Positions 1-45,682 of a stretch of 45,682 nucleotides of DNA are shown one piece after another; positions within the stretch are counted from its first letter, which is position 1, and each line of letters opens with the position of its first letter. The stretch comes from an uncultured Oscillospiraceae bacterium (GTDB taxonomy: Bacteria > Bacillota > Clostridia > Oscillospirales > Oscillospiraceae), in assembly GCA_905234625.1 (NCBI GenBank), contig CAJOIC010000043.1, forward strand, positions 1 to 45,682, read 5' to 3'. Under the pieces are notes generated by a model that saw nothing but the letters and a program-made list of their open reading frames with translations, was not told the DNA's origin and ran no database searches. Made by a program: the position numbers and the translations under genes.

Positions 1-636
1 TTCTCCATCATCGGCCAGGACGGCATCGACTACATGAAGGAGCACGGCCTCGACTACATCACCTATCACCACGCGGTCAAGGACCTGAACAAGTGGGAGC
101 ACGAGAAGGAGCTCTACTTCTCCGGCGTCAAGTCCGCCGCCGAGAACTCCGTCTTCATGGCGGACAACGGCGTCCAGTATCAGGACGAGGACGCTCCCCA
201 GGAGAACAACTTCTATGAGTGCTCCAGCCTGGAGGAGGTCTGCGAGGTCACCGGCATCGACTACAAGACCCTGAAGAAGACCGTCGAGCGCTATAACAGC
301 TTCGCCGGCGGCTATGACGAGGACTTCTGCAAGCCCGCCCGCTGGCTGCGGCCCATCACCGGCGATAAGTTCTATGTCGCCCGCCACTTCCCCTCCGGCT
401 ATGGCTCTCTCGGCGGCATCAAGGTCAATCACGACATGAAGGTCCTCCGCGCTGTTGACGACAAGCCCATCCCCGGCCTGTTCGCCTGCGGCACCGATAC
501 CGCGAACGTGGTCTTCGGCGGCGAGTACTGCTTCTACAACCCCGGCTCTACCATGTCCTGGGCCCTGAACTCCGGCCGCATGGCGGGCATGGAGGCTTGG
601 GACTACATCGAAGGCGACGATGATCCCGGTTTGTAA
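1..636 (+). CDS. FAD-dependent oxidoreductase, fumarate reductase/KstD-like (3' part)
   Basis: The frame is open from the first base, so the N-terminal part (dinucleotide fold and most of the substrate domain) lies outside the window and 211 residues remain. The visible end is the typical C-terminus of FAD_binding_2 flavoproteins (fumarate reductase, urocanate reductase, ketosteroid dehydrogenase): a Gly-rich GSLGGIKVNHD strand, then IPGLFACGTD, then PGSTMSWALNSGRMAG, which closes the FAD site. Such enzymes transfer hydride between FAD and an activated C=C bond, often as terminal reductases in anaerobes. In place of the usual GANRLGG stretch there is a variant with GGEYCFYNPGSTMS, so the substrate cannot be named. 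A hairpin terminator follows the stop. The family is clear; the substrate is unknown. Confidence 0.85.
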   Translation, partial: FSIIGQDGIDYMKEHGLDYITYHHAVKDLNKWEHEKELYFSGVKSAAENSVFMADNGVQYQDEDAPQENNFYECSSLEEVCEVTGIDYKTLKKTVERYNSFAGGYDEDFCKPARWLRPITGDKFYVARHFPSGYGSLGGIKVNHDMKVLRAVDDKPIPGLFACGTDTANVVFGGEYCFYNPGSTMSWALNSGRMAGMEAWDYIEGDDDPGL

Positions 637-661
637 ATCCGGCTCAAAAAGCATAATAGAG

Positions 662-696
662 AATCTCCCGGTTTCCTCGGAAATCGGGAGATTTTT
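662..696 (+). terminator. Rho-independent terminator after the flavoprotein gene
   Basis: A 13-bp stem (662-674 with 681-693, one G-T wobble) with loop CCTCGG is followed by TTTTT. The convergent repressor gene ends right at the T-tract, so the hairpin may serve both genes. Confidence 0.85.
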
Positions 697-899
697 CATC
701 GAATACTGTCGGAAAGACCAAGCAGATAGTCTGTTGTGACATGGTAAAATTTTGCTAACTTGATCAAAACTTGTGTAGGGATATCGTTTTCCCCGGTCTC
801 ATACTTTGAATAGCCGGTCTGTGACATTCCCAGGTATTTTGCGACCTGTGTTTGATTCAGATCGGCGTCCTCCCGCAGATCGCGAATGCGTGGATACAT
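696..899 (-). CDS. XRE/Cro-CI family transcriptional repressor
   Basis: A 67-residue protein that is essentially one helix-turn-helix domain: RIRDLREDADLNQTQVAKYL, then GMSQTGYSKYETGENDIP, then a helix ending DYLLGLSD. This is the compact single-domain form seen in Clostridia for local regulators. I start it at the ATG at 899 because AGGGG sits 8 nt upstream; the in-frame GTG at 908 has no ribosome site. It is transcribed divergently from the dockerin gene, and the shared 120-bp spacer holds three near-identical 19-bp palindromes, so it is the obvious candidate to bind them and repress both directions. That role is inference. The AT-rich codons match the next two genes and differ from the rest of the window. 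Confidence 0.9.
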   Translation of the reverse strand: MYPRIRDLREDADLNQTQVAKYLGMSQTGYSKYETGENDIPTQVLIKLAKFYHVTTDYLLGLSDSIR

Positions 900-925
900 G
901 TGCTTCACCCCTGGAAGAGTATCAT

Positions 926-944
926 ATAATCTGAAACAGATTAT
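926..944. promoter_or_regulatory. Operator site 1 (19-bp palindrome)
   Basis: ATAATCTGAAACAGATTAT is a perfect palindrome of 8-bp arms around AAA, immediately upstream of the -35 box. It shares the pattern WTAAYCTGAAAYAGRTTAW with sites 2 and 3, which suggests one dimeric repressor, most likely the adjacent XRE protein. Confidence 0.8.
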
Positions 945-972
945 TGACTTTTAATCTGAAATAGGTTAATAT
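944..972 (+). promoter_or_regulatory. Sigma-A promoter of the dockerin/cohesin operon
   Basis: TTGACT (944-949), a 17-nt spacer and TATAAT-like TAATAT (967-972). The spacer and -10 box are covered by operator site 2, so repressor binding should block RNA polymerase. Confidence 0.85.
951..969. promoter_or_regulatory. Operator site 2 (19-bp palindrome in the promoter spacer)
   Basis: TTAATCTGAAATAGGTTAA is palindromic with one mismatch between arms. It lies between the -35 and -10 boxes; its centre is 25 bp from site 1. Confidence 0.8.
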
Positions 973-986
973 GATTGCGAATTGAA

Positions 987-1005
987 TTAACCTGAAATAG
1001 GTTAA
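987..1005. promoter_or_regulatory. Operator site 3 (19-bp palindrome downstream of the promoter)
   Basis: TTAACCTGAAATAGGTTAA is a perfect 7+5+7 palindrome just after the predicted start of transcription and 3 nt before the AAGGAG ribosome site of the dockerin gene. Its centre is 36 bp from site 2. Confidence 0.8.
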
Positions 1006-1020
1006 GATAAGGAGACTGCT

Positions 1021-2370
1021 ATGAAGAGGTTGCTTTGTATCTTTTTGACGATCATGCTATGCCTATCGCTTTCCTCTGTCACAGCACTAGCGGAGGAAGA
1101 GGCGCTCAACAGAGAAATAGAAGAGAGTCTCGCTGGGGAAACCGAGGGAATCATCGGGGAGCCGGATGACGTTAGTGACGTTGAGGAAGGTGCTGATCCT
1201 GCTTTTGCTGATGATGAGGATCAGCCGTATGTCGAGGATGATGAGGCAGTAGTGGATGACGCCATTCTGCCGGACACAGGCGATGACGCTGAGGGTGTCG
1301 ATGACGCTGAGACAGCCGCAACTTTGCAAGAAGAGCCCGTGATAGAAGATGTTGAGGAAGCTCCGACCCTTGATGGAGCTGACGGTCGTGTGCTCATAAG
1401 CACAGATTATTTCCCGGATCCCGTCTTTCAGCATTATGTTTTAAAGAATTTTGATACTAATGGAGACCAGTGGCTGGATCAGAATGAAATGGAGGCGGTA
1501 ACAACCATCGACCTTAGTGAAAGCCGTTTCAGAGATAATCTTCCAACAGTTACCTCAGTAAAGGGTATAGAGTATTTTCCTAACTTGATATGGTTGGATT
1601 GTACCGGTAATGCTTTGAAGGAGCTTGATGTAAGTAAGAATACCAAATTAGAATCCTTGTTTTTAGGGATAATGTATATGAAGGCTGTGGTACCCGACAA
1701 AGAAGGTAACATACTTGAAAACGCTAGAAATGAGCTAAAGAATCTGGATGTCAGTCATAATCCGAAATTGAAAGATTTAAATTGTGATTACAATTATTTG
1801 CAGGCGCTGGATGTCAGTCATAATCCCGATTTGGAATCTTTGTCATGTACTGGCAATGCTATAACCGCGCTGGATGTCAGTCATAATCCCCAATTGATAC
1901 GGTTAGATTGCTATAACAATGCTATAACAGCTCTGGATCTTGGCAATAACACAAAGCTGGAGTGGATTTGGGCATACGGAAATCAGATCAAATCATTGGA
2001 CCTCAGCAAATGCCCAACGCTGGCAGAGATAGCTGAAGCAAATAATACAAGTATTTATAATCATGATGGCGTTACAGTAACTTCCTATCTTTGGGATATT
2101 GGGGAAGAGTTCTTAGCTGAGATGATAATCTGCGATTATGGAACCACCATCATCTACAAAGATGCATGCTTAATGGGCGATGCGGATGGAGATGGTACAG
2201 TCACCCGGGCGGATCGGATCTATTTGGCCAGATATCTTGCCAATTGGCCGGATTACATGAATATTGATAAAGTTGCAGCGGATGTTAACAAGGACGGATT
2301 GGTTAACCGAGCGGACAGGACGTACCTGGCGCGAGCTCTTGCTCATTGGCCGGACTACCCGCTTACATGA
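1021..2370 (+). CDS. Secreted leucine-rich-repeat protein with C-terminal type I dockerin
   Basis: 449 residues. Residues 1-24 are a signal peptide (KRLL, hydrophobic core, ALAEE). Residues 25-120 are a very acidic, disordered-looking stretch. A single EF-hand-like loop (DTNGDQWLDQNE) is at about 145-156. Residues 165-350 hold LRRs of the LDVSHNPxL type, several nearly identical. Residues 386-449 form a dockerin with two calcium loops, DADGDGTVTRAD (387-398) and DVNKDGLVNRAD (421-432), each followed by a YLAR helix and WPDY. Dockerins bind cohesins, and the next gene, 19 nt downstream, carries a cohesin-like domain. Ribosome site AAGGAG, 6-nt spacing. The internal LPDTG at about 83-87 is not C-terminal, so it is not a sorting signal. 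The protein is secreted and probably held at the surface through its partner (inference). Confidence 0.88.
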   Translation: MKRLLCIFLTIMLCLSLSSVTALAEEEALNREIEESLAGETEGIIGEPDDVSDVEEGADPAFADDEDQPYVEDDEAVVDDAILPDTGDDAEGVDDAETAATLQEEPVIEDVEEAPTLDGADGRVLISTDYFPDPVFQHYVLKNFDTNGDQWLDQNEMEAVTTIDLSESRFRDNLPTVTSVKGIEYFPNLIWLDCTGNALKELDVSKNTKLESLFLGIMYMKAVVPDKEGNILENARNELKNLDVSHNPKLKDLNCDYNYLQALDVSHNPDLESLSCTGNAITALDVSHNPQLIRLDCYNNAITALDLGNNTKLEWIWAYGNQIKSLDLSKCPTLAEIAEANNTSIYNHDGVTVTSYLWDIGEEFLAEMIICDYGTTIIYKDACLMGDADGDGTVTRADRIYLARYLANWPDYMNIDKVAADVNKDGLVNRADRTYLARALAHWPDYPLT

Positions 2371-2389
2371 CAGGAAGGAGAGATGATAT

Positions 2390-3802
2390 ATGAAGAAATG
2401 GAGTAGAATTATCGTAGCTGTATTGCTTGCATTCTGCGTGATGAATGTCAGCGCTATGGCAGCGGGAAGCGGGAGCTTGGGGATTGCCTCCAGCGGTACG
2501 GAGGCAAAACCAGGAGATACGATTACCGTTACCATGTCCGTGACCAGTAATCCGGGGATTGCTACTTTGGCGGCACATATTTCTTATGATCCGGAAGTTT
2601 TTACCTTGGAGTCAAAGAGCATTGGTGGTTTGCTTGCAGAGAATACTGCGGCCTATGATAGTGCCGGGAACGTCGGATTTGACCTCGGAGATGACACGGC
2701 CTTGGCCAATGTAGAGGGCACAGGCGCCATAGGTGTTGCCGTTCTTAAAGTGAAGGAAACTGCTTCCCCGAGAACAAGCATAATAAGTGCGGTTTTCGAG
2801 GAGGGATATGATGTTGATATTACGCCCATTACCATGAGCGGATCTTCCGTATCCATCACTATCCCCGCGCCCGCCCATGAACATAGCTGGGGCGACTGGA
2901 CCGTGACCTCGGATGCAACCTGCGCTGCGGAGGGCGTGGAGACCCGAAACTGCTCTGGATGTGAGGAGACTGAGACCCGCGCGATCTCCAAGCTGACGAC
3001 CCACACCTGGGGCGACTGGACCGTGACCGCTGCCGCGTCCTGCACGGCGGACGGTACTAAGACCCGTACCTGCTCCGTATGTGGGGAGACGGAAACAGAA
3101 ACCATTCCCGCTGCGGGTCACAAGTGGGACGACGGCAAGGTGACTGCGGCCACCTGTACGACGGACGGCGTTAAGACTTATACCTGCCAAAACGACGCCA
3201 CACATACAAGGACGGAGACCATCGCGGCGCTTGGTCATGACTGGGGCGAGTGGACGACCATTAAGGAAGCCACGATTACTGAGGACGGCGAAAAGACCCG
3301 CACCTGCGCCCGCTGCGGTGAGATACAGACAGAGGTCATTCCCGCTGAGGGATATAAATTCCTGGAAGGGATGGATGCTTCCTGGACAAAGGGGAGCAGC
3401 GAAGATCTTGGTTTCCGGGTAAATGGTGAGGCGGCTGGGTTCGATCATGCCGAAGTGGACGGAACTGCGCTGACGAAGGAAAACTATACAGTTGCTGAGG
3501 GCAGTACGATCTTGAAGTTAAAGCCGGAGTTTCTCGAATCATTGACCGTGGGTTCCCATACATTAACGGCAGTATATACTGACGGCGGCAAGGCGAATAC
3601 AACGTTCAGTATAAAAGATAAAGAGACTGCCGCTCAACCCGCGACAGGATCGACGCAGAGCAGTACGGGTAATAATAATACAAAAGACGAGGTTAAGAAA
3701 TCCCCGCAAACCGGCGATGATACACCGATAGCGCTGTGGATCGGAGCTCTTATCCTCTGCGGAGGGACTGCCGTCCTGGTCGGCAAACGAAAATACGAAT
3801 AA
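2390..3802 (+). CDS. Wall-anchored surface protein with cohesin-like domain and HxWGxW repeats
   Basis: 470 residues. A signal peptide (1-25) is followed by a cohesin-like beta-sandwich (about 27-160) with AKPGDTITVTMSVTSNPGIA, ISYDPEVFTLES and GTGAIGVAVLKVKE. Four Cys-containing repeats follow (about 162-325), each beginning HxWGDWT or similar, with C..G..TR.C..C separations. Next comes an X2-like Ig module (about 327-410: FRVNGEAAGFDHAEVDGT, YTVAEGSTILKLK), a Ser/Thr/Asn linker, and a sorting tail SPQTGDD (438-444), hydrophobic helix and KRKYE, as for sortase anchoring. The gene shares the promoter and three operators of the dockerin gene. Likely role: surface receptor for the dockerin protein. 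A cohesin can also act in adhesion without any cellulosome. Its first 500 nt are AT-rich and the repeats more GC-rich. Confidence 0.85.
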   Translation: MKKWSRIIVAVLLAFCVMNVSAMAAGSGSLGIASSGTEAKPGDTITVTMSVTSNPGIATLAAHISYDPEVFTLESKSIGGLLAENTAAYDSAGNVGFDLGDDTALANVEGTGAIGVAVLKVKETASPRTSIISAVFEEGYDVDITPITMSGSSVSITIPAPAHEHSWGDWTVTSDATCAAEGVETRNCSGCEETETRAISKLTTHTWGDWTVTAAASCTADGTKTRTCSVCGETETETIPAAGHKWDDGKVTAATCTTDGVKTYTCQNDATHTRTETIAALGHDWGEWTTIKEATITEDGEKTRTCARCGEIQTEVIPAEGYKFLEGMDASWTKGSSEDLGFRVNGEAAGFDHAEVDGTALTKENYTVAEGSTILKLKPEFLESLTVGSHTLTAVYTDGGKANTTFSIKDKETAAQPATGSTQSSTGNNNTKDEVKKSPQTGDDTPIALWIGALILCGGTAVLVGKRKYE

Positions 3803-3818
3803 CACCACCCCCCATAAG

Positions 3819-3851
3819 TATCCCCGATTCCATGCAACGGAATCGGGGATA
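3819..3851 (+). terminator. Terminator of the dockerin/cohesin operon
   Basis: A perfect 13-bp stem (3819-3831 with 3839-3851), loop ATGCAAC. No tight T-run follows, only a T-rich stretch, so efficiency is uncertain. It also separates the convergent permease gene. Confidence 0.7.
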
Positions 3852-3878
3852 TAGTAGTCTATTTCTATTGTTTCGTTT

Positions 3879-5147
3879 TCACTTCCACACGAACCAGCAG
3901 AAGAGGTAGCCTGTCAGCACGGCGATGAGGGTGAAGGGGACGCCGATGCGCATGAAGTCGGAGGTCTTCACGTCGCAGCCGTTTTTGCGCAGCAGACCGA
4001 TGGTTGTGATGTTGGCGGAGGCGCCGATGGGGGTCAGGTTGCCCCCCAGGGTGGCGCCTACCAAAAGGCCGAAGTACAGAAGATACGGGCTCCAGCCCTG
4101 GCCGGCGGCGATGCCCGTCACCACCGGGAGCATGGTGGCGACGTAGGGGATATTGTCGATGAAGGCGGAAAACAGCACCGAGCCCCACACGATGAGGGAG
4201 TACATGAGGAACAGGTTCCCGCCGCCCACGGCAATGAAGAGGCTGCTGATATCGGTGATGATCCCGGCCTCGCTGATGCCCTGGATGACGATGAAGAGCC
4301 CCGCCAGCAGCAGGAGCGTCTGATAGTCGATCTCGCCCAGGGCGTTTTTGACGGAGGCGGCGCTCTTTGTCTTGAGCAGGGAGCGCACCGCGCCGATGAC
4401 GAAGATGCCCAGGCAGATGAGGCCGTTGGTGACGGCGGGCTTGCCGGGGACGAAGGACACGCCGATGAGCAGCAGGACGTTTGCCAGCAGCAGCCACGTG
4501 GGGAAATAGTCCTCCACCTCCGTGGGGGTCGTCTCGGGGATGGCGCCTCTCTCCTTCCGGAACAGGAACAGGATGACCGGCACGGTGGCCAGGGCGCCGA
4601 ATTCCGTGGCCCAGAAGATGGCGGGCTTGCCGTCCAGGAACAGGAAGTCCATGAAATCCATGTTGGCATAGCCGCCAAGGAGGATGGAGGTGGTGTCGCC
4701 CACCAGGGTGGCCGCGCCCTGGAGGTTCGAGGACACGGAGATGGCGATGAGCAGCGGCACCGGGGAGGTGTCCAGGCGCCTGGCGATGGCCAGGCCCACC
4801 GGCGCGATCATCAGGACCGTGGCCACATTGTCCACGAAGGCCGACACGATGCCCGCGAACAGGGACAGCACCACCGCCGCCCACATGACGTTGGGGGTCT
4901 TCCGCAGCAGCAGGTCCGCCATCCGTCCGGGCATTCTGGACTCGATGAACAGCGCCACGGTGCCCATGGTGCCGGAGAGCATCATGAGGATGTTCCAATC
5001 CACCGCGCCGGGGACCTGCACGACGGGCAGGATGCCCGCGACGACGTAGATGGCCGCGGAGCCCAGGGCGATCCATGGCCGGTGGTTCGGCAGGGCGATC
5101 AGCAGGACATAGGTCAGGATAAACAGGATGAGGGCGAAGATCTTCAT
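3879..5147 (-). CDS. ArsB/SLC13-type ion transporter, riboswitch-controlled
   Basis: 422 residues, almost entirely hydrophobic with about 11-12 membrane spans, in two homologous halves typical of the ion-transporter superfamily (ArsB, NhaD, CitM/SLC13). Family marks are the re-entrant loops: SAFVDNVATVLMIAP and SSNLQGAATLVGDTTSI in the first half; SAFIDNIPYVATMLPV and LGGNLTPIGASANI in the second. It is an inner-membrane secondary transporter for an ion or carboxylate. The start at 5147 has AGGAGG nearby. A yybP-ykoY manganese riboswitch and a strong promoter lie upstream, which argues for a role in Mn2+ or linked metal homeostasis rather than citrate uptake. That assignment is inferred from regulation; the protein alone does not show it. 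Confidence 0.85.
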   Translation of the reverse strand: MKIFALILFILTYVLLIALPNHRPWIALGSAAIYVVAGILPVVQVPGAVDWNILMMLSGTMGTVALFIESRMPGRMADLLLRKTPNVMWAAVVLSLFAGIVSAFVDNVATVLMIAPVGLAIARRLDTSPVPLLIAISVSSNLQGAATLVGDTTSILLGGYANMDFMDFLFLDGKPAIFWATEFGALATVPVILFLFRKERGAIPETTPTEVEDYFPTWLLLANVLLLIGVSFVPGKPAVTNGLICLGIFVIGAVRSLLKTKSAASVKNALGEIDYQTLLLLAGLFIVIQGISEAGIITDISSLFIAVGGGNLFLMYSLIVWGSVLFSAFIDNIPYVATMLPVVTGIAAGQGWSPYLLYFGLLVGATLGGNLTPIGASANITTIGLLRKNGCDVKTSDFMRIGVPFTLIAVLTGYLFCWFVWK

Positions 5148-5161
5148 AAAGTCCTCCTATC

Positions 5162-5290
5162 AAAAAGAGACTTTTACCGCATGCCAAGCACACGGTAAAA
5201 GTCTCGTCATTTCATACAGAAGCGGGCAGGATCTGCCGTATTGACGCCGCTGTAACGTCCCGCAGGACGCCGACTACTCCCCTTTACAGG
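5162..5290 (-). promoter_or_regulatory. yybP-ykoY (Mn2+) riboswitch with terminator expression platform
   Basis: On the minus strand the leader carries the family hallmark GGGGAGTAG (plus 5274-5282) just after TGTAAAG, hairpin CGTCC/GGACG, GCGTCAA (plus 5241-5247), hairpin GGCAG/CTGCC, then GACGAGACTTTTACC. The last segment forms a perfect 13-bp terminator stem (5193-5205 with 5167-5179) followed by TTTTT (5166-5162). GTAAAG near the 5' end can pair with CTTTTAC in the terminator arm, so closing P1 excludes the terminator: an ON switch, as known for this family, which senses Mn2+. It ends 15 nt before the permease start codon. Confidence 0.85.
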
Positions 5291-5310
5291 AATATATGCT
5301 TTATGGGGGG

Positions 5311-5339
5311 ATTATATACCCGTCCGGGCGATCCGTCAA
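5311..5339 (-). promoter_or_regulatory. Sigma-A promoter for the riboswitch/permease transcript
   Basis: TTGACG (plus 5334-5339), exact 17-nt spacer and perfect TATAAT (plus 5311-5316). The -35 box overlaps the stop codon of the galactokinase gene, so the permease has its own promoter directly behind that operon. Confidence 0.88.
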
Positions 5340-6454
5340 GCCTCGTCCTCCAGGACGCCCACGCCTTTGGCGCGGATGCGGATGCGCTGGCAGCTCCCCT
5401 CGCCGAAGATCCCGTCCATGGCGGCGCGGTAGTCCTCAAAATCCGCCTCGGGCATGAGGGCCTGCACGCAGCCGCCGAAGCCGCTGCCGTGGACGCGCCA
5501 GGCGCCCTTGCCCGCCAGGAGCCGGGCGGAGGCCTCCAGCCCCACGCGGAGCTCCTCGCCGCAGCCGTTCTCGTCCACGATGTTCCGAAGGAGCTGCTCG
5601 GAGCTGCGTCCGGACTCGTTCATGAGCTCCAGATACCGCTGGGCGTCCCGCAGGCCGAGGGCGTCCGCCATGGCGGCGGTACGCCAGTTTTCGTCGAAGA
5701 AGTGCTTGGCGCGCATCCATTGGAGGTCGGCCGTATGCTCCGGCCACTGGGCCTCGAAATCCGGCTGACGCACCTTCGCCAGGAAGGACTCCCCGAAAAC
5801 CTCCGCCACGGCGGACATATCCGCGGGGATGGAGGCGTAGGCCGGGGTGGCGTCGGCATGGGAGCTGTGGGTATCCGTCAGGCACAGGGTATAGCCCAGG
5901 CTGTCGAAATCGCAGTCGATGCGCAGGAGCTTGTTCTCCAGGAAGTCGATGTAGATCCCGCCGCCGATGGCGCAGGCCATCTGATCCATGAGGCCGCAGG
6001 GCTTGCCGAAAAAGCGGTTCTCCGCCTTCTGGGCGGTGCGGGCCAGCTCCTCCGGCGAGACCTCGGGCCCCTCCCCGAAGTGGGCGATTATGCAGCCCAC
6101 CAGGACGGAATACGCCGCGGAGGACGACAGACCGCCGCCGGCGGTCAGGCTGCTGGTGAGGTGGGCGTCGAAGCCCCGGAGGGTCAGGGGATGCTCCCCC
6201 TCGCTCAGGACCGCCGCCATGCCCTTCACCAGGGCGGTGGAGGTGCCCACGTCGCTCTCCTCCGGCCAGAGCCGGGCCAGGTCCACCTGCACCGGCTCGA
6301 AGCCCTCGGAAAAGATCCGGATGACGTTCTCGCCGTTCAGCTCGGCCTCGGCGGTGATGCCCTTATCCACCGCGGCCGCCATGACGCGGCCCTTCTGGTG
6401 GTCGGTGTGATTGCCGGCCAGCTCCGTGCGGCCGGGGCAGAAAAACTTAGTCAT
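5336..6454 (-). CDS. galK: Galactokinase-type GHMP kinase
   Basis: 372 residues, cytoplasmic. It has the galactokinase signature at the N-terminus (GRTELAGNHTDHQ, residues 8-20), the GHMP ATP loop (AGGGLSSSAAY, about 104-114) and the C-terminal HGSGFGGCVQAL motif. It phosphorylates galactose or a close sugar to the 1-phosphate. The GNHTDH form of the signature (instead of GEHTDYN) occurs in a Clostridial subgroup, so the exact sugar is less certain. Its ATG overlaps the stop of the transketolase C-subunit gene by 4 nt (ATGA), so it is third in a translationally coupled operon. No galT or galE is visible nearby, which is odd for a Leloir operon and leaves room for a different sugar. Confidence 0.87.
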   Translation of the reverse strand: MTKFFCPGRTELAGNHTDHQKGRVMAAAVDKGITAEAELNGENVIRIFSEGFEPVQVDLARLWPEESDVGTSTALVKGMAAVLSEGEHPLTLRGFDAHLTSSLTAGGGLSSSAAYSVLVGCIIAHFGEGPEVSPEELARTAQKAENRFFGKPCGLMDQMACAIGGGIYIDFLENKLLRIDCDFDSLGYTLCLTDTHSSHADATPAYASIPADMSAVAEVFGESFLAKVRQPDFEAQWPEHTADLQWMRAKHFFDENWRTAAMADALGLRDAQRYLELMNESGRSSEQLLRNIVDENGCGEELRVGLEASARLLAGKGAWRVHGSGFGGCVQALMPEADFEDYRAAMDGIFGEGSCQRIRIRAKGVGVLEDEA

Positions 6455-7386
6455 TTTCTCTCAACGGCCTTTCGGACGGCCTCCGCCACGGCCTTGGCGT
6501 CCAGGCCGTATTGCGCGAGGAGCGCGTCGTACTTTCCGGTCTCGGTGAATACGTCCCGGATGCCCACGAACTCCGTCGGCGCGCCGACGCCGTCATGGGC
6601 CAGGACCTCGGCCACGGCGCTTCCCGCGCCGCCGTAGATCTGGTGCTCCTCGGCGCAGACCACCGCGCCGGTCTTTCTGGCGCAGGCGGCTACCAGCGCC
6701 GCGTCGATGGGCTTGACGGAGAGCAGGTCCACCACCTGGACGCTGATACCCTCCGCCGCCAGAGCCTCCGCGGCCTCCAGCGCCTTGTGCACCAGGATGC
6801 CGATGGCGAACACGGTGCAGTCCGTGCCCTCCCGGACGATCCTGCCCTTTCCGGGCTCGAAGGCGGTCCCGGCGGGATAGAGATCGGGATACTCCGTGCG
6901 GCTCAGCCGCAGGTACACGGGACCGTCGGTCTCCGCGGCCCAGCGGGTGGCCCAGCGGGTGGACTCCGGATCGGAGGGGACTACGACCCGCATGTTCGGC
7001 AGGGAGCGCATGACGGCGATATCCTCGGTAGCGTGGTGGGTGGCGCCGTCCAGGGCGTCGGACATGCCGCAGTACGCGCCGCCGAATTTCACGTTCAGGT
7101 TCCCGTAGCAGACCTGCGCCCGGGCGGAAATGAGGCCCAGGGTGGTCAGGAATACGGTGAAGGTGTTCACGAAGGGGATCTTCCCGGTGGTGGAGAGACC
7201 CGCCGCGCAGGCCACCATGTCGGACTCCGCGATGCCCATGTTGAAGAAGCGGTCGGGGAATTTCTGCCCGAAGACCTTGGACTTGGTGGAGCCGGAGAGA
7301 TCGGCGTCCAGGACGACGATGCTTTCGTTCTCGGCGCCCAGCTCCGCCAGGGTCTCGCCGTAAACGTCACGGATCGATCTTGCCAT
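6451..7386 (-). CDS. Transketolase, C-terminal subunit
   Basis: 311 residues, corresponding to the pyrimidine-binding and C-terminal domains of transketolase as a separate chain. Visible marks: VVLDADLSGSTK near the N-terminus; FFNMGIAESDMVACAAGL with the catalytic Glu that contacts the thiamine ring; GGAYCGMSDALDGATHHATE; and a C-terminal domain with CAEEHQIYGGAGSAVAE. It pairs with the N-terminal subunit encoded just upstream, moving two-carbon units between pentose-pathway sugars. It overlaps its partner by 1 nt (TGATG) and galK by 4 nt, so the three are probably made in fixed ratio. Split transketolases are common in Clostridia and archaea. Confidence 0.93.
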   Translation of the reverse strand: MARSIRDVYGETLAELGAENESIVVLDADLSGSTKSKVFGQKFPDRFFNMGIAESDMVACAAGLSTTGKIPFVNTFTVFLTTLGLISARAQVCYGNLNVKFGGAYCGMSDALDGATHHATEDIAVMRSLPNMRVVVPSDPESTRWATRWAAETDGPVYLRLSRTEYPDLYPAGTAFEPGKGRIVREGTDCTVFAIGILVHKALEAAEALAAEGISVQVVDLLSVKPIDAALVAACARKTGAVVCAEEHQIYGGAGSAVAEVLAHDGVGAPTEFVGIRDVFTETGKYDALLAQYGLDAKAVAEAVRKAVERK

Positions 7387-8210
7387 CAGTTCACACCTCC
7401 CAGCTCGGCCATGGCCTTCTCATAGCTCGCGTCGTCGATGGCCTTGCCGTGCCAGCCGGCCTGGCCCTCCATGAAGGAGACGCCCTTACCCTTGACGGTG
7501 TCGGCGATGATGACGGTGGGGACGTCCTTCGTGGCCTCGGCGGCGTCGAAGGCGCGGTTCAGGGCCCGCAGATCGTGGCCGTCGGCACGGATGACGTGCC
7601 AGCCGAAGGCCTGCCATTTGGCCTCCAGGTCCCGGAGGGGCATGATCTCGTCGGTGGTACCGTCCAGCTGGACCTTGTTATAGTCCACCACGGCGCAGAG
7701 ATTATCCAGCCGGAACTTGGGGGCGGAGGCGGCGGCCTCCCAGACGGCGCCCTCGTCCAGCTCGCCGTCTCCCAGGACGGCGTACACCCGTGCGGAGGAG
7801 CCGTTCAGCTTCAGGCCGATGGCCATGCCCTGGGCGGCGGCCAGGCCGATGCCCAGCGGTCCGGAGGGCAGGTCCACGCCGGGGGTGTGGTTGGTGGGAT
7901 GGCCCTGCAGGGGGGAGCCCAGCTGCCGCAGGGTGTCCATGCAGTCCGCGGGAAGGAAGCCCTTCTCGATCAGGTTGCGGTACAGCATGGGGGCGGCGTG
8001 GCCCTTGCAGAGGACCAGGCGGTCCCGGTCCGGGTCCTCCGGCCCGGGGACGTTCATGCGATGCTGATACAGCAGGGTGAGGATCTCGCAGACGGAGAGA
8101 CTGCCGCCGGGATGTCCGGACTGCGCCTTGTGGATGGCGGTCAGGACCTCGCGGCGGAAGCGAAGGCACAGGGCCTCCAGCTCCTTCTGCCGTTCCATGG
8201 TCAGTTCCAT
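7386..8210 (-). CDS. Transketolase, N-terminal subunit
   Basis: 274 residues, the thiamine-diphosphate-binding half of a split transketolase. Marks: SGHPGGSLSVCEIL, LCKGHAAPMLY, and the ThDP motif GDGELDEG (about 146-153) with the trailing VVDYNK. It starts at 8210 with AAGGAG 6 nt upstream; first gene of a three-gene operon with the C-subunit and galactokinase. Substrates (fructose-6-P, xylulose-5-P, ribose-5-P) are known for the family; the operon with a sugar kinase suggests pentose/hexose catabolism (inference). Confidence 0.93.
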   Translation of the reverse strand: MELTMERQKELEALCLRFRREVLTAIHKAQSGHPGGSLSVCEILTLLYQHRMNVPGPEDPDRDRLVLCKGHAAPMLYRNLIEKGFLPADCMDTLRQLGSPLQGHPTNHTPGVDLPSGPLGIGLAAAQGMAIGLKLNGSSARVYAVLGDGELDEGAVWEAAASAPKFRLDNLCAVVDYNKVQLDGTTDEIMPLRDLEAKWQAFGWHVIRADGHDLRALNRAFDAAEATKDVPTVIIADTVKGKGVSFMEGQAGWHGKAIDDASYEKAMAELGGVN

Positions 8211-8269
8211 ATCGTTCTCCTTAGGTCATTGGGCATACTTTGACAATTTATGGTTTTTAGGCAAATCTC

Positions 8270-8298
8270 ATTATATATTTGCTTTCTTGGGAAATCAA
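8270..8298 (-). promoter_or_regulatory. Promoter of the transketolase-galK operon
   Basis: On the minus strand TTGATT (plus 8293-8298), 17-nt spacer, TATAAT (plus 8270-8275). It physically overlaps the divergent promoter of the nicotinate phosphoribosyltransferase gene. Confidence 0.75.
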
Positions 8299-8307
8299 CG
8301 CTATAAT
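8279..8307 (+). promoter_or_regulatory. Promoter of the nicotinate phosphoribosyltransferase gene
   Basis: TTGCTT (8279-8284), 17-nt spacer, perfect TATAAT (8302-8307). The -35 box lies inside the spacer of the opposing promoter, so polymerase could probably occupy only one at a time. Confidence 0.65.
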
Positions 8308-8344
8308 GTGTTACCAGTATTACAAAAATAAACGAGGTCAAGCC

Positions 8345-9796
8345 ATGGAAAACATCAAATCCCTCAATTTCAGCATGCTCTGCGACTTTTACGAGCTGAC
8401 CATGGGCAACGGCTACCTGGCCAGCGGCATGAAGGACCGGATCACCTACTTCGATCTCTTTTTCCGCGCCGTGCCGGACGGCGGCGGCTTTGCCATCGCC
8501 GCGGGTCTCGACCAGGTGATCGAGTATGTGAAGAACCTGCATTTCGACCAGGCGGATATCGATTACCTCCGGGGCCGGGGCCTCTTCACCGAGGAGTTCC
8601 TGGAATATCTGGCGGATTTCCGGTTCACCGGCGATATCTGGGCCGTGCCGGAGGGCACGCCTGTCTTCCCCCGGGAGCCCATCCTCACCGTTCGGGCCCC
8701 CGCCATCCAGGCGCAGCTCCTGGAGACCTATATGCTCTGCACCCTGAACCACCAGAGCCTCATCGCAACCAAGGCCAGCCGCATCTGCCGGGCGGCGGAC
8801 GGCCGGGCGGTGCTGGAGTTCGGCTCCCGCCGGGCCCAGGGCTCCGACGCCGCCATCCTGGGCGCGAGAGCGGCCTATATCGGCGGCTGCGCCGGTACGG
8901 CCTGCACCCTGTCCGACCAGCTCTTCGGCGTCCCTGCCGGGGGCACCATGGCCCATGCCTGGGTGCAGATGTTCGACTCGGAGCTCGAGGCCTTCCGGGC
9001 CTACTGCCGCACCTATCCCCACGCCGCCACCCTGCTGGTGGACACCTATAACACCCTCCAGTCCGGCATCCCCAACGCCATCCGGGCCTTCGACGAGATC
9101 TTGAAGCCCCTGGGCATCAAAAAATGCGGCATCCGCCTGGACTCCGGGGACCTTGCCTACCTCAGCCGCAAGGCCCGTCAGATGCTGGACGCCGCCGGCT
9201 GGACGGAGTGCACCATCACCTGCTCCAACGCTCTCGACGAGTATATCATCAAGGACCTCATCCGCCAGGGCGCCTGCATCGACACCTTCGGCGTGGGCGA
9301 GCGGCTCATCACCGCCCGCAGCGAGCCCGTCTTCGGCGGCGTGTACAAGCTGGCCGCCGTGGAGCGGGAGGACGGAACCATCGAGCCCAAGATCAAGATC
9401 AGTGAGAATCTCGAGAAGATCACGAACCCCCACTTCAAGAAGATCTACCGCTTCTTCGCAAACGACACCGGCAAGGCGCTCGCGGACTATCTCTGCGTCT
9501 ACGACGAGAAGGTGGACGATACGAAACCCCTCACCATCTTCGACCCGGATGCCACCTGGAAGGAGAAGACCCTGACGGACTTCACCGCCAAGGAGATCAT
9601 GCAGCCCATCTTCCGGGGCGGCGAGCTGGTGTACGAGCGGCCCACCCTGCCGGAGATCAAGGCCTACTGCGCCGAGCAGCTGGCCACCCTCTGGGACGAG
9701 GTGCGCCGGTTCGAGAACCCCCACCACTACTACGTGGACCTGTCCCAGAAGCTCTGGAACATCAAAAACGACCTCCTGCACGACCGCAGGAAGTGA
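8345..9796 (+). CDS. pncB: Nicotinate phosphoribosyltransferase
   Basis: 483 residues, close to the usual length. It converts nicotinate, PRPP and ATP to nicotinate mononucleotide, the first step of NAD+ salvage, in the cytoplasm. Marks: MLCDFYELTMGNGYL at the N-terminus, EFGSRRAQGSDAAILGARAAY with the loop His replaced in the GSRRAQG context typical of the Gram-positive subgroup, the TMAHAWVQ active-site segment, and the PRPP-binding GIRLDSGDL and FGVGERLITA. I start it at the ATG at 8345, behind GAGGT, and not at an in-frame codon 66 nt earlier, because the family begins with this segment and the promoter lies in the extension. Confidence 0.93.
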   Translation: MENIKSLNFSMLCDFYELTMGNGYLASGMKDRITYFDLFFRAVPDGGGFAIAAGLDQVIEYVKNLHFDQADIDYLRGRGLFTEEFLEYLADFRFTGDIWAVPEGTPVFPREPILTVRAPAIQAQLLETYMLCTLNHQSLIATKASRICRAADGRAVLEFGSRRAQGSDAAILGARAAYIGGCAGTACTLSDQLFGVPAGGTMAHAWVQMFDSELEAFRAYCRTYPHAATLLVDTYNTLQSGIPNAIRAFDEILKPLGIKKCGIRLDSGDLAYLSRKARQMLDAAGWTECTITCSNALDEYIIKDLIRQGACIDTFGVGERLITARSEPVFGGVYKLAAVEREDGTIEPKIKISENLEKITNPHFKKIYRFFANDTGKALADYLCVYDEKVDDTKPLTIFDPDATWKEKTLTDFTAKEIMQPIFRGGELVYERPTLPEIKAYCAEQLATLWDEVRRFENPHHYYVDLSQKLWNIKNDLLHDRRK

Positions 9797-9822
9797 TCGC
9801 GCGAAAAGCAGACCGCAAAAAA

Positions 9823-9863
9823 GCTGTGAGGATCGGGAGAAGTCCCTTTCCTCACAGCCTTTT
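9823..9863 (+). terminator. Terminator of the nicotinate phosphoribosyltransferase gene
   Basis: A 10-bp stem GCTGTGAGGA (9823-9832) with TCCTCACAGC (9849-9858), a 16-nt loop, then CTTTTG. Confidence 0.75.
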
Positions 9864-9923
9864 GTTTTGTGATGGTATCCACGCCCTCGACGCAGACGGG
9901 CGGCACGTTCAGCGACGCCTCTC

Positions 9924-9948
9924 CCATAAAAGTGCCTGCTTTTTATGG
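9924..9948 (-). terminator. Possible terminator of the glutamate symporter gene
   Basis: A perfect 8-bp stem CCATAAAA/TTTTATGG with a 9-nt loop, 10 nt past the symporter stop on its strand. The stem is AT-rich and no T-run follows, so the call is weak. Confidence 0.4.
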
Positions 9949-9957
9949 AAGAATAGA

Positions 9958-11334
9958 TCAGTCCTTCTTTTTCCTGCCCGCCTTGAAGATCACCAGGGCC
10001 AGGATCGCCCAATAGGCGACGGCGAGGCCCAGGGTCAAAAAGCACATGGCCGGGGAGCGGGAGGCAAGACCAACCAGCACCAGCACCGGCGCGCCGAGCA
10101 CGATGGCGAAGGTGGAGCCCACCACCAGGTTGTTCGCCGCGGGGGTGCTGAAATCGGGGTCGATCTCCCGCAGCAGCAGGATGCCGGAGCCGATGGTGCC
10201 CGTCTGCATGCCGAACATGGAGATGAGGCCCTCGTAGTAATAGCCGCGGTAGACGTGCTTGCAGGCGATCTTGAGCCAGTACCAGGTGACGAAGCCTCCG
10301 GCTACCGCCAGCAGGATGAAGGGCACCCACAGGCCGGTGAGATCCTGCAGGTCGATGGAGGCGATGCCCGCTACGATCATGATGTCGAAGAAGAAGCCGG
10401 AGAGGCGGTTGAGCAGGTAGTTGTTCTGGTACTGCCGCCGCACCAGACCCGCCTCCTTCGCCTTGTCCAGCAGCACCCGCACCAGGATGGCGAGGGCGGA
10501 GCCGATGATGAAGTTGAAGCCCCAGAGCAGGGTGTTCAGGGTGTTGGCCAGCCCCTCGGACAGGGCGGAGATGCCGGAGGTCAGGCCCCAGGTGGCCAGG
10601 TAGGTGGCGAGATACACCAGCAGCACCATGGCCAGCTGCACGGAGAGCTTGTCCAGGGACTCGGAGACAGGGATCTCGTCCTCGTCCTGGAAGAAGCTCA
10701 GGTCAGGCTTTTCGGCGGTCTCGCCGTGGCCTGCGCGGACGGCGCCACGCTTCCTGAGGACGTTCAGCATGATGACGCCCACGATGCAGGCCACGATATA
10801 GCCCGCCGCCGCCAGAGCGAGGCCGAAGCTGCGCCCGCCGGTGAAGCCCAGGGCCTCATAGGTCATGCCCACGTTGTTGGCCTGTCCGGGACCCTGGCCG
10901 TAGCCCATGGGCAGCAGCAGGCCCGCGGCCTTGAACATGTCCGGCATGAAGGTATAGGCCAGAGCCAGGGTGATGATGAGTCCCGCGGCGCCCTGGACGA
11001 GGTAGCCTCCTACGATGATGGCGCCGGATTTGAGGCCCGTCAGGTCCCCCTTGCCGTCCTTGCTCTTCCTGGATACCCGCAGGCTCATGGCAATGAAGCC
11101 CAGGGCGATGCAGTGATACACCAGGATCTCCAGGAAATTATTGTCCACCGGGAGGACGTGCAGGTGCTTCAGGATCAGCATGATGAAGCCCGCGATGACG
11201 GCCGTGGGCATGAGGCTGTTCCGGATGAAAGCGAGCTTCTGCCGAAGGAAATTCGCCAGGAGGATGGCTCCGGCGATCATGCCCAGCTGGATGACGATGT
11301 TCCACAGGGCGGTGTTGGCGGCGGAAAAGTCCAT
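9958..11334 (-). CDS. gltS: Sodium/glutamate symporter, GltS family
   Basis: 458 residues with about 11-12 membrane spans in two inverted halves. Family loops are clear: LLLPMGYGQGPGQANNVG in the first half and SMFGMQTGTIGSGILLLREI with DPDFSTPAANNLVVGS in the second. A charged cytoplasmic loop (about 200-235, DLSFFQDEDEIP) separates the halves. GltS proteins bring in L-glutamate with Na+ across the cytoplasmic membrane; this divergent branch may carry a related dicarboxylate, so substrate is less sure than family. The start at 11334 has GGAGGT upstream. It faces the zinc-ribbon gene across a spacer with a palindromic operator. An Na+ gradient source, the oxaloacetate decarboxylase pump, is in the same window. 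Confidence 0.87.
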   Translation of the reverse strand: MDFSAANTALWNIVIQLGMIAGAILLANFLRQKLAFIRNSLMPTAVIAGFIMLILKHLHVLPVDNNFLEILVYHCIALGFIAMSLRVSRKSKDGKGDLTGLKSGAIIVGGYLVQGAAGLIITLALAYTFMPDMFKAAGLLLPMGYGQGPGQANNVGMTYEALGFTGGRSFGLALAAAGYIVACIVGVIMLNVLRKRGAVRAGHGETAEKPDLSFFQDEDEIPVSESLDKLSVQLAMVLLVYLATYLATWGLTSGISALSEGLANTLNTLLWGFNFIIGSALAILVRVLLDKAKEAGLVRRQYQNNYLLNRLSGFFFDIMIVAGIASIDLQDLTGLWVPFILLAVAGGFVTWYWLKIACKHVYRGYYYEGLISMFGMQTGTIGSGILLLREIDPDFSTPAANNLVVGSTFAIVLGAPVLVLVGLASRSPAMCFLTLGLAVAYWAILALVIFKAGRKKKD

Positions 11335-11366
11335 GAGGAGACCTCCGTTTTCTATGATTTACCACC

Positions 11367-11395
11367 ATGATAGCATAAAGACAAATCCTTGCCAA
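11367..11395 (-). promoter_or_regulatory. Promoter of the glutamate symporter gene
   Basis: TTGGCA (plus 11390-11395), 17-nt spacer, TATCAT (plus 11367-11372) on the minus strand. The -35 box lies inside the 26-bp palindrome. Confidence 0.7.
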
Positions 11396-11406
11396 GTTGG
11401 ATTTGT
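11381..11406. promoter_or_regulatory. Palindromic operator shared by gltS and the zinc-ribbon gene
   Basis: ACAAATCC (11381-11388) and GGATTTGT (11399-11406) form perfect 8-bp arms with a 10-nt centre. It overlaps the -35 boxes of both divergent promoters, so one bound regulator could control both genes. No regulator gene is adjacent. Confidence 0.6.
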
Positions 11407-11431
11407 GCTTTTTCCGGGAGTGTGGTACAAT
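11403..11431 (+). promoter_or_regulatory. Promoter of the zinc-ribbon gene
   Basis: TTGTGC (11403-11408), 17-nt spacer and TACAAT (11426-11431), preceded by TGG, which makes an extended -10 element. Confidence 0.7.
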
Positions 11432-11465
11432 GAAACAGATTAATGATTTGTAAGGAGGGATCCCC

Positions 11466-12302
11466 ATGTCCTTTTGCCCCTATTGCGGCGGAGAGACCGT
11501 CCCCGGCGCCCGTTTCTGCCCCGGCTGCGGCGCGGAGGTGGCGGCGGAGGCCATCGTCCCGGCGGCGCCTGCGGCCCCGGCTGCGGCGGAGGCCCCGGCC
11601 TATGACGCCGGGCTGCCGGAGTACAGCGTCGTTCTTTACTCCATCGGCACCTGCGCGCAGAGCTACGCCGACGATCTTCTGGAGGATATCCTGGGCTACA
11701 CGAAGTCCGAAGCCCGGCAGATCCTGAAGGTCCTGCCCACCCAGATCGCCCAGATGCTCACCATGCAGCAGGCCCAGTATATCGCCCAGGCTCTGACGGA
11801 GTACGGTATGCAGGTGGTGGTCCTCAAGGGCCAGACCGAGATCGACCTGAGCCCCTATGCCACCTCCTCCGTCTTCAATTCCGACGGGTCCTTCGTCTCC
11901 GGCGTGCTGACGGCTCTGGGGGCCATCACCGTGGCCAACCGCATCCGGTCCTTCCGGCGGTGGTCCCGGCCCAGCCTCCTGGAGATGCTGTTCGCTCCCA
12001 GATACCGCTGGACCCCGCCCCGGCATGTGACCAGAGTGCCCCGGCGGCATATCCTCGCCCCGTCACCGGCTCCCTCGCCGGCGCCCCATCGCCAGACCAT
12101 GCCCCGGAAGCTGGAGCAGCCCCGGCGCACCGGCGATGTCATCCGCGGCGTGACCAAGGCCCGGGACAATCGAGGCGGCATCCGCGCCTCCGGCTTCGCG
12201 GGCGGCAGGTCCTCCGGCGGGGGGAACGGTCCCGGCGGAGGACGCGGTCCCGGCGGAGGACGCGGTCCCGGCGGAGGGCACGGCTCCGGCGGACGCCGCT
12301 GA
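11466..12302 (+). CDS. Zinc-ribbon protein with L7/L12-C-terminal-like domain and Gly-rich tail
   Basis: 278 residues. Residues 1-25 are a zinc ribbon with paired CPYCG and CPGCG. An Ala/Pro linker follows (26-50). Residues 52-120 (YSVVLYSIG through EYGMQVVVL) resemble the ribosomal L7/L12 C-terminal/ClpS-type alpha-beta fold, a module found in several Firmicute proteins of unknown function. Residues 140-200 hold a short hydrophobic stretch and many Arg/Pro. The tail is (GPGGGR)n, encoded by a perfect 18-bp DNA repeat. Ribosome site AAGGAGGG, good spacing. The basic Gly/Arg tail would fit nucleic-acid or ribosome contact, but that is a guess. No assigned function; domain calls are by eye. Confidence 0.75.
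   Translation: MSFCPYCGGETVPGARFCPGCGAEVAAEAIVPAAPAAPAAAEAPAYDAGLPEYSVVLYSIGTCAQSYADDLLEDILGYTKSEARQILKVLPTQIAQMLTMQQAQYIAQALTEYGMQVVVLKGQTEIDLSPYATSSVFNSDGSFVSGVLTALGAITVANRIRSFRRWSRPSLLEMLFAPRYRWTPPRHVTRVPRRHILAPSPAPSPAPHRQTMPRKLEQPRRTGDVIRGVTKARDNRGGIRASGFAGGRSSGGGNGPGGGRGPGGGRGPGGGHGSGGRR
12228..12281 (+). repeat. 18-bp tandem repeat coding the GPGGGR tail
   Basis: GGTCCCGGCGGAGGACGC starts at 12228, 12246 and 12264 with almost no changes, followed by a degenerate partial unit. In-frame unit length means copy-number change would lengthen or shorten the tail without frameshift. Confidence 0.85.
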
Positions 12303-12310
12303 CAAATACA

Positions 12311-12340
12311 GCCTTCCTGCACCAAGCGGGAAGGCTTTTC
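12311..12340 (+). terminator. Terminator of the zinc-ribbon gene
   Basis: An 11-bp stem (12311-12321 with 12327-12337, one wobble), loop ACCAA, followed by TTTT. Confidence 0.85.
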
Positions 12341-12387
12341 TCATCGGTTTTTGTGGGATATTGCCGTAGCATTTATGGATGGGCTTA

Positions 12388-12396
12388 TGGTACAAT
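12388..12396 (+). promoter_or_regulatory. Extended -10 promoter of glyA
   Basis: TGGTACAAT: TG plus TACAAT (12391-12396), the same form as at 11423-11431. No good -35 box at 17 nt. The start codon is 47 nt downstream behind AAGGAG. Confidence 0.5.
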
Positions 12397-12442
12397 CTGA
12401 ATGGTTAACAAACTAATTCACTAAATTCCTAAGGAGACACCT

Positions 12443-13681
12443 ATGTACACACTGGACGCGCTGATGGGGTTCGACCCCGAGGTAGGCGCCGCCTGCGGCC
12501 GGGAGCTTCAGCGGCAGAGGGACAATATCGAGCTGATCGCCTCGGAGAACATCGTCTCGAAGGCGGTGCTCTGCGCCGCCGGCAGCATTCTCACCAACAA
12601 GTACGCGGAGGGCTACCCCGGCAAGCGGTATTACGGCGGCTGCGTCTATGTGGACGAGGTGGAGGAGATCGCCCGGGAGCGGGCCAAGAAGCTCTTCGGC
12701 GCGGAGCACGCCAACGTCCAGCCCCACAGCGGCGCCAACGCGAATCTCGCGGTGTTTTTCGGTCTGCTGGAGCATGGCGACACCGTGCTGAGCATGAGCA
12801 TGGCCGCCGGCGGGCATCTCTCCCACGGCGCTAAGATCAATATTTCCGGCAAGTACTTCAACATCGTGAACTACGGCGTGGACCCCGAGACGGAGATGCT
12901 GGACTATGACGCCATCCGGGCTTTGGCCCTGGAGCACCGGCCCAAGCTCATCCTGGTGGGCGCCAGCGCCTATCCCCGCACCATCGACTATGTCCGCTGC
13001 CGTGAAATCGCGGACGAGGTGGGAGCGTATCTCATGGCGGACATGGCCCACATCGCCGGCCTTGTGGCGGCGGGGGAGCACCCCTCGCCCGTGCCTTACG
13101 CGGACGTGGTCACCACTACCACCCACAAGACCCTCCGGGGCCCCAGAGGCGGTCTCATCCTGTGCAGGGCGGAGCTTGCCCAGAAGATCGACAAGGGCGT
13201 CTTCCCCGGCACCCAGGGCGGCCCTCTCATGCACATCATCGCCGCCAAGGCCGTGGCGCTCGGCGAGGCGCTGACGGAGGACTTCCGGGACTATCAGCGG
13301 CAGATCGTGAAAAACGCCGCAGTGCTGGCCCGGGGCCTCACGGACCGCGGCGTGCAGCTGGTGTCCGGCGGCACGGACAACCACCTGATGCTGGTGAAGC
13401 TCGTCGGCAGCGGCGTCACCGGCAAGGAGCTGGAGGCCCGGCTGGACGAGGTCCATATCACCGCCAACAAGAACGCCATCCCCTTCGATCCCCTGGGTCC
13501 CACGGTCACCAGCGGCGTGCGCCTCGGTACCCCTGCCGTCACCTCCCGGGGCTTCAAGGAGGCGGAGATGGCCCAGGTAGCCGGCTTCATCGCCGACGCC
13601 ATCGCGGATTACGACGGGAACAAGGAGCGCATCGCCGCGGAGGTCGCCGAGCTCTGCCGCCGCTTCCCCATCTACGACTGA
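12443..13681 (+). CDS. glyA: Serine hydroxymethyltransferase
   Basis: 412 residues, full length. A PLP enzyme that interconverts serine and glycine, passing a one-carbon unit to tetrahydrofolate; cytoplasmic. Marks: [59 protein letters not shown], and [16 protein letters not shown], where the Lys after TTTTH binds PLP. The C-terminal domain has [20 protein letters not shown]. Ribosome site AAGGAG 7 nt before the ATG. It stands alone between its own promoter and a repeat-borne hairpin terminator. Confidence 0.97.
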
Positions 13682-14157
13682 CTTTTTGAATTCGCACTGA
13701 CGACTCGGTCGACCGGACTTTTGCGCCCGGTGACGAGGGCCGACCATCCGGTATGGGCTGATATGATACATTTCGCACCGACGGCTTGGTCGACCAAGCT
13801 TTTTGTGCCCGGCAACGAAGGCCGGCGATCCATAACAGACATAAACGCGCGTGAATGATTGCTGCGTGTTAGATAGAGGCTGGAAGAACCAGGGAGATGT
13901 ATTGACGGAATCTGTAGAGTGAGGGAGGTGAGGAGAAGGCCCGCCTCCTCCCGGCGGCCGGTCAGGGCAATGTCGCCCTTTTTGTCGTCCAGGCGGTAGG
14001 TCTCCCGGACGGTCTCGCCGGGGGCGGCTCTCTCCAGCATTTTGCGGAAGTCCCCCATGACGCCGGGGATGACGGCATTGCAGACGGCCAGGCCCTTTTT
14101 CTCCCCGTAGACGGCGGCGAAGGCGGCCCGGGCGGCCTGGATCCAGGTCAGGTTCAC
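13672..14157 (-). CDS. Hypothetical protein whose C-terminal half is encoded by the intergenic repeat
   Basis: An open frame of 161 codons. I start it at the GTG at 14157, where GTGA overlaps the stop of the upstream glycosyltransferase gene; a second GTG lies at 14169. Residues 1-80 ([20 protein letters not shown] at the start, later [20 protein letters not shown]) look like real coding sequence and match the codon use of the operon. The last 65-70 residues are translated from the two 60-bp repeats and contain two echoing segments ([16 protein letters not shown] and [16 protein letters not shown]). The frame also runs 10 nt into the end of glyA. Most likely the original stop was lost when the repeat arrived, so the protein may be a remnant. 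Function unknown. Confidence 0.5.
13691..13832. repeat. Two copies of a degenerate 60-bp intergenic repeat
   Basis: Copy A is 13691-13750 and copy B 13772-13832, same orientation, 21 nt apart. Both begin TTCGCAC and share GGTCGACC, TTTTG, GCCCGG, GAAGGCCG-like blocks; by eye about 80% identical. Copy B contains a hairpin with a T-run. The sequence looks like a dispersed non-coding element; other genomic copies cannot be seen here. Confidence 0.75.
13784..13804 (+). terminator. Repeat-borne terminator after glyA
   Basis: GCTTGG (13784-13789), loop TCGA, CCAAGC (13794-13799), then TTTTT. The only terminator-like structure downstream of glyA. Confidence 0.6.
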
Positions 14158-15494
14158 GACTGCCACCACCGTTCCAGCGTCCGGAAGAGGGGGCCCTTTT
14201 CCAGGTGATCCTCGATGCGCTGCTCCAGCTCCTCGCCCCGTTCCTCGATCTGACCCAGGGCGGTCATGAGCTCGCCCTGGGCGCGGAAGAACTCGTCCTG
14301 GGGCTTGAGCCGCCGCCGATATCCGCCGGAGCGGTAGCTGTCGATGACCACCTCATAGCGCTCGTAAGCCCGGGCCACGGCCTCCTCCCAGGAGATGTAC
14401 AGCTCCCGGGCGGCATTTTCCCCCACGCTCCGGGGCAGGCCGGGCTGACCGCACAGGGTCTCCAGCTTCGCCGCCAGGGAGGGGGCGTTCTCCCGGATGA
14501 GGAAGCCGTTCCGGCCGTCCGTGACGCCCTCCGCGGCGCAGCTTCCCTCGATGAGCACCGAGGCCAGGGAGCAGGCCGCCGCCTCCCGCACCACCAGGCC
14601 GTTGGTGTCGAAGGTGGAGGGGAAGAGGAAGAGGTCGGCCCGGCAGTACCAGGCCCGGATGACGTCCCGGTCCCGGATGGAGCCCGTGAAGAAGCATCGG
14701 TCCCCCAGGCCCAGCTTTTCCGCGTACGCCCTGACCTCCGGGCCGTCCGCGCCGTCTCCCACGAAGACCATGCGGAAGTCCGCGGATGTTTCCTTCAGGG
14801 CCGCCAGGGCGTCCAGGATGATGCGCAGGCCCTTGTACCACATGAGCCGCCCCACGAAGAGGAACACGGGCACGCCCTCCGGCAGGTCATAGCCCTCTGC
14901 TGCGGCGGCTATGGCGGCGTCGGAGACCCGTTCCCGGGGTACGTCCACGCCGTTTTCCATGACCAGGTAGTCCCCGTCGTAGCCCAGGGACCGGAGGTTC
15001 TCCCCCGCGCCGCGGCTCACCACCCAGACCTCGTCGCAGGCGCTGATGTTCTGGGCCAGGGCCCTGATGGCGGTCTGCTGCAGGAGCCTGCCGTGGACGG
15101 CCTTGGCGATGTCGATGTCGAATTTCGTGTGGTAGGTGAATACCAGGGGGATATCCAGCACGTTCCGGAACTCCCGGCCCAGCAGGGTGGAGGCCACGGG
15201 ACAGTGACTGTGCAGAAGCTCCACCTTCTCCTCCTTCAGACGGGCGGGCAGCTCCGGGCTGAAGGGTACTCCGGCCACATAGCCCACCACCTTCCGGGTG
15301 TCGATGCTGGGATAGCGCAGCACGGGGAAGGGGAAGCCGCTGTCGTCCGCGTCGGGATAGGCGGGGGTGGCTACCACGGCGTGGCCGTGGCCGGTCTCTA
15401 TATGCCGGGCGTAGTTCGTCACGGCGTTCGCCACGCCGTCGATGACAGGCGGGAAGGAATCGTTCAGAAGACAGATGCTGTGTCGTTGGGCCAT
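14154..15494 (-). CDS. GT4-family glycosyltransferase
   Basis: 446 residues with the two-Rossmann-domain GT-B layout. N-domain: ICLLNDSFPPVIDGVANAV, the usual acceptor-side loop, and HSHCPVASTLLGREF. C-domain: VPVFLFVGRLMWYKGLRII, FVGDGADGPEVRAYAEKLGL, FTGSIRDRDVIRAWYCRADL, and the donor motif PSTFDTNGLVVREAAA, in which the first Glu of EX7E is Asp. It is closest in pattern to diacylglycerol glucosyltransferases and other GT4 enzymes that use a nucleotide-sugar at the cytoplasmic face; acceptor unknown. A C-terminal Glu-rich helix (EERGEELEQRIEDHL) could be a coiled coil. Start chosen at 15494 (GAGGAGGA, 5-nt spacing), not at a codon 30 nt earlier. Confidence 0.88.
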   Translation of the reverse strand: MAQRHSICLLNDSFPPVIDGVANAVTNYARHIETGHGHAVVATPAYPDADDSGFPFPVLRYPSIDTRKVVGYVAGVPFSPELPARLKEEKVELLHSHCPVASTLLGREFRNVLDIPLVFTYHTKFDIDIAKAVHGRLLQQTAIRALAQNISACDEVWVVSRGAGENLRSLGYDGDYLVMENGVDVPRERVSDAAIAAAAEGYDLPEGVPVFLFVGRLMWYKGLRIILDALAALKETSADFRMVFVGDGADGPEVRAYAEKLGLGDRCFFTGSIRDRDVIRAWYCRADLFLFPSTFDTNGLVVREAAACSLASVLIEGSCAAEGVTDGRNGFLIRENAPSLAAKLETLCGQPGLPRSVGENAARELYISWEEAVARAYERYEVVIDSYRSGGYRRRLKPQDEFFRAQGELMTALGQIEERGEELEQRIEDHLEKGPLFRTLERWWQS

Positions 15495-15522
15495 GAGAGT
15501 CCTCCTCGATCGTTTTGACAGC

Positions 15523-15660
15523 ATTATACCACAGACGCGGAGCGTCGTTGTGGTATATATGTAAATCCGGTATAATAGCCTGCGGCTATTATACCACAGA
15601 CGCGGAGCGTCGTTGTGGTATATATGTAAATCCAGTATAATAGCCTGAGGCTATTATACC
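15523..15660. repeat. 65-bp tandem repeat built from two alternating hairpins
   Basis: The block starting ATTATACCACAG begins at 15523 and 15588, and ATTATACC again at 15653: two full 65-bp units and a partial third, nearly identical. Each unit has hairpin 1 (TATACCACA and GACGC arms around GGA, closed by GCGTC and TGTGGTATA) and hairpin 2 (12-bp arms GGTATAATAGCC / GGCTATTATACC around a 3-nt loop). Both strands carry TATAAT, one preceded by TGG. It fills the spacer between two divergent genes. Unit structure is like a MITE or REP family; no coding capacity. Confidence 0.9.
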
Positions 15661-15689
15661 ATGGAGTGAGGCGCAAATCCAGATTGCCG

Positions 15690-15718
15690 TTGCGAAAGCG
15701 CCGGTTTTGCGGTATGAT
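15690..15718 (+). promoter_or_regulatory. Promoter of the barnase-barstar genes
   Basis: TTGCGA (15690-15695), 17-nt spacer, TATGAT (15713-15718), 27 nt before the GTG start, just outside the hairpin repeats. Confidence 0.7.
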
Positions 15719-15745
15719 AGGGTCGATCGGAAAGGGTGATGCGAT

Positions 15746-16348
15746 GTGAACGGAATAAAGCGCCTTATGGCGCTGCTGCTGGTGCTGGTGCTGGCCCTGG
15801 GCCTGACCGCCTGCGCCTTGGATGCGCCGCCGGCTGCGCCGGAGGCGAATGACGGGGCTGTTACGGATGCTGGGGCGACTGCCCCGGGGGAAGCATTCGC
15901 TATATCTGACACGTCCGCGCCGGCTGCGCCGGAGGCGAATGACGAAGCTGCTGCGGAAGTCGAAGCCGCGTTGCCCGAGGAAGCAGAGGCTCCGGCGGAG
16001 GAAGAGGCCCTCGATCCGGAGGGCTGGTACACCGCGAAGGAAGACGTGGCCCTGTACCTGCATCTTTACGGGAAGCTGCCCGGAAACTTCATCACCAAGA
16101 AGGAGGCCCGGGCCCTGGGCTGGTCCGGCGGCGGCCTGGACGGTTACGCCGACGGCAAGTCCATTGGCGGGGACGTATTCGGGAACTACGAGGGCCTTCT
16201 GCCGGAGGGCTCCTATCACGAGTGCGACATCGGCACCATGCACGCCTCCTCCCGCGGGGCGGAGCGCCTGGTGTACTCCGACGACGGCAGGGTCTACTAT
16301 ACCGGCGACCACTACGAGAGCTTCACGCTCCTGTACGGGGAGGAATGA
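15746..16348 (+). CDS. Barnase-family secreted ribonuclease, lipoprotein
   Basis: 200 residues. A lipoprotein signal peptide ends in LTAC with lipid Cys 23. Residues 24-90 are an Ala/Glu/Pro linker with APAAPEAND duplicated. Residues 95-200 align by eye with barnase: GKLPGNFITKKEARALGW, GKSIGGDVFGNYEG, YHECDIG, SSRGAERLVYS, TGDHYESFTLLY. All catalytic positions are kept: Lys 110 (barnase K27), Glu 159 (E73), Arg 170 (R83), Arg 174 (R87), His 189 (H102). It should cleave RNA and be tethered outside the membrane. The GTG start at 15746 has AAAGGG upstream; an ATG 2 nt earlier runs into a stop. The inhibitor-like gene follows with only 2 nt between. Role (nutrition, competition, toxin) not decided. 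Confidence 0.92.
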   Translation: MNGIKRLMALLLVLVLALGLTACALDAPPAAPEANDGAVTDAGATAPGEAFAISDTSAPAAPEANDEAAAEVEAALPEEAEAPAEEEALDPEGWYTAKEDVALYLHLYGKLPGNFITKKEARALGWSGGGLDGYADGKSIGGDVFGNYEGLLPEGSYHECDIGTMHASSRGAERLVYSDDGRVYYTGDHYESFTLLYGEE

Positions 16349-16350
16349 CC

Positions 16351-17028
16351 ATGGGATACGAGATCGATCTTTCCGGCGTTTCCGGCCGGGAGGAGCTCCA
16401 CGCCCGGCTGCGGGCGGCTCTGCCTCTGCCGGACTGGTACGGGAACAACCTGGACGCCCTGCGGGACGTGCTGACGGAGTCCGGCGGAGGATGGGATATC
16501 CGCTTCCGGAACGCCGGCCGCGCTTCGGAGAGCGCGGCGGATTATATCGCGGTCCTGCGGCGGATGTGCGCGGACGCCGCGGCGGAGACCCCGGGACTTA
16601 CCATCGCTTGGGAGGACGACGAAAACGATATGCTTCTCGATCATGCGAAACGCCTACGGGCGGATACTGCAAGACACTATAACTGCGCCCAGTCGGTGCT
16701 GGTCCCCTTCGCTCAGGCGGCGGGGATCGACGAGGAGACGGCGTTCCGTGTCGCGGCGAACTTCGGCGGCGGCATGAAGCGGGCGTCGGTCTGCGGCGCT
16801 GTGACCGGCGGGCTCATGGCCCTGGGGCTCCTGGGGATCGACGACGGTCCCACCGTGGCGGAGTATCACCGCCGCCTGCGTCAGGCCCATGACGGGATGC
16901 TGGACTGCAAGGACCTGCTGCGGGTGAACCAGGAACAGGGCGGCGACCGGGCGGCCCACTGCGACGGCATGGTGTACGAGTGCCTGGAGCTGGTGGAGGA
17001 GCTGGCGCGCCGGGCCGGTAAGCTGTAA
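16351..17028 (+). CDS. Barstar inhibitor domain fused to a C-GCAxxG-C-C redox domain
   Basis: 225 residues. Residues 1-91 match barstar: an N-terminal strand, LPLPDWYGNNLDALRDVLT (24-42), an alpha-rich middle and the last strand LTIAW. Barnase-contact residues Asp 35 and Asp 39 are at the same positions as in barstar; Tyr 29 is Trp. From residue 94 the frame continues without a stop into a C_GCAxxG_C_C protein: Cys 112, CGAVTG (148-153) after ANFGGGM, Cys 186, Cys 204, Cys 211, the pattern of a putative redox or metal-binding family. GGAGG lies 7 nt before the ATG at 16351. An internal ATG at 16630 could start the second domain alone, but its ribosome site (GGAGG, 14 nt away) is far. Barstar neutralises barnase in the cytoplasm; a redox partner is not a known part of this pair. 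Confidence 0.85.
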   Translation: MGYEIDLSGVSGREELHARLRAALPLPDWYGNNLDALRDVLTESGGGWDIRFRNAGRASESAADYIAVLRRMCADAAAETPGLTIAWEDDENDMLLDHAKRLRADTARHYNCAQSVLVPFAQAAGIDEETAFRVAANFGGGMKRASVCGAVTGGLMALGLLGIDDGPTVAEYHRRLRQAHDGMLDCKDLLRVNQEQGGDRAAHCDGMVYECLELVEELARRAGKL

Positions 17029-17064
17029 TCTACTAATTATTTTCTATAAAGGAGAGATCAAATC

Positions 17065-18210
17065 ATGGCGCAGATCACCGATTTGAACATGGAAAAGGAC
17101 CCCGAGACCAGGCCGTATGTGCCCTGGGACATCATCGGCGGCTTCATGACCGATGCCTTCAAGGCCGTGGGCGTGCCCGCGGAGGACGCCGCCATCTGCG
17201 CGGACGTGCTCATGGAGAGCGACCGCCGCGGCATCGAGAGCCACGGCTGCAACCGCTTCAAGCCCATCTACATCGACCGCATCAACGCCGGGATCCAGAA
17301 CCCCGTCACCGAGTATGAGGTGGTGAAGGAGACCCCGACCACCCTCGTCGTGGACGCTCACGACGGTATGGGCATGGTGGCCTCTTACAAGTGCATGAAG
17401 ACCCTCATCGAGAAGGCCCGGACCTACGGCATGGCCATGGGCGCCATCCGCAACTCCACCCACTACGGCATCGCGGGCTACTGGACCACCATGGCCACCA
17501 AGGAGGGCATGATCGGCGTCACCGGCACCAATGCCCGCCCCTCCATCGCCCCCACCTTCGGCGTGGAGAACATGCTCGGCACGAACCCTCTGACCTTCGC
17601 CATGCCCACGGACGAGGACTTCCCCTTCTGCATCGACTGCGCGACCTCCATCACCCAGCGGGGCAAGATCGAGTTCTACGCCCGCAGCGGCATGGACACT
17701 CCGGCGGGCATGGTCATCGGCCATGACGGCTCCGCCATGACGGATTCGGAGCAGATCCTGAAGGACCTGACCGCCGGCAAGGCGGCCCTGGCGCCTCTCG
17801 GCGGCATCGGCGAGGAGCTGGCGGGCTATAAGGGCTACAGCTACGCCACCGTGGTGGAGATCCTCTCCGCGGCGCTGCAGGCGGGTCCCTTCCTGAAGGC
17901 CCTGTCCGGCATCGGTCCCAACGGGGAGAAGCAGCCCTATCACCTGGGCCACTTCTTCATCGTCATCGATCCCGAGGCCTTCTGCGGCCGGGAGACCTTC
18001 GAGAAGATCGCCGGAGAAATCCTGCGGGAGCTCCGCGCCTCCCAGAAGGCCCCCGGACACGACCGTATCTACACCGCCGGCGAGAAGGCCTACCTCACCT
18101 GGCTCTGGCGCAAGGACCGGGGCGTCCCCGTGGGCGAGGCCGTCCAGAAGGAGTTCATCGCCATCCGGGACAAGTACGATCTGCCGTACAAGTTCCCCTT
18201 CGAGGACTGA
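17065..18210 (+). CDS. Malate/L-lactate dehydrogenase family oxidoreductase (Ldh_2)
   Basis: 381 residues, the usual length. This NAD(P)-dependent family (malate, ureidoglycolate, sulfolactate, 2,3-diketogulonate dehydrogenases) has no Rossmann fold. Marks: DRRGIESHGCNRF with the SHG substrate motif, RNSTHYGIAGYWT with the catalytic His, GTNARPSIAPTFG, MLGTNPLTFAMP, and GGIGEELAGYKGYSYATVVE near the cofactor site. Cytoplasmic. It starts 36 nt after the barstar fusion, with AAAGGAGAG upstream, so read-through from that operon is possible, but a functional link is not evident. The 2-keto-acid/2-hydroxy-acid substrate cannot be read from sequence. Confidence 0.9.
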   Translation: MAQITDLNMEKDPETRPYVPWDIIGGFMTDAFKAVGVPAEDAAICADVLMESDRRGIESHGCNRFKPIYIDRINAGIQNPVTEYEVVKETPTTLVVDAHDGMGMVASYKCMKTLIEKARTYGMAMGAIRNSTHYGIAGYWTTMATKEGMIGVTGTNARPSIAPTFGVENMLGTNPLTFAMPTDEDFPFCIDCATSITQRGKIEFYARSGMDTPAGMVIGHDGSAMTDSEQILKDLTAGKAALAPLGGIGEELAGYKGYSYATVVEILSAALQAGPFLKALSGIGPNGEKQPYHLGHFFIVIDPEAFCGRETFEKIAGEILRELRASQKAPGHDRIYTAGEKAYLTWLWRKDRGVPVGEAVQKEFIAIRDKYDLPYKFPFED

Positions 18211-18230
18211 TACGCTGAACATCGAATAGA

Positions 18231-18266
18231 ACACCGGCATGACCTCCACGGTCATGCCGGTGTTTT
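18231..18266 (+). terminator. Terminator of the dehydrogenase gene
   Basis: A perfect 14-bp stem (18231-18244 with 18250-18263), loop TCCAC, then TTTA. Confidence 0.92.
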
Positions 18267-18588
18267 ATCCGGGATAGGGGACGGTCCTGTGTGCCTCGCC
18301 AGCGAGCCGCAGTAAAAGGCAATGGCGAGCCTGCCGACGGGAGGTGTCCCCCGGCAGGTTGTTGTGAGCGAAGCGAACAGTTCTGCGGGGGCCGCCTTCC
18401 GGAGGTCACGGCCGTCTCCCGGCCCATTCCGGCGAGCGGTTGATATGATCCCGGGCCGAGGCGGGCTTACACACGAGCCGACTGCGGCGGAGAGTATCCC
18501 TCCAAAACTATTTATGGATGTTTTGTCGGGACACTCTCCAGCCTTGCGGCATCGATTTGGGTTTATGCCGTCGGCCCTGGGCCGCGTG
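18267..18588. other. Gene-free structured region, possible mobile-element remnant
   Basis: No convincing gene in 320 nt. It opens with GGGGACGGTCCTGTGTG, which resembles flanks of REP-type elements in Clostridia (recollection, not checked). CTCGCCA and TGGCGAG arms follow, then CTGCCG/CGGCAG arms around GGTGTCCCC, then a long hairpin at 18489-18539 (arms GGAGAGT/ACTCTCC, TCCC/GGGA and AAAAC/GTTTT with small internal loops). The last may terminate the MATE gene on the minus strand. Confidence 0.5.
18489..18539 (-). other. Long imperfect hairpin near the MATE gene 3' end
   Basis: Three paired blocks: GGAGAGT (18489-18495) with ACTCTCC (18533-18539), TCCC with GGGA, AAAAC (18504-18508) with GTTTT (18520-18524); apical loop of 11 nt. 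50 nt past the MATE stop. No clean T-run, so terminator or structured element. Confidence 0.55.
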
Positions 18589-19935
18589 TCAGCCCATGCG
18601 CGCCGTCAGCTTTTTGTAACAGCGGACGAAGTACCACACCTGGGCCACGGAGGTGATGGCCCAGGAGAAGGCGTACACCAGGTACAGGGACTCAAAGGTG
18701 CCGATATACGCGAACACCGTGTACACCCAAACCACCCGGAACACACAGGAGCCCAGGATGGTGACGATCACCGGGATCAGGGACTTGCCCAGGCCCCGGG
18801 AGGCGGCGGAGGAGCAGTCCATGAAGGCGGAGATCCAGTAGCTGTATATCATGATGGTCATGCGCCCGAGGCCTGCCTCCACCACGGCGGGCTCCGTGGT
18901 GAACAGGGAGAGGAAGGGCCGCCCCATCAAAAGGAGCAGGCCGCCCAGTACCACCGCCGAGGCCAGGGAGTAGCCCATGCCGATGAGGTAGCTCTTCCGG
19001 ATGCGGTCCCGCTTCCCCGCGCCGAAGTTCTGGCTGATGAAGCTGGAGCAGGCGACATAGAAGGCGCTCATGACGTTGAAAATGATGAGGTCCCCGTTGG
19101 CGGCGGCGGCGTTGCCCTCCACCACTACGCTGTCGAAGGTGTTGACGCCGCCCTGGATGAACAGGTTGGCGATGGAGAAGATGGCGTTCTGGAATCCGGC
19201 GGGAAGGCCCAGGCCCAGGATGGCGCGGGCCCGGTTCCCCCGGAGGCGTATCTCCCGGAACACCAGGCCGTACTCCTGCCGGCAGCGGAACAGCGCGATG
19301 AGGATGAGGACCGCGGAAAGATTCTCGCTCAGGACGCTGGCCAGGGCCACCCCAGCCACGTCCATCCGGCATACGATGACGAAAAAAAGGTTCAGCGCCA
19401 CGTTCAGGACCCCGGATATGGTGAGGTAGGCCAGGGGGCGCTTCGTGTCTCCCACGGCGCTGAAGACGGCGCTGCCGAAATTGTAGAGCGCCATGGCGGG
19501 CATGCCCAGAAAATAGATGCGCAGGTAGAGGCTCGCGCCATCGGTCAGATCCGGCTTGGTGCCCAGCAGGGCCAGCATGGGCCGGGAGAAGCTCTCCCCC
19601 AGCGCCAGGATGACGAAGCCTGCCAGCAGGCAGACGAGGAGCGCGGTGTGGACGGTCTGACGCAGGGCGTCATGGTCGTCCGCGCCGTAGAACCGGGCGG
19701 TGAGCACGTTCACGCCGCTGCCCAGACCGATGAGGAAGCTGGTGAACAGGTACACGAGGTGGGTGGTGGAGCCCACGGAGCCCAGGGCCGCCGCCCCGGC
19801 AAAGCGTCCCACCACGGCCACGTCGGAGAGGTTGAACAGGGTCTGCAGCAGGTTCGACAATATGAGCGGGACGCTGAAGACCAGCATCTGTCTTGCCAGC
19901 GGCCCGCTTGTGAATTTGTGCGGTGCGTGGGTCAT
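18589..19935 (-). CDS. MATE-family efflux transporter
   Basis: 448 residues with 12 membrane spans in two six-helix bundles, the normal MATE length. Start region FTSGPLARQMLVFSVPLILS with NLLQTLFNLSDVAVVGRF is the classical MATE opening; GVNVLTARFYGADD and the second-half FISQNFGAGKRDRI are conserved cytoplasmic loops. It exports organic cations or drugs using Na+ or H+. It begins 3 nt after the stop of the upstream membrane-protein gene, so the two form an operon. Substrate unknown. Confidence 0.9.
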   Translation of the reverse strand: MTHAPHKFTSGPLARQMLVFSVPLILSNLLQTLFNLSDVAVVGRFAGAAALGSVGSTTHLVYLFTSFLIGLGSGVNVLTARFYGADDHDALRQTVHTALLVCLLAGFVILALGESFSRPMLALLGTKPDLTDGASLYLRIYFLGMPAMALYNFGSAVFSAVGDTKRPLAYLTISGVLNVALNLFFVIVCRMDVAGVALASVLSENLSAVLILIALFRCRQEYGLVFREIRLRGNRARAILGLGLPAGFQNAIFSIANLFIQGGVNTFDSVVVEGNAAAANGDLIIFNVMSAFYVACSSFISQNFGAGKRDRIRKSYLIGMGYSLASAVVLGGLLLLMGRPFLSLFTTEPAVVEAGLGRMTIMIYSYWISAFMDCSSAASRGLGKSLIPVIVTILGSCVFRVVWVYTVFAYIGTFESLYLVYAFSWAITSVAQVWYFVRCYKKLTARMG

Positions 19936-19938
19936 GGG

Positions 19939-20802
19939 TCAGGGGACCTCCTGGGTTTCTTGCTGCTTCGGCAGGGCCTCCATGTCCGTGTCCTCCGGGA
20001 TATCGTCCAGCACCACCGGGATGAAGCGCCCCGCGAATTTGCTCTTGCCCCGGCTGCGAACGTGGAAATACCCGATGACGGAAAAAACAACCGCGCCGAT
20101 GAAGTTCACGAACAGGTCCTTCATCGTGTCGATGAGGCCGATGTCGAGATAGCCGCCCAGACCCAGGGAATCGCCGTTCACCGCTGCGTCCGTGATGCCG
20201 GTGATCACGACGGGATGGTTCGACATGGTGGGGTCCAGGGCTACGGAGGAGATGGTGTGGACCACGGTGTCCTTCTGCATGTCCATGAGCAGGAAGCGGT
20301 CGGCGGCGAACTCGAAGAATTCCCACAGCACTCCCACCGTCATGGAAAAGCAAAAGGCCGCGATGGAGAGATACAGGGGGGAGAGGGTCATGCCCACACG
20401 CTCGTTCCGGTTGAGCAGGTCCACCAGGGAAAAACCGAGGGCGGCGCAGATGAAGCCGTTGATGGTGTGCATCAGGGTGTCCCACCCCTGGATCCGGACG
20501 TACCAGGCGTCCAGCTCCCCCAGGATCTGAGTGGCGAAGATGAAGAACAGGATGACGATCTCCAGGGTGTCCGGAAGATCCACCCGGAAGTTCTTCTCCA
20601 CCATGGCCGGGAGCAAGAACAGGATGAGGGTAAAAACGCAGAGGAACGCGCTCTCCCACGCCCGGTTCAGCACGGCCATGACCAGGGAGGCGATCACGAT
20701 GGCCCGCAGCAGGAAATAGACGATGAAGGCGGCCCGATGCTCCCGCCATTGCTGCCGGCTCTTCTCCCGGGAGCGGGCGATGCGCTCCGTGCTTTTCTTC
20801 AT
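19939..20802 (-). CDS. Integral membrane protein, DUF2238/YjdF-like
   Basis: 287 residues: a basic N-terminus (ARSREKSRQQWREHR), about seven membrane helices and a hydrophilic tail with a Glu/Gln-rich end. Conserved-looking polar motifs inside the membrane region are DTLMHTINGF, the VGVLWEFFEFAAD pair and DTMKDLFVNFIGA, an arrangement that recalls DUF2238/YjdF proteins; I am unsure of that family name. No function assigned. The ATG at 20802 has AAAGGAAG upstream. It precedes the MATE gene by 3 nt and follows the terminator of the DUF937 gene. Confidence 0.75.
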   Translation of the reverse strand: MKKSTERIARSREKSRQQWREHRAAFIVYFLLRAIVIASLVMAVLNRAWESAFLCVFTLILFLLPAMVEKNFRVDLPDTLEIVILFFIFATQILGELDAWYVRIQGWDTLMHTINGFICAALGFSLVDLLNRNERVGMTLSPLYLSIAAFCFSMTVGVLWEFFEFAADRFLLMDMQKDTVVHTISSVALDPTMSNHPVVITGITDAAVNGDSLGLGGYLDIGLIDTMKDLFVNFIGAVVFSVIGYFHVRSRGKSKFAGRFIPVVLDDIPEDTDMEALPKQQETQEVP

Positions 20803-20847
20803 ATCTTCACTTCCTTTCGCTGGATATCATGGGGCCGGAAAAGGCGA

Positions 20848-20880
20848 GCCCGGACGCCGCCGCAAGGCCGCGTCCGGGTC
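20848..20880 (-). terminator. Terminator after the DUF937 gene
   Basis: A 10-bp stem GCCCGGACGC (20848-20857) with GCGTCCGGGT (20870-20879 approx., one wobble) around a GC-rich loop. T-runs flank it on both strands but lie a few nt off on the minus strand. Confidence 0.55.
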
Positions 20881-20895
20881 TTTTGCCGCGATATA

Positions 20896-21468
20896 TTACT
20901 TGAACAGGCCGAGAACGGTGCCCAGGATGCCGCCGGACCCCGTCTTGCCGTCCTCGGAGGAGGCGGCGCCGCCCAAAAGACCGGACAGGAGGCTCGTCAC
21001 GTCGGTCTTGCCCATGAGGGAGCTCATGATGCCGGCGATGCCCGCGCCGGAGGCCTGCTCGCTGCCGGTCTGCTGTCCCATGAGGCTCATGAGCAGCGGC
21101 GCGGCGGCGGAGAGGATGCCGGAGGTCTCCTCCTGGCTGACGCCGGTCTGCTCCGAGACCTGGGAGACCACGGAGGCGGAGTTCCCGCCCAGGAGATGGG
21201 AGACGATCTTCGCGCCGTCCTTCAGGTCAACGCTCCCGAGGAAGGAGGCCAGGTTCGAGGTGTCGCTGGCGGCGTGCTGGCTTAGGGCGTTGGCAAAGCC
21301 CTCCGCGGTCTCGCTGTTCTGAGACTGGGCGACGGCGCCGTTCAGAAGGCTGGGGAGCGCCGCGGACAGGACGCTCTGGACGTTCTTGGTGGAGGTGCCC
21401 GCCGCCTGGCTCAGACCGGCGACGCTGTCGGCAGAGGTGACGCTGCCGAGGAGAGAGGTGATGTCCAT
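20896..21468 (-). CDS. DUF937 (YidB-like) protein
   Basis: 190 residues, rich in Ser, Ala, Leu and Gly, no signal peptide. The repeated pattern of amphipathic helices with LLxGxxxxS (SLLGSVTSADSVAGLSQAAG; ALPSLLNGAVAQSQNSE; AAPLLMSLMGQQTG) is that of DUF937 proteins, whose role is unknown. The tail GGAASSEDGKTGSGGILGTV is low-complexity. AAGGAG lies before the ATG. Own promoter and terminator: a single-gene transcript. Confidence 0.85.
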   Translation of the reverse strand: MDITSLLGSVTSADSVAGLSQAAGTSTKNVQSVLSAALPSLLNGAVAQSQNSETAEGFANALSQHAASDTSNLASFLGSVDLKDGAKIVSHLLGGNSASVVSQVSEQTGVSQEETSGILSAAAPLLMSLMGQQTGSEQASGAGIAGIMSSLMGKTDVTSLLSGLLGGAASSEDGKTGSGGILGTVLGLFK

Positions 21469-21499
21469 GGAAGGATCTCCTTAACTGTCTTTTTTATGG

Positions 21500-21529
21500 A
21501 TTATATAACGGAACCGGGCCGAACGTCAA
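21500..21529 (-). promoter_or_regulatory. Promoter of the DUF937 gene
   Basis: TTGACG (plus 21524-21529), 18-nt spacer, TATAAT (plus 21500-21505) on the minus strand. The -35 box directly follows the T-run of the oad terminator. Confidence 0.8.
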
Positions 21530-21530
21530 C

Positions 21531-21558
21531 AAAAATCCCCTCCGGGACCGGAGGGGAT
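21531..21558 (-). terminator. Terminator of the oad operon
   Basis: 10-11-bp perfect stem ATCCCCTCCGG/CCGGAGGGGAT with TTTTT on the minus strand, 11 nt past the oadB stop. Confidence 0.9.
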
Positions 21559-21569
21559 GAGGCGCGGCT

Positions 21570-22757
21570 TCAGCCGCCGAAGACGGCCAGCAGGAAGCCC
21601 GCGGCCACGGCGGAGCCGATGACGCCGGCCACGTTGGGACCCATGGCGTGCATCAGCAGATAGTTCGCGGGGTTGGCCCGCTGGCCCTCCTTCTGGGAGA
21701 CCCGGGCCGCCATGGGCACGGCGGAGACCCCCGCGGAGCCGATGAGGGGGTTGATCTTCCCGCCGGAGAGCTTGTACATGAGCTTGCCCAGGATCAGTCC
21801 GCCTACGGTGGCGAACTCGAAGGCGATGAGGCCGAGGACGATGATGAAGATCGTCTGCCAGGTGAGGAAGCGGTAATACACCGCCGTGGCGCCCACGGAG
21901 GTGGACAGGAAGATGGTGACGATGTTCATCATGGCGTTCTGGGCGGTGTCGGACAGACGGTCGGTGAGGCCGCATTCCTTGAAGAGATTGCCCAGCATCA
22001 GGCAGCCCAGCAGCGGCGCCACGGAGGGCAGCAGCAGGCACACGAACACGGTGACGATGATGGGGAAGAGCACCTTCTGCTTTTTGGACACGGGCCGCAG
22101 CTGCTCCATCTTGCACTCCCGCTCCTCCTTGGTGGTGAGAAGGCGCATGACGGGGGGCTGGATCAGAGGGATCAGGGCCATATAGGAATAGGCCGCGATG
22201 GCGATGGGGGCCAGATAGTCCGGCGCCAGCTTCGACGTGAGCCAGATGGCCGTGGGACCGTCCGCGCCGCCGATGATGCCGATGGAGGCGGCCACGTTGG
22301 GATCGAAGCCGAACAGGCCGATGGCCATGAGGAAGGCCGCGAAAATGCCGAGCTGCGCCGCCGCGCCGAGAAGCAGGCTCTTGGGATTGGCGAGCAGCGG
22401 CCCGAAGTCCGTCATGGCGCCCACGCCCATGAAGATGAGAGAGGGATAGACGCCGGATTTCACGCCGATATACAGGATGTCCAAAAGACCGCCGTCATGG
22501 ATGATGTCCGTCAGGCGGAGCTGACCGGCGATGTAGGCGTCCCACAGCTCCGGGTGGTACATCTCCGAGCCGGGCAGGTTCGTCAGCAGCATGCCGAAGG
22601 CGATGCCGATGAGGAGCAGGGGCTCGAACTTCTTCACGAGACCCAGGTACAAAAGACCGCAGGCCAGAACGATCATCACGATCTGCCGCCAGTCGGACAG
22701 CAGCATGTAAAAGCCAGAGGTCTGACCCAGGTTCGACAGGGTGGTCATTATACTCAT
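21570..22757 (-). CDS. oadB: Na+-translocating decarboxylase beta subunit
   Basis: 395 residues with about 9-11 membrane spans. This is the subunit that decarboxylates carboxybiotin and exports Na+. Key segments are present: GVKSGVYPSLIFMGVGAMTDF, IGIIGGADGPTAIWLTSKL with the essential membrane Asp in GGADGP, and the C-terminal GSAGVSAVPMAARVSQ and LMHAMGPNVAGVIGSA. It is the last gene of the operon alpha-gamma-biotin carrier-beta and starts 10 nt after the carrier stop. Location: cytoplasmic membrane. Confidence 0.95.
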   Translation of the reverse strand: MSIMTTLSNLGQTSGFYMLLSDWRQIVMIVLACGLLYLGLVKKFEPLLLIGIAFGMLLTNLPGSEMYHPELWDAYIAGQLRLTDIIHDGGLLDILYIGVKSGVYPSLIFMGVGAMTDFGPLLANPKSLLLGAAAQLGIFAAFLMAIGLFGFDPNVAASIGIIGGADGPTAIWLTSKLAPDYLAPIAIAAYSYMALIPLIQPPVMRLLTTKEERECKMEQLRPVSKKQKVLFPIIVTVFVCLLLPSVAPLLGCLMLGNLFKECGLTDRLSDTAQNAMMNIVTIFLSTSVGATAVYYRFLTWQTIFIIVLGLIAFEFATVGGLILGKLMYKLSGGKINPLIGSAGVSAVPMAARVSQKEGQRANPANYLLMHAMGPNVAGVIGSAVAAGFLLAVFGG

Positions 22758-22767
22758 ACGCGGTCCC

Positions 22768-23160
22768 TCAGAGCACCAGGAGAGTGTCCCCGGTGGCCAC
22801 GACCTGGCCCTTGTCCACGCAGACCTGCTTCACCACGCCGTCGGTGGGAGCGGTGACCTCGTTTTCCATCTTCATGGCCTCGATGAGCAGCAGCACGTCC
22901 CCGGCCTTCACGGCGTCCCCGGCCTTCACGTTGATGGTGAGGATGTTGCCGGGCAGAGGCGCGGGCACCGGGGTGCCGGCTACCGTCTCAGCTGCGGCGG
23001 CCACAGGCGCGGCAGCAGCTACCGGTGCCGCAGGAGCCAAATTCGCCACAGGCGCAGCCTGCACGGGGGCCTTGGCATCGTATTCGTCCAGGAGCATGGC
23101 CTCGCCGCGCTCCACCTCCACCTCATAGGTGCGTCCCTTAAGAGTGATCTTATATTTCAT
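22768..23160 (-). CDS. Biotin carrier protein of the decarboxylase
   Basis: 130 residues. An N-terminal region (1-30) is joined by an Ala/Pro/Val linker (31-70) to a biotinyl domain (71-130) with EAMKMEN, Lys 97 being the biotin site, and a typical TDGVVKQVCVDKGQVV hairpin. It shuttles the carboxyl group from the alpha to the beta subunit. In many bacteria this domain is the C-terminus of OadA; here OadA lacks it and the carrier is separate, as in glutaconyl-CoA or methylmalonyl-CoA decarboxylases. ATG overlaps the gamma gene by 4 nt. Confidence 0.94.
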   Translation of the reverse strand: MKYKITLKGRTYEVEVERGEAMLLDEYDAKAPVQAAPVANLAPAAPVAAAAPVAAAAETVAGTPVPAPLPGNILTINVKAGDAVKAGDVLLLIEAMKMENEVTAPTDGVVKQVCVDKGQVVATGDTLLVL

Positions 23161-23537
23161 ACCTGGTCGTCCTCCTTGATCTCGCGGATCGAGATGAACC
23201 GCAGCTCGTTGATGGGAGCCTTCAGCTCGTCGGCAACGATGGCCATGAGCATGGCGGCGGTGCGGGGATCGGTGTCATAGAGCTTCAGCTCTCCGGCGCT
23301 GCCGGGGGCGTAGGCCTTCAGCGTCTGCACAGGGGCGGACATGTCCGGCGCGGGGATGCCGCCGACAGCCGTTGCGACCGGTGCGACCGGTGCGGCCGGT
23401 GCGACCGGTGCGGTTTTTTTCTCCGCCAGGTCGCTGACGGCGGTCATGATCCTGATGATGACCATCAGCAGCACCAGCGCGAAGAACACCACGCATATCC
23501 CCAGGAGGGAATAGATCAGAGCGGAACCAAAAGTCAT
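23157..23537 (-). CDS. oadG: Na+-pump decarboxylase gamma subunit (OadG family)
   Basis: 126 residues. One N-terminal membrane helix (SLLGICVVFFALVLLMVII, about 10-28) is followed by an Ala/Pro/Val linker and a soluble tail with DTDPRTAAMLMAIVADEL and RFISIREIKEDD. OadG proteins anchor the soluble alpha subunit to the beta channel; some bind Zn2+ through C-terminal His, but no His cluster is visible here. It sits 5 nt after oadA and overlaps the carrier gene by 4 nt. The linker DNA has short tandem GCGACCGGT-type repeats. Confidence 0.88.
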   Translation of the reverse strand: MTFGSALIYSLLGICVVFFALVLLMVIIRIMTAVSDLAEKKTAPVAPAAPVAPVATAVGGIPAPDMSAPVQTLKAYAPGSAGELKLYDTDPRTAAMLMAIVADELKAPINELRFISIREIKEDDQV

Positions 23538-23542
23538 AGCCG

Positions 23543-24928
23543 TCAGTCTCCGATCTTCTCGATGCTGTAGGAGCAGACCTGCTCCTCCCGGGCAAGGCGC
23601 TCGTCGAAGAACTTCTCCGCCACCTGGGGGAAGGCGATGTAGCTCAGGACATCCTCCTCGCAGCGGGCCTTGTCGCCCAGCTCGGCCTCGGCCTTCTCGT
23701 ACACGTCGGTGGGCAGGGTGTCGGCGTAGCGGCCCTGGATGGGCTTCTCGCCGCCCAGGATCTTCGCCCGGACCTCCGGGTCGATGGGGGCGGGGGTGCG
23801 GCCGTATTCGCCGCGGCAGTAGGCCCGGATCTCCGCGCCTACGTTCTTATACCGCTCGCCGGAGAGGATGTTCTGCACGGCCTGGGTGCCCACCAGCTGG
23901 CTGGTAGGCGTCACCAGCGGGGGATAGCCCATGTCCGCCCGGACCTTGGGGGTCTCCGCCAGGGCCTCGTCGAAGCGGTCCAGGGCATTGAGCATCTTGA
24001 GCTGGCTCAGCAGGTTCGAGAGCATGCCGCCGGGGATCTGGTAGGTGAGACACTGAGTATCGGTGGTGAGGGAGATGGGGTTCAGGGTGCCGTCCTCGAT
24101 GAACCTCGCCCGGACGCCCTTGAAGAACTCCGCCGACGCCTGCATGGACTCGGGGTCCATGTCGATGCCGTAGCCCAGCTCGCTCAGGGCGTAGGCCATG
24201 GTCTCCGTGGCGGGCTGGGAGGTGCCGCCGGAGAAGGGGGAGAGGGCCGTGTCGATGACGTCCGCCCCGGCCTCGATGCCCTTGAGGTAGGTCATGAAGG
24301 CCAGGCCCGTGGTGCAGTGGGTGTGGAGGACCACAGGCAGGTCTACCGCGTCCTTGATGGCGGAGACGAGGTCATAGCAGCTCTTGGGGGAGAGGATGCC
24401 CGCCATGTCCTTGATGCAGATGGAGGCCACGCCCATCTGCTTGAGCTCCTTCACCAGCTCCAAGTATTTCTCCAGGGTGTGGACGGGGCTGGTGGTATAG
24501 GAGATGGTACCGGAGGCCATGGCGCCGGCGCTGATGGTTTCCTCGATGGCTACCTTTAGGTTGTTGGTGTCGTTCAGGGCGTCGAAGATGCGGATGATAT
24601 CGATGCCGTTGCGCACGGAGGCCCGCACGAACCGGCGGACGATATCGTCGCTGTAATGCTTGTAGCCCAGGATGTTCTGACCCCGCAGCAGCATCTGGAG
24701 CTTGGTGTTGGGCATCTTGGCGCGGATCTTCCGCAGCCGCTCCCAGGGATCCTCGTTCAGATAGCGCAGGCAGACGTCGAAGGTGGCGCCGCCCCAGACC
24801 TCCGCCGAATAATACCCCACCTTGTCCATGGTCTCCAGAATGGGCTCAAAGGCGTCGTAGGGCATGCGCGTGGCCACCAGGGACTGGTTCGCGTCCCGCA
24901 GTACGGTCTCGGTGAATTGTACCTTCAT
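23543..24928 (-). CDS. oadA: Oxaloacetate decarboxylase alpha subunit (carboxyltransferase)
   Basis: 461 residues, a TIM-barrel carboxyltransferase plus PYC_OADA domain. Marks: FTETVLRDANQSLVATRM with the metal-binding Asp, EVWGGATFDVCLRYLNEDPW, ICIKDMAGILSP with the Lys that is carboxylated, VLHTHCTTG for the metal His pair, and QIPGGMLSNLLSQL. It moves CO2 from oxaloacetate to biotin. The protein stops before any biotinyl domain; the carrier is a separate gene two positions on. A pyruvate carboxylase B role is conceivable, but OadB and OadG in the operon favour the Na+ pump. It would make pyruvate while building an Na+ gradient usable by GltS or MATE transporters. Confidence 0.93.
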   Translation of the reverse strand: MKVQFTETVLRDANQSLVATRMPYDAFEPILETMDKVGYYSAEVWGGATFDVCLRYLNEDPWERLRKIRAKMPNTKLQMLLRGQNILGYKHYSDDIVRRFVRASVRNGIDIIRIFDALNDTNNLKVAIEETISAGAMASGTISYTTSPVHTLEKYLELVKELKQMGVASICIKDMAGILSPKSCYDLVSAIKDAVDLPVVLHTHCTTGLAFMTYLKGIEAGADVIDTALSPFSGGTSQPATETMAYALSELGYGIDMDPESMQASAEFFKGVRARFIEDGTLNPISLTTDTQCLTYQIPGGMLSNLLSQLKMLNALDRFDEALAETPKVRADMGYPPLVTPTSQLVGTQAVQNILSGERYKNVGAEIRAYCRGEYGRTPAPIDPEVRAKILGGEKPIQGRYADTLPTDVYEKAEAELGDKARCEEDVLSYIAFPQVAEKFFDERLAREEQVCSYSIEKIGD

Positions 24929-24965
24929 GGCTCCTCCTTGATACAGTTCTCAGAAAATATAATGA

Positions 24966-24995
24966 ATTATATCACCCCGGCGCGGGGTTTGACAA
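24966..24995 (-). promoter_or_regulatory. Promoter of the oad operon
   Basis: TTGTCA (plus 24990-24995), 18-nt spacer, TATAAT (plus 24966-24971) on the minus strand, 38 nt before the oadA ATG. Confidence 0.75.
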
Positions 24996-25027
24996 TAGCG
25001 GCCGGGCATGGATATTTTATTGTCAAA
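24988..25027. promoter_or_regulatory. Inverted repeat between oadA and the beta-helix gene
   Basis: TTTGACAATA (24988-24997) and TATTGTCAAA (25018-25027) are perfect 10-bp arms, 20 nt apart. The left arm is the -35 box of oadA on one strand and of a possible rightward promoter (TTGACA 24989-24994, 18 nt, TATTTT 25013-25018) on the other. Confidence 0.6.
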
Positions 25028-25168
25028 GTATGGCCGTTTTTTCGGAAATAATGCCCGCATTGAATATTTTTTCCCGCCGACCCCGTTTTTTTCCGGTCCG
25101 CCTCCGTATTTGTGTACCAGAGGCAAACAGACCGACAAAACAAACCGACGGAAAGAAGGTATAACATC

Positions 25169-26977
25169 ATGAAAAACAAGAACCTCCGCAAGCAGATCAT
25201 CAGCGCCGTCCTGGCGGTGCTGATGACCGCCGGCCTCGGCACGGCGGCCCTGGCCTCCGGCGAGCCCGCCATGCCCGGGACCCAGATGACCCAGCCCGCC
25301 GACATGGGCCAGAGGACCGAACCGCAGGGCGCGCCTCAGAACGGGGCCTCCCGGGAGGCCCCGGCGCAGCCCGAGGGCGGTGCTCCCAGCGGCGGACCCG
25401 AAAACGGCGCGCCCGCCGACGCCCCCGCCCTGCCCGACGGGGAAATCCCCCAGGGCGAAGCTCCCGACGCTGAGCCCGGTGCGGCCTCTCAGGAGCCCGG
25501 CGGCGAACCCTCCGGCGAGCCCAGCGGCGAACCCAGCGGGGAACCCGGCGAGGCCCCTTCGGACGCCCCTGCGGCCCCCGAGGCCGGTCAGCCCGGTCAG
25601 CAGAACGACCAGCGGGAGCGCTTCGACGTCGTCAGCTTCCTCCGGGAGCTTTTGACGAAGCTGGAAAGCCTTCTGGGCATCGGCCAGAGGAGCGAGGCCG
25701 CCCCGGCGGAGAGTCCCGACTTCGGGCAGGACGACCAGCCCGCTCAGCAGTCCTCTCAGGAGGCGGCGCCCTCCGGCGAGATGCCCCAGCCCTCCAATGT
25801 GACGGGTCAGCCCTCCGGTACGACGGGCCAGTCCTCCGGCACGGCGGGCCAGCCCTCCGGCACGATGGGTCAGCCCTCCGGCACCCAGTCCTCCGGCGAA
25901 CCCTCCGGCTATGCCGCGGCGAACACCGTGACCGCCGACAGCGCCGGCACGGCCTATACCTCCTCCAGCGGCGATGAGAACGCCATCCTGGTCAGCGGCG
26001 ACACCGTCACCCTCACGGACATCACCGTGACGAAGACAGGCTCCAGCTCCGGCGACAGCGCGGATTTCTACGGCGTGAACGCGGCTGTTCTGGCCAAGGA
26101 TGGCGCAACGCTCACCATCACAGATGCAGAGATCACGACGGACGGCACCCATGCCAACGGCGTGTTCAGCTACGGCAGCGGCACCACCGTGAATATCTCC
26201 GACTCCGCCATCACCACCGACGCTTCGAATTCCGGCGGCATCATGACCACCGGCGGCGCCACCATGAACGCCGTGAATCTCACGGTCAATACCTCCGGCA
26301 ACAGCTCGGCGGCTATCCGCTCCGACCGCGGCGGCGGCACCGTGAACGTCAGCGAGGGCACTTACAGCGCCTCCGGTGTGGGCTCCCCGGCGGTCTACTC
26401 CACCGCGGACATCACCGTCACCGGCGCGGCTCTCAGCGCGACAAACTCCGAGGCTGTGGTCATCGAGGGCGGCAACTCCGTCACCATCACCGATTCCGAC
26501 GTCTCCGGCAACAACGCCGTCCTGAACGGCCAGTCCACCGTGAAGACCAACGTCCTCATCTATCAGTCCATGTCCGGCGACGCGGCGGAGGGAAGCTCTG
26601 CCTTCACCATGACCGGCGGCTCCCTGACGGCCGGGACCGGCGCCATGTTCCACGTGACCAACGTCACCACCACCATCACCCTCTCCGGCGTGGAGCTGAA
26701 CTACGCCGACGACAGCGACGTGTTCCTGAACGCCTCCGCCGACAGCTGGGGCACCGCAGGAAAGAACGGCGGAAACGTCACCCTGAACCTGGACGGCCAG
26801 GACATCACCGGCGTCATCACCATGGACAGCGCCTCCGCCGTGGCGGTGGTCATGACGAACGGCTCCACCTGGACTCTCACCGGCGACAGCTATGTCACGA
26901 GCCTCACCGGCGACACCTCCGGTATCGACCTGAACGGCTATACCCTCTACGTGAACGGCGTCGCCTGGAACGGCTGA
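25169..26977 (+). CDS. Secreted beta-helix surface protein with Pro/Gly/Ser-rich stalk
   Basis: 602 residues from the ATG at 25169 (AAGGT upstream; an earlier in-frame ATG has no ribosome site). Signal peptide 1-31 (KNKNLRKQ, AVLAVLMTAGLGTAALA). Residues 32-250 are low-complexity: Pro, Gly, Glu, Gln with runs of GEPS and GQPSGT units, and one ordered helix RFDVVSFLRELLTKLESLLG. Residues 255-600 are parallel beta-helix-like strands rich in Thr, Ser, Asn and Val (VSGDTVTLTDITVTKTG, GATLTITDAEITTDG, GNSVTITDSDVSGNNAV). No LPXTG or membrane anchor, so it may be released or held non-covalently. Beta-helix folds are used by polysaccharide lyases and adhesins; no catalytic motif is recognisable. A perfect hairpin terminator follows. 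Confidence 0.85.
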   Translation: MKNKNLRKQIISAVLAVLMTAGLGTAALASGEPAMPGTQMTQPADMGQRTEPQGAPQNGASREAPAQPEGGAPSGGPENGAPADAPALPDGEIPQGEAPDAEPGAASQEPGGEPSGEPSGEPSGEPGEAPSDAPAAPEAGQPGQQNDQRERFDVVSFLRELLTKLESLLGIGQRSEAAPAESPDFGQDDQPAQQSSQEAAPSGEMPQPSNVTGQPSGTTGQSSGTAGQPSGTMGQPSGTQSSGEPSGYAAANTVTADSAGTAYTSSSGDENAILVSGDTVTLTDITVTKTGSSSGDSADFYGVNAAVLAKDGATLTITDAEITTDGTHANGVFSYGSGTTVNISDSAITTDASNSGGIMTTGGATMNAVNLTVNTSGNSSAAIRSDRGGGTVNVSEGTYSASGVGSPAVYSTADITVTGAALSATNSEAVVIEGGNSVTITDSDVSGNNAVLNGQSTVKTNVLIYQSMSGDAAEGSSAFTMTGGSLTAGTGAMFHVTNVTTTITLSGVELNYADDSDVFLNASADSWGTAGKNGGNVTLNLDGQDITGVITMDSASAVAVVMTNGSTWTLTGDSYVTSLTGDTSGIDLNGYTLYVNGVAWNG

Positions 26978-27020
26978 AACGCGTCCGCACCCCCCTTCAA
27001 CATAGATCGCAGTACCCAAA

Positions 27021-27050
27021 GCGGGACCGCCTCCCCGGAGGCGGTCCCGC
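27021..27050 (+). terminator. Bidirectional hairpin between convergent genes
   Basis: Perfect 14-bp arms (27021-27034 with 27037-27050), flanked by AAA and by GCTTT. It separates the beta-helix gene from the convergent MATE gene. Confidence 0.8.
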
Positions 27051-27053
27051 GCT

Positions 27054-28427
27054 TTATGCTGTTTTCTGCGCCCGGATCTCCTTGACCCACTTCCCGGTAC
27101 AGTAGCGGATGAAGCAGACCACGCCTTTTAAGGGGAATTCCAGCCGCAGGAGGAAATACACCCAGAAGGGCGTCAGCTTCCACACGAAGGCCGCCAGGGC
27201 CCCCAGGGGCAGGGAGATGAACCATACGCAGCTGGAGTCCGCCAGGAGCAGGAACCGGGTGTCCCCGCCGCCCCGGAGGATGCCCTTGGAGATGACGTAG
27301 GCCACGGTCTGCATGGGCAGCATGAAGTAGTTGCAGAGCATGATGTCCCGGACGATGGCGGCGGTCTCGGGCTGGATGCTGTACAGACCGGTGTAGGGCC
27401 CCTCCAGCAGAGCCAGGGGCAGGATGATGACGAGGCCGAAGAGGAAGGACAGGAGGATGTAGGTGTTTCCCTCCCGTTTGGCCCGGGGGATGTCCCCCTC
27501 GCCGATGGTGTTGCCCACCACGATGGCCGAGGCGCCCGCCATGCCCACATTCAGTACTGTGATGAGCTGGATGAGGGAATTGGCGATGGAGACGGCGGCG
27601 GAGATCTCCGCGGAGATGTGCCCGTAGATGACGGTGGTCAGGGCGAGGCTCAGGCCCAGGAGCGTGTCGGAAAAAAGCACCGGCAGGCTGTACCGGACGT
27701 ACTCCCGCCGCAGAGCGCCCCCGGGCAGGGCGAAGTGCCTCAGCCGGAAGGCGAAGCTCTTCTCCCGCAGGACGAAGTATCCGAAGACGAAGAGGAACTC
27801 GAACACCCGGGCGATCACCGTGCCCACGGCGGCGCCCACCAGCTCCAGCCGGGGGGCGCCCAGCTTGCCGAAGATGAAGACCCAGTTGAAAAACAGGTTC
27901 AGGAAAAAGGCGATGGCGGAGCCGATGAGGGGGATGTTCACCCGGCCCACGCTCCGCATGAGGTAGGTGGCGGTGCTGGAGAGCCCCGCCAGAAGGAAGG
28001 TCAGGCCGATGAGCCGCATATACGGCGCGCCCACGGCGATGACGGCGGCGTCCCGGGTGAAGATCCGGAGGATGAGGGCGGGAAAGCCCACCCCCAGCAC
28101 GGTGAACACGGCGCAGATGGCCGCCGTCACCCGCAGGGCCATGGCCGCGGTGACCCGCATGGGTCCGATCTCCTTCCGGCCCCAGAACTGGCTGGACATG
28201 ACCACCGCGCCGGAGCCCAGGCCCATACAGATGAACTGGAAGAAGGCGTACACCTGGTTGCCGAAGGCCGCTGCGGCGATGCTCGTCTCCCCGAAGGAGC
28301 CGATCATCAGGTTGTCCATGAAATTGATGCCGATGGTGATGAGCTGCTGGAGGATGACCGGCAGCATGAGCAGCAGGGTCTTGCGGTAGAACGGGCGATT
28401 GCGGAATACGAATCTTGATGACAGCAT
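27054..28427 (-). CDS. MATE-family efflux transporter
   Basis: 457 residues, 12 predicted spans. LLLMLPVILQQLITIGINFMD at the N-terminus, VMSSQFWGRKE in the first half and VVGNTIGEGDIPRAKREG in the second are MATE loops; ISKGILRGGGDTRF is typical of the DinF/NorM relatives of Clostridia. It is only distantly like the other MATE at 18589-19935. Third gene of an operon behind an alarmone synthetase and a DUF2974 hydrolase (3-nt gap). Substrate unknown; the company suggests stress-linked export (inference). Confidence 0.9.
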   Translation of the reverse strand: MLSSRFVFRNRPFYRKTLLLMLPVILQQLITIGINFMDNLMIGSFGETSIAAAAFGNQVYAFFQFICMGLGSGAVVMSSQFWGRKEIGPMRVTAAMALRVTAAICAVFTVLGVGFPALILRIFTRDAAVIAVGAPYMRLIGLTFLLAGLSSTATYLMRSVGRVNIPLIGSAIAFFLNLFFNWVFIFGKLGAPRLELVGAAVGTVIARVFEFLFVFGYFVLREKSFAFRLRHFALPGGALRREYVRYSLPVLFSDTLLGLSLALTTVIYGHISAEISAAVSIANSLIQLITVLNVGMAGASAIVVGNTIGEGDIPRAKREGNTYILLSFLFGLVIILPLALLEGPYTGLYSIQPETAAIVRDIMLCNYFMLPMQTVAYVISKGILRGGGDTRFLLLADSSCVWFISLPLGALAAFVWKLTPFWVYFLLRLEFPLKGVVCFIRYCTGKWVKEIRAQKTA

Positions 28428-28430
28428 GGC

Positions 28431-29510
28431 TTACGCGTCCTCCCCGTGGGTCAGCTGACGGCGCAGCACCGCCATGGCCTGGGCGGGGAGGTCCCGCATG
28501 ATCTTTTTGGTGGTCTCGCTGGCGTGGAACATGCGCAGGAGGGCCGCCTCGAAGCTGAGAGGGCCGCTGCCCGCCGCATCGCTCAGGGTGACGGCGCCGC
28601 CGGCCTCCAGGGTGCCGAACAGGTCCTCCGTGAGAAGGCGGCGGTCCTCCTGGCTCATGTCCGCGATCCAGCGGTTCAGGACCTCCATGAGGACGAGGCT
28701 GCGGCGGTCGTTCTCCTCCGCCAGGGCGGGGGGACCGTACTCCACCTGCCAGGTGGCCAGACTGTGCTGCAGCAGGCCGGAGGCGGAGGAGCGGACGATG
28801 CGGGTATCGGTGACGGCGGGCTCGAAGAGCTTTCCCACCACGGAGAACTCCGGAATGAACCGGGTGGCCTTTTCATTCACGCGGCCCACCACGGACACGT
28901 CCATCACCTCCGGGCAGAGACCGGGACCGTCCAGCAGGAAGACGCGGTCCACCCGGGCCCAGGCCTCCTCCGGGAGCATCCCCGCGGCGTACAGGGCCAG
29001 GTTCCCGCCCTTGGAGTGGCCGCCCATGGAATAGCGCCCGCCTCCGGCTATGACCCGGGCGGCGTATTCGAGAGCCGCCCGCTGGGCCTTCGTCTCCGTG
29101 AAGGCGATCATGAAGTCCTCCTTCCAGCCGGCCACGGTCTCGTCCGTGCCCCGGAAGGCGATGAAGCCGCCGTCGCCCCAGCGGAAGGTCACCGCGGAAA
29201 ACTGCATGGGAGTATCCGGCTCCAGGATGTCCGCATAGTCCGTGATCCTCAGGGCGCCGAAGCGCTTCGACGCGATGGCGGCGCGGAAGATCTCGCTGTT
29301 TCCCATGTCGCCGCCGGTGATCTGCAGGGTGGCGGAGCCGTTTTCCAGGCAGGGAGCGCAGTCCGAGACGAGGCCCGTCCCGTCCCGCAGGGCGGGGGCC
29401 AGATCGAAATAGGACATGACGCACATCACCATGGCGTCGGCGTCGCCCATGGGCAGCTCGTCGAAGGAGAAGCGCCCCAGCCAGCGTATGTATTCCGTGA
29501 GACTCTGCAT
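28431..29510 (-). CDS. DUF2974 alpha/beta-hydrolase-like protein
   Basis: 359 residues, no signal peptide. It has the DUF2974 (Mbeg1-like) pattern: TEYIRWLGRFSFDELPMGDA at the start, FIAFRGTDETVAGWKEDF, a lipase-type nucleophile elbow GGHSKGGNLALYAA with the Ser in GHSKG, and LDGPGL. Related to class 3 lipases; substrate unknown, probably a cytoplasmic ester or lipid. It begins 1 nt after the alarmone synthetase stop, so the pair is tightly coupled. Confidence 0.87.
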   Translation of the reverse strand: MQSLTEYIRWLGRFSFDELPMGDADAMVMCVMSYFDLAPALRDGTGLVSDCAPCLENGSATLQITGGDMGNSEIFRAAIASKRFGALRITDYADILEPDTPMQFSAVTFRWGDGGFIAFRGTDETVAGWKEDFMIAFTETKAQRAALEYAARVIAGGGRYSMGGHSKGGNLALYAAGMLPEEAWARVDRVFLLDGPGLCPEVMDVSVVGRVNEKATRFIPEFSVVGKLFEPAVTDTRIVRSSASGLLQHSLATWQVEYGPPALAEENDRRSLVLMEVLNRWIADMSQEDRRLLTEDLFGTLEAGGAVTLSDAAGSGPLSFEAALLRMFHASETTKKIMRDLPAQAMAVLRRQLTHGEDA

Positions 29511-29511
29511 A

Positions 29512-30282
29512 TCAGCTCCTCCCGTCCTCTGCCAGCACGCTCCAGGGATCCAGCTCCGCGGAGGGCTTTGCGGCCTTTACGAACTCCACCCGGGTCATGA
29601 TGCGCTCCATGCGCTGGTCCAGCTCCGCGGAGGTCTCCGCCAGGGCCAGCAGCTCCTGATCGATCTCCTCCGAGGGGACCAGGTCCTTCTTGTACCGGAT
29701 CTTGTGCTCCAGGCTCGCCCACCAGTCCATGGAGATGGTGCGGAACTGCACCTCCACCTTCATCTGCCGCTTGGAGTCGTGGAGGAAGATGGGCGTCTCC
29801 ACCACGAGATGCAGGCTGCGGTAGCCGTTTTCCTTGGGGGTCTTGAAGTAGTCCTTCTCCTCGATGAGGGTGATATCGTCCTGTCTGAGGAACATGTCCG
29901 CCAGCTTATAGATGTCCGAAGGAAAGGCGCAGATGACCCGCACCCCGGCGATATCGCTGATGTTCTCCTCGATGCTTTCCACCGAGAGGGGGCAGCCCTT
30001 GCGGCTGAGCTTTTCCAGCACGCTCTCCGGCGTCTTGAGGCGGGTCTTGACGGCCTCGATGGGGTTGCGGTCGTACCGCAGGGAGAGCTCCTCGTTCAGG
30101 ACGTTGAACTTCGTCTCCACCTCCATCATGGCGCAGCGGTAGAAGGCCATCAGCTCCTGGTAGGGCGAGGCGTTCTTCTTGACCCAGTCGGTAAACTCCT
30201 GCTTGGGGAGCCGCGTGATGAGCGCCCGCTCCATCCGCGTCATGGCTCCCGCCCGGAGCAGTTCTTTCGTGTTTTCCAGCAT
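29512..30282 (-). CDS. Small alarmone synthetase (RelP/RelQ-type GTP pyrophosphokinase)
   Basis: 256 residues with a lone RelA/SpoT synthetase domain, no hydrolase or TGS domain. Marks: SIEENISDIAGVRVICAF, DYFKTPKENGYRSLHLVVE, and VEVQFRTISMDWWASLEHKI with the catalytic Glu of the EVQxR motif. It transfers pyrophosphate from ATP to GDP/GTP to make (p)ppGpp. A C-terminal helix (QELLALAETSAELDQRMERI) fits the tetramer-forming tail of RelQ. The ATG at 30282 has GGAGGAG upstream; a much longer upstream extension of the frame crosses the divergent gene and is rejected. First gene of an operon with DUF2974 and MATE genes. Confidence 0.93.
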   Translation of the reverse strand: MLENTKELLRAGAMTRMERALITRLPKQEFTDWVKKNASPYQELMAFYRCAMMEVETKFNVLNEELSLRYDRNPIEAVKTRLKTPESVLEKLSRKGCPLSVESIEENISDIAGVRVICAFPSDIYKLADMFLRQDDITLIEEKDYFKTPKENGYRSLHLVVETPIFLHDSKRQMKVEVQFRTISMDWWASLEHKIRYKKDLVPSEEIDQELLALAETSAELDQRMERIMTRVEFVKAAKPSAELDPWSVLAEDGRS

Positions 30283-30330
30283 AATGTCTCCTCCTGTCAA
30301 AGAATGACCATCAGACATTGACCTGACTAT

Positions 30331-30359
30331 ATGATACGGCAATGCGAGGGCATAATCAA
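30331..30359 (-). promoter_or_regulatory. Promoter of the alarmone synthetase operon
   Basis: TTGATT (plus 30354-30359), 17-nt spacer, TATCAT (plus 30331-30336) on the minus strand. Confidence 0.75.
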
Positions 30360-30388
30360 CTAAAATTTTGCGAATATACAATAGTTTA

Positions 30389-30417
30389 TTGACAATTCTG
30401 CCAGTTTCGTTTATAAC
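30389..30417 (+). promoter_or_regulatory. Promoter of the lipoprotein gene
   Basis: TTGACA (30389-30394), 17-nt spacer, TATAAC (30412-30417), 54 nt before the ATG. Confidence 0.82.
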
Positions 30418-30471
30418 TAATGTATATTCCCAATGGTATGCATTGCGGTAAATAATTAGGAGGAAAAGAAC

Positions 30472-31221
30472 ATGAAGAAGATTCTCGCACTGCTTCTTGC
30501 CGTCATGATGGTCGTGGCGATGGCCGCCTGCGGCTCCAAGTCCGACGCTCCCGCCGAGGCCCCTGCCGCCGAAGCGCCCGCCGCCGCCCCTGCCGAGGCC
30601 GCCGCCCCCGCCGAGGCCGCCGCCCCCGCCGCCGGCGTCACCTGGGCCGACTATCAGGAGTACCTCATCGAGAAGGCCGGCTCCAACGCCCCGGATCTTG
30701 AGGAGTTCAAGAGCCAGGTCTATGCCATCAACAGCTGGGAGGAGCTGGACCAGACCGTCTCCCCCTGGGACCAGATGTTCACCACCATCGGCCTGTCCAC
30801 CTGGGATGAGTTCCAGGCTGGCGTGGTGAAGGAGCCCGCCGTCATGGGCGGCCCTGACGCCTCCGCCTCCGGCGAGGCCTCCGCTGAGGCCGACGCGGGC
30901 GAGGCCAGCGGCGAAGCCTCCGGCGAGGCCAGCGGCGATGCCTCCGAGCCTCCCGCCAGCGCTGCTGTGGAGAACACCGCCCACGGCGGCACCCCCGGCG
31001 CCACCTCCGAGGCCGACTATCAGGCTTACCTGAAGGCCTGGCTGGACGCTGAGAAGGCCGTCAACACCACCATGACCGACGATATGAAGGCCGAGTTCAT
31101 CGCCTGCATCGACGCCCTGGACTTCGAGACCTTCCCCGGCGACATGCTCTTCAACGGCATGCTGACCACCGGCGCCGCCATGACCTACGATCAGTTCGTG
31201 GCCGCCAACGGCGTGTATTGA
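30472..31221 (+). CDS. Lipoprotein with two related WADYQEYL-type modules
   Basis: 249 residues. Lipoprotein signal with Cys 20 (MAACGS). An Ala/Pro/Glu linker (24-54) leads to module 1 (about 55-113: TWADYQEYLIEKAG, SWEELDQTVSPWDQMFTTIG, STWDEFQ). A Ser/Gly/Glu linker with SGEASGEASGDAS follows, then module 2 (about 180-249: SEADYQAYLKAWLD, DFETFPGDMLFNGM, MTYDQFVAANG). The modules look like a diverged duplication: same ADYQxYL entry and DxF..GM...TYDQF exit. No function recognised; the pattern suggests a surface protein binding the same ligand twice. Ribosome site AGGAGG before the ATG, own promoter and terminator. Confidence 0.8.
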   Translation: MKKILALLLAVMMVVAMAACGSKSDAPAEAPAAEAPAAAPAEAAAPAEAAAPAAGVTWADYQEYLIEKAGSNAPDLEEFKSQVYAINSWEELDQTVSPWDQMFTTIGLSTWDEFQAGVVKEPAVMGGPDASASGEASAEADAGEASGEASGEASGDASEPPASAAVENTAHGGTPGATSEADYQAYLKAWLDAEKAVNTTMTDDMKAEFIACIDALDFETFPGDMLFNGMLTTGAAMTYDQFVAANGVY

Positions 31222-31251
31222 TCCGATACATACCCACAGCACCGATCCCCG

Positions 31252-31278
31252 GAGGGAGGGCGTCCGCCCTCCCTCTTT
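31252..31278 (+). terminator. Terminator of the lipoprotein gene
   Basis: Perfect 11-bp arms GAGGGAGGGCG (31252-31262) and CGCCCTCCCTC (31265-31275), TTT after. The loop is only TC, so the top pair or two open. Confidence 0.85.
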
Positions 31279-31310
31279 CCTGTTACCTCTCACCGTAAGG
31301 AGAACTGCCC

Positions 31311-32468
31311 ATGCCTGACTTTCTCGGAGAAAAGGGCGAGAAAAAGGTCGAGTACCTGGAGCTCATCTATGACCTCATCTTCGTCTATATCATCGGACGG
31401 AACAACTCCCTGCTCCACTTCCTGGAGAACGGCTTCCTCCTGCCGGAGGCGTATCTGACGTATGTCATCACGACCCTGATCGTCCTGCAGATCTGGTTTT
31501 ATACCACCCTGTTCGTGAACCGCTACGGGACCAACGGCCTGGCGGAGCATATCGCCACCTTCATCAACATGTACCTTCTGTACTACATGGCGGACGGGAC
31601 CCGTCTGCGGTGGCAGGGGCTCTACGGGCGGTACAACATCGCCTGGGGGCTCATCCTCCTGAACCTCGCGGTGCAGTACGCCCTGAAGCTCCGGAAGAGC
31701 AGCGGTCTCATGCCTTGGGAGGACAGGCATCTCAAGCTCAACATGCGCATCCTGCTGGCCCAGGCGGTGCTGGTGCTGGCCTCCGTGCCGGTGTACGCGG
31801 CCACGGGGATCCCCCTGTCCCCCCTGGCGGTGCCCTTCGGCATGATCGCCTTTGGGCTCTCGGACCGGGTCAACCGCCTTGTGACCGTGGACTTCCCTCA
31901 CCTGACGGAGCGGGTCATGCTGTACGTGGTCTTCACCTTCGGCGAGATGATCATCGGGCTCTCGGGGTATTTCGAAGGGGGCTTCGCTCCCCGGAGCGTG
32001 TATTTCTCACTCATGGGCTTTCTCATCGTGGCGGGCCTCTTCACCAGCTACGGGTTCGTGTACGACCATCTGCTGGACCGGGAGCGGAAGACCAACGGCA
32101 CAGGCTTCATGCTCCTGCACATCTTCCTCATCGCCGCCCTGAACAACATCACCGTGGCCCTGGAGTTCATGCAGGAGGCGGATGTGGCTATTGTCCCGAA
32201 GAACGTGTTCCTGGTGGCGTCCCTTATGGCGTACTTCCTGTTCCTCTTCTGGCTGGAGCGGTACGCCGTGGTGCGGCTGGAGCAGAACCGCCGCTTCCTG
32301 GCGGCTCTCCTGGGGAGCTTCGCGGCCTTCATCCTGCTGATGGCCATGACCTACCGGAACGCCGCCGTCAGCATCGCGGTGACGGTGGCCTTCGTCTACG
32401 GGCTGTTTTTCATCATCCGCTTCTACTGGCGGAAGATCCAGATCCTGGGGGAGCTTCCGGAAGGGTGA
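31311..32468 (+). CDS. LtrA-like low-temperature-requirement family membrane protein
   Basis: 385 residues with about 11-12 membrane spans. The N-terminal VEYLELIYDLIFVYIIGRNN and mid-protein HLTERVMLYVVFTFGEMIIGL match the two conserved stretches of the LtrA family (VExFELFFDLVFVF and HLxERxGLFVIIxLGE). LtrA is named from a cold-growth mutant of Listeria; its biochemical role is unknown. Ribosome site GTAAGGAG 10 nt before the ATG. It lies just after the lipoprotein terminator, and no clear promoter of its own was found. Confidence 0.85.
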   Translation: MPDFLGEKGEKKVEYLELIYDLIFVYIIGRNNSLLHFLENGFLLPEAYLTYVITTLIVLQIWFYTTLFVNRYGTNGLAEHIATFINMYLLYYMADGTRLRWQGLYGRYNIAWGLILLNLAVQYALKLRKSSGLMPWEDRHLKLNMRILLAQAVLVLASVPVYAATGIPLSPLAVPFGMIAFGLSDRVNRLVTVDFPHLTERVMLYVVFTFGEMIIGLSGYFEGGFAPRSVYFSLMGFLIVAGLFTSYGFVYDHLLDRERKTNGTGFMLLHIFLIAALNNITVALEFMQEADVAIVPKNVFLVASLMAYFLFLFWLERYAVVRLEQNRRFLAALLGSFAAFILLMAMTYRNAAVSIAVTVAFVYGLFFIIRFYWRKIQILGELPEG

Positions 32469-32634
32469 ACCATACGCGTGCGATATGATATGGCGAATGT
32501 GATAAGTATTTTCATATCATGAACCGACGTGGTATCATAGCATTGTCCGAAGGGGATGGCCGCCGATCGGTTTCCCGGTCCGCCGGGACGGTGTCCGCCC
32601 TCCCGGGATAAGACGCCATGACACAACTGAATAG
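32469..32634. other. Short gene-free spacer
   Basis: An AT-rich start (several TATGAT and ATCAT boxes) changes into a GC-rich stretch with CCCGG/CCGGG arms. No start codon with ribosome site and no clear element; could hold a small RNA, but nothing supports one. Confidence 0.3.
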
Positions 32635-32671
32635 AAAAAGGACATATCCCGCCGTGGGATATGTCCTTTTT
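32635..32671. terminator. Bidirectional terminator between LtrA and LysR genes
   Basis: A perfect 16-bp stem AAAAAGGACATATCCC (32635-32650) with its complement (32656-32671), loop GCCGT; ends in T5 on both strands. Confidence 0.93.
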
Positions 32672-32684
32672 CGATGGGCCGATA

Positions 32685-33638
32685 TTATAGGATCTCCACG
32701 CCCTCCGGCATGATGTACTCGGCTCCCTTGACGCGGAAGCGGTCGGAGTGGATCAGGTCCCCCTCGATGAAGTCCTGGACGTACTGGATGAACTCCCGGG
32801 TCAGCTCCGTGGGGCGGTCGTCCCGCCGCCAGGCCAGGACGTATTCGATCTTCTTCATGGGGTCGCTGATGACCTTGGAGACCGCCAGGGCGTTGGGGGT
32901 ATAGGTGGTCTGGGGGAAGATGCTGATGCCCACGTTCTGCTCCGAGAGGGCCACGGCGTCGATGTAGTTGGAGGTCTCGCACAGGTTCTGGGGCTCCGCG
33001 CCGATCTCCGCGAACCAGTGCTGGATGGCCTCCTTCCGGGACTTGCGGCTGGGGACGATGAGGGTCTCCCCCACCAGGGAGGACAGGGGGATCTCCGGGC
33101 TGTCCGTCCGGGCCAGGGGGTGCTCCCGGGGGATGATGGCCACCCAGGGCTCCGAGCCCACATAGATGCCGGTGAGGTGCTCCGTATCGTAGGGCGCGGC
33201 GATGAGGGCCAGGTCCACCAGGCCCTTCCGGAGCCGGTCGATGACGTCGTCGCTGCTGCCGTTCCAGAGGGAATAGCGCACCAGGGGATATTCGTCGTGG
33301 AATCCGGCGATCCACCGGGCGGCGAGATAGGGGGCACGGCCCTCGATGAGGCCAAGGCATATGGTGCCGGAGATACCCTCCCCCAGGGCGGCGAACTCGG
33401 TCTTGGTCTTGTCCGCCAGCTCCAGGATCTGGATGGCCCGGCGGTAGAGCAGTGCGCCCTCGTCCGTCAGCTGGAGGTGGCGCTTGCCCCGGATGAAGAG
33501 CTTGGCGCCGAATTCCTCCTCCAGGGCCTTGATCTGGTTGGACAGGGGCGGCTGGGACATGCTCAGCTTTTCCGCCGCCCGGGTGATGTTCAGCTCCTGG
33601 GCCGTGACGACGAAATAGCGCAGCGTGCGAAGTTCCAT
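32685..33638 (-). CDS. LysR-family transcriptional regulator
   Basis: 317 residues, normal length. Residues 1-60 are the winged HTH: MELRTLRYFVVTAQELNITR, AAEKLSMSQPPLSNQIKALE, GAKLFIRGKRHLQLTDEG. Residues 90-300 are the periplasmic-binding-like effector domain (TICLGLIEGRAPYLAARWI, PREHPLARTDSPEIPL, NVGISIFPQTT). It binds DNA as a tetramer and responds to a small molecule. It has its own promoter overlapped by a 21-bp palindrome, so autoregulation is likely. The gene upstream on the same strand is a DAPG-hydrolase-like enzyme, a plausible target. AAGGAG before the ATG. Confidence 0.92.
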   Translation of the reverse strand: MELRTLRYFVVTAQELNITRAAEKLSMSQPPLSNQIKALEEEFGAKLFIRGKRHLQLTDEGALLYRRAIQILELADKTKTEFAALGEGISGTICLGLIEGRAPYLAARWIAGFHDEYPLVRYSLWNGSSDDVIDRLRKGLVDLALIAAPYDTEHLTGIYVGSEPWVAIIPREHPLARTDSPEIPLSSLVGETLIVPSRKSRKEAIQHWFAEIGAEPQNLCETSNYIDAVALSEQNVGISIFPQTTYTPNALAVSKVISDPMKKIEYVLAWRRDDRPTELTREFIQYVQDFIEGDLIHSDRFRVKGAEYIMPEGVEIL

Positions 33639-33662
33639 GGGACGCGATTCTCCTTGCTTTTG

Positions 33663-33683
33663 TATAATTACGGGAGAATTATA
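33663..33683. promoter_or_regulatory. LysR-type palindrome over the regulator's own -10 box
   Basis: TATAATT (33663-33669) and AATTATA (33677-33683) are 7-bp arms with a 7-nt centre, fitting a T-N11-A LysR box. The right arm contains the -10 hexamer, consistent with negative autoregulation. Confidence 0.6.
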
Positions 33684-33706
33684 GCATTTTTATATCGTTT
33701 ATGCAA
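33678..33706 (-). promoter_or_regulatory. Promoter of the LysR regulator gene
   Basis: TTGCAT (plus 33701-33706), 17-nt spacer, TATAAT (plus 33678-33683) on the minus strand; the -35 box overlaps the stop of the upstream gene. Confidence 0.8.
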
Positions 33707-34487
33707 CCGTGATGGGGCCGTTTTCCGCGATATACGCGTAGCCCTCGGCGGTCTTTTGCACCCGCAGGTCGCAGGGGACGCTCTGGGTGGGATCGGGGTG
33801 ATCCTTCCAGAGGGCGTAGAGCCCGGGCAGGAACACCGGCCAGCGGGAGGCCTCGTACTCGCCGTGGTCCGTAGCGGAGGGGGGCACGGGCTTGACGTCC
33901 GGGTCCGCCGCCAGCATCTCCAGGATGAACCGGGGCGGCTGGGAGATCTCCGGCGCCGCCACCGCCGCGTCCATGTGGACGGAGCCGCCGGGGACGTCCT
34001 GCCACATGTGGACGGTCATGTCCACGAACTCGCCCGGGTCGTTGAAGACCCCCTCCACGATGACGTGCTCCAGGGCGTCCCGGAAGGGGAACCAGGACAG
34101 GTCCAGGCGATCGATCTGGACGCCGCTGCCGCCGAAGACAGGCAGCCCCTCGCCGACGGATTCGGAGATCATGTGAGCGGAGCGGAGAAAGCCGACCTCC
34201 CACGGCTCCCGGACCCAGGAGAACCGCTTGTGGGACCCGGGGGCCCAGAGGTAGTAGCCCTTTTCCATGTTGGCCCAGAACCAGTCCAGCATGGCGGCGG
34301 AGACGCCGGGGAGGAAATGCTGGTGCCAGGAATTGAGGACCCAGCCCTTCTCCCGGGCGGCGGCGTTCAGCTCCGGGGCGGCCAGGGGCGGCTCCGGTCG
34401 GGCCAGGGGCGTATAGGGCAGGGTGGGGATGTGGATGTTCTCCAGAATGGGGCGGAAGGTCTGACCGCCGTTTGCCTGATATTCCAT
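33699..34487 (-). CDS. DAPG-hydrolase (PhlG)-like protein
   Basis: 262 residues, no signal peptide. The middle WFWANMEKGYYLWAPGSHKRF and later VGEGLPVFGG, LEHVIVEGVFNDPGEF and VHMWQDVPGGSVHM resemble 2,4-diacetylphloroglucinol hydrolase relatives, Zn2+ enzymes that break a C-C bond on an aromatic polyketone. Candidate metal ligands are the His of GSHKRF, the Glu pair in LEHVIVEG and His of VHM; I cannot confirm them. Such proteins in gut Clostridia are linked by annotation to flavonoid or phloroglucinol breakdown; that link here is inference. It lies 15 nt after the SpoU methyltransferase gene and before a LysR regulator. Ribosome site AAGGAG. Confidence 0.65.
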   Translation of the reverse strand: MEYQANGGQTFRPILENIHIPTLPYTPLARPEPPLAAPELNAAAREKGWVLNSWHQHFLPGVSAAMLDWFWANMEKGYYLWAPGSHKRFSWVREPWEVGFLRSAHMISESVGEGLPVFGGSGVQIDRLDLSWFPFRDALEHVIVEGVFNDPGEFVDMTVHMWQDVPGGSVHMDAAVAAPEISQPPRFILEMLAADPDVKPVPPSATDHGEYEASRWPVFLPGLYALWKDHPDPTQSVPCDLRVQKTAEGYAYIAENGPITVA

Positions 34488-34502
34488 GATCTGTCTCCTT
34501 TT

Positions 34503-35330
34503 CTATCGTCTGCCCAGGACCCAGAACGCCACGGCGCTGGCCGCCGCCACGTTCAGAGAGTCCACCCCGTGGGACATGGGGATGCGGACGGTATAGCCGC
34601 ATCGGGCGATGGTCTCGTTTTTCAGGCCGTCCCCCTCGGTGCCCAGAACCACGGCCAGCTTCTCCGCCGTCAGGAGGGCGGGATCGTCCACGGCCACGGA
34701 ATCCTCCCGCAGGGCCATGGCGGCGGTGGCGAAGCCCATGGCCTCCAGGCGCACCATGCCGGGACCGGGCCAGTCGGAGAGCTCCGAAGAGGTATAGGCC
34801 CAGGGGACCTGGAACACCGTGCCCATGCTGACCCGGACGCAGCGGCGGTACAGGGGGTCCGTGCAGGCGGGGGTGAGGAGCACCGCGTCCATCCCCAGGG
34901 CGGCGGCGGAGCGGAAGACGGCGCCCAGGTTCGTGGGGTTCATGATATCCTCCAGCACCGCCACCCGCGTTGCCTCCCGGCAGACCTCCTCCATGGTGAG
35001 GAGGGGCTTCCGTTTCATGGCGCAGAGGACGCCCCTCGTCAGGGGAAAGCCCGTCAGCTCCTTCAGGACGGGCAGCTCCGCCGTGAACAGGGGGATGTCC
35101 CCGCAGCGGGCGACCACCTCCGCCGCCTGGCCCCGGATGTGCTTTCGCTCCATGAGAAGGCTCACGGGCTCGTATCCCGCGTCCAGGGCCCGGTGGATGA
35201 CGTTGGGGCTCTCCGCGATGAAGAGCCGGTCCTGCAGGCCGTGGCCGGAGCGGAGCTGGTTTTCCGTGAGCCGGGCGTATATATCCAGCCGGGGATCGTC
35301 GAACCCGGTGATCTCGATGACGTTGGGCAT
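34503..35330 (-). CDS. SpoU/TrmH-family RNA 2'-O-methyltransferase
   Basis: 275 residues. An N-terminal substrate-binding domain (LFIAESPNVIHRAL, FPLTRGVLCAMKRKP) is followed by the knotted SPOUT domain with the three SpoU motifs: MNPTNLGAVFRSAAALG, VVLGTEGDGL and IPMSHGVDSLNVAAASAV. It methylates a ribose in tRNA or rRNA using S-adenosylmethionine; the exact nucleotide is not readable. Ribosome site AGGAGG before the ATG at 35330. First gene of a likely operon with the PhlG-like gene. Confidence 0.92.
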   Translation of the reverse strand: MPNVIEITGFDDPRLDIYARLTENQLRSGHGLQDRLFIAESPNVIHRALDAGYEPVSLLMERKHIRGQAAEVVARCGDIPLFTAELPVLKELTGFPLTRGVLCAMKRKPLLTMEEVCREATRVAVLEDIMNPTNLGAVFRSAAALGMDAVLLTPACTDPLYRRCVRVSMGTVFQVPWAYTSSELSDWPGPGMVRLEAMGFATAAMALREDSVAVDDPALLTAEKLAVVLGTEGDGLKNETIARCGYTVRIPMSHGVDSLNVAAASAVAFWVLGRR

Positions 35331-35359
35331 ATGTCGCCTCCTGTGAGGAGTATGTCGTT

Positions 35360-35365
35360 ATTATA
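35360..35365 (-). promoter_or_regulatory. Possible -10 box of the SpoU gene
   Basis: TATAAT on the minus strand, 30 nt before the ATG; only a poor -35 (TTTATA) at 17 nt. Confidence 0.4.
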
Positions 35366-35410
35366 CAGTTTTTCCGGCCGGATATAAAGTTTTTTCCGCC
35401 GAAATATCGG

Positions 35411-35439
35411 TTGACACGAAGAATTTAATGGTTTAAATT
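35411..35439 (+). promoter_or_regulatory. Promoter of the DAHP synthase gene
   Basis: TTGACA (35411-35416), 17-nt spacer, TAAATT (35434-35439). It is 31 nt before the ATG; the leader is too short for a T-box or attenuator. Confidence 0.78.
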
Positions 35440-35470
35440 ATTAGTATTGAACCCAAAGGAGACCGCCGCT

Positions 35471-36502
35471 ATGAATATGGAATTCGTCCGAAAGCTCGCC
35501 ATCCCCATGGAGGTCAAGGAGATGTATCCCCTGACCGCGGAGATGCAGCTGGCCTTCGACCAGCGTGATATACAGCTCAAGAAGATCCTCTCCGGGAAGG
35601 ACGACCGGCTCCTTCTCATCATCGGCCCCTGCTCCGCAGACCGGCAGGACAGCGTCCTGGAGTATATGGGACGCCTGCGGGAGCTGGACGAGAAGGTGAA
35701 GGACCGCATCTTCATCGTCCCCCGGTGCTATACCAACAAGCCCCGCACCACCGGCAAAGGGTACAAGGGCATGCTCCATCAGCCTAACCCGGACGGCAAG
35801 CCCGATATGTTCAAGGGCATCATCGCCATCCGGGAGCTGCACATGAACATCGTCCGGGAGACGGGCTTTACCTGCGCGGACGAGATGCTGTACACCGAGA
35901 GCTACAAGTACCTGGACGATATCCTGGGCTATGTGGCCGTGGGCGCCCGCTCCGTGGAGAACCAGCAGCACCGCCTCACCGCCAGCGGCATCGAGGTCCC
36001 TGTGGGTATGAAGAACCCCACCTCCGGCGACTTTTCCGTCATGATGAACGCCATCACCGCCGCCCAGAGCAAGCATACCTTCATCTACCGGAACTGGGAG
36101 GTCCACTCCCAGGGCAACCCCTATGCCCACGCCATCCTGCGGGGGTATGTGAACAAGACCGGCCAGACCCACCCCAACTACCACTTCGAGGACCTGCTGC
36201 TGGTCAGCCAGCTCTATGAGAAGCAGCCGGAGCTGACGAATCCCGCCGTCATCGTGGACGCGAACCACTCCAACTCCGGCAAGCAGTACCTGGAGCAGAG
36301 CCGCATCGCCAAGGAGATCCTGCACAACCGCACCATCCACGACGGTGTGCGGAAGCTCGTCAAGGGCATCATGATCGAGAGCTACCTGGAGGACGGCTGC
36401 CAGCCCGTGGGCGGCGGCGTGTACGGCCAGTCCATCACGGACCCCTGCCTGGGCTGGGAGAAGACCGAGCGCCTGGTGCTGGAGCTGGCGGACATGGTCT
36501 GA
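35471..36502 (+). CDS. aroF: 3-deoxy-7-phosphoheptulonate (DAHP) synthase, class I
   Basis: 343 residues, AroF/G/H type. It joins phosphoenolpyruvate and erythrose-4-phosphate, the first step of the shikimate path. Marks: LLLIIGPCSADRQDSVLEYM, IFIVPRCYTNKPRTTGKGYKG, GARSVENQQHRLTASG with the PEP-binding residues, VGMKNPTSGDFSVMMNAI, and VDANHSNSGKQY with the metal His. I start it at the ATG at 35471 (AAAGGAG, 9-nt spacing), not at a TTG 24 nt earlier that precedes the ribosome site. Which of tyrosine, phenylalanine or tryptophan inhibits it cannot be told. Terminated directly before the truA promoter. Confidence 0.94.
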   Translation: MNMEFVRKLAIPMEVKEMYPLTAEMQLAFDQRDIQLKKILSGKDDRLLLIIGPCSADRQDSVLEYMGRLRELDEKVKDRIFIVPRCYTNKPRTTGKGYKGMLHQPNPDGKPDMFKGIIAIRELHMNIVRETGFTCADEMLYTESYKYLDDILGYVAVGARSVENQQHRLTASGIEVPVGMKNPTSGDFSVMMNAITAAQSKHTFIYRNWEVHSQGNPYAHAILRGYVNKTGQTHPNYHFEDLLLVSQLYEKQPELTNPAVIVDANHSNSGKQYLEQSRIAKEILHNRTIHDGVRKLVKGIMIESYLEDGCQPVGGGVYGQSITDPCLGWEKTERLVLELADMV

Positions 36503-36518
36503 AAAACCGCATAGGATG

Positions 36519-36550
36519 AGGACGCGGTGATGACCGCGTCCTTGTTTTTT
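36519..36550 (+). terminator. Terminator of the DAHP synthase gene
   Basis: 10-bp arms AGGACGCGGT/ACCGCGTCCT, loop GATG, tail TGTTTTTT. The tail doubles as the -35 region of truA. Confidence 0.92.
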
Positions 36551-36569
36551 GCCCGGGATGTGATACAAT
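36542..36569 (+). promoter_or_regulatory. Promoter of truA giving a leaderless message
   Basis: TTGTTT (36542-36547), 16-nt spacer ending TGA, TACAAT (36564-36569): extended -10. Transcription should start about 7 nt after the -10 box, on the ATG at 36576, and there is no ribosome site between. Confidence 0.65.
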
Positions 36570-36575
36570 GGCGGC

Positions 36576-37328
36576 ATGGAAACGAGAAATTTCAGGCTCA
36601 CCATCGCCTATGACGGCACCCGCTATCTGGGGTGGCAGAAGCTGGGAGAGCCCGGGTCGAAGGACTTCGGGCGGACCATCCAGGGAAAGCTGGAGGCCAT
36701 CCTGCGGAAGCTCACCGGGGAGGACGCGGAGGTGAACGGCTCCGGCCGCACGGACGCCGGGGTCCACGCCGCGGCCCAGACCGCCAATGTGAAGCTCCGG
36801 TATGATATCTCCCCGGAGGAGCTCATGGCGTATATGAACCGGTATCTGCCGGAGGATATCGCCGTCCTGGCGGCGGAGGAGGTCCCGGAGCGGTTCCACG
36901 CCCGCCTCCACGCCAGGGGGAAGACCTACCGCTACCGGATACGGAATTCCACCGTGCCGGACGTGTTCCGGAGCCGGTTCGAGTACCTGGTCCCGGAGCC
37001 CCTGGACTTGGCGGCCATGGAGGCCGCGGCGGCAGTCCTTACCGGCACCCGGGATTACCGTCCCTTCTGCGCCAGCAAGAGGACGAAAAAATCCACCGTG
37101 CGCACGGTGGACAGCATCCGCGTGGAAAAGACAGGGGACGTCGTGGAGCTCACGTTCCACGGCAGCGGCTTTCTTTACAACATGGTCCGTATCCTGACGG
37201 GGACCGTGCTGGAGGCGGGTCTGGGGCGTCTGGACCCGGCGGAGATACCGGAGATATTCGCGGGGCGCCGTCCCGCGGGCTATACGGCCCCGGCCAGGGG
37301 GCTGACACTTATGGAGGTGGAATACTGA
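36576..37328 (+). CDS. truA: tRNA pseudouridine synthase A
   Basis: 250 residues, normal length. It converts uridines 38-40 of the anticodon stem to pseudouridine. Marks: FRLTIAYDGTRYLGWQ at the N-terminus, SGRTDAGVHAAAQTANV with the catalytic Asp, RFHARLHARGKTYRYRI, and FHGSGFLYNMVRILTGTVLEAGLG shortened here to its core GSGFLYNMVRILTG. The ATG at 36576 is fixed by homology, yet no AGGAGG precedes it and the -10 box is only 6 nt upstream, so the message is probably leaderless. The amylase gene follows after 1 nt. Confidence 0.95.
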   Translation: METRNFRLTIAYDGTRYLGWQKLGEPGSKDFGRTIQGKLEAILRKLTGEDAEVNGSGRTDAGVHAAAQTANVKLRYDISPEELMAYMNRYLPEDIAVLAAEEVPERFHARLHARGKTYRYRIRNSTVPDVFRSRFEYLVPEPLDLAAMEAAAAVLTGTRDYRPFCASKRTKKSTVRTVDSIRVEKTGDVVELTFHGSGFLYNMVRILTGTVLEAGLGRLDPAEIPEIFAGRRPAGYTAPARGLTLMEVEY

Positions 37329-37329
37329 T

Positions 37330-38610
37330 ATGGCGAGAGATACCGACATTCGCCTGCAGCAGCAGGTCATCTATTCCGTGTACGTCCGGAGCCACACCCC
37401 GGAGGGGACCTTCGCGGCGATCATCCCGGATCTGGACCGCATCAAGGCCCTGGGGACGGACATCATCTGGTTCATGCCCATCCATCCCATCGGGGAGAAG
37501 GGAAAGAAGGGGAGCCTGGGCTGCCCCTATGCCAACCGGGACTACCGGACGGTGAACCCCGCCTACGGGACCATGGAGGACTTCCGCCGTCTGGCGGAGG
37601 AGATCCACGCCCGGGGCATGAAGGTGATGATCGACGTGGTGTACAACCACACCTCGCCGGACGCGGTGCTGCTTTCGGAGCACCCGGAGTTCTACTGGCG
37701 GGACGCAGCCGGGAACACCGGCAACAAGATCGGGGACTGGGCCGATGTCATCGACCTGGACTACCGCGTCCCGGCCCTGTGGGACTATCAGATCGAGAGC
37801 CTCAAAATGTGGGCGGAGATCGTGGACGGCTTCCGGTGCGACGTGGCGTCCTTCGTGCCGGTGGAGTTCTGGAAGCGTGCCCGGGCGGAGGTGGCCCAGG
37901 TCCGTCCCGGCTGCCTGTGGCTGGCGGAGACGGTGCACCGCGGCTTCGGCATCTACGCCCGGCGGCTGGGCTTCTGTTCCGCCCGGGACACCGAGGCCTT
38001 CGACGCCTTCGATATGGAGTATGAGTACGATGTCCGGGAGGCCTTCGACGAATACCTGAAGGGGGAGGGGAGCCTGTCCCGGTGGCTGGATCTGCTGTGC
38101 TTCCAGGAGGCGGTCTATCCCGAAAACTACAACAAGCTGCGGTTCCTGGAAAACCACGACCTGCCCCGCATCGCGTCCTTCGTCCGGCAGGAGCGGGACC
38201 TTCGGAACTTCACCGCCATGCTGTATTTCCTCAAGGGAACCACGCTGATCTACGCCGGACAGGAGTTCGAGAACGACCGCTGCCCCAGCCTCTTCGAGCG
38301 GGAGCCCATCGACAGAAAGACCGGGCGGGACCTGAGCGCGCTTATGGCGGAGCTTGCCCGGGTGAAGCGGGAGGTCCTGGGCCCGGACGACGATTTCACC
38401 GCCCGGGGGGACGACGACCTGCATATCGCCGTCATGGAGCGGGTGAACGCCGACGGCCGCAAGCTGGGGGTGTTCAGCCTTCGGTCGATGTCCGGGAATG
38501 TGGCCGTGGACCTGCCGGACGGGACCTACGAAAATGTTCTGGGCGGCAGCGTCGCCGTGAAGGACGGTCTTCTCCGCTGCCAGGGCGACCCCATCATCCT
38601 GCGGGGGTGA
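37330..38610 (+). CDS. Alpha-amylase family (GH13) glycoside hydrolase
   Basis: 426 residues, no signal peptide, so cytoplasmic. The (beta/alpha)8 barrel shows all four GH13 regions: IDVVYNH (101-107), GFRCDVASF with nucleophile Asp 171, LWLAE with acid/base Glu 200, and FLENHD with Asp 277. A short C-terminal beta domain follows (about 345-426). It should cut or transfer alpha-glucosyl bonds in maltodextrins or a related alpha-glucan; small GH13 enzymes of this size can be maltogenic or transfer enzymes. GGAGGTGG within the end of truA serves as ribosome site, so translation is coupled to truA. The pairing with truA has no evident logic. Confidence 0.92.
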   Translation: MARDTDIRLQQQVIYSVYVRSHTPEGTFAAIIPDLDRIKALGTDIIWFMPIHPIGEKGKKGSLGCPYANRDYRTVNPAYGTMEDFRRLAEEIHARGMKVMIDVVYNHTSPDAVLLSEHPEFYWRDAAGNTGNKIGDWADVIDLDYRVPALWDYQIESLKMWAEIVDGFRCDVASFVPVEFWKRARAEVAQVRPGCLWLAETVHRGFGIYARRLGFCSARDTEAFDAFDMEYEYDVREAFDEYLKGEGSLSRWLDLLCFQEAVYPENYNKLRFLENHDLPRIASFVRQERDLRNFTAMLYFLKGTTLIYAGQEFENDRCPSLFEREPIDRKTGRDLSALMAELARVKREVLGPDDDFTARGDDDLHIAVMERVNADGRKLGVFSLRSMSGNVAVDLPDGTYENVLGGSVAVKDGLLRCQGDPIILRG

Positions 38611-38611
38611 C

Positions 38612-38723
38612 GGGAATACCGTCCGCTGCCCTGGCGCCCGCCGTGCCAAGGGTCATCCCGCGCTCCCATGGTATTCTTTCGCAACAAGGTAACGGATCAG
38701 GGAATACCGTCCGCTGCGGGATG
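38612..38723. repeat. Intergenic repeat with direct and inverted copies
   Basis: GGGAATACCGTCCGCTGC occurs at 38612-38629 and again at 38700-38717; an inverted core GGTATTC lies between (38670-38676), and CATCCCGC / GCGGGATG arms (about 38653 and 38716) pair across the middle. The region lies between two convergent genes and may act as their terminator; no clear T-run. Confidence 0.7.
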
Positions 38724-38751
38724 CCCCATGCACGGCCGTCTCGGTCTGTGC

Positions 38752-39702
38752 TCAGAAATGCCGGAACAGGCGCTTGCGGTCCAGGGCGGGGATGGGCTTG
38801 CTGAACTGGCCGGGCTTCACGTCCGCCAGGGCCTCCCGGTAGATCTCCATGCGGCTGTCGATGAGGTCGAGATAGCTCAGAAGCTCCGCCTCAGCGGTGG
38901 CGGGCACGGTGATGGCGCCGTACTCCCGCACCCCGTGGTGGGAGACGATCATGTGCTGGATGAGGAGGGACTTCTCCTCCGACATGCCAAGCTCTTTGGC
39001 GGTCTCGGCGGCGTCCATGGCCCCCATGTAGAGGTGTCCCAGCAGCTGTCCCTCCGGGGAGTAGTCCGATACGAGGCCGAGAGGCGAGAGCTGGAACTCC
39101 CGCGCCTTGGCGAAATCGTGCAGCAGCGTCCCGGTCAGAAGCAGGTCCCTGTCGATGACCTCCGGGTAATACCCTGCCATGGCGTCCGCCAGACGCAGCA
39201 TCCCCAGGGTGTGCATGAGAAGGCCGGACACGAAGCTGTGGTGCATGCTCTTGGCGGCGGGATAGCGGCGGAAATCCTCCTCGTGCCTGTCCAGCATGGC
39301 GGCGGCGAAGGTCTTGTAGTCCTCGTCCGCAAAGGTGTCGATGAGGGCCCGGATCTCCTCCATGGCGGCGTCCCGGTCGATGGGAGCCACGGGCACCAGG
39401 GCGGCGAGGTCGTATTCGTCCTCCGCCGTGGCGGTGCGGAGACGCCGGACGGTGAGCTGGGGCTTGCCCTGGTACTCCCCCACTACGCCCCGGAGCTTCA
39501 CGATGCTCCCGGCGTCGGCGGCGCCTATGGGTCCGGCATAGTCCCAGGCCTTGAACTCGATGTCTCCGCTGCTGTCTGACAGCCTTCCGGAGAGGTAGGG
39601 CTTGTTGGTCTTGCTGGTGCGGGGCTCGGACTGGCTGAGGATGTAGTATCCCTCGATCTCGTCCCCCAGCTGCAGCTCCTTGATGGGTATATCGTACAGC
39701 AT
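38752..39702 (-). CDS. yhaM: YhaM-like 3'-5' exoribonuclease (OB-fold + HD domain)
   Basis: 316 residues. Residues 1-95 form an OB-fold (GYYILSQSEPRTSKTNKPYL, GDIEFKAWDY, VKLRGVVGEYQGKPQLTVRR). Residues 130-300 are an HD domain: SMHHSFVSGLLMHTLGML, LLTGTLLHDFAKAREF with the HD pair, and LIQHMIVSHHG. This is the arrangement of YhaM, which trims single-stranded RNA and DNA 3' ends with Mn2+ or Co2+. I start it at the ATG at 39702, the family N-terminus, not at a codon 105 nt upstream that lies across the promoter. Ribosome site AAAGGCG. Confidence 0.9.
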   Translation of the reverse strand: MLYDIPIKELQLGDEIEGYYILSQSEPRTSKTNKPYLSGRLSDSSGDIEFKAWDYAGPIGAADAGSIVKLRGVVGEYQGKPQLTVRRLRTATAEDEYDLAALVPVAPIDRDAAMEEIRALIDTFADEDYKTFAAAMLDRHEEDFRRYPAAKSMHHSFVSGLLMHTLGMLRLADAMAGYYPEVIDRDLLLTGTLLHDFAKAREFQLSPLGLVSDYSPEGQLLGHLYMGAMDAAETAKELGMSEEKSLLIQHMIVSHHGVREYGAITVPATAEAELLSYLDLIDSRMEIYREALADVKPGQFSKPIPALDRKRLFRHF

Positions 39703-39733
39703 ACAAAACGCCTTTCTGTCATTGGATGCCTCT

Positions 39734-39762
39734 ATTGTAAATGGTCGGGCGGCGTTTGGCAA
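39734..39762 (-). promoter_or_regulatory. Promoter of the YhaM-like gene
   Basis: TTGCCA (plus 39757-39762), 17-nt spacer, TACAAT (plus 39734-39739) on the minus strand. Confidence 0.78.
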
Positions 39763-39767
39763 GGGGA

Positions 39768-39796
39768 TTTCCAAACTGCCGGGAATGTGGTATGCT
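39768..39796 (+). promoter_or_regulatory. Promoter of the macrodomain gene
   Basis: TTTCCA (39768-39773), 17-nt spacer, TATGCT (39791-39796) preceded by TGG. Back-to-back with the YhaM promoter. Confidence 0.6.
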
Positions 39797-39824
39797 GATG
39801 AAAACATCTCGGGGAGGCGGGACC

Positions 39825-40613
39825 ATGGATCAGTCTCAGCGGCTGGACTATCTTGCGCGGCGGTTCGCCGCGGATTCGGAGAGATATCGAAACATCGACG
39901 TCGGGCGGACGGACGAGGAAAAGCGGACGACCCTCCGCTCCCTCATGAACATCCGCATGCCGAAGCCCCTGGCGGCGGACACCCTCCGGGTCCAGGACGA
40001 GTACCTGACGGAGCTTCTGGCTGAGCGGGGCGTCGTGTCGGCCACGGATCTGCCCGCCAGGGACGGTCTCGCCGTCTGGCAGGGGGACATCACCCTCCTG
40101 CGGGCGGACGCCATCGTGAACGCGGCCAACGCCCAGATGCTGGGGTGCTTCGTGCCCATGCACACCTGCATCGACAACTGCATCCACACCTTCGCCGGGG
40201 TCCAGCTCCGGGAGGAGTGCGACCGGCAGATGCGCCTGCTGCGGGAGAAGTACGGCCCCGGCTATGAGCAGCCCACGGCGGTCCCCATGCTGACGCCGGG
40301 ATATAATCTCCCCGCGTCCCACGTGATCCATATCGTGGGCCCCATCGTGGAGGACCGGGTGACGGACGCGCTGCGGCGGGACCTGGGGGACTGCTACCGG
40401 AATACCCTGGATCTCTGCGGAGAAAAGGGCCTCCGGACCCTGGCCTTCTGCTGTATCTCCACGGGGGTGTTCCGCTTCCCCAAGGACGAGGCCGCAGGGA
40501 TCGCCGTGGACACGGTGCGGGGCTGGCTCGCCGCCCATCCCGGCGTCATGGACCTGGTGGTCTTCGCCGTGCACAATGACCGGGACAAGGCGCGGTACGA
40601 GGCGCTGATATGA
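39825..40613 (+). CDS. Zn-type macrodomain protein-ADP-ribose hydrolase
   Basis: 262 residues. An N-terminal helical region of 75 residues precedes the macrodomain: LAVWQGDITLLRADAIVNAA, NAQMLGCFVPMHTCIDNCIH, FAGVQLREEC, THE ADP-ribose loop CCISTGVFRFPKDEAA and VDTVRGWLA. The segment GCFVPMHTCIDNCIHTFAG carries Cys and His residues of the zinc-containing macrodomains (as in Staphylococcus and Streptococcus), which remove ADP-ribose from proteins; some work with a sirtuin and lipoylated GcvH-L, but neither partner gene is adjacent. Start at 39825 (GGGGAGG). Cytoplasmic, single-gene transcript with its own promoter and terminator. Confidence 0.9.
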   Translation: MDQSQRLDYLARRFAADSERYRNIDVGRTDEEKRTTLRSLMNIRMPKPLAADTLRVQDEYLTELLAERGVVSATDLPARDGLAVWQGDITLLRADAIVNAANAQMLGCFVPMHTCIDNCIHTFAGVQLREECDRQMRLLREKYGPGYEQPTAVPMLTPGYNLPASHVIHIVGPIVEDRVTDALRRDLGDCYRNTLDLCGEKGLRTLAFCCISTGVFRFPKDEAAGIAVDTVRGWLAAHPGVMDLVVFAVHNDRDKARYEALI

Positions 40614-40617
40614 TGCG

Positions 40618-40651
40618 AACCGCCGCGGGAGAGCTCCCGCGGCGGTTTTTT
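40618..40651 (+). terminator. Terminator of the macrodomain gene
   Basis: Perfect 14-bp stem (40618-40631 with 40634-40647) followed by TTTT. Confidence 0.93.
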
Positions 40652-40732
40652 CGCAAAAAAACGCAAATCTTTACGCTGTATTAATGCTTGCGTGATAAAA
40701 TTAACCTATCAAAAAAGAAGGAGGAGCCCGAA

Positions 40733-41722
40733 ATGAAAAAACTCTGGAAGGTGGTCCTCAGCCTGGCATGCGCCGCGGCGCTGGTGTTCTCCCTGGGAGC
40801 GGGAGCCCTGGCGGCCGGCGCGGAGCTGACGCTGGAGGAGGTCTACGACGCGGCCATGGAGGCCCAGCGGATGGCCCAGCGCGCCCTGGACCAGCAGGCC
40901 GTGGAGAACGTCATGAGCCGCCACGTCCTCTATCACTGCTACGGTGAGCACCGGGAGGAGATGGAGGAGATCTGGGTCCAGGAGCCCGCCAACCAGGCCA
41001 CGGCGGTCTTCGGCCGGAACCAGGGCTACGAGGTGGGCTATGACTACATCTGGCAGTCCTATGTGGTGGAGCACGACGCCTCCTGGCTCCAGAGCGCCAC
41101 GGAGTGGTGCAATGAAAACGGCGTGGACATCAGCGGCATGACCGACGAGGAGATCATCGACACCTACGGCGGCGTGGGCCAGCTCCTGCTCCATGTCACC
41201 ACTACCGCCATCATCGAGATCGCGGAGGACGGCCTCACGGCCAAGGGCTACTGGTACACCCCCGGCCTGCTGAAGCAGACGGATTTCGACAACGCAGACT
41301 CCATGTGGGAGAACTACGGCGCGGACTTCATCAAGGAGGACGGCGAGTGGAAGATCTGGCATCTGCACATGTACACCGACTTCCAGTGTGAATTCGGCAC
41401 AAGCTTCACCGGCTCCACCTCCAGCGGCGAGCTGGGCGGCGCACCCGGCACCACCGGCGTCGGCGCGCCTCCTCCGGGCGGAGCACCTGGCGGCGGCGGG
41501 TCCTCCGCGGACGTGGGCACCACCGGCTGGATCGGCGGACAGATCAACCAGTCCACCTACAAGCAGTGGAGCACCCGGCGTCTGCGCTCGGAGATGGCCA
41601 GCTTCCCCATCCCTCTGCCCTATGAGTCCTGGGACTTCTCGGAGCCCAACTATGGCGTGACAGTCGAGCAGTATGAGTCCCTGGGCATCGACGTGAACGA
41701 CTGGTACGCGGCCCACAGCTGA
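40733..41722 (+). CDS. Secreted SnoaL-like (NTF2-fold) protein
   Basis: 329 residues from the ATG at 40733 (AAGGAGGAG, good spacing). Signal peptide 1-28 (KKLWKVVLSLACAAALVFSL, GALAAGA). Residues 35-215 look like an NTF2/SnoaL-type domain: helical start with AVENVMSRHVLYHCYGEH, a middle GQLLLHVTTTAIIEIAEDG, and end strand DGEWKIWHLHMYTDFQ. A Gly/Pro/Ser linker follows (about 225-270), then a C-terminal segment (WSTRRLRSEMASFPIPLPYE; GIDVNDWYAAHS). SnoaL-like proteins include isomerases, dehydratases and ligand binders; this exported form has no assignable reaction. Confidence 0.8.
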   Translation: MKKLWKVVLSLACAAALVFSLGAGALAAGAELTLEEVYDAAMEAQRMAQRALDQQAVENVMSRHVLYHCYGEHREEMEEIWVQEPANQATAVFGRNQGYEVGYDYIWQSYVVEHDASWLQSATEWCNENGVDISGMTDEEIIDTYGGVGQLLLHVTTTAIIEIAEDGLTAKGYWYTPGLLKQTDFDNADSMWENYGADFIKEDGEWKIWHLHMYTDFQCEFGTSFTGSTSSGELGGAPGTTGVGAPPPGGAPGGGGSSADVGTTGWIGGQINQSTYKQWSTRRLRSEMASFPIPLPYESWDFSEPNYGVTVEQYESLGIDVNDWYAAHS

Positions 41723-41753
41723 CCTGCGAGCCGGAGAGAAAGCAATAAAGGAT

Positions 41754-41783
41754 ACGGCCGGAGCGGGAGACCGCTCCGGCTGT
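41754..41783 (+). terminator. Terminator of the SnoaL-like gene
   Basis: A 12-13-bp stem (one wobble) with loop GAGA; tail TGTGTC is T-poor. Confidence 0.75.
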
Positions 41784-41791
41784 GTCATCCG

Positions 41792-41820
41792 TTGACAGAA
41801 ACGCCCGGGAGGGATATAGT
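41792..41820 (+). promoter_or_regulatory. Promoter of the YitT-like gene
   Basis: TTGACA (41792-41797), 17-nt spacer, TATAGT (41815-41820). Confidence 0.85.
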
Positions 41821-41879
41821 ATCCCTTGCGGAGCGGGACGATCCCTGCTCCCGGGTCCGAAAAAGGAGGGGCTGCGGCT

Positions 41880-42767
41880 GTGGAAAAGGGTTCTGTCAAG
41901 GCGCTGATCAAGGAGATCCTGTGGGAGCTTCTGGGAGCGCTTCTGGTGGCGGTGGGCTCCTATAACTTTGCCATCGCCGCGGAGCTGCCCCTGACCGGGT
42001 TCACGGGCCTTGCGTATCTTGCGAACCTGCTGACGGGGGTCCCCATCGGCTGGACCATCATCGCCCTGAACATCCCGGTGGCGATCCTGTGCTATAAGAA
42101 CCTGGGCAGGCGGTTCTTCTTCCGCTCCCTGCGGTGCATGCTGCTCACGTCCCTGGCCATCGACTATGCGGCTCCCCTGCTGCCGGTGTACGGGGGGGAG
42201 CGTCTTTTAGCGGCGCTGGCCACCGGGGTCCTGGCGGGGGGCGGCTATGCCGTCATCTACCTGCGGAACGCCTCCACCGGCGGCAGCGACTTCATCACCA
42301 TGACGATCAAGGCCCGCAACCCCCATATCCCCCTGGGCTATATCGGCTTCGTTATGGACGCCACCGTCATCCTGGTGATCGGTATCGTGACCCGGGACAT
42401 AGACGGGATCATCTATGGTTTCGTGGTGAGCTTCCTCATGTCCACGGTGGCGGACCGGGCCATCTTCGGCACCAACGCCGGGAAGCTGGCCCTGGTGGTG
42501 ACGGAGGACGGCGAGGCCATCAGCCGGCTCATCGAGGACACCTGCCACCGGGGCAGCACCATCCTCCCGGCTATGGGAGGCTACCGGGGGGAGGACAAGC
42601 AGATCGTCCTGTGCGCCTGCGGCTCCAAGCAGGCGGTGGAGCTGCGCCGGGCCATCCGGGAGGAGGACCCCGCGTCCTTCCTCATCCTCCTGGAGTCCAA
42701 CGAGGTCCACGGCGACGGGTTCCGCACCCTGGAATTCGGCGATCCGCCGGAGCCGCCCAAGAGCTGA
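41880..42767 (+). CDS. YitT-family membrane protein (DUF161/DUF2179)
   Basis: 295 residues from a GTG at 41880 behind AAAAAGGAGG; an earlier in-frame TTG lies at the predicted transcription start and is rejected. About five to six membrane helices (15-200) begin with GALLVAVGSYNFAIAAELPL and TGFTGLAYLANLLTGVPIGW; STGGSDFITMTIKARNPHIP is the family loop. Residues 215-285 are the soluble DUF2179 domain: CHRGSTILPAMGGYRGEDKQ and LCACGSKQAVELRRAI. The family is widespread in Firmicutes and of unknown function, probably transport. Confidence 0.9.
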   Translation: MEKGSVKALIKEILWELLGALLVAVGSYNFAIAAELPLTGFTGLAYLANLLTGVPIGWTIIALNIPVAILCYKNLGRRFFFRSLRCMLLTSLAIDYAAPLLPVYGGERLLAALATGVLAGGGYAVIYLRNASTGGSDFITMTIKARNPHIPLGYIGFVMDATVILVIGIVTRDIDGIIYGFVVSFLMSTVADRAIFGTNAGKLALVVTEDGEAISRLIEDTCHRGSTILPAMGGYRGEDKQIVLCACGSKQAVELRRAIREEDPASFLILLESNEVHGDGFRTLEFGDPPEPPKS

Positions 42768-42786
42768 CGGCAAACGCGCATACGGA

Positions 42787-42824
42787 GAAAAACGGGCCCT
42801 GCCTTCCGGCGGGGTCCGTTTTGT
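42787..42824. terminator. Bidirectional terminator between YitT-like and dnaJ genes
   Basis: A 13-bp stem with two wobbles (42791-42803 with 42808-42820), loop TTCC, with T-runs on both strands. Confidence 0.85.
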
Positions 42825-42827
42825 CGG

Positions 42828-43970
42828 TCATTTTTTCTTTTTCTTGGAGAAGGGCTTTTCCTTCTCCTTCACCTTGGCGCCCAGGGATTCGGCGAGCTCG
42901 TGCATGAGCTCCTTCTGCCTGACGTTCAGGTTCCGCGGGGTATCCAGGTTCACGGTGATGTACTGGTCGCCCCGGCCGCCGCCCCGCAGGCTGGGGATGC
43001 CCTTGCCCCGGAGGCGGAACACCGAGCCGGTCTGGGTCCCCTCGGGGATGGTGAGGGAGACGTCCCCGTCCAGGGTGGGGACCTGGATCTCCGCGCCGAG
43101 AGCGGCCTGGACGAAGCTGAGGTTCGTGGTGATATAGACGTTGTTGCCCTCCCGCTGGAAGGTGGGGCTGGGTCTGACCTGGATGGTCACCAGAAGATCG
43201 CCCGCCGGACCGCCGTTCTTCCCGGCGTTTCCCTGGCTGCGCAGGGAGATGGTCTCCCCGTTGTCGATACCCGCGGGGATATTGACGCTGAGCTTCTTCT
43301 GGACACGCACGCTGCCGACTCCCCGGCATTTGGGGCAGGGGGTGTGGATGACCTTGCCGCTGCCGCCGCACTTGGGGCAGGCGCCGGTGGACTGGAACAC
43401 GCCGAAGGCGGTGCGCTGCTGGGTGCGGACGGTGCCGGAACCGCGGCAGTCCGGGCAGATCTCCGCTGTGGTGCCGGGGGCGCAGCCGTTGCCCTTGCAG
43501 TCCGGGCAGTTGTCCACGCGGGTGACGTTGATCTCCTTCTGACAGCCGAAGGCCGCCTCTTCAAAGGAGATGGCAAGCCGGACGCGCAGGCTCTCGCCCC
43601 GCTGGGGCCCGCTGCGGGCGGAGCTGCGGGAGGAGGAGCCGCCGAAGCCCCCAAAGCCGAAGCCCCCGAAGATATCCCCGAAGATATCCCCCAGGTCCCC
43701 GAAATCCCCGGTGAAGCCGCCGGCGTCCGCGCCGTAGTTGGGGTCCACGCCCGCGAAGCCGAACTGGTCGTACTTTGCCTTCTTGTCCGGGTCGGACAGG
43801 ATGGCGTAGGCCTCGTTGGCCTCCTTGAAGCGGGCCTCGGCATCCTTGTCGTCCGGATGCAGGTCCGGATGGCACTCCTTGGCGATGCGGCGGTATGCTT
43901 TTTTGATATCGTCCTCAGAGGCGCTCTTGGAAAGGCCCAGGACCTCGTAGTAATCGCGTTTATCTGCCAT
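42828..43970 (-). CDS. dnaJ: Chaperone DnaJ
   Basis: 380 residues with the full type I layout. J-domain (5-70) with the HPD motif in CHPDLHPDD; Gly/Phe region (about 85-120, [13 protein letters not shown]); zinc domain with four CxxCxGxG units ([32 protein letters not shown]); two C-terminal substrate domains; and a Lys-rich tail. It stimulates the DnaK ATPase and delivers unfolded proteins. It lies 69 nt after dnaK on the same strand, separated by a small hairpin; GGAAG precedes its ATG. The sequence is intact, in contrast to dnaK. Confidence 0.97.
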
Positions 43971-43998
43971 TGTGTATCACTTCCATAGTGCGCGGCGC

Positions 43999-44018
43999 GG
44001 CGGGGCTTTCACCCCGCC
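43999..44018 (-). other. Hairpin in the dnaK-dnaJ spacer
   Basis: GGCGGGG (on the minus strand) and CCCCGCC, 7-bp arms around 6 nt, no T-run. Such spacers can set the dnaK:dnaJ ratio by processing or partial termination (inference). Confidence 0.5.
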
Positions 44019-44039
44019 TGCCGTGCATTGTTTTTGGGA

Positions 44040-45682
44040 TCAGTTGTTGGGGTCGACCTCGGTGTAATCCGCGTCGTAGTAGGTCTGGCCGTTGTCGCCG
44101 CCGCCGGGGTTGGCATTGCCGCCGAAATCGCCGGGGTTGAAGCCGGCGCCGCCGTTGGGATCGCCCTGGGGCGCGGCCTGCTGATACAGCTTCTCGGAGA
44201 CCTTGTAGAAGGCCTGGGTCAGCTGCTCGGTGGCGGTCTTGATGAGGCCGGTGTCGGAGCCGGAGAGGGCGGTCTTCAGGTCGGCCAGCTTCTGCTCCAC
44301 CTCGGCCTTGTCGGAGGCGTCCAGCTTGTCGCCCATCTCCTCCAGGGTCTTCTCGGTCTGGTAGACCATCTGGTCGCCGGCGTTGCGGGTGTCGATCTCC
44401 TCCTTGCGCTTGGCGTCCTCGGCGGCATACTGCTCTGCCTCCTTGACGGCCTTGTCGATCTCGTCCTTGGAGAGGTTCGTGGAGGCGGTGATGGTGATGT
44501 GCTGCTCCTTGCCGGTGCCCAGGTCCTTGGCGGAGACGTTCACGATGCCGTTGGCGTCGATGTCGCCGGGGCGATGCCGTCCAGGTGGAAGCGGCCGAGG
44601 CTCTTGTTGTAGGCGGCCATCTCGCGCTCGCCCTGCAGGACGTTCACCTCCACGCTGGTCTGGTTATCGGCCGCGGTGGAGAAGATCTGGCTCTTGCGGG
44701 TGGGGATGGTGGTGTTGCGCTCGATGAGCTTGGTGCAGACGCCGCCAAGAGTCTCGATGCCCAGGGACAGGGGGGTCACGTCGAGGAGCAGGATGCCCTC
44801 CACATCGCCGCCCAGGACGCCGCCCTGGATGGCCGCGCCCACGGCCACGCACTCGTCGGGGTTGATGCCCTTGAAGGGCTCCTTGCCGGTGAGGGCCTTG
44901 ACCTTATCCTGCACGGCGGGGATGCGGGTGGAGCCGCCCACCAGCAGGACCTTGGAGAGCTGACCGGCGGAGAGGCCGGCGTCGGAGAGCGCCTGCTGCA
45001 CGGGGCCGACGGTGGCGTCGACCAGGTGAGCGGTGAGCTCGTTGAACTTCGCCCGGCTGAGGGTCAGGTCCAGGTGCTTGGGACCGGTGGCGTCCGCGGT
45101 GATATAGGGGAGGTTGATCTGGGTGGTGGTCATGCCGGAGAGGTCGCACTTGGCCTTCTCGGCAGCCTCGCGCAGACGCTGCATGGCGACCTTGTCGGTG
45201 GAGAGGTCCACGCCGGTGTCCTTCTTGAACTCGGCCACCAGCCACTTGGTGACGCATTCGTCGAAGTCGTCGCCGCCCAGGCGGTTGTTGCCCGCGGTGG
45301 CCAGGACCTCGATGACGCCGTCGCCGATCTCCAGCACGGAGACGTCGAAGGTGCCGCCGCCCAGGTCATAGACCATGATCTTCTGGTCGGATTCCTTGTC
45401 GAGACCGTAGGCCAGCGCCGCGGCGGTGGGCTCGTTGATGATGCGCTTGACGTCGAGACCGGCGATCTTGCCGGCGTCCTTGGTAGCCTGGCGCTGGGAG
45501 TCGGTGAAGTAGGCGGGGACGGTGATGACCGCCTCGGTGACGGTGCCGCCCAGATAGGCCTCGGCGTCCTTCTTCAGCTTTGCCAGGACCATGGCGGAGA
45601 TCTCCTGGGGGGAGTAGCTCTTGCCGTCCACGGTGACGCGGTAGCTGGAGCCCATCTCGCGCTTGATGGAGGAGATGGTGCG
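44040..45682 (-). pseudogene. dnaK: Chaperone DnaK, disrupted by an apparent 34-nt deletion; 5' end outside window
   Basis: The frame is open from the window edge: [14 protein letters not shown], then [54 protein letters not shown] and [18 protein letters not shown], all DnaK ATPase motifs, and the substrate domain up to [12 protein letters not shown]. There (plus about 44564/44565) the frame shifts and stops after a few wrong codons at 44540. The true sequence resumes in another frame as [20 protein letters not shown] and continues normally to the Gly/Asn-rich tail at 44040. Compared with other DnaKs the stretch PRGxPQIEVTF (11 codons plus 1 nt) is missing. The ATPase domain would be made without a working lid. 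Either a real lesion or an assembly fault; no Gram-negative-type insertion is present. Confidence 0.9.

Follow-up and report, generated by a model that had tools for sequence, protein, structure and literature searches.

A candidate mobile hairpin element at the 3′ edge of −10 boxes in Oscillospiraceae, present as a tandem pair upstream of a glycosyltransferase gene

Bacterial genomes often contain small interspersed hairpin repeats. Of the described elements closest to those reported here, TnGBS, ISLre2 and some elements of the ISKra4 group, with Mutator-like DDE transposases, insert in a fixed orientation 15–17 bases upstream of the −35 box of sigma-A promoters; they have inverted repeats and encode their transposase (accessible text of PMC3942029). 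Correia elements, MITEs of Neisseria, carry sigma-70-like promoters, and one of them lies just downstream of the mtrCDE promoter (accessible text of PMC10969869). The BOX elements of Streptococcus are modular hairpin repeats with variable and sometimes absent middle modules; they have terminal inverted repeats and target-site duplications and are enriched between convergent genes (accessible text of PMC3049150). Finally, REP/REPIN sequences and the ends of IS200/IS605 elements are hairpins with a fixed sequence on the 5′ side and occur in arrays; a guide tetranucleotide stands 5′ of the hairpin foot, of the GT[AG]G type (GTAG/GTGG) in REP (accessible text of PMC6006769).

The units described here, which we call the −10-box hairpin family of Oscillospiraceae (a family defined in the present analysis), resemble the TnGBS/ISLre2/ISKra4 group in their apparent targeting to sigma-A promoters in a fixed orientation; they differ from it in lying behind the −10 box, in being non-coding and in having hairpins as ends. 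Like Correia elements they are small, dispersed, located upstream of genes and equipped with promoter boxes, whereas MITEs are defined by terminal inverted repeats and the accessible text describes no fixed placement of Correia elements at a −10 edge. The modular build recalls BOX, for which no −10 placement is described in the accessible text either. Unlike REP, the family has TGnTATAAT on the 5′ side of the hairpin; furthermore, TATAAT is itself a hairpin arm, and no consistent Y1 partner was found. Insertion at a −10 edge with a second copy of the box at the other end was not found in the open-access literature searched, part of which was accessible as partial text.

The window (the whole stretch analysed, 45,682 nt of contig CAJOIC010000043.1 from an uncultured Oscillospiraceae bacterium) has a tandem repeat at positions 15523-15661 with a period of 65, 2.1 copies and 97% matches; its score of 264 is the top one among 23 rows reported by Tandem Repeats Finder for the window. 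The initial annotation, made from the letters of this DNA, had described 2.1 nearly identical 65-bp units with two strong hairpins in each and TGG-TATAAT facing left towards a glycosyltransferase gene, and our analysis recovered all three features. Of the 65 positions, 2 distinguish the full units from each other, a sign that both copies are real and were not created by duplication during assembly. Each unit contains a hairpin of 9+5 bp (arms TATACCACA/TGTGGTATA plus GACGC/GCGTC) and a second one of 12 bp (arms GGTATAATAGCC/GGCTATTATACC), and the 156-nt repeat region folds far better than its dinucleotide shuffles (200 for each strand; z = −8.3 for the plus and −9.0 for the minus strand). The A+T content is 57% in the repeat and 37% in the window. 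TGG-TATAAT occurs three times on the minus strand, with TATAAT at 15658-15653, 15593-15588 and 15528-15523. In the module names introduced below, the unit read on the minus strand consists of hairpin A, GGATTTA, CAT and hairpin C, with no hairpin B. The features of the locus are as follows.

15690..15718, plus strand: promoter-like site of the barnase-like gene, outside the repeat (TTGCGA-17-TATGAT; counterparts in relatives G008 and G009)
15676..15681, minus strand: −35-like TGGATT (3/6 to TTGACA) in the promoter of the glycosyltransferase gene; 17-bp spacer to the first −10 box
15653..15658, minus strand: first −10 box TATAAT (in TGGTATAAT), presumably the box of the original promoter; aligned with the G008 and G009 boxes
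15588..15652, minus strand: first 65-bp unit, downstream of the first box (exact junction ambiguous within the repeated TATAAT)
15636..15658, minus strand: hairpin A of the first unit, a palindrome whose 5′ arm includes the −10 box (profile E = 9.5e-7)
15588..15622, minus strand: hairpin C of the first unit, ending TGTGGTATAAT (profile E = 0.0023)
15523..15587, minus strand: second 65-bp unit, ending TGTGGTATAAT (from repeat calling and unit comparison)
15571..15593, minus strand: hairpin A of the second unit, a palindrome (profile E = 3.8e-8)
15523..15557, minus strand: hairpin C of the second unit, ending TGTGGTATAAT (profile E = 0.0023)
15523..15528, minus strand: extended −10 box (TGGTATAAT), the last of the three, immediately followed by the glycosyltransferase leader and ribosome-binding site (RBS)
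14154..15494, minus strand: glycosyltransferase gene (GT4-like), ATG at 15494-15492 with GGAGG upstream (Pfam Glycos_transf_1, 5e-28, scored on a longer ORF reaching 15524)

The ATG of the glycosyltransferase gene is supported by relatives whose proteins align from residue 1. To the right of the repeat lies a barnase-like gene in rightward direction (Pfam Ribonuclease, 5e-17). At 15746-17028 (plus strand) the ORF of this barnase-like RNase overlaps another in which a barstar domain is linked to a putative redox domain, C_GCAxxG_C_C, i.e. the inhibitor is fused to an unrelated domain.

The initial annotation had proposed a search for further copies, a lack of which in the genome would count against its reading. 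The own assembly, G000, gave none, either in a DNA search at E ≤ 1 or with the exact hairpin A and the hairpin B patterns; TATAAT...ATTATA occurs in it six times, the two window copies included, against five occurrences of the reversed pattern, i.e. at background. Since we are dealing with an 82% complete draft, another copy could have escaped it, and units of the array could have been collapsed. Relatives contain many copies. A DNA search of 35 genomes of the same genus gave matches in 13, the own genome included, of which at least one (L015) looks like a chance match. The copies define a family unit composed of hairpin A (TATAAT and a stem, ending in ATTATA), a GATTTAA-containing linker rich in A+T, hairpin B (two stem arms enclosing GCTCC ... 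GAACCGC) and, often, hairpin C. After hairpin B, ATGnTATAAT follows directly or by way of hairpin C, which ends in TGnTATAAT; units without hairpin C are also common among relatives.

Across 18 of the 35 genus genomes the hairpin B pattern was matched 75 times; the backward pattern is present in none of the 35. In the named genome collection it was found in 76 stretches: 72 come from ‘Lapin’ MAGs, which from the name we take to be of rabbit gut, and the other four from JAJUHC, JALERU and JAFZSD records. No contig of the viral collection had the exact hairpin B pattern, and a phage search returned one record that matched just the glycosyltransferase part of the query. Of 400 Oscillospiraceae genomes, 33 (in 17 of 106 genera) matched a wider B pattern, some of the single hits surely by chance, and the backward version had one match in each of three genomes. 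Among 20 stretches picked by hairpin A alone from five other genomes of the genus, hairpin B was seen by eye in 15 and was absent in five. Its stem in these five genomes is GTCTTGC/GCAAGAC; elsewhere it is GTTTTGC/GCAAAAC or GTCGTGC/GCACGAC. Another 20 stretches, from five genomes of other genera, mostly show the same layout, several with degenerate first boxes.

Profiles built from relatives alone detected the window units. The two best window matches of the hairpin A profile (81 modules) are the window units (E = 3.8e-8 and 9.5e-7), and so are those of the hairpin C profile (52 modules; E = 0.0023 each); the matches stand in the right order and on the right strand. By eye, the window C module is closest to that of G066, a genome of another genus. 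The window units have a hairpin A that starts at TATAAT and is followed by the linker, they are positioned directly behind a −10 box and they end in TGnTATAAT; lacking hairpin B with GCTCC..GAACCGC, they represent a B-less variant, probably a relic that multiplied locally. Within genomes the units (56 units from 18 genomes) have a similarity of 0.888 versus 0.823 between genomes, a difference reached in 0 of 1000 label shuffles, and upstream flanks are unrelated both within and between genomes (0.456 and 0.467). Thus, the units look copied within genomes.

Where does a unit sit with respect to the promoter of its gene? The glycosyltransferase gene was found in 11 of the 35 genus genomes. In two of them its promoter is free of the insert, TGGATT-17-TACAAT in G008 and TGGATT-17-TATAAT in G009, and runs straight to the leader, RBS and ATG. 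The alignment of the window with G008 and G009 fits as far as the box without spanning the insert, and the match of the leader is one made by eye. The barnase-like neighbour is present in G009 (77% over residues 89-200, E = 1e-54) and out of view in G008, whose sequence ends 288 bases upstream. A third relative, G033, has an insert-free promoter in another context, while the remaining seven loci have other contexts or are cut off. The initial annotation had pictured a MITE-like element with outward promoters; a self-contained element that brings the promoters with it does not agree with the existence of the gene's own promoter, insert-free, in two relatives. TATAAT flanks the window insert on both sides, and it may be carried by the element rather than being a target-site duplication.

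The asnS gene provides a larger series of filled and empty sites. Among 30 loci anchored by tblastn, 16 have a TATAAT promoter with neither hairpin by strict pattern and 10 have hairpin A directly behind TATAAT, six of these with hairpin B as well (again by strict pattern); one more has an array reaching the contig start, which makes 11 filled loci in all, and three were unread. Gain and loss are indistinguishable at single loci, and unit loss could mimic an empty site. At one locus (L214 in G027) the asnS promoter is followed by a solitary hairpin A, with the rest of the unit absent, either a remnant or a minimal form. For ychF, which was also tried as a test for empty sites and proved uninformative, loci of 29 out of 30 genomes were viewed; several were unreadable by pattern, and those that were read do not align upstream.

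To characterize the position at promoters we used the 75 arrays selected by hairpin B, a selection which places B-less variants such as that of the window outside the census; six arrays at contig edges were dropped, leaving 69 that come from related genomes and are not independent. The exact first TATAAT is present in 62 arrays and absent in seven, and the terminal TATAAT is present in 49 and absent in 20. The seven arrays without an exact first box were left out of the −35 and orientation counts (n = 62), and some of the 62 ‘first’ boxes, kept in the counts, are internal or misassigned (e.g. L098, L124, L129, L137, L164 and L167). TTG occurs 22-24 bases upstream of the first TATAAT in 37 of the 62 arrays, in 25 at exactly 23 bases (a 17-bp spacer), compared with 22 occurrences in total at 27 other offsets. 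The extended motif, TG one base before TATAAT, is found in 51 of 62. A start codon that is preceded by a Shine-Dalgarno core and opens a long ORF within 120 bases (a strict test, made after a lax one) was detected downstream of 44 of the 62 arrays, on the opposite side of 12 and at 405 of 3000 random positions. With the lax test for gene starts the counts were 57/62, 35/62 and 1247/3000, respectively, a weaker orientation signal.

These counts also bear on the idea of the initial annotation that the block is MITE-like and has outward promoters in both directions, a reading that we now regard as very improbable. TATAAT does occur on both strands, and both units have a rightward TTGTGG-17-TATAAT (TATAAT at 15571 and 15636), in which TTGTGG, a 3/6 match to the −35 consensus, is at the right distance of 17 bp. 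The rightward boxes, however, are the opposite arms of the palindromes and are not preceded by TG, as TGn precedes the leftward boxes only; also, a separate promoter-like site precedes the barnase-like gene on the right, and both relatives have its counterpart. In the strict test there is little excess of gene starts on the opposite side over random positions, although the excess is larger in the lax one. Leftward promoters in the repeat, with their extended −10 boxes, are plausible; a rightward one is weakly indicated. The label MITE can be kept in a loose sense, for a dispersed hairpin family carrying promoter boxes; terminal inverted repeats were not seen by eye at the unit ends, the inverted repeats present being internal hairpin arms.

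The hairpin stems show compensated changes. At ten pair positions outside the anchoring motifs, 96.9% of cells are paired in 95 copies, while shuffling of partners gave a mean of 80.8% and a maximum of 82.6% (a control that does not remove relatedness). In five distinct A hairpins the partner of TACAAT on the other arm is ATTGTA, and in one it is ATTATA. Covarying stems, along with the position between promoter and gene and the conserved core GCTCC..GAACCGC of hairpin B, would be expected of a structured 5′ leader RNA, similar to a riboswitch or an attenuator, that was acquired by several genes, retained for regulation and spread by selection on RNA instead of by a target-seeking element. Yet the 5′ arm of hairpin A is the −10 box, upstream of what its own promoter would transcribe, and it is compensated nonetheless; this favours a constraint on DNA (a cruciform or a single strand) over one on RNA. 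In addition, the downstream genes are unrelated, and Rfam 15 had no match at the gathering score in window positions 14900-16300 or in seven family loci; two sub-threshold matches were to unrelated families. Hence we consider a leader RNA of this kind quite unlikely.

The anatomy of the units raises the question of a known mobilising enzyme. Subterminal hairpins, no visible inverted repeats, one orientation and a fixed 5′-side sequence are traits of REP or IS200/IS605-derived elements moved by a Y1 (HUH) transposase, in which case the family would be of a known kind with a new target. Y1_Tnp is present in 12 of the 35 genus genomes, the own genome with its RAYT-like gene among them, and in 8 of the 18 that bear the hairpin B pattern; by hand count, the pattern occurs in 8 of 12 genomes with Y1 and in 10 of 23 without. 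On the other hand, Y1_Tnp was not found in the copy-rich genomes G066, G111, G185 and G264, and in other genera it was found in 2 of 11 copy-bearing genomes versus 6 of 11 without copies, which had been picked for high completeness. Y1 transposases thus fit the anatomy of the element and not its distribution, and an origin of this type seems unlikely to us.

Two more specific candidates were rejected. The own genome encodes a RAYT-like Y1 HUH protein of 258 aa (G000:C38:5234-6007, minus strand; L080 and L094), and no similar protein was found in the other 34 genus genomes; as a mobiliser, the gene would be limited to 1 of 35 genomes, and the surrounding 2.4-kb stretch has no family hairpin. 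IS200 copies were tried as the parent element, and three of four fetched copies, examined by eye and by pattern, contain no family hairpins.

We conclude, with a probability of about 0.68, that the block consists of two tandem units of a small non-coding, non-autonomous hairpin element that targets the 3′ edge of sigma-A −10 boxes (TGnTATAAT) and is oriented towards the gene. As judged from sequence comparison, the units start at the −10 box of a promoter that relatives possess in unit-free form and supply a new TGnTATAAT at the far end, and the family is dispersed and modular, with covarying stems. The movement of the element and the activity of its promoters are what we infer from these patterns. 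Transposition as a hairpin or as a single strand may have spread the copies, given that hairpins, not inverted repeats, form the ends and that one orientation prevails. After an insertion the old promoter would transcribe a structured leader, while the recreated extended −10 box would start RNA for the original leader, so that the gene would be spared. Each restored box might serve as a new target, or units might multiply by unequal exchange; either route could produce tandem arrays.

An extension of the preferred reading, speculative and in our opinion improbable, takes the transcription bubble as the target: the element would enter the non-template −10 strand while RNA polymerase keeps it single-stranded in an open promoter complex. 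This would account for several features together, as units lie at the 3′ edge of TATAAT and mostly in one orientation, their hairpin A pairs with the −10 strand, and the box is recreated. The integrating enzyme would have to be a single-strand enzyme invisible to the Y1 model.

If insertion at −10 boxes is true, it is an example of how genes tolerate a mobile element in their most sensitive part, and the family would show how promoters and leaders of gut Oscillospiraceae get rewired. The copies offer natural promoter and leader variants to test, as well as a target pattern for seeking the missing enzyme.

Some individual copies, namely L249 and those of G363, deviate from the common arrangement. 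L249 follows a stop codon, and by eye no start of a downstream gene is evident. In G363 two near-identical repeats (L298 and L299) have a hairpin B-like core, TTTGCTCCCC..GGGGAACCGCAAA, within a different frame that lacks TATAAT; perhaps they belong to another element that uses the same hairpin. In three species the element is located upstream of a uvrB-like gene, as recognized by eye from the first residues (L232 in G001, L245 in G006 and L139 in G026), which could reflect either an old insertion or repeated targeting.

What the first reader, a model, noticed from the sequence alone, without database searches (positions are those of the whole stretch)
16351..17028. Barstar inhibitor fused in frame to a C-GCAxxG-C-C redox-type domain
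Seen: residues 1-91 match barstar with D35 and D39 at identical positions, and the frame continues with no stop into a Cys-rich domain (C112, C148-GAVTG, C186, C204, C211). The junction is AT-richer than its flanks. I know of no described barstar with such a partner. Inference: the immunity protein may be redox- or metal-gated, or two genes merged by loss of a stop. This is the strongest candidate in the window for a new arrangement.
Basis: partly seen in the sequence, partly recalled or inferred. Interest (0 to 1): 0.75.

Follow-up and report, generated by a model that had tools for sequence, protein, structure and literature searches.

The report
Barstar repeatedly fused to unrelated enzymes
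A bacterial protein that blocks the cell's own RNA-cutting toxin is joined to a putative redox protein, and in related gut bacteria the same blocker is joined to many other unrelated enzymes, apparently because the toxin-blocker gene pair settles directly in front of resident genes and merges with them.

Summary
The fusion is real. Window 16351-17028 encodes one 225-residue protein, Barstar plus C_GCAxxG_C_C, behind an intact barnase-type gene and ahead of a dehydrogenase gene. The same fusion recurs in three relatives, 62-67% identical: 4 of 35 genomes of the genus.

The redox partner is not special. In the same genus barstar is fused instead to a GNAT acetyltransferase (10 genomes) or a Nudix domain (2); elsewhere in the family and order to ten other kinds of protein. 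All 37 distinct C-terminal fusions I held from this order have barnase directly upstream, with its catalytic residues and barstar D35/D39 kept.

The GNAT locus shows intermediates: GNAT alone, GNAT overlapping the barstar stop, and GNAT fused with its own start lost in 9 of 10.

Best reading: a barnase-barstar pair sits in front of resident genes and fuses with them; the halves work independently. Redox gating is not supported. Whether fusion is selected ('immunity lock-in') or neutral is open.

The parts
15746..16348 (+). barnase-type ribonuclease, 200 aa, GTG start, signal sequence with a lipobox-like LTAC (read by eye)
   Evidence: Pfam Ribonuclease PF00545 E 5.2e-17; aligned to PDB barnase, E 5.6e-23; E73, R83, R87, H102 equivalents present
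16351..17028 (+). barstar / C_GCAxxG_C_C fusion protein, 225 aa
   Evidence: same fusion in L032, L033, L034
16351..16617 (+). barstar half (residues 1-89)
   Evidence: Pfam 4-79; strands and helices 2-88 in the AlphaFold2 model; Foldseek best matches are PDB barstars
16618..16689 (+). junction, AT-richer than both halves, holds internal ATG 16630
   Evidence: GC 0.514 against 0.693 and 0.708
16678..17004 (+). C_GCAxxG_C_C half (Pfam match)
   Evidence: PF09719 E 3.1e-24, the only match in this 82% complete genome
17065..18210 (+). dehydrogenase of the malate/lactate (Ldh_2, name recalled) type, 36 nt behind the fusion gene
   Evidence: nearest NCBIfam models sulfolactate, ureidoglycolate and malate/lactate dehydrogenases, all below cut-off; found at E <= 1e-80 in exactly the 4 of 35 genus genomes that carry the fusion
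15690..15718 (+). sigma-70-like promoter match ahead of barnase
   Evidence: 9 of 12 consensus positions; 1 found, 0.6 expected, weak
15523..15652 (.). two tandem 65-nt copies ahead of barnase, with a 26-nt inverted repeat
   Evidence: 97% identical copies, inverted arms 92% complementary; no match elsewhere in this genome at E <= 0.001

Best explanation
This is an exported barnase-type RNase with its cytoplasmic inhibitor, in which the inhibitor gene has merged with the gene standing behind it. In this bacterial family a barnase-barstar pair sits directly in front of unrelated resident genes, in the same direction. The resident start codon comes to overlap the barstar stop; a small length change then brings the frames together and the resident gene loses its own start. 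The product is a two-headed protein: the barstar half binds barnase before export, and the C-terminal half (here the C_GCAxxG_C_C domain) does its ordinary job. Shown: the fusion, its conservation, the unrelated partners, the kept barnase and barstar residues, the unfused and cassette-free states of the GNAT locus, constraint on both halves in most pairs tested. Inferred: export, that one polypeptide is made, that both halves are active, the order of steps, and how the pair moves; for the CGA partner the history is by analogy.
For: Same fusion plus same dehydrogenase in four genomes. Genus: 25 of 35 genomes have barstar; 16 fused (4 CGA, 10 GNAT, 2 Nudix), 9 not. Family sample: 400 genomes, 138 with barstar, 145 rows, 37 with an open frame over 180 aa; of the 36 of these inspected, 23 are C-terminal fusions, 8 have an N-terminal partner, 5 have an upstream extension that I read by eye as read-through. 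Partners confirmed by Pfam on one or two representatives per kind. Every locus with a C-terminal tail has barnase directly upstream; the 37 distinct ones keep barnase E73, R83, R87, H102 and barstar D35 and D39. GNAT series: one match in each of 29 of 35 genus genomes, 5 of them distant, 40-42%; of ten cassette-free GNAT loci fetched, four (all among the six genomes whose barstar is elsewhere) share the next downstream gene group with the fused loci, and L344 also shares upstream genes with occupied locus L240; adjacent with ATGA overlap in G215 and G217; fused with no ATG/GTG/TTG at the old start in 9 of 10. DUF6847: by eye the same gene lies 21-23 nt behind barstar in G704 and G754 and is fused in G699 of the same genus. 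M32: the only copy in 4 of 4 fused genomes. dN/dS over 11 pairs: barstar half 0.01-0.65, partner half 0.04-0.31. In L032 the CGA half still begins MSKYL, like the MSKYV of solo homologue L036 and the MSxYL consensus.
Against: No expression or biochemical data. The CGA case itself has no cassette-free comparison: other genus genomes have at most distant CGA relatives (28-36% identity) and no close dehydrogenase. The barstar half of the window/L033 pair is only weakly constrained (dN/dS 0.65). The GNAT tree does not resolve whether fusion happened once or more. Six of the ten cassette-free GNAT loci, the four CGA genomes among them, do not share the downstream gene, partly on short contigs. One C-terminal fusion outside the order (barstar-sensor-GGDEF, G1075) has no barnase in the 5.5 kb fetched. 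No mobile-element mechanism was found. For M32 the flanks of unfused and fused copies differ, so an occupied/empty comparison exists only for GNAT. 7 of the 37 fusions keep a start codon with a Shine-Dalgarno-like sequence near the junction (one of these inside barstar), so separate second products are possible there.
Confidence: 0.72

Rival explanations
1. Redox- or metal-gated immunity: the C_GCAxxG_C_C half senses redox state or binds metal and thereby switches the barstar half on or off.
For: The conserved cysteines of the domain are present; the AlphaFold2 model has only a short linker between the halves.
Against: Barstar takes GNAT, Nudix, peptidase, PLP-enzyme, GtrA and other partners in the same position, most without a redox centre; the RNase and barstar key residues are the same with every partner.
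Confidence: 0.06
2. Purely neutral ratchet (a rival about cause; it shares the anatomy of the best explanation): tight overlapping genes fuse by chance, the fusion is tolerated because the barstar C-terminus is free, and it is hard to reverse once the second start codon is lost; no benefit.
For: Overlap intermediates; unrelated partners; lost second starts; unfused barstars also have unrelated genes close behind them.
Against: Fusions are concentrated on barstar in one family: C-terminal fusions in 23 of 145 barstar rows of the family against 3 of 94 rows elsewhere in the order and 1 of 83 rows elsewhere in the class, counting only rows with frames over 180 aa as candidates. RelB usually stands before its toxin, so it is an imperfect control, and gene-overlap frequency was not controlled.
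Confidence: 0.4
3. Barnase-dependent control of the partner: pre-barnase in the cytoplasm binds the barstar half and thereby restrains or localises the attached enzyme, so enzyme activity reports on RNase export.
For: Barnase is directly upstream and keeps its catalytic residues in all 37 fusions of the order examined.
Against: Unrelated partners share no pathway; most unfused barstars also have barnase; G1075 has a fusion and no barnase found nearby.
Confidence: 0.1
4. Two proteins are made in the window: besides the fusion, a C-terminal product from the internal ATG 16630.
For: ATG at 16630; a Shine-Dalgarno-like stretch lies upstream but at long spacing; L032 keeps an MSKYL start behind a GAGGAGG.
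Against: No stop between the halves; no in-frame ATG/GTG/TTG in the tested stretch in L033 and in 7 of 37 fusions overall, L033 included.
Confidence: 0.12
5. Assembly or frameshift error.
For: The three named carriers are MAG records and the window genome is 82% complete in 118 contigs; in L032 even the barnase frame runs into barstar without a stop, at a contig edge, which may be an error or a true three-part frame.
Against: Four genomes share the same open junction at 62-67% identity to the window; constraint on both halves in most pairs.
Confidence: 0.02

Closest known systems
Barnase-barstar pairs (Bacillus type; 'incipient TI gene order' in PMC3482391, passages read)
   Same: RNase gene followed at once by its inhibitor gene; same catalytic and inhibitor residues
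   Different: The inhibitor is fused at its C-terminus to an unrelated protein; in the passages read no such fusion is mentioned
C_GCAxxG_C_C family (PF09719 / TIGR01909)
   Same: CGAVTG motif and conserved cysteines, above both cut-offs
   Different: Usually a free protein of about 130 aa; none of the 77 other loci kept carries barstar in the same frame by BLAST
Polymorphic toxin immunity proteins (PMC3482391, passages read)
   Same: Immunity gene directly behind toxin
   Different: There, diversity lies in the toxin tips; here it lies in the protein behind the immunity domain

Membership tests
Barstar (PF01337) | Profile match above cut-off | tested here: met
   57.2 bits, cut-off 23.4
Barstar (PF01337) | Barnase-contacting D35 and D39 (role recalled) | tested here: met
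   Aligned without gap to PDB barstar; 37 of 37 fused barstars keep both
Barstar (PF01337) | Barstar fold | tested here: met
   AlphaFold2 mean pLDDT 93.8; Foldseek top matches 1bgs and other barstars
Barstar (PF01337) | Inhibits its barnase | not testable with these tools
   needs binding or RNase assay
C_GCAxxG_C_C (PF09719 / TIGR01909) | Profile match above cut-off | tested here: met
   84.5 bits against 27; 48.0 against 47.4
C_GCAxxG_C_C (PF09719 / TIGR01909) | Conserved cysteines and CGAxxG motif | tested here: met
   C112, C148-GAVTG, C186, C204; the four cysteines and G149 invariant in 71 sequences
C_GCAxxG_C_C (PF09719 / TIGR01909) | Redox activity or metal binding | not testable with these tools
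   Pfam itself says 'putative'; no PDB match that I would attribute to this half in the 50 Foldseek rows shown
Barnase-type RNase (PF00545) | Profile match and catalytic E73, R83, R87, H102 | tested here: met
   residues in 37 of 37 fused and 61 of 61 unfused loci; residue numbers recalled, placed on the alignment
Barnase-type RNase (PF00545) | Exported | tested here: inconclusive
   Lipobox-like LTAC read by eye in the window; a regular-expression lipobox test is positive in 25 of 37 fused and 42 of 61 unfused loci
Toxin-immunity gene pair | Toxin gene immediately before immunity gene, tightly spaced | tested here: met
   2 nt between stop and start in the window; gaps mostly -11 to +17 nt in 98 loci, chosen for having barnase nearby

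The most novel reading that the evidence does not exclude
Barnase-barstar is a roving cassette that lands in front of useful resident genes and merges its immunity gene with them, so that immunity can no longer be lost or frameshifted without losing the resident enzyme: natural gene entanglement that locks in immunity, repeated with a dozen unrelated enzymes, mostly in one bacterial family.
Probability: 0.35. Interest if true: 0.82.

Novelty: new variant of a known kind. Interest (0 to 1): 0.62.

Why it matters
Linking a toxin's antidote to a useful gene is, from general knowledge, an engineering idea for keeping genetic devices stable; this looks like nature doing it repeatedly, and within one genus cassette-free, adjacent and fused states are all present. 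It turns 'why do gene fusions fix' into a testable question, and it warns annotators that an enzyme in these gut bacteria may carry an RNase inhibitor at its front end.

Tried and rejected
Redox-specific reading: rejected because partners are interchangeable. CGA-dehydrogenase as an old operon that barstar joined: not supported, since none of the 77 other CGA loci (L035-L111) has this dehydrogenase within the flanks held. Plasmid or phage origin: tblastn of P0001 finds only the CGA half, in 5 plasmid and 2 phage records, none covering 80%. PADLOC gave nothing for the fusion or the barnase. Search of the PDB with the CGA profile gave only matches I judge to be chance. Rfam: none in 15400-17200. 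Tree of the GNAT set: number of fusion events not resolved. M32 flank comparison: no shared flanks between unfused and fused loci of genus g73, so no empty-site proof there. Papers: no barstar-enzyme fusion in the listings seen; I read only passages of PMC3482391 and PMC13188914.

Full report
What is there. The frame 16351-17028 encodes one 225-residue protein. Its first part is Barstar and its second part C_GCAxxG_C_C, both above the Pfam cut-offs; the CGA half is the only PF09719 match in this 82% complete genome. Two bases ahead ends a barnase-type RNase gene (15746-16348) and 36 nt behind begins a dehydrogenase gene (17065-18210). The barnase 3' end carries a GGGGAGG just ahead of the barstar ATG, a likely ribosome-binding site. 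AlphaFold2 gives a confident model (mean pLDDT 93.8, pTM 0.72): barstar elements to residue 88, then a helical domain starting at residue 91. Foldseek recognises the barstar half; among the 50 rows shown I see no convincing match to the other half. I had no access to coordinates, so whether the barnase-binding face is free was not tested.

Is it real? A scan of GTDB genome contigs kept 80 loci; three, from red-deer Oscillospiraceae MAGs (L032, L033, L034), carry the same fusion in one frame with the same dehydrogenase behind it. The dehydrogenase is found at E <= 1e-80 in exactly these 4 of 35 genus genomes. Identity to the window protein is 62-67%. In L032 the CGA half still begins MSKYL, like the MSKYV of solo homologue L036, behind a GAGGAGG; L033 has no ATG/GTG/TTG in the tested stretch. 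So the fusion is old enough to have diverged and has partly lost its second start.

The wider pattern. Of 35 genus genomes 25 have a barstar match, and all 25 have barnase just upstream. Four are fused to CGA, ten to a GNAT (nearest NCBIfam: ArsN1/phosphinothricin acetyltransferases, below cut-off), two to a Nudix domain, and nine are unfused (Pfam run on one GNAT and one Nudix fusion). In a 400-genome sample of the family, 138 genomes have barstar in 145 rows; of 37 rows with open frames over 180 aa I inspected 36 (G241:C40 was not fetched): 23 are C-terminal fusions, 8 carry a partner on the N-terminal side (LMW-phosphatase, PAP2, DUF3885, MarR), and 5 have an upstream extension that I read by eye as read-through. 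Rows with frames up to 180 aa were taken as unfused; most were not inspected. Pfam confirms the C-terminal partners on representatives: Peptidase_M32, PALP (NCBIfam: diaminopropionate ammonia-lyase above cut-off; a second, threonine synthase-like, below cut-off), 2Fe-2S thioredoxin-like NuoE (one NuoE model above cut-off), GtrA, DUF169, LMWPc and beta-helix. In a 394-genome order sample, 83 of the 96 barstar genomes lie outside the family, with 94 rows, 11 of them over 180 aa; these were fetched and give three more barnase-linked C-terminal fusions: radical SAM, DUF6847 and one whose tail has no Pfam match. Others among the 11 are tandem barstars or upstream extensions; in G746 my barstar profile found nothing. 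In a 391-genome class sample (73 genomes with barstar, 90 rows, 83 outside the order) three rows outside the order exceed 180 aa; one is a C-terminal fusion, barstar to a periplasmic-binding/GGDEF protein, with no barnase in the 5.5 kb fetched. The habit is thus concentrated in the window's family.

The halves look functional. All 37 distinct barnase-linked C-terminal fusions keep D35 and D39; all 37 neighbouring barnases keep the four catalytic residues; the same holds for 61 unfused loci except one barstar with E for D39. These 98 loci were chosen for having barnase within reach and are enriched for fusions, so 37 of 98 is not a rate; that no C-terminal fusion then in hand lacked barnase is, before G1075 was fetched. 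dN/dS in 11 pairs is 0.01-0.65 for the barstar half (highest in the window/L033 pair) and 0.04-0.31 for the partner half. The partner is often the only copy: M32 in 4 of 4 fused genomes; GNAT in 10 of 10 at E <= 1e-30.

How fusions arise. The GNAT locus shows the steps. One GNAT match is found in each of 29 of 35 genus genomes, 5 of them distant at 40-42% identity. Six genomes have their barstar elsewhere and GNAT on its own; four of these six loci share the gene group behind GNAT with the fused loci (directly or one gene removed), and L344 also shares upstream genes with the occupied locus L240. The GNAT loci of the four CGA genomes, also cassette-free, have other or unrecognised flanks. In the cassette-free loci of those six genomes GNAT has its own ATG, mostly behind a Shine-Dalgarno-like stretch. 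In G215 and G217 barnase, barstar and GNAT are three separate genes, barstar's stop overlapping GNAT's start as ATGA. In G223 and G224 a Nudix domain is fused to barstar and GNAT follows separately. In ten genomes barstar and GNAT are one frame and the old start is no longer ATG/GTG/TTG in nine. DUF6847 repeats this, with the gene recognised by eye: separate by 21-23 nt in two genomes, fused in a third of the same genus. Unfused barstars elsewhere can have unrelated genes hard behind them (by eye an asparaginase with ATGA overlap in L204 and GluQRS-like genes overlapping by 11-17 nt in L185, L187, L188, L189), possible next candidates. For CGA itself no cassette-free locus was found in the genus, so its history is inferred by analogy.

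Why? Unrelated partners argue against any partner-specific gating. Two general causes remain: selection for locking immunity to a useful gene, or a neutral one-way ratchet. I lean slightly to a mixture and leave the cause open.

Relation to known systems. It works like, and by every sequence feature tested here is, a barnase-barstar pair; export is inconclusive and inhibition was not testable. The fusion to interchangeable unrelated enzymes is the new part; I saw no report of it in nine search listings, two of which concern the CGA family only; the library holds open-licence papers only.

Noticed in passing
L032 1-1081 (= G204:C184): The barnase frame continues into barstar without a stop, giving one open frame barnase-barstar-CGA at a contig edge; real three-part frame or error unknown.
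   Followed up: partly
window 15523-15652: Two tandem 65-nt copies with an inverted repeat between the glycosyltransferase-like gene and barnase; no match elsewhere in this genome at E <= 0.001.
   Followed up: partly
L287, L289, L296 (G453, G471): Tandem barstar-like repeats within one protein in another family of the order.
   Followed up: no
L214, L216, L220, L223 (genus g85), L218, L217: Barstar-like domain at the C-terminus of PAP2-like, DUF3885 and MarR proteins (Pfam run on L220, L218, L217 only). They fell outside my barnase adjacency scan or scored too low in it, so barnase linkage was not tested for them.
   Followed up: partly
L211 and L227, L228: LMW tyrosine phosphatase is fused to barstar in both orders (barstar first in G398; phosphatase first in G004, Pfam-confirmed, and by eye in G390); the phosphatase-first loci had no barnase.
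   Followed up: no
L385 682-2871 (G1075): Barstar fused to a periplasmic-binding/GGDEF protein beside FtsH-like and phosphoribosyltransferase-like genes (read by eye), with no barnase in the fetched stretch.
   Followed up: partly
L185, L187, L188, L189 (genus g80 where stated): Barstar stop is overlapped by a GluQRS-like gene by 11-17 nt (named by eye): possible pre-fusion state.
   Followed up: no
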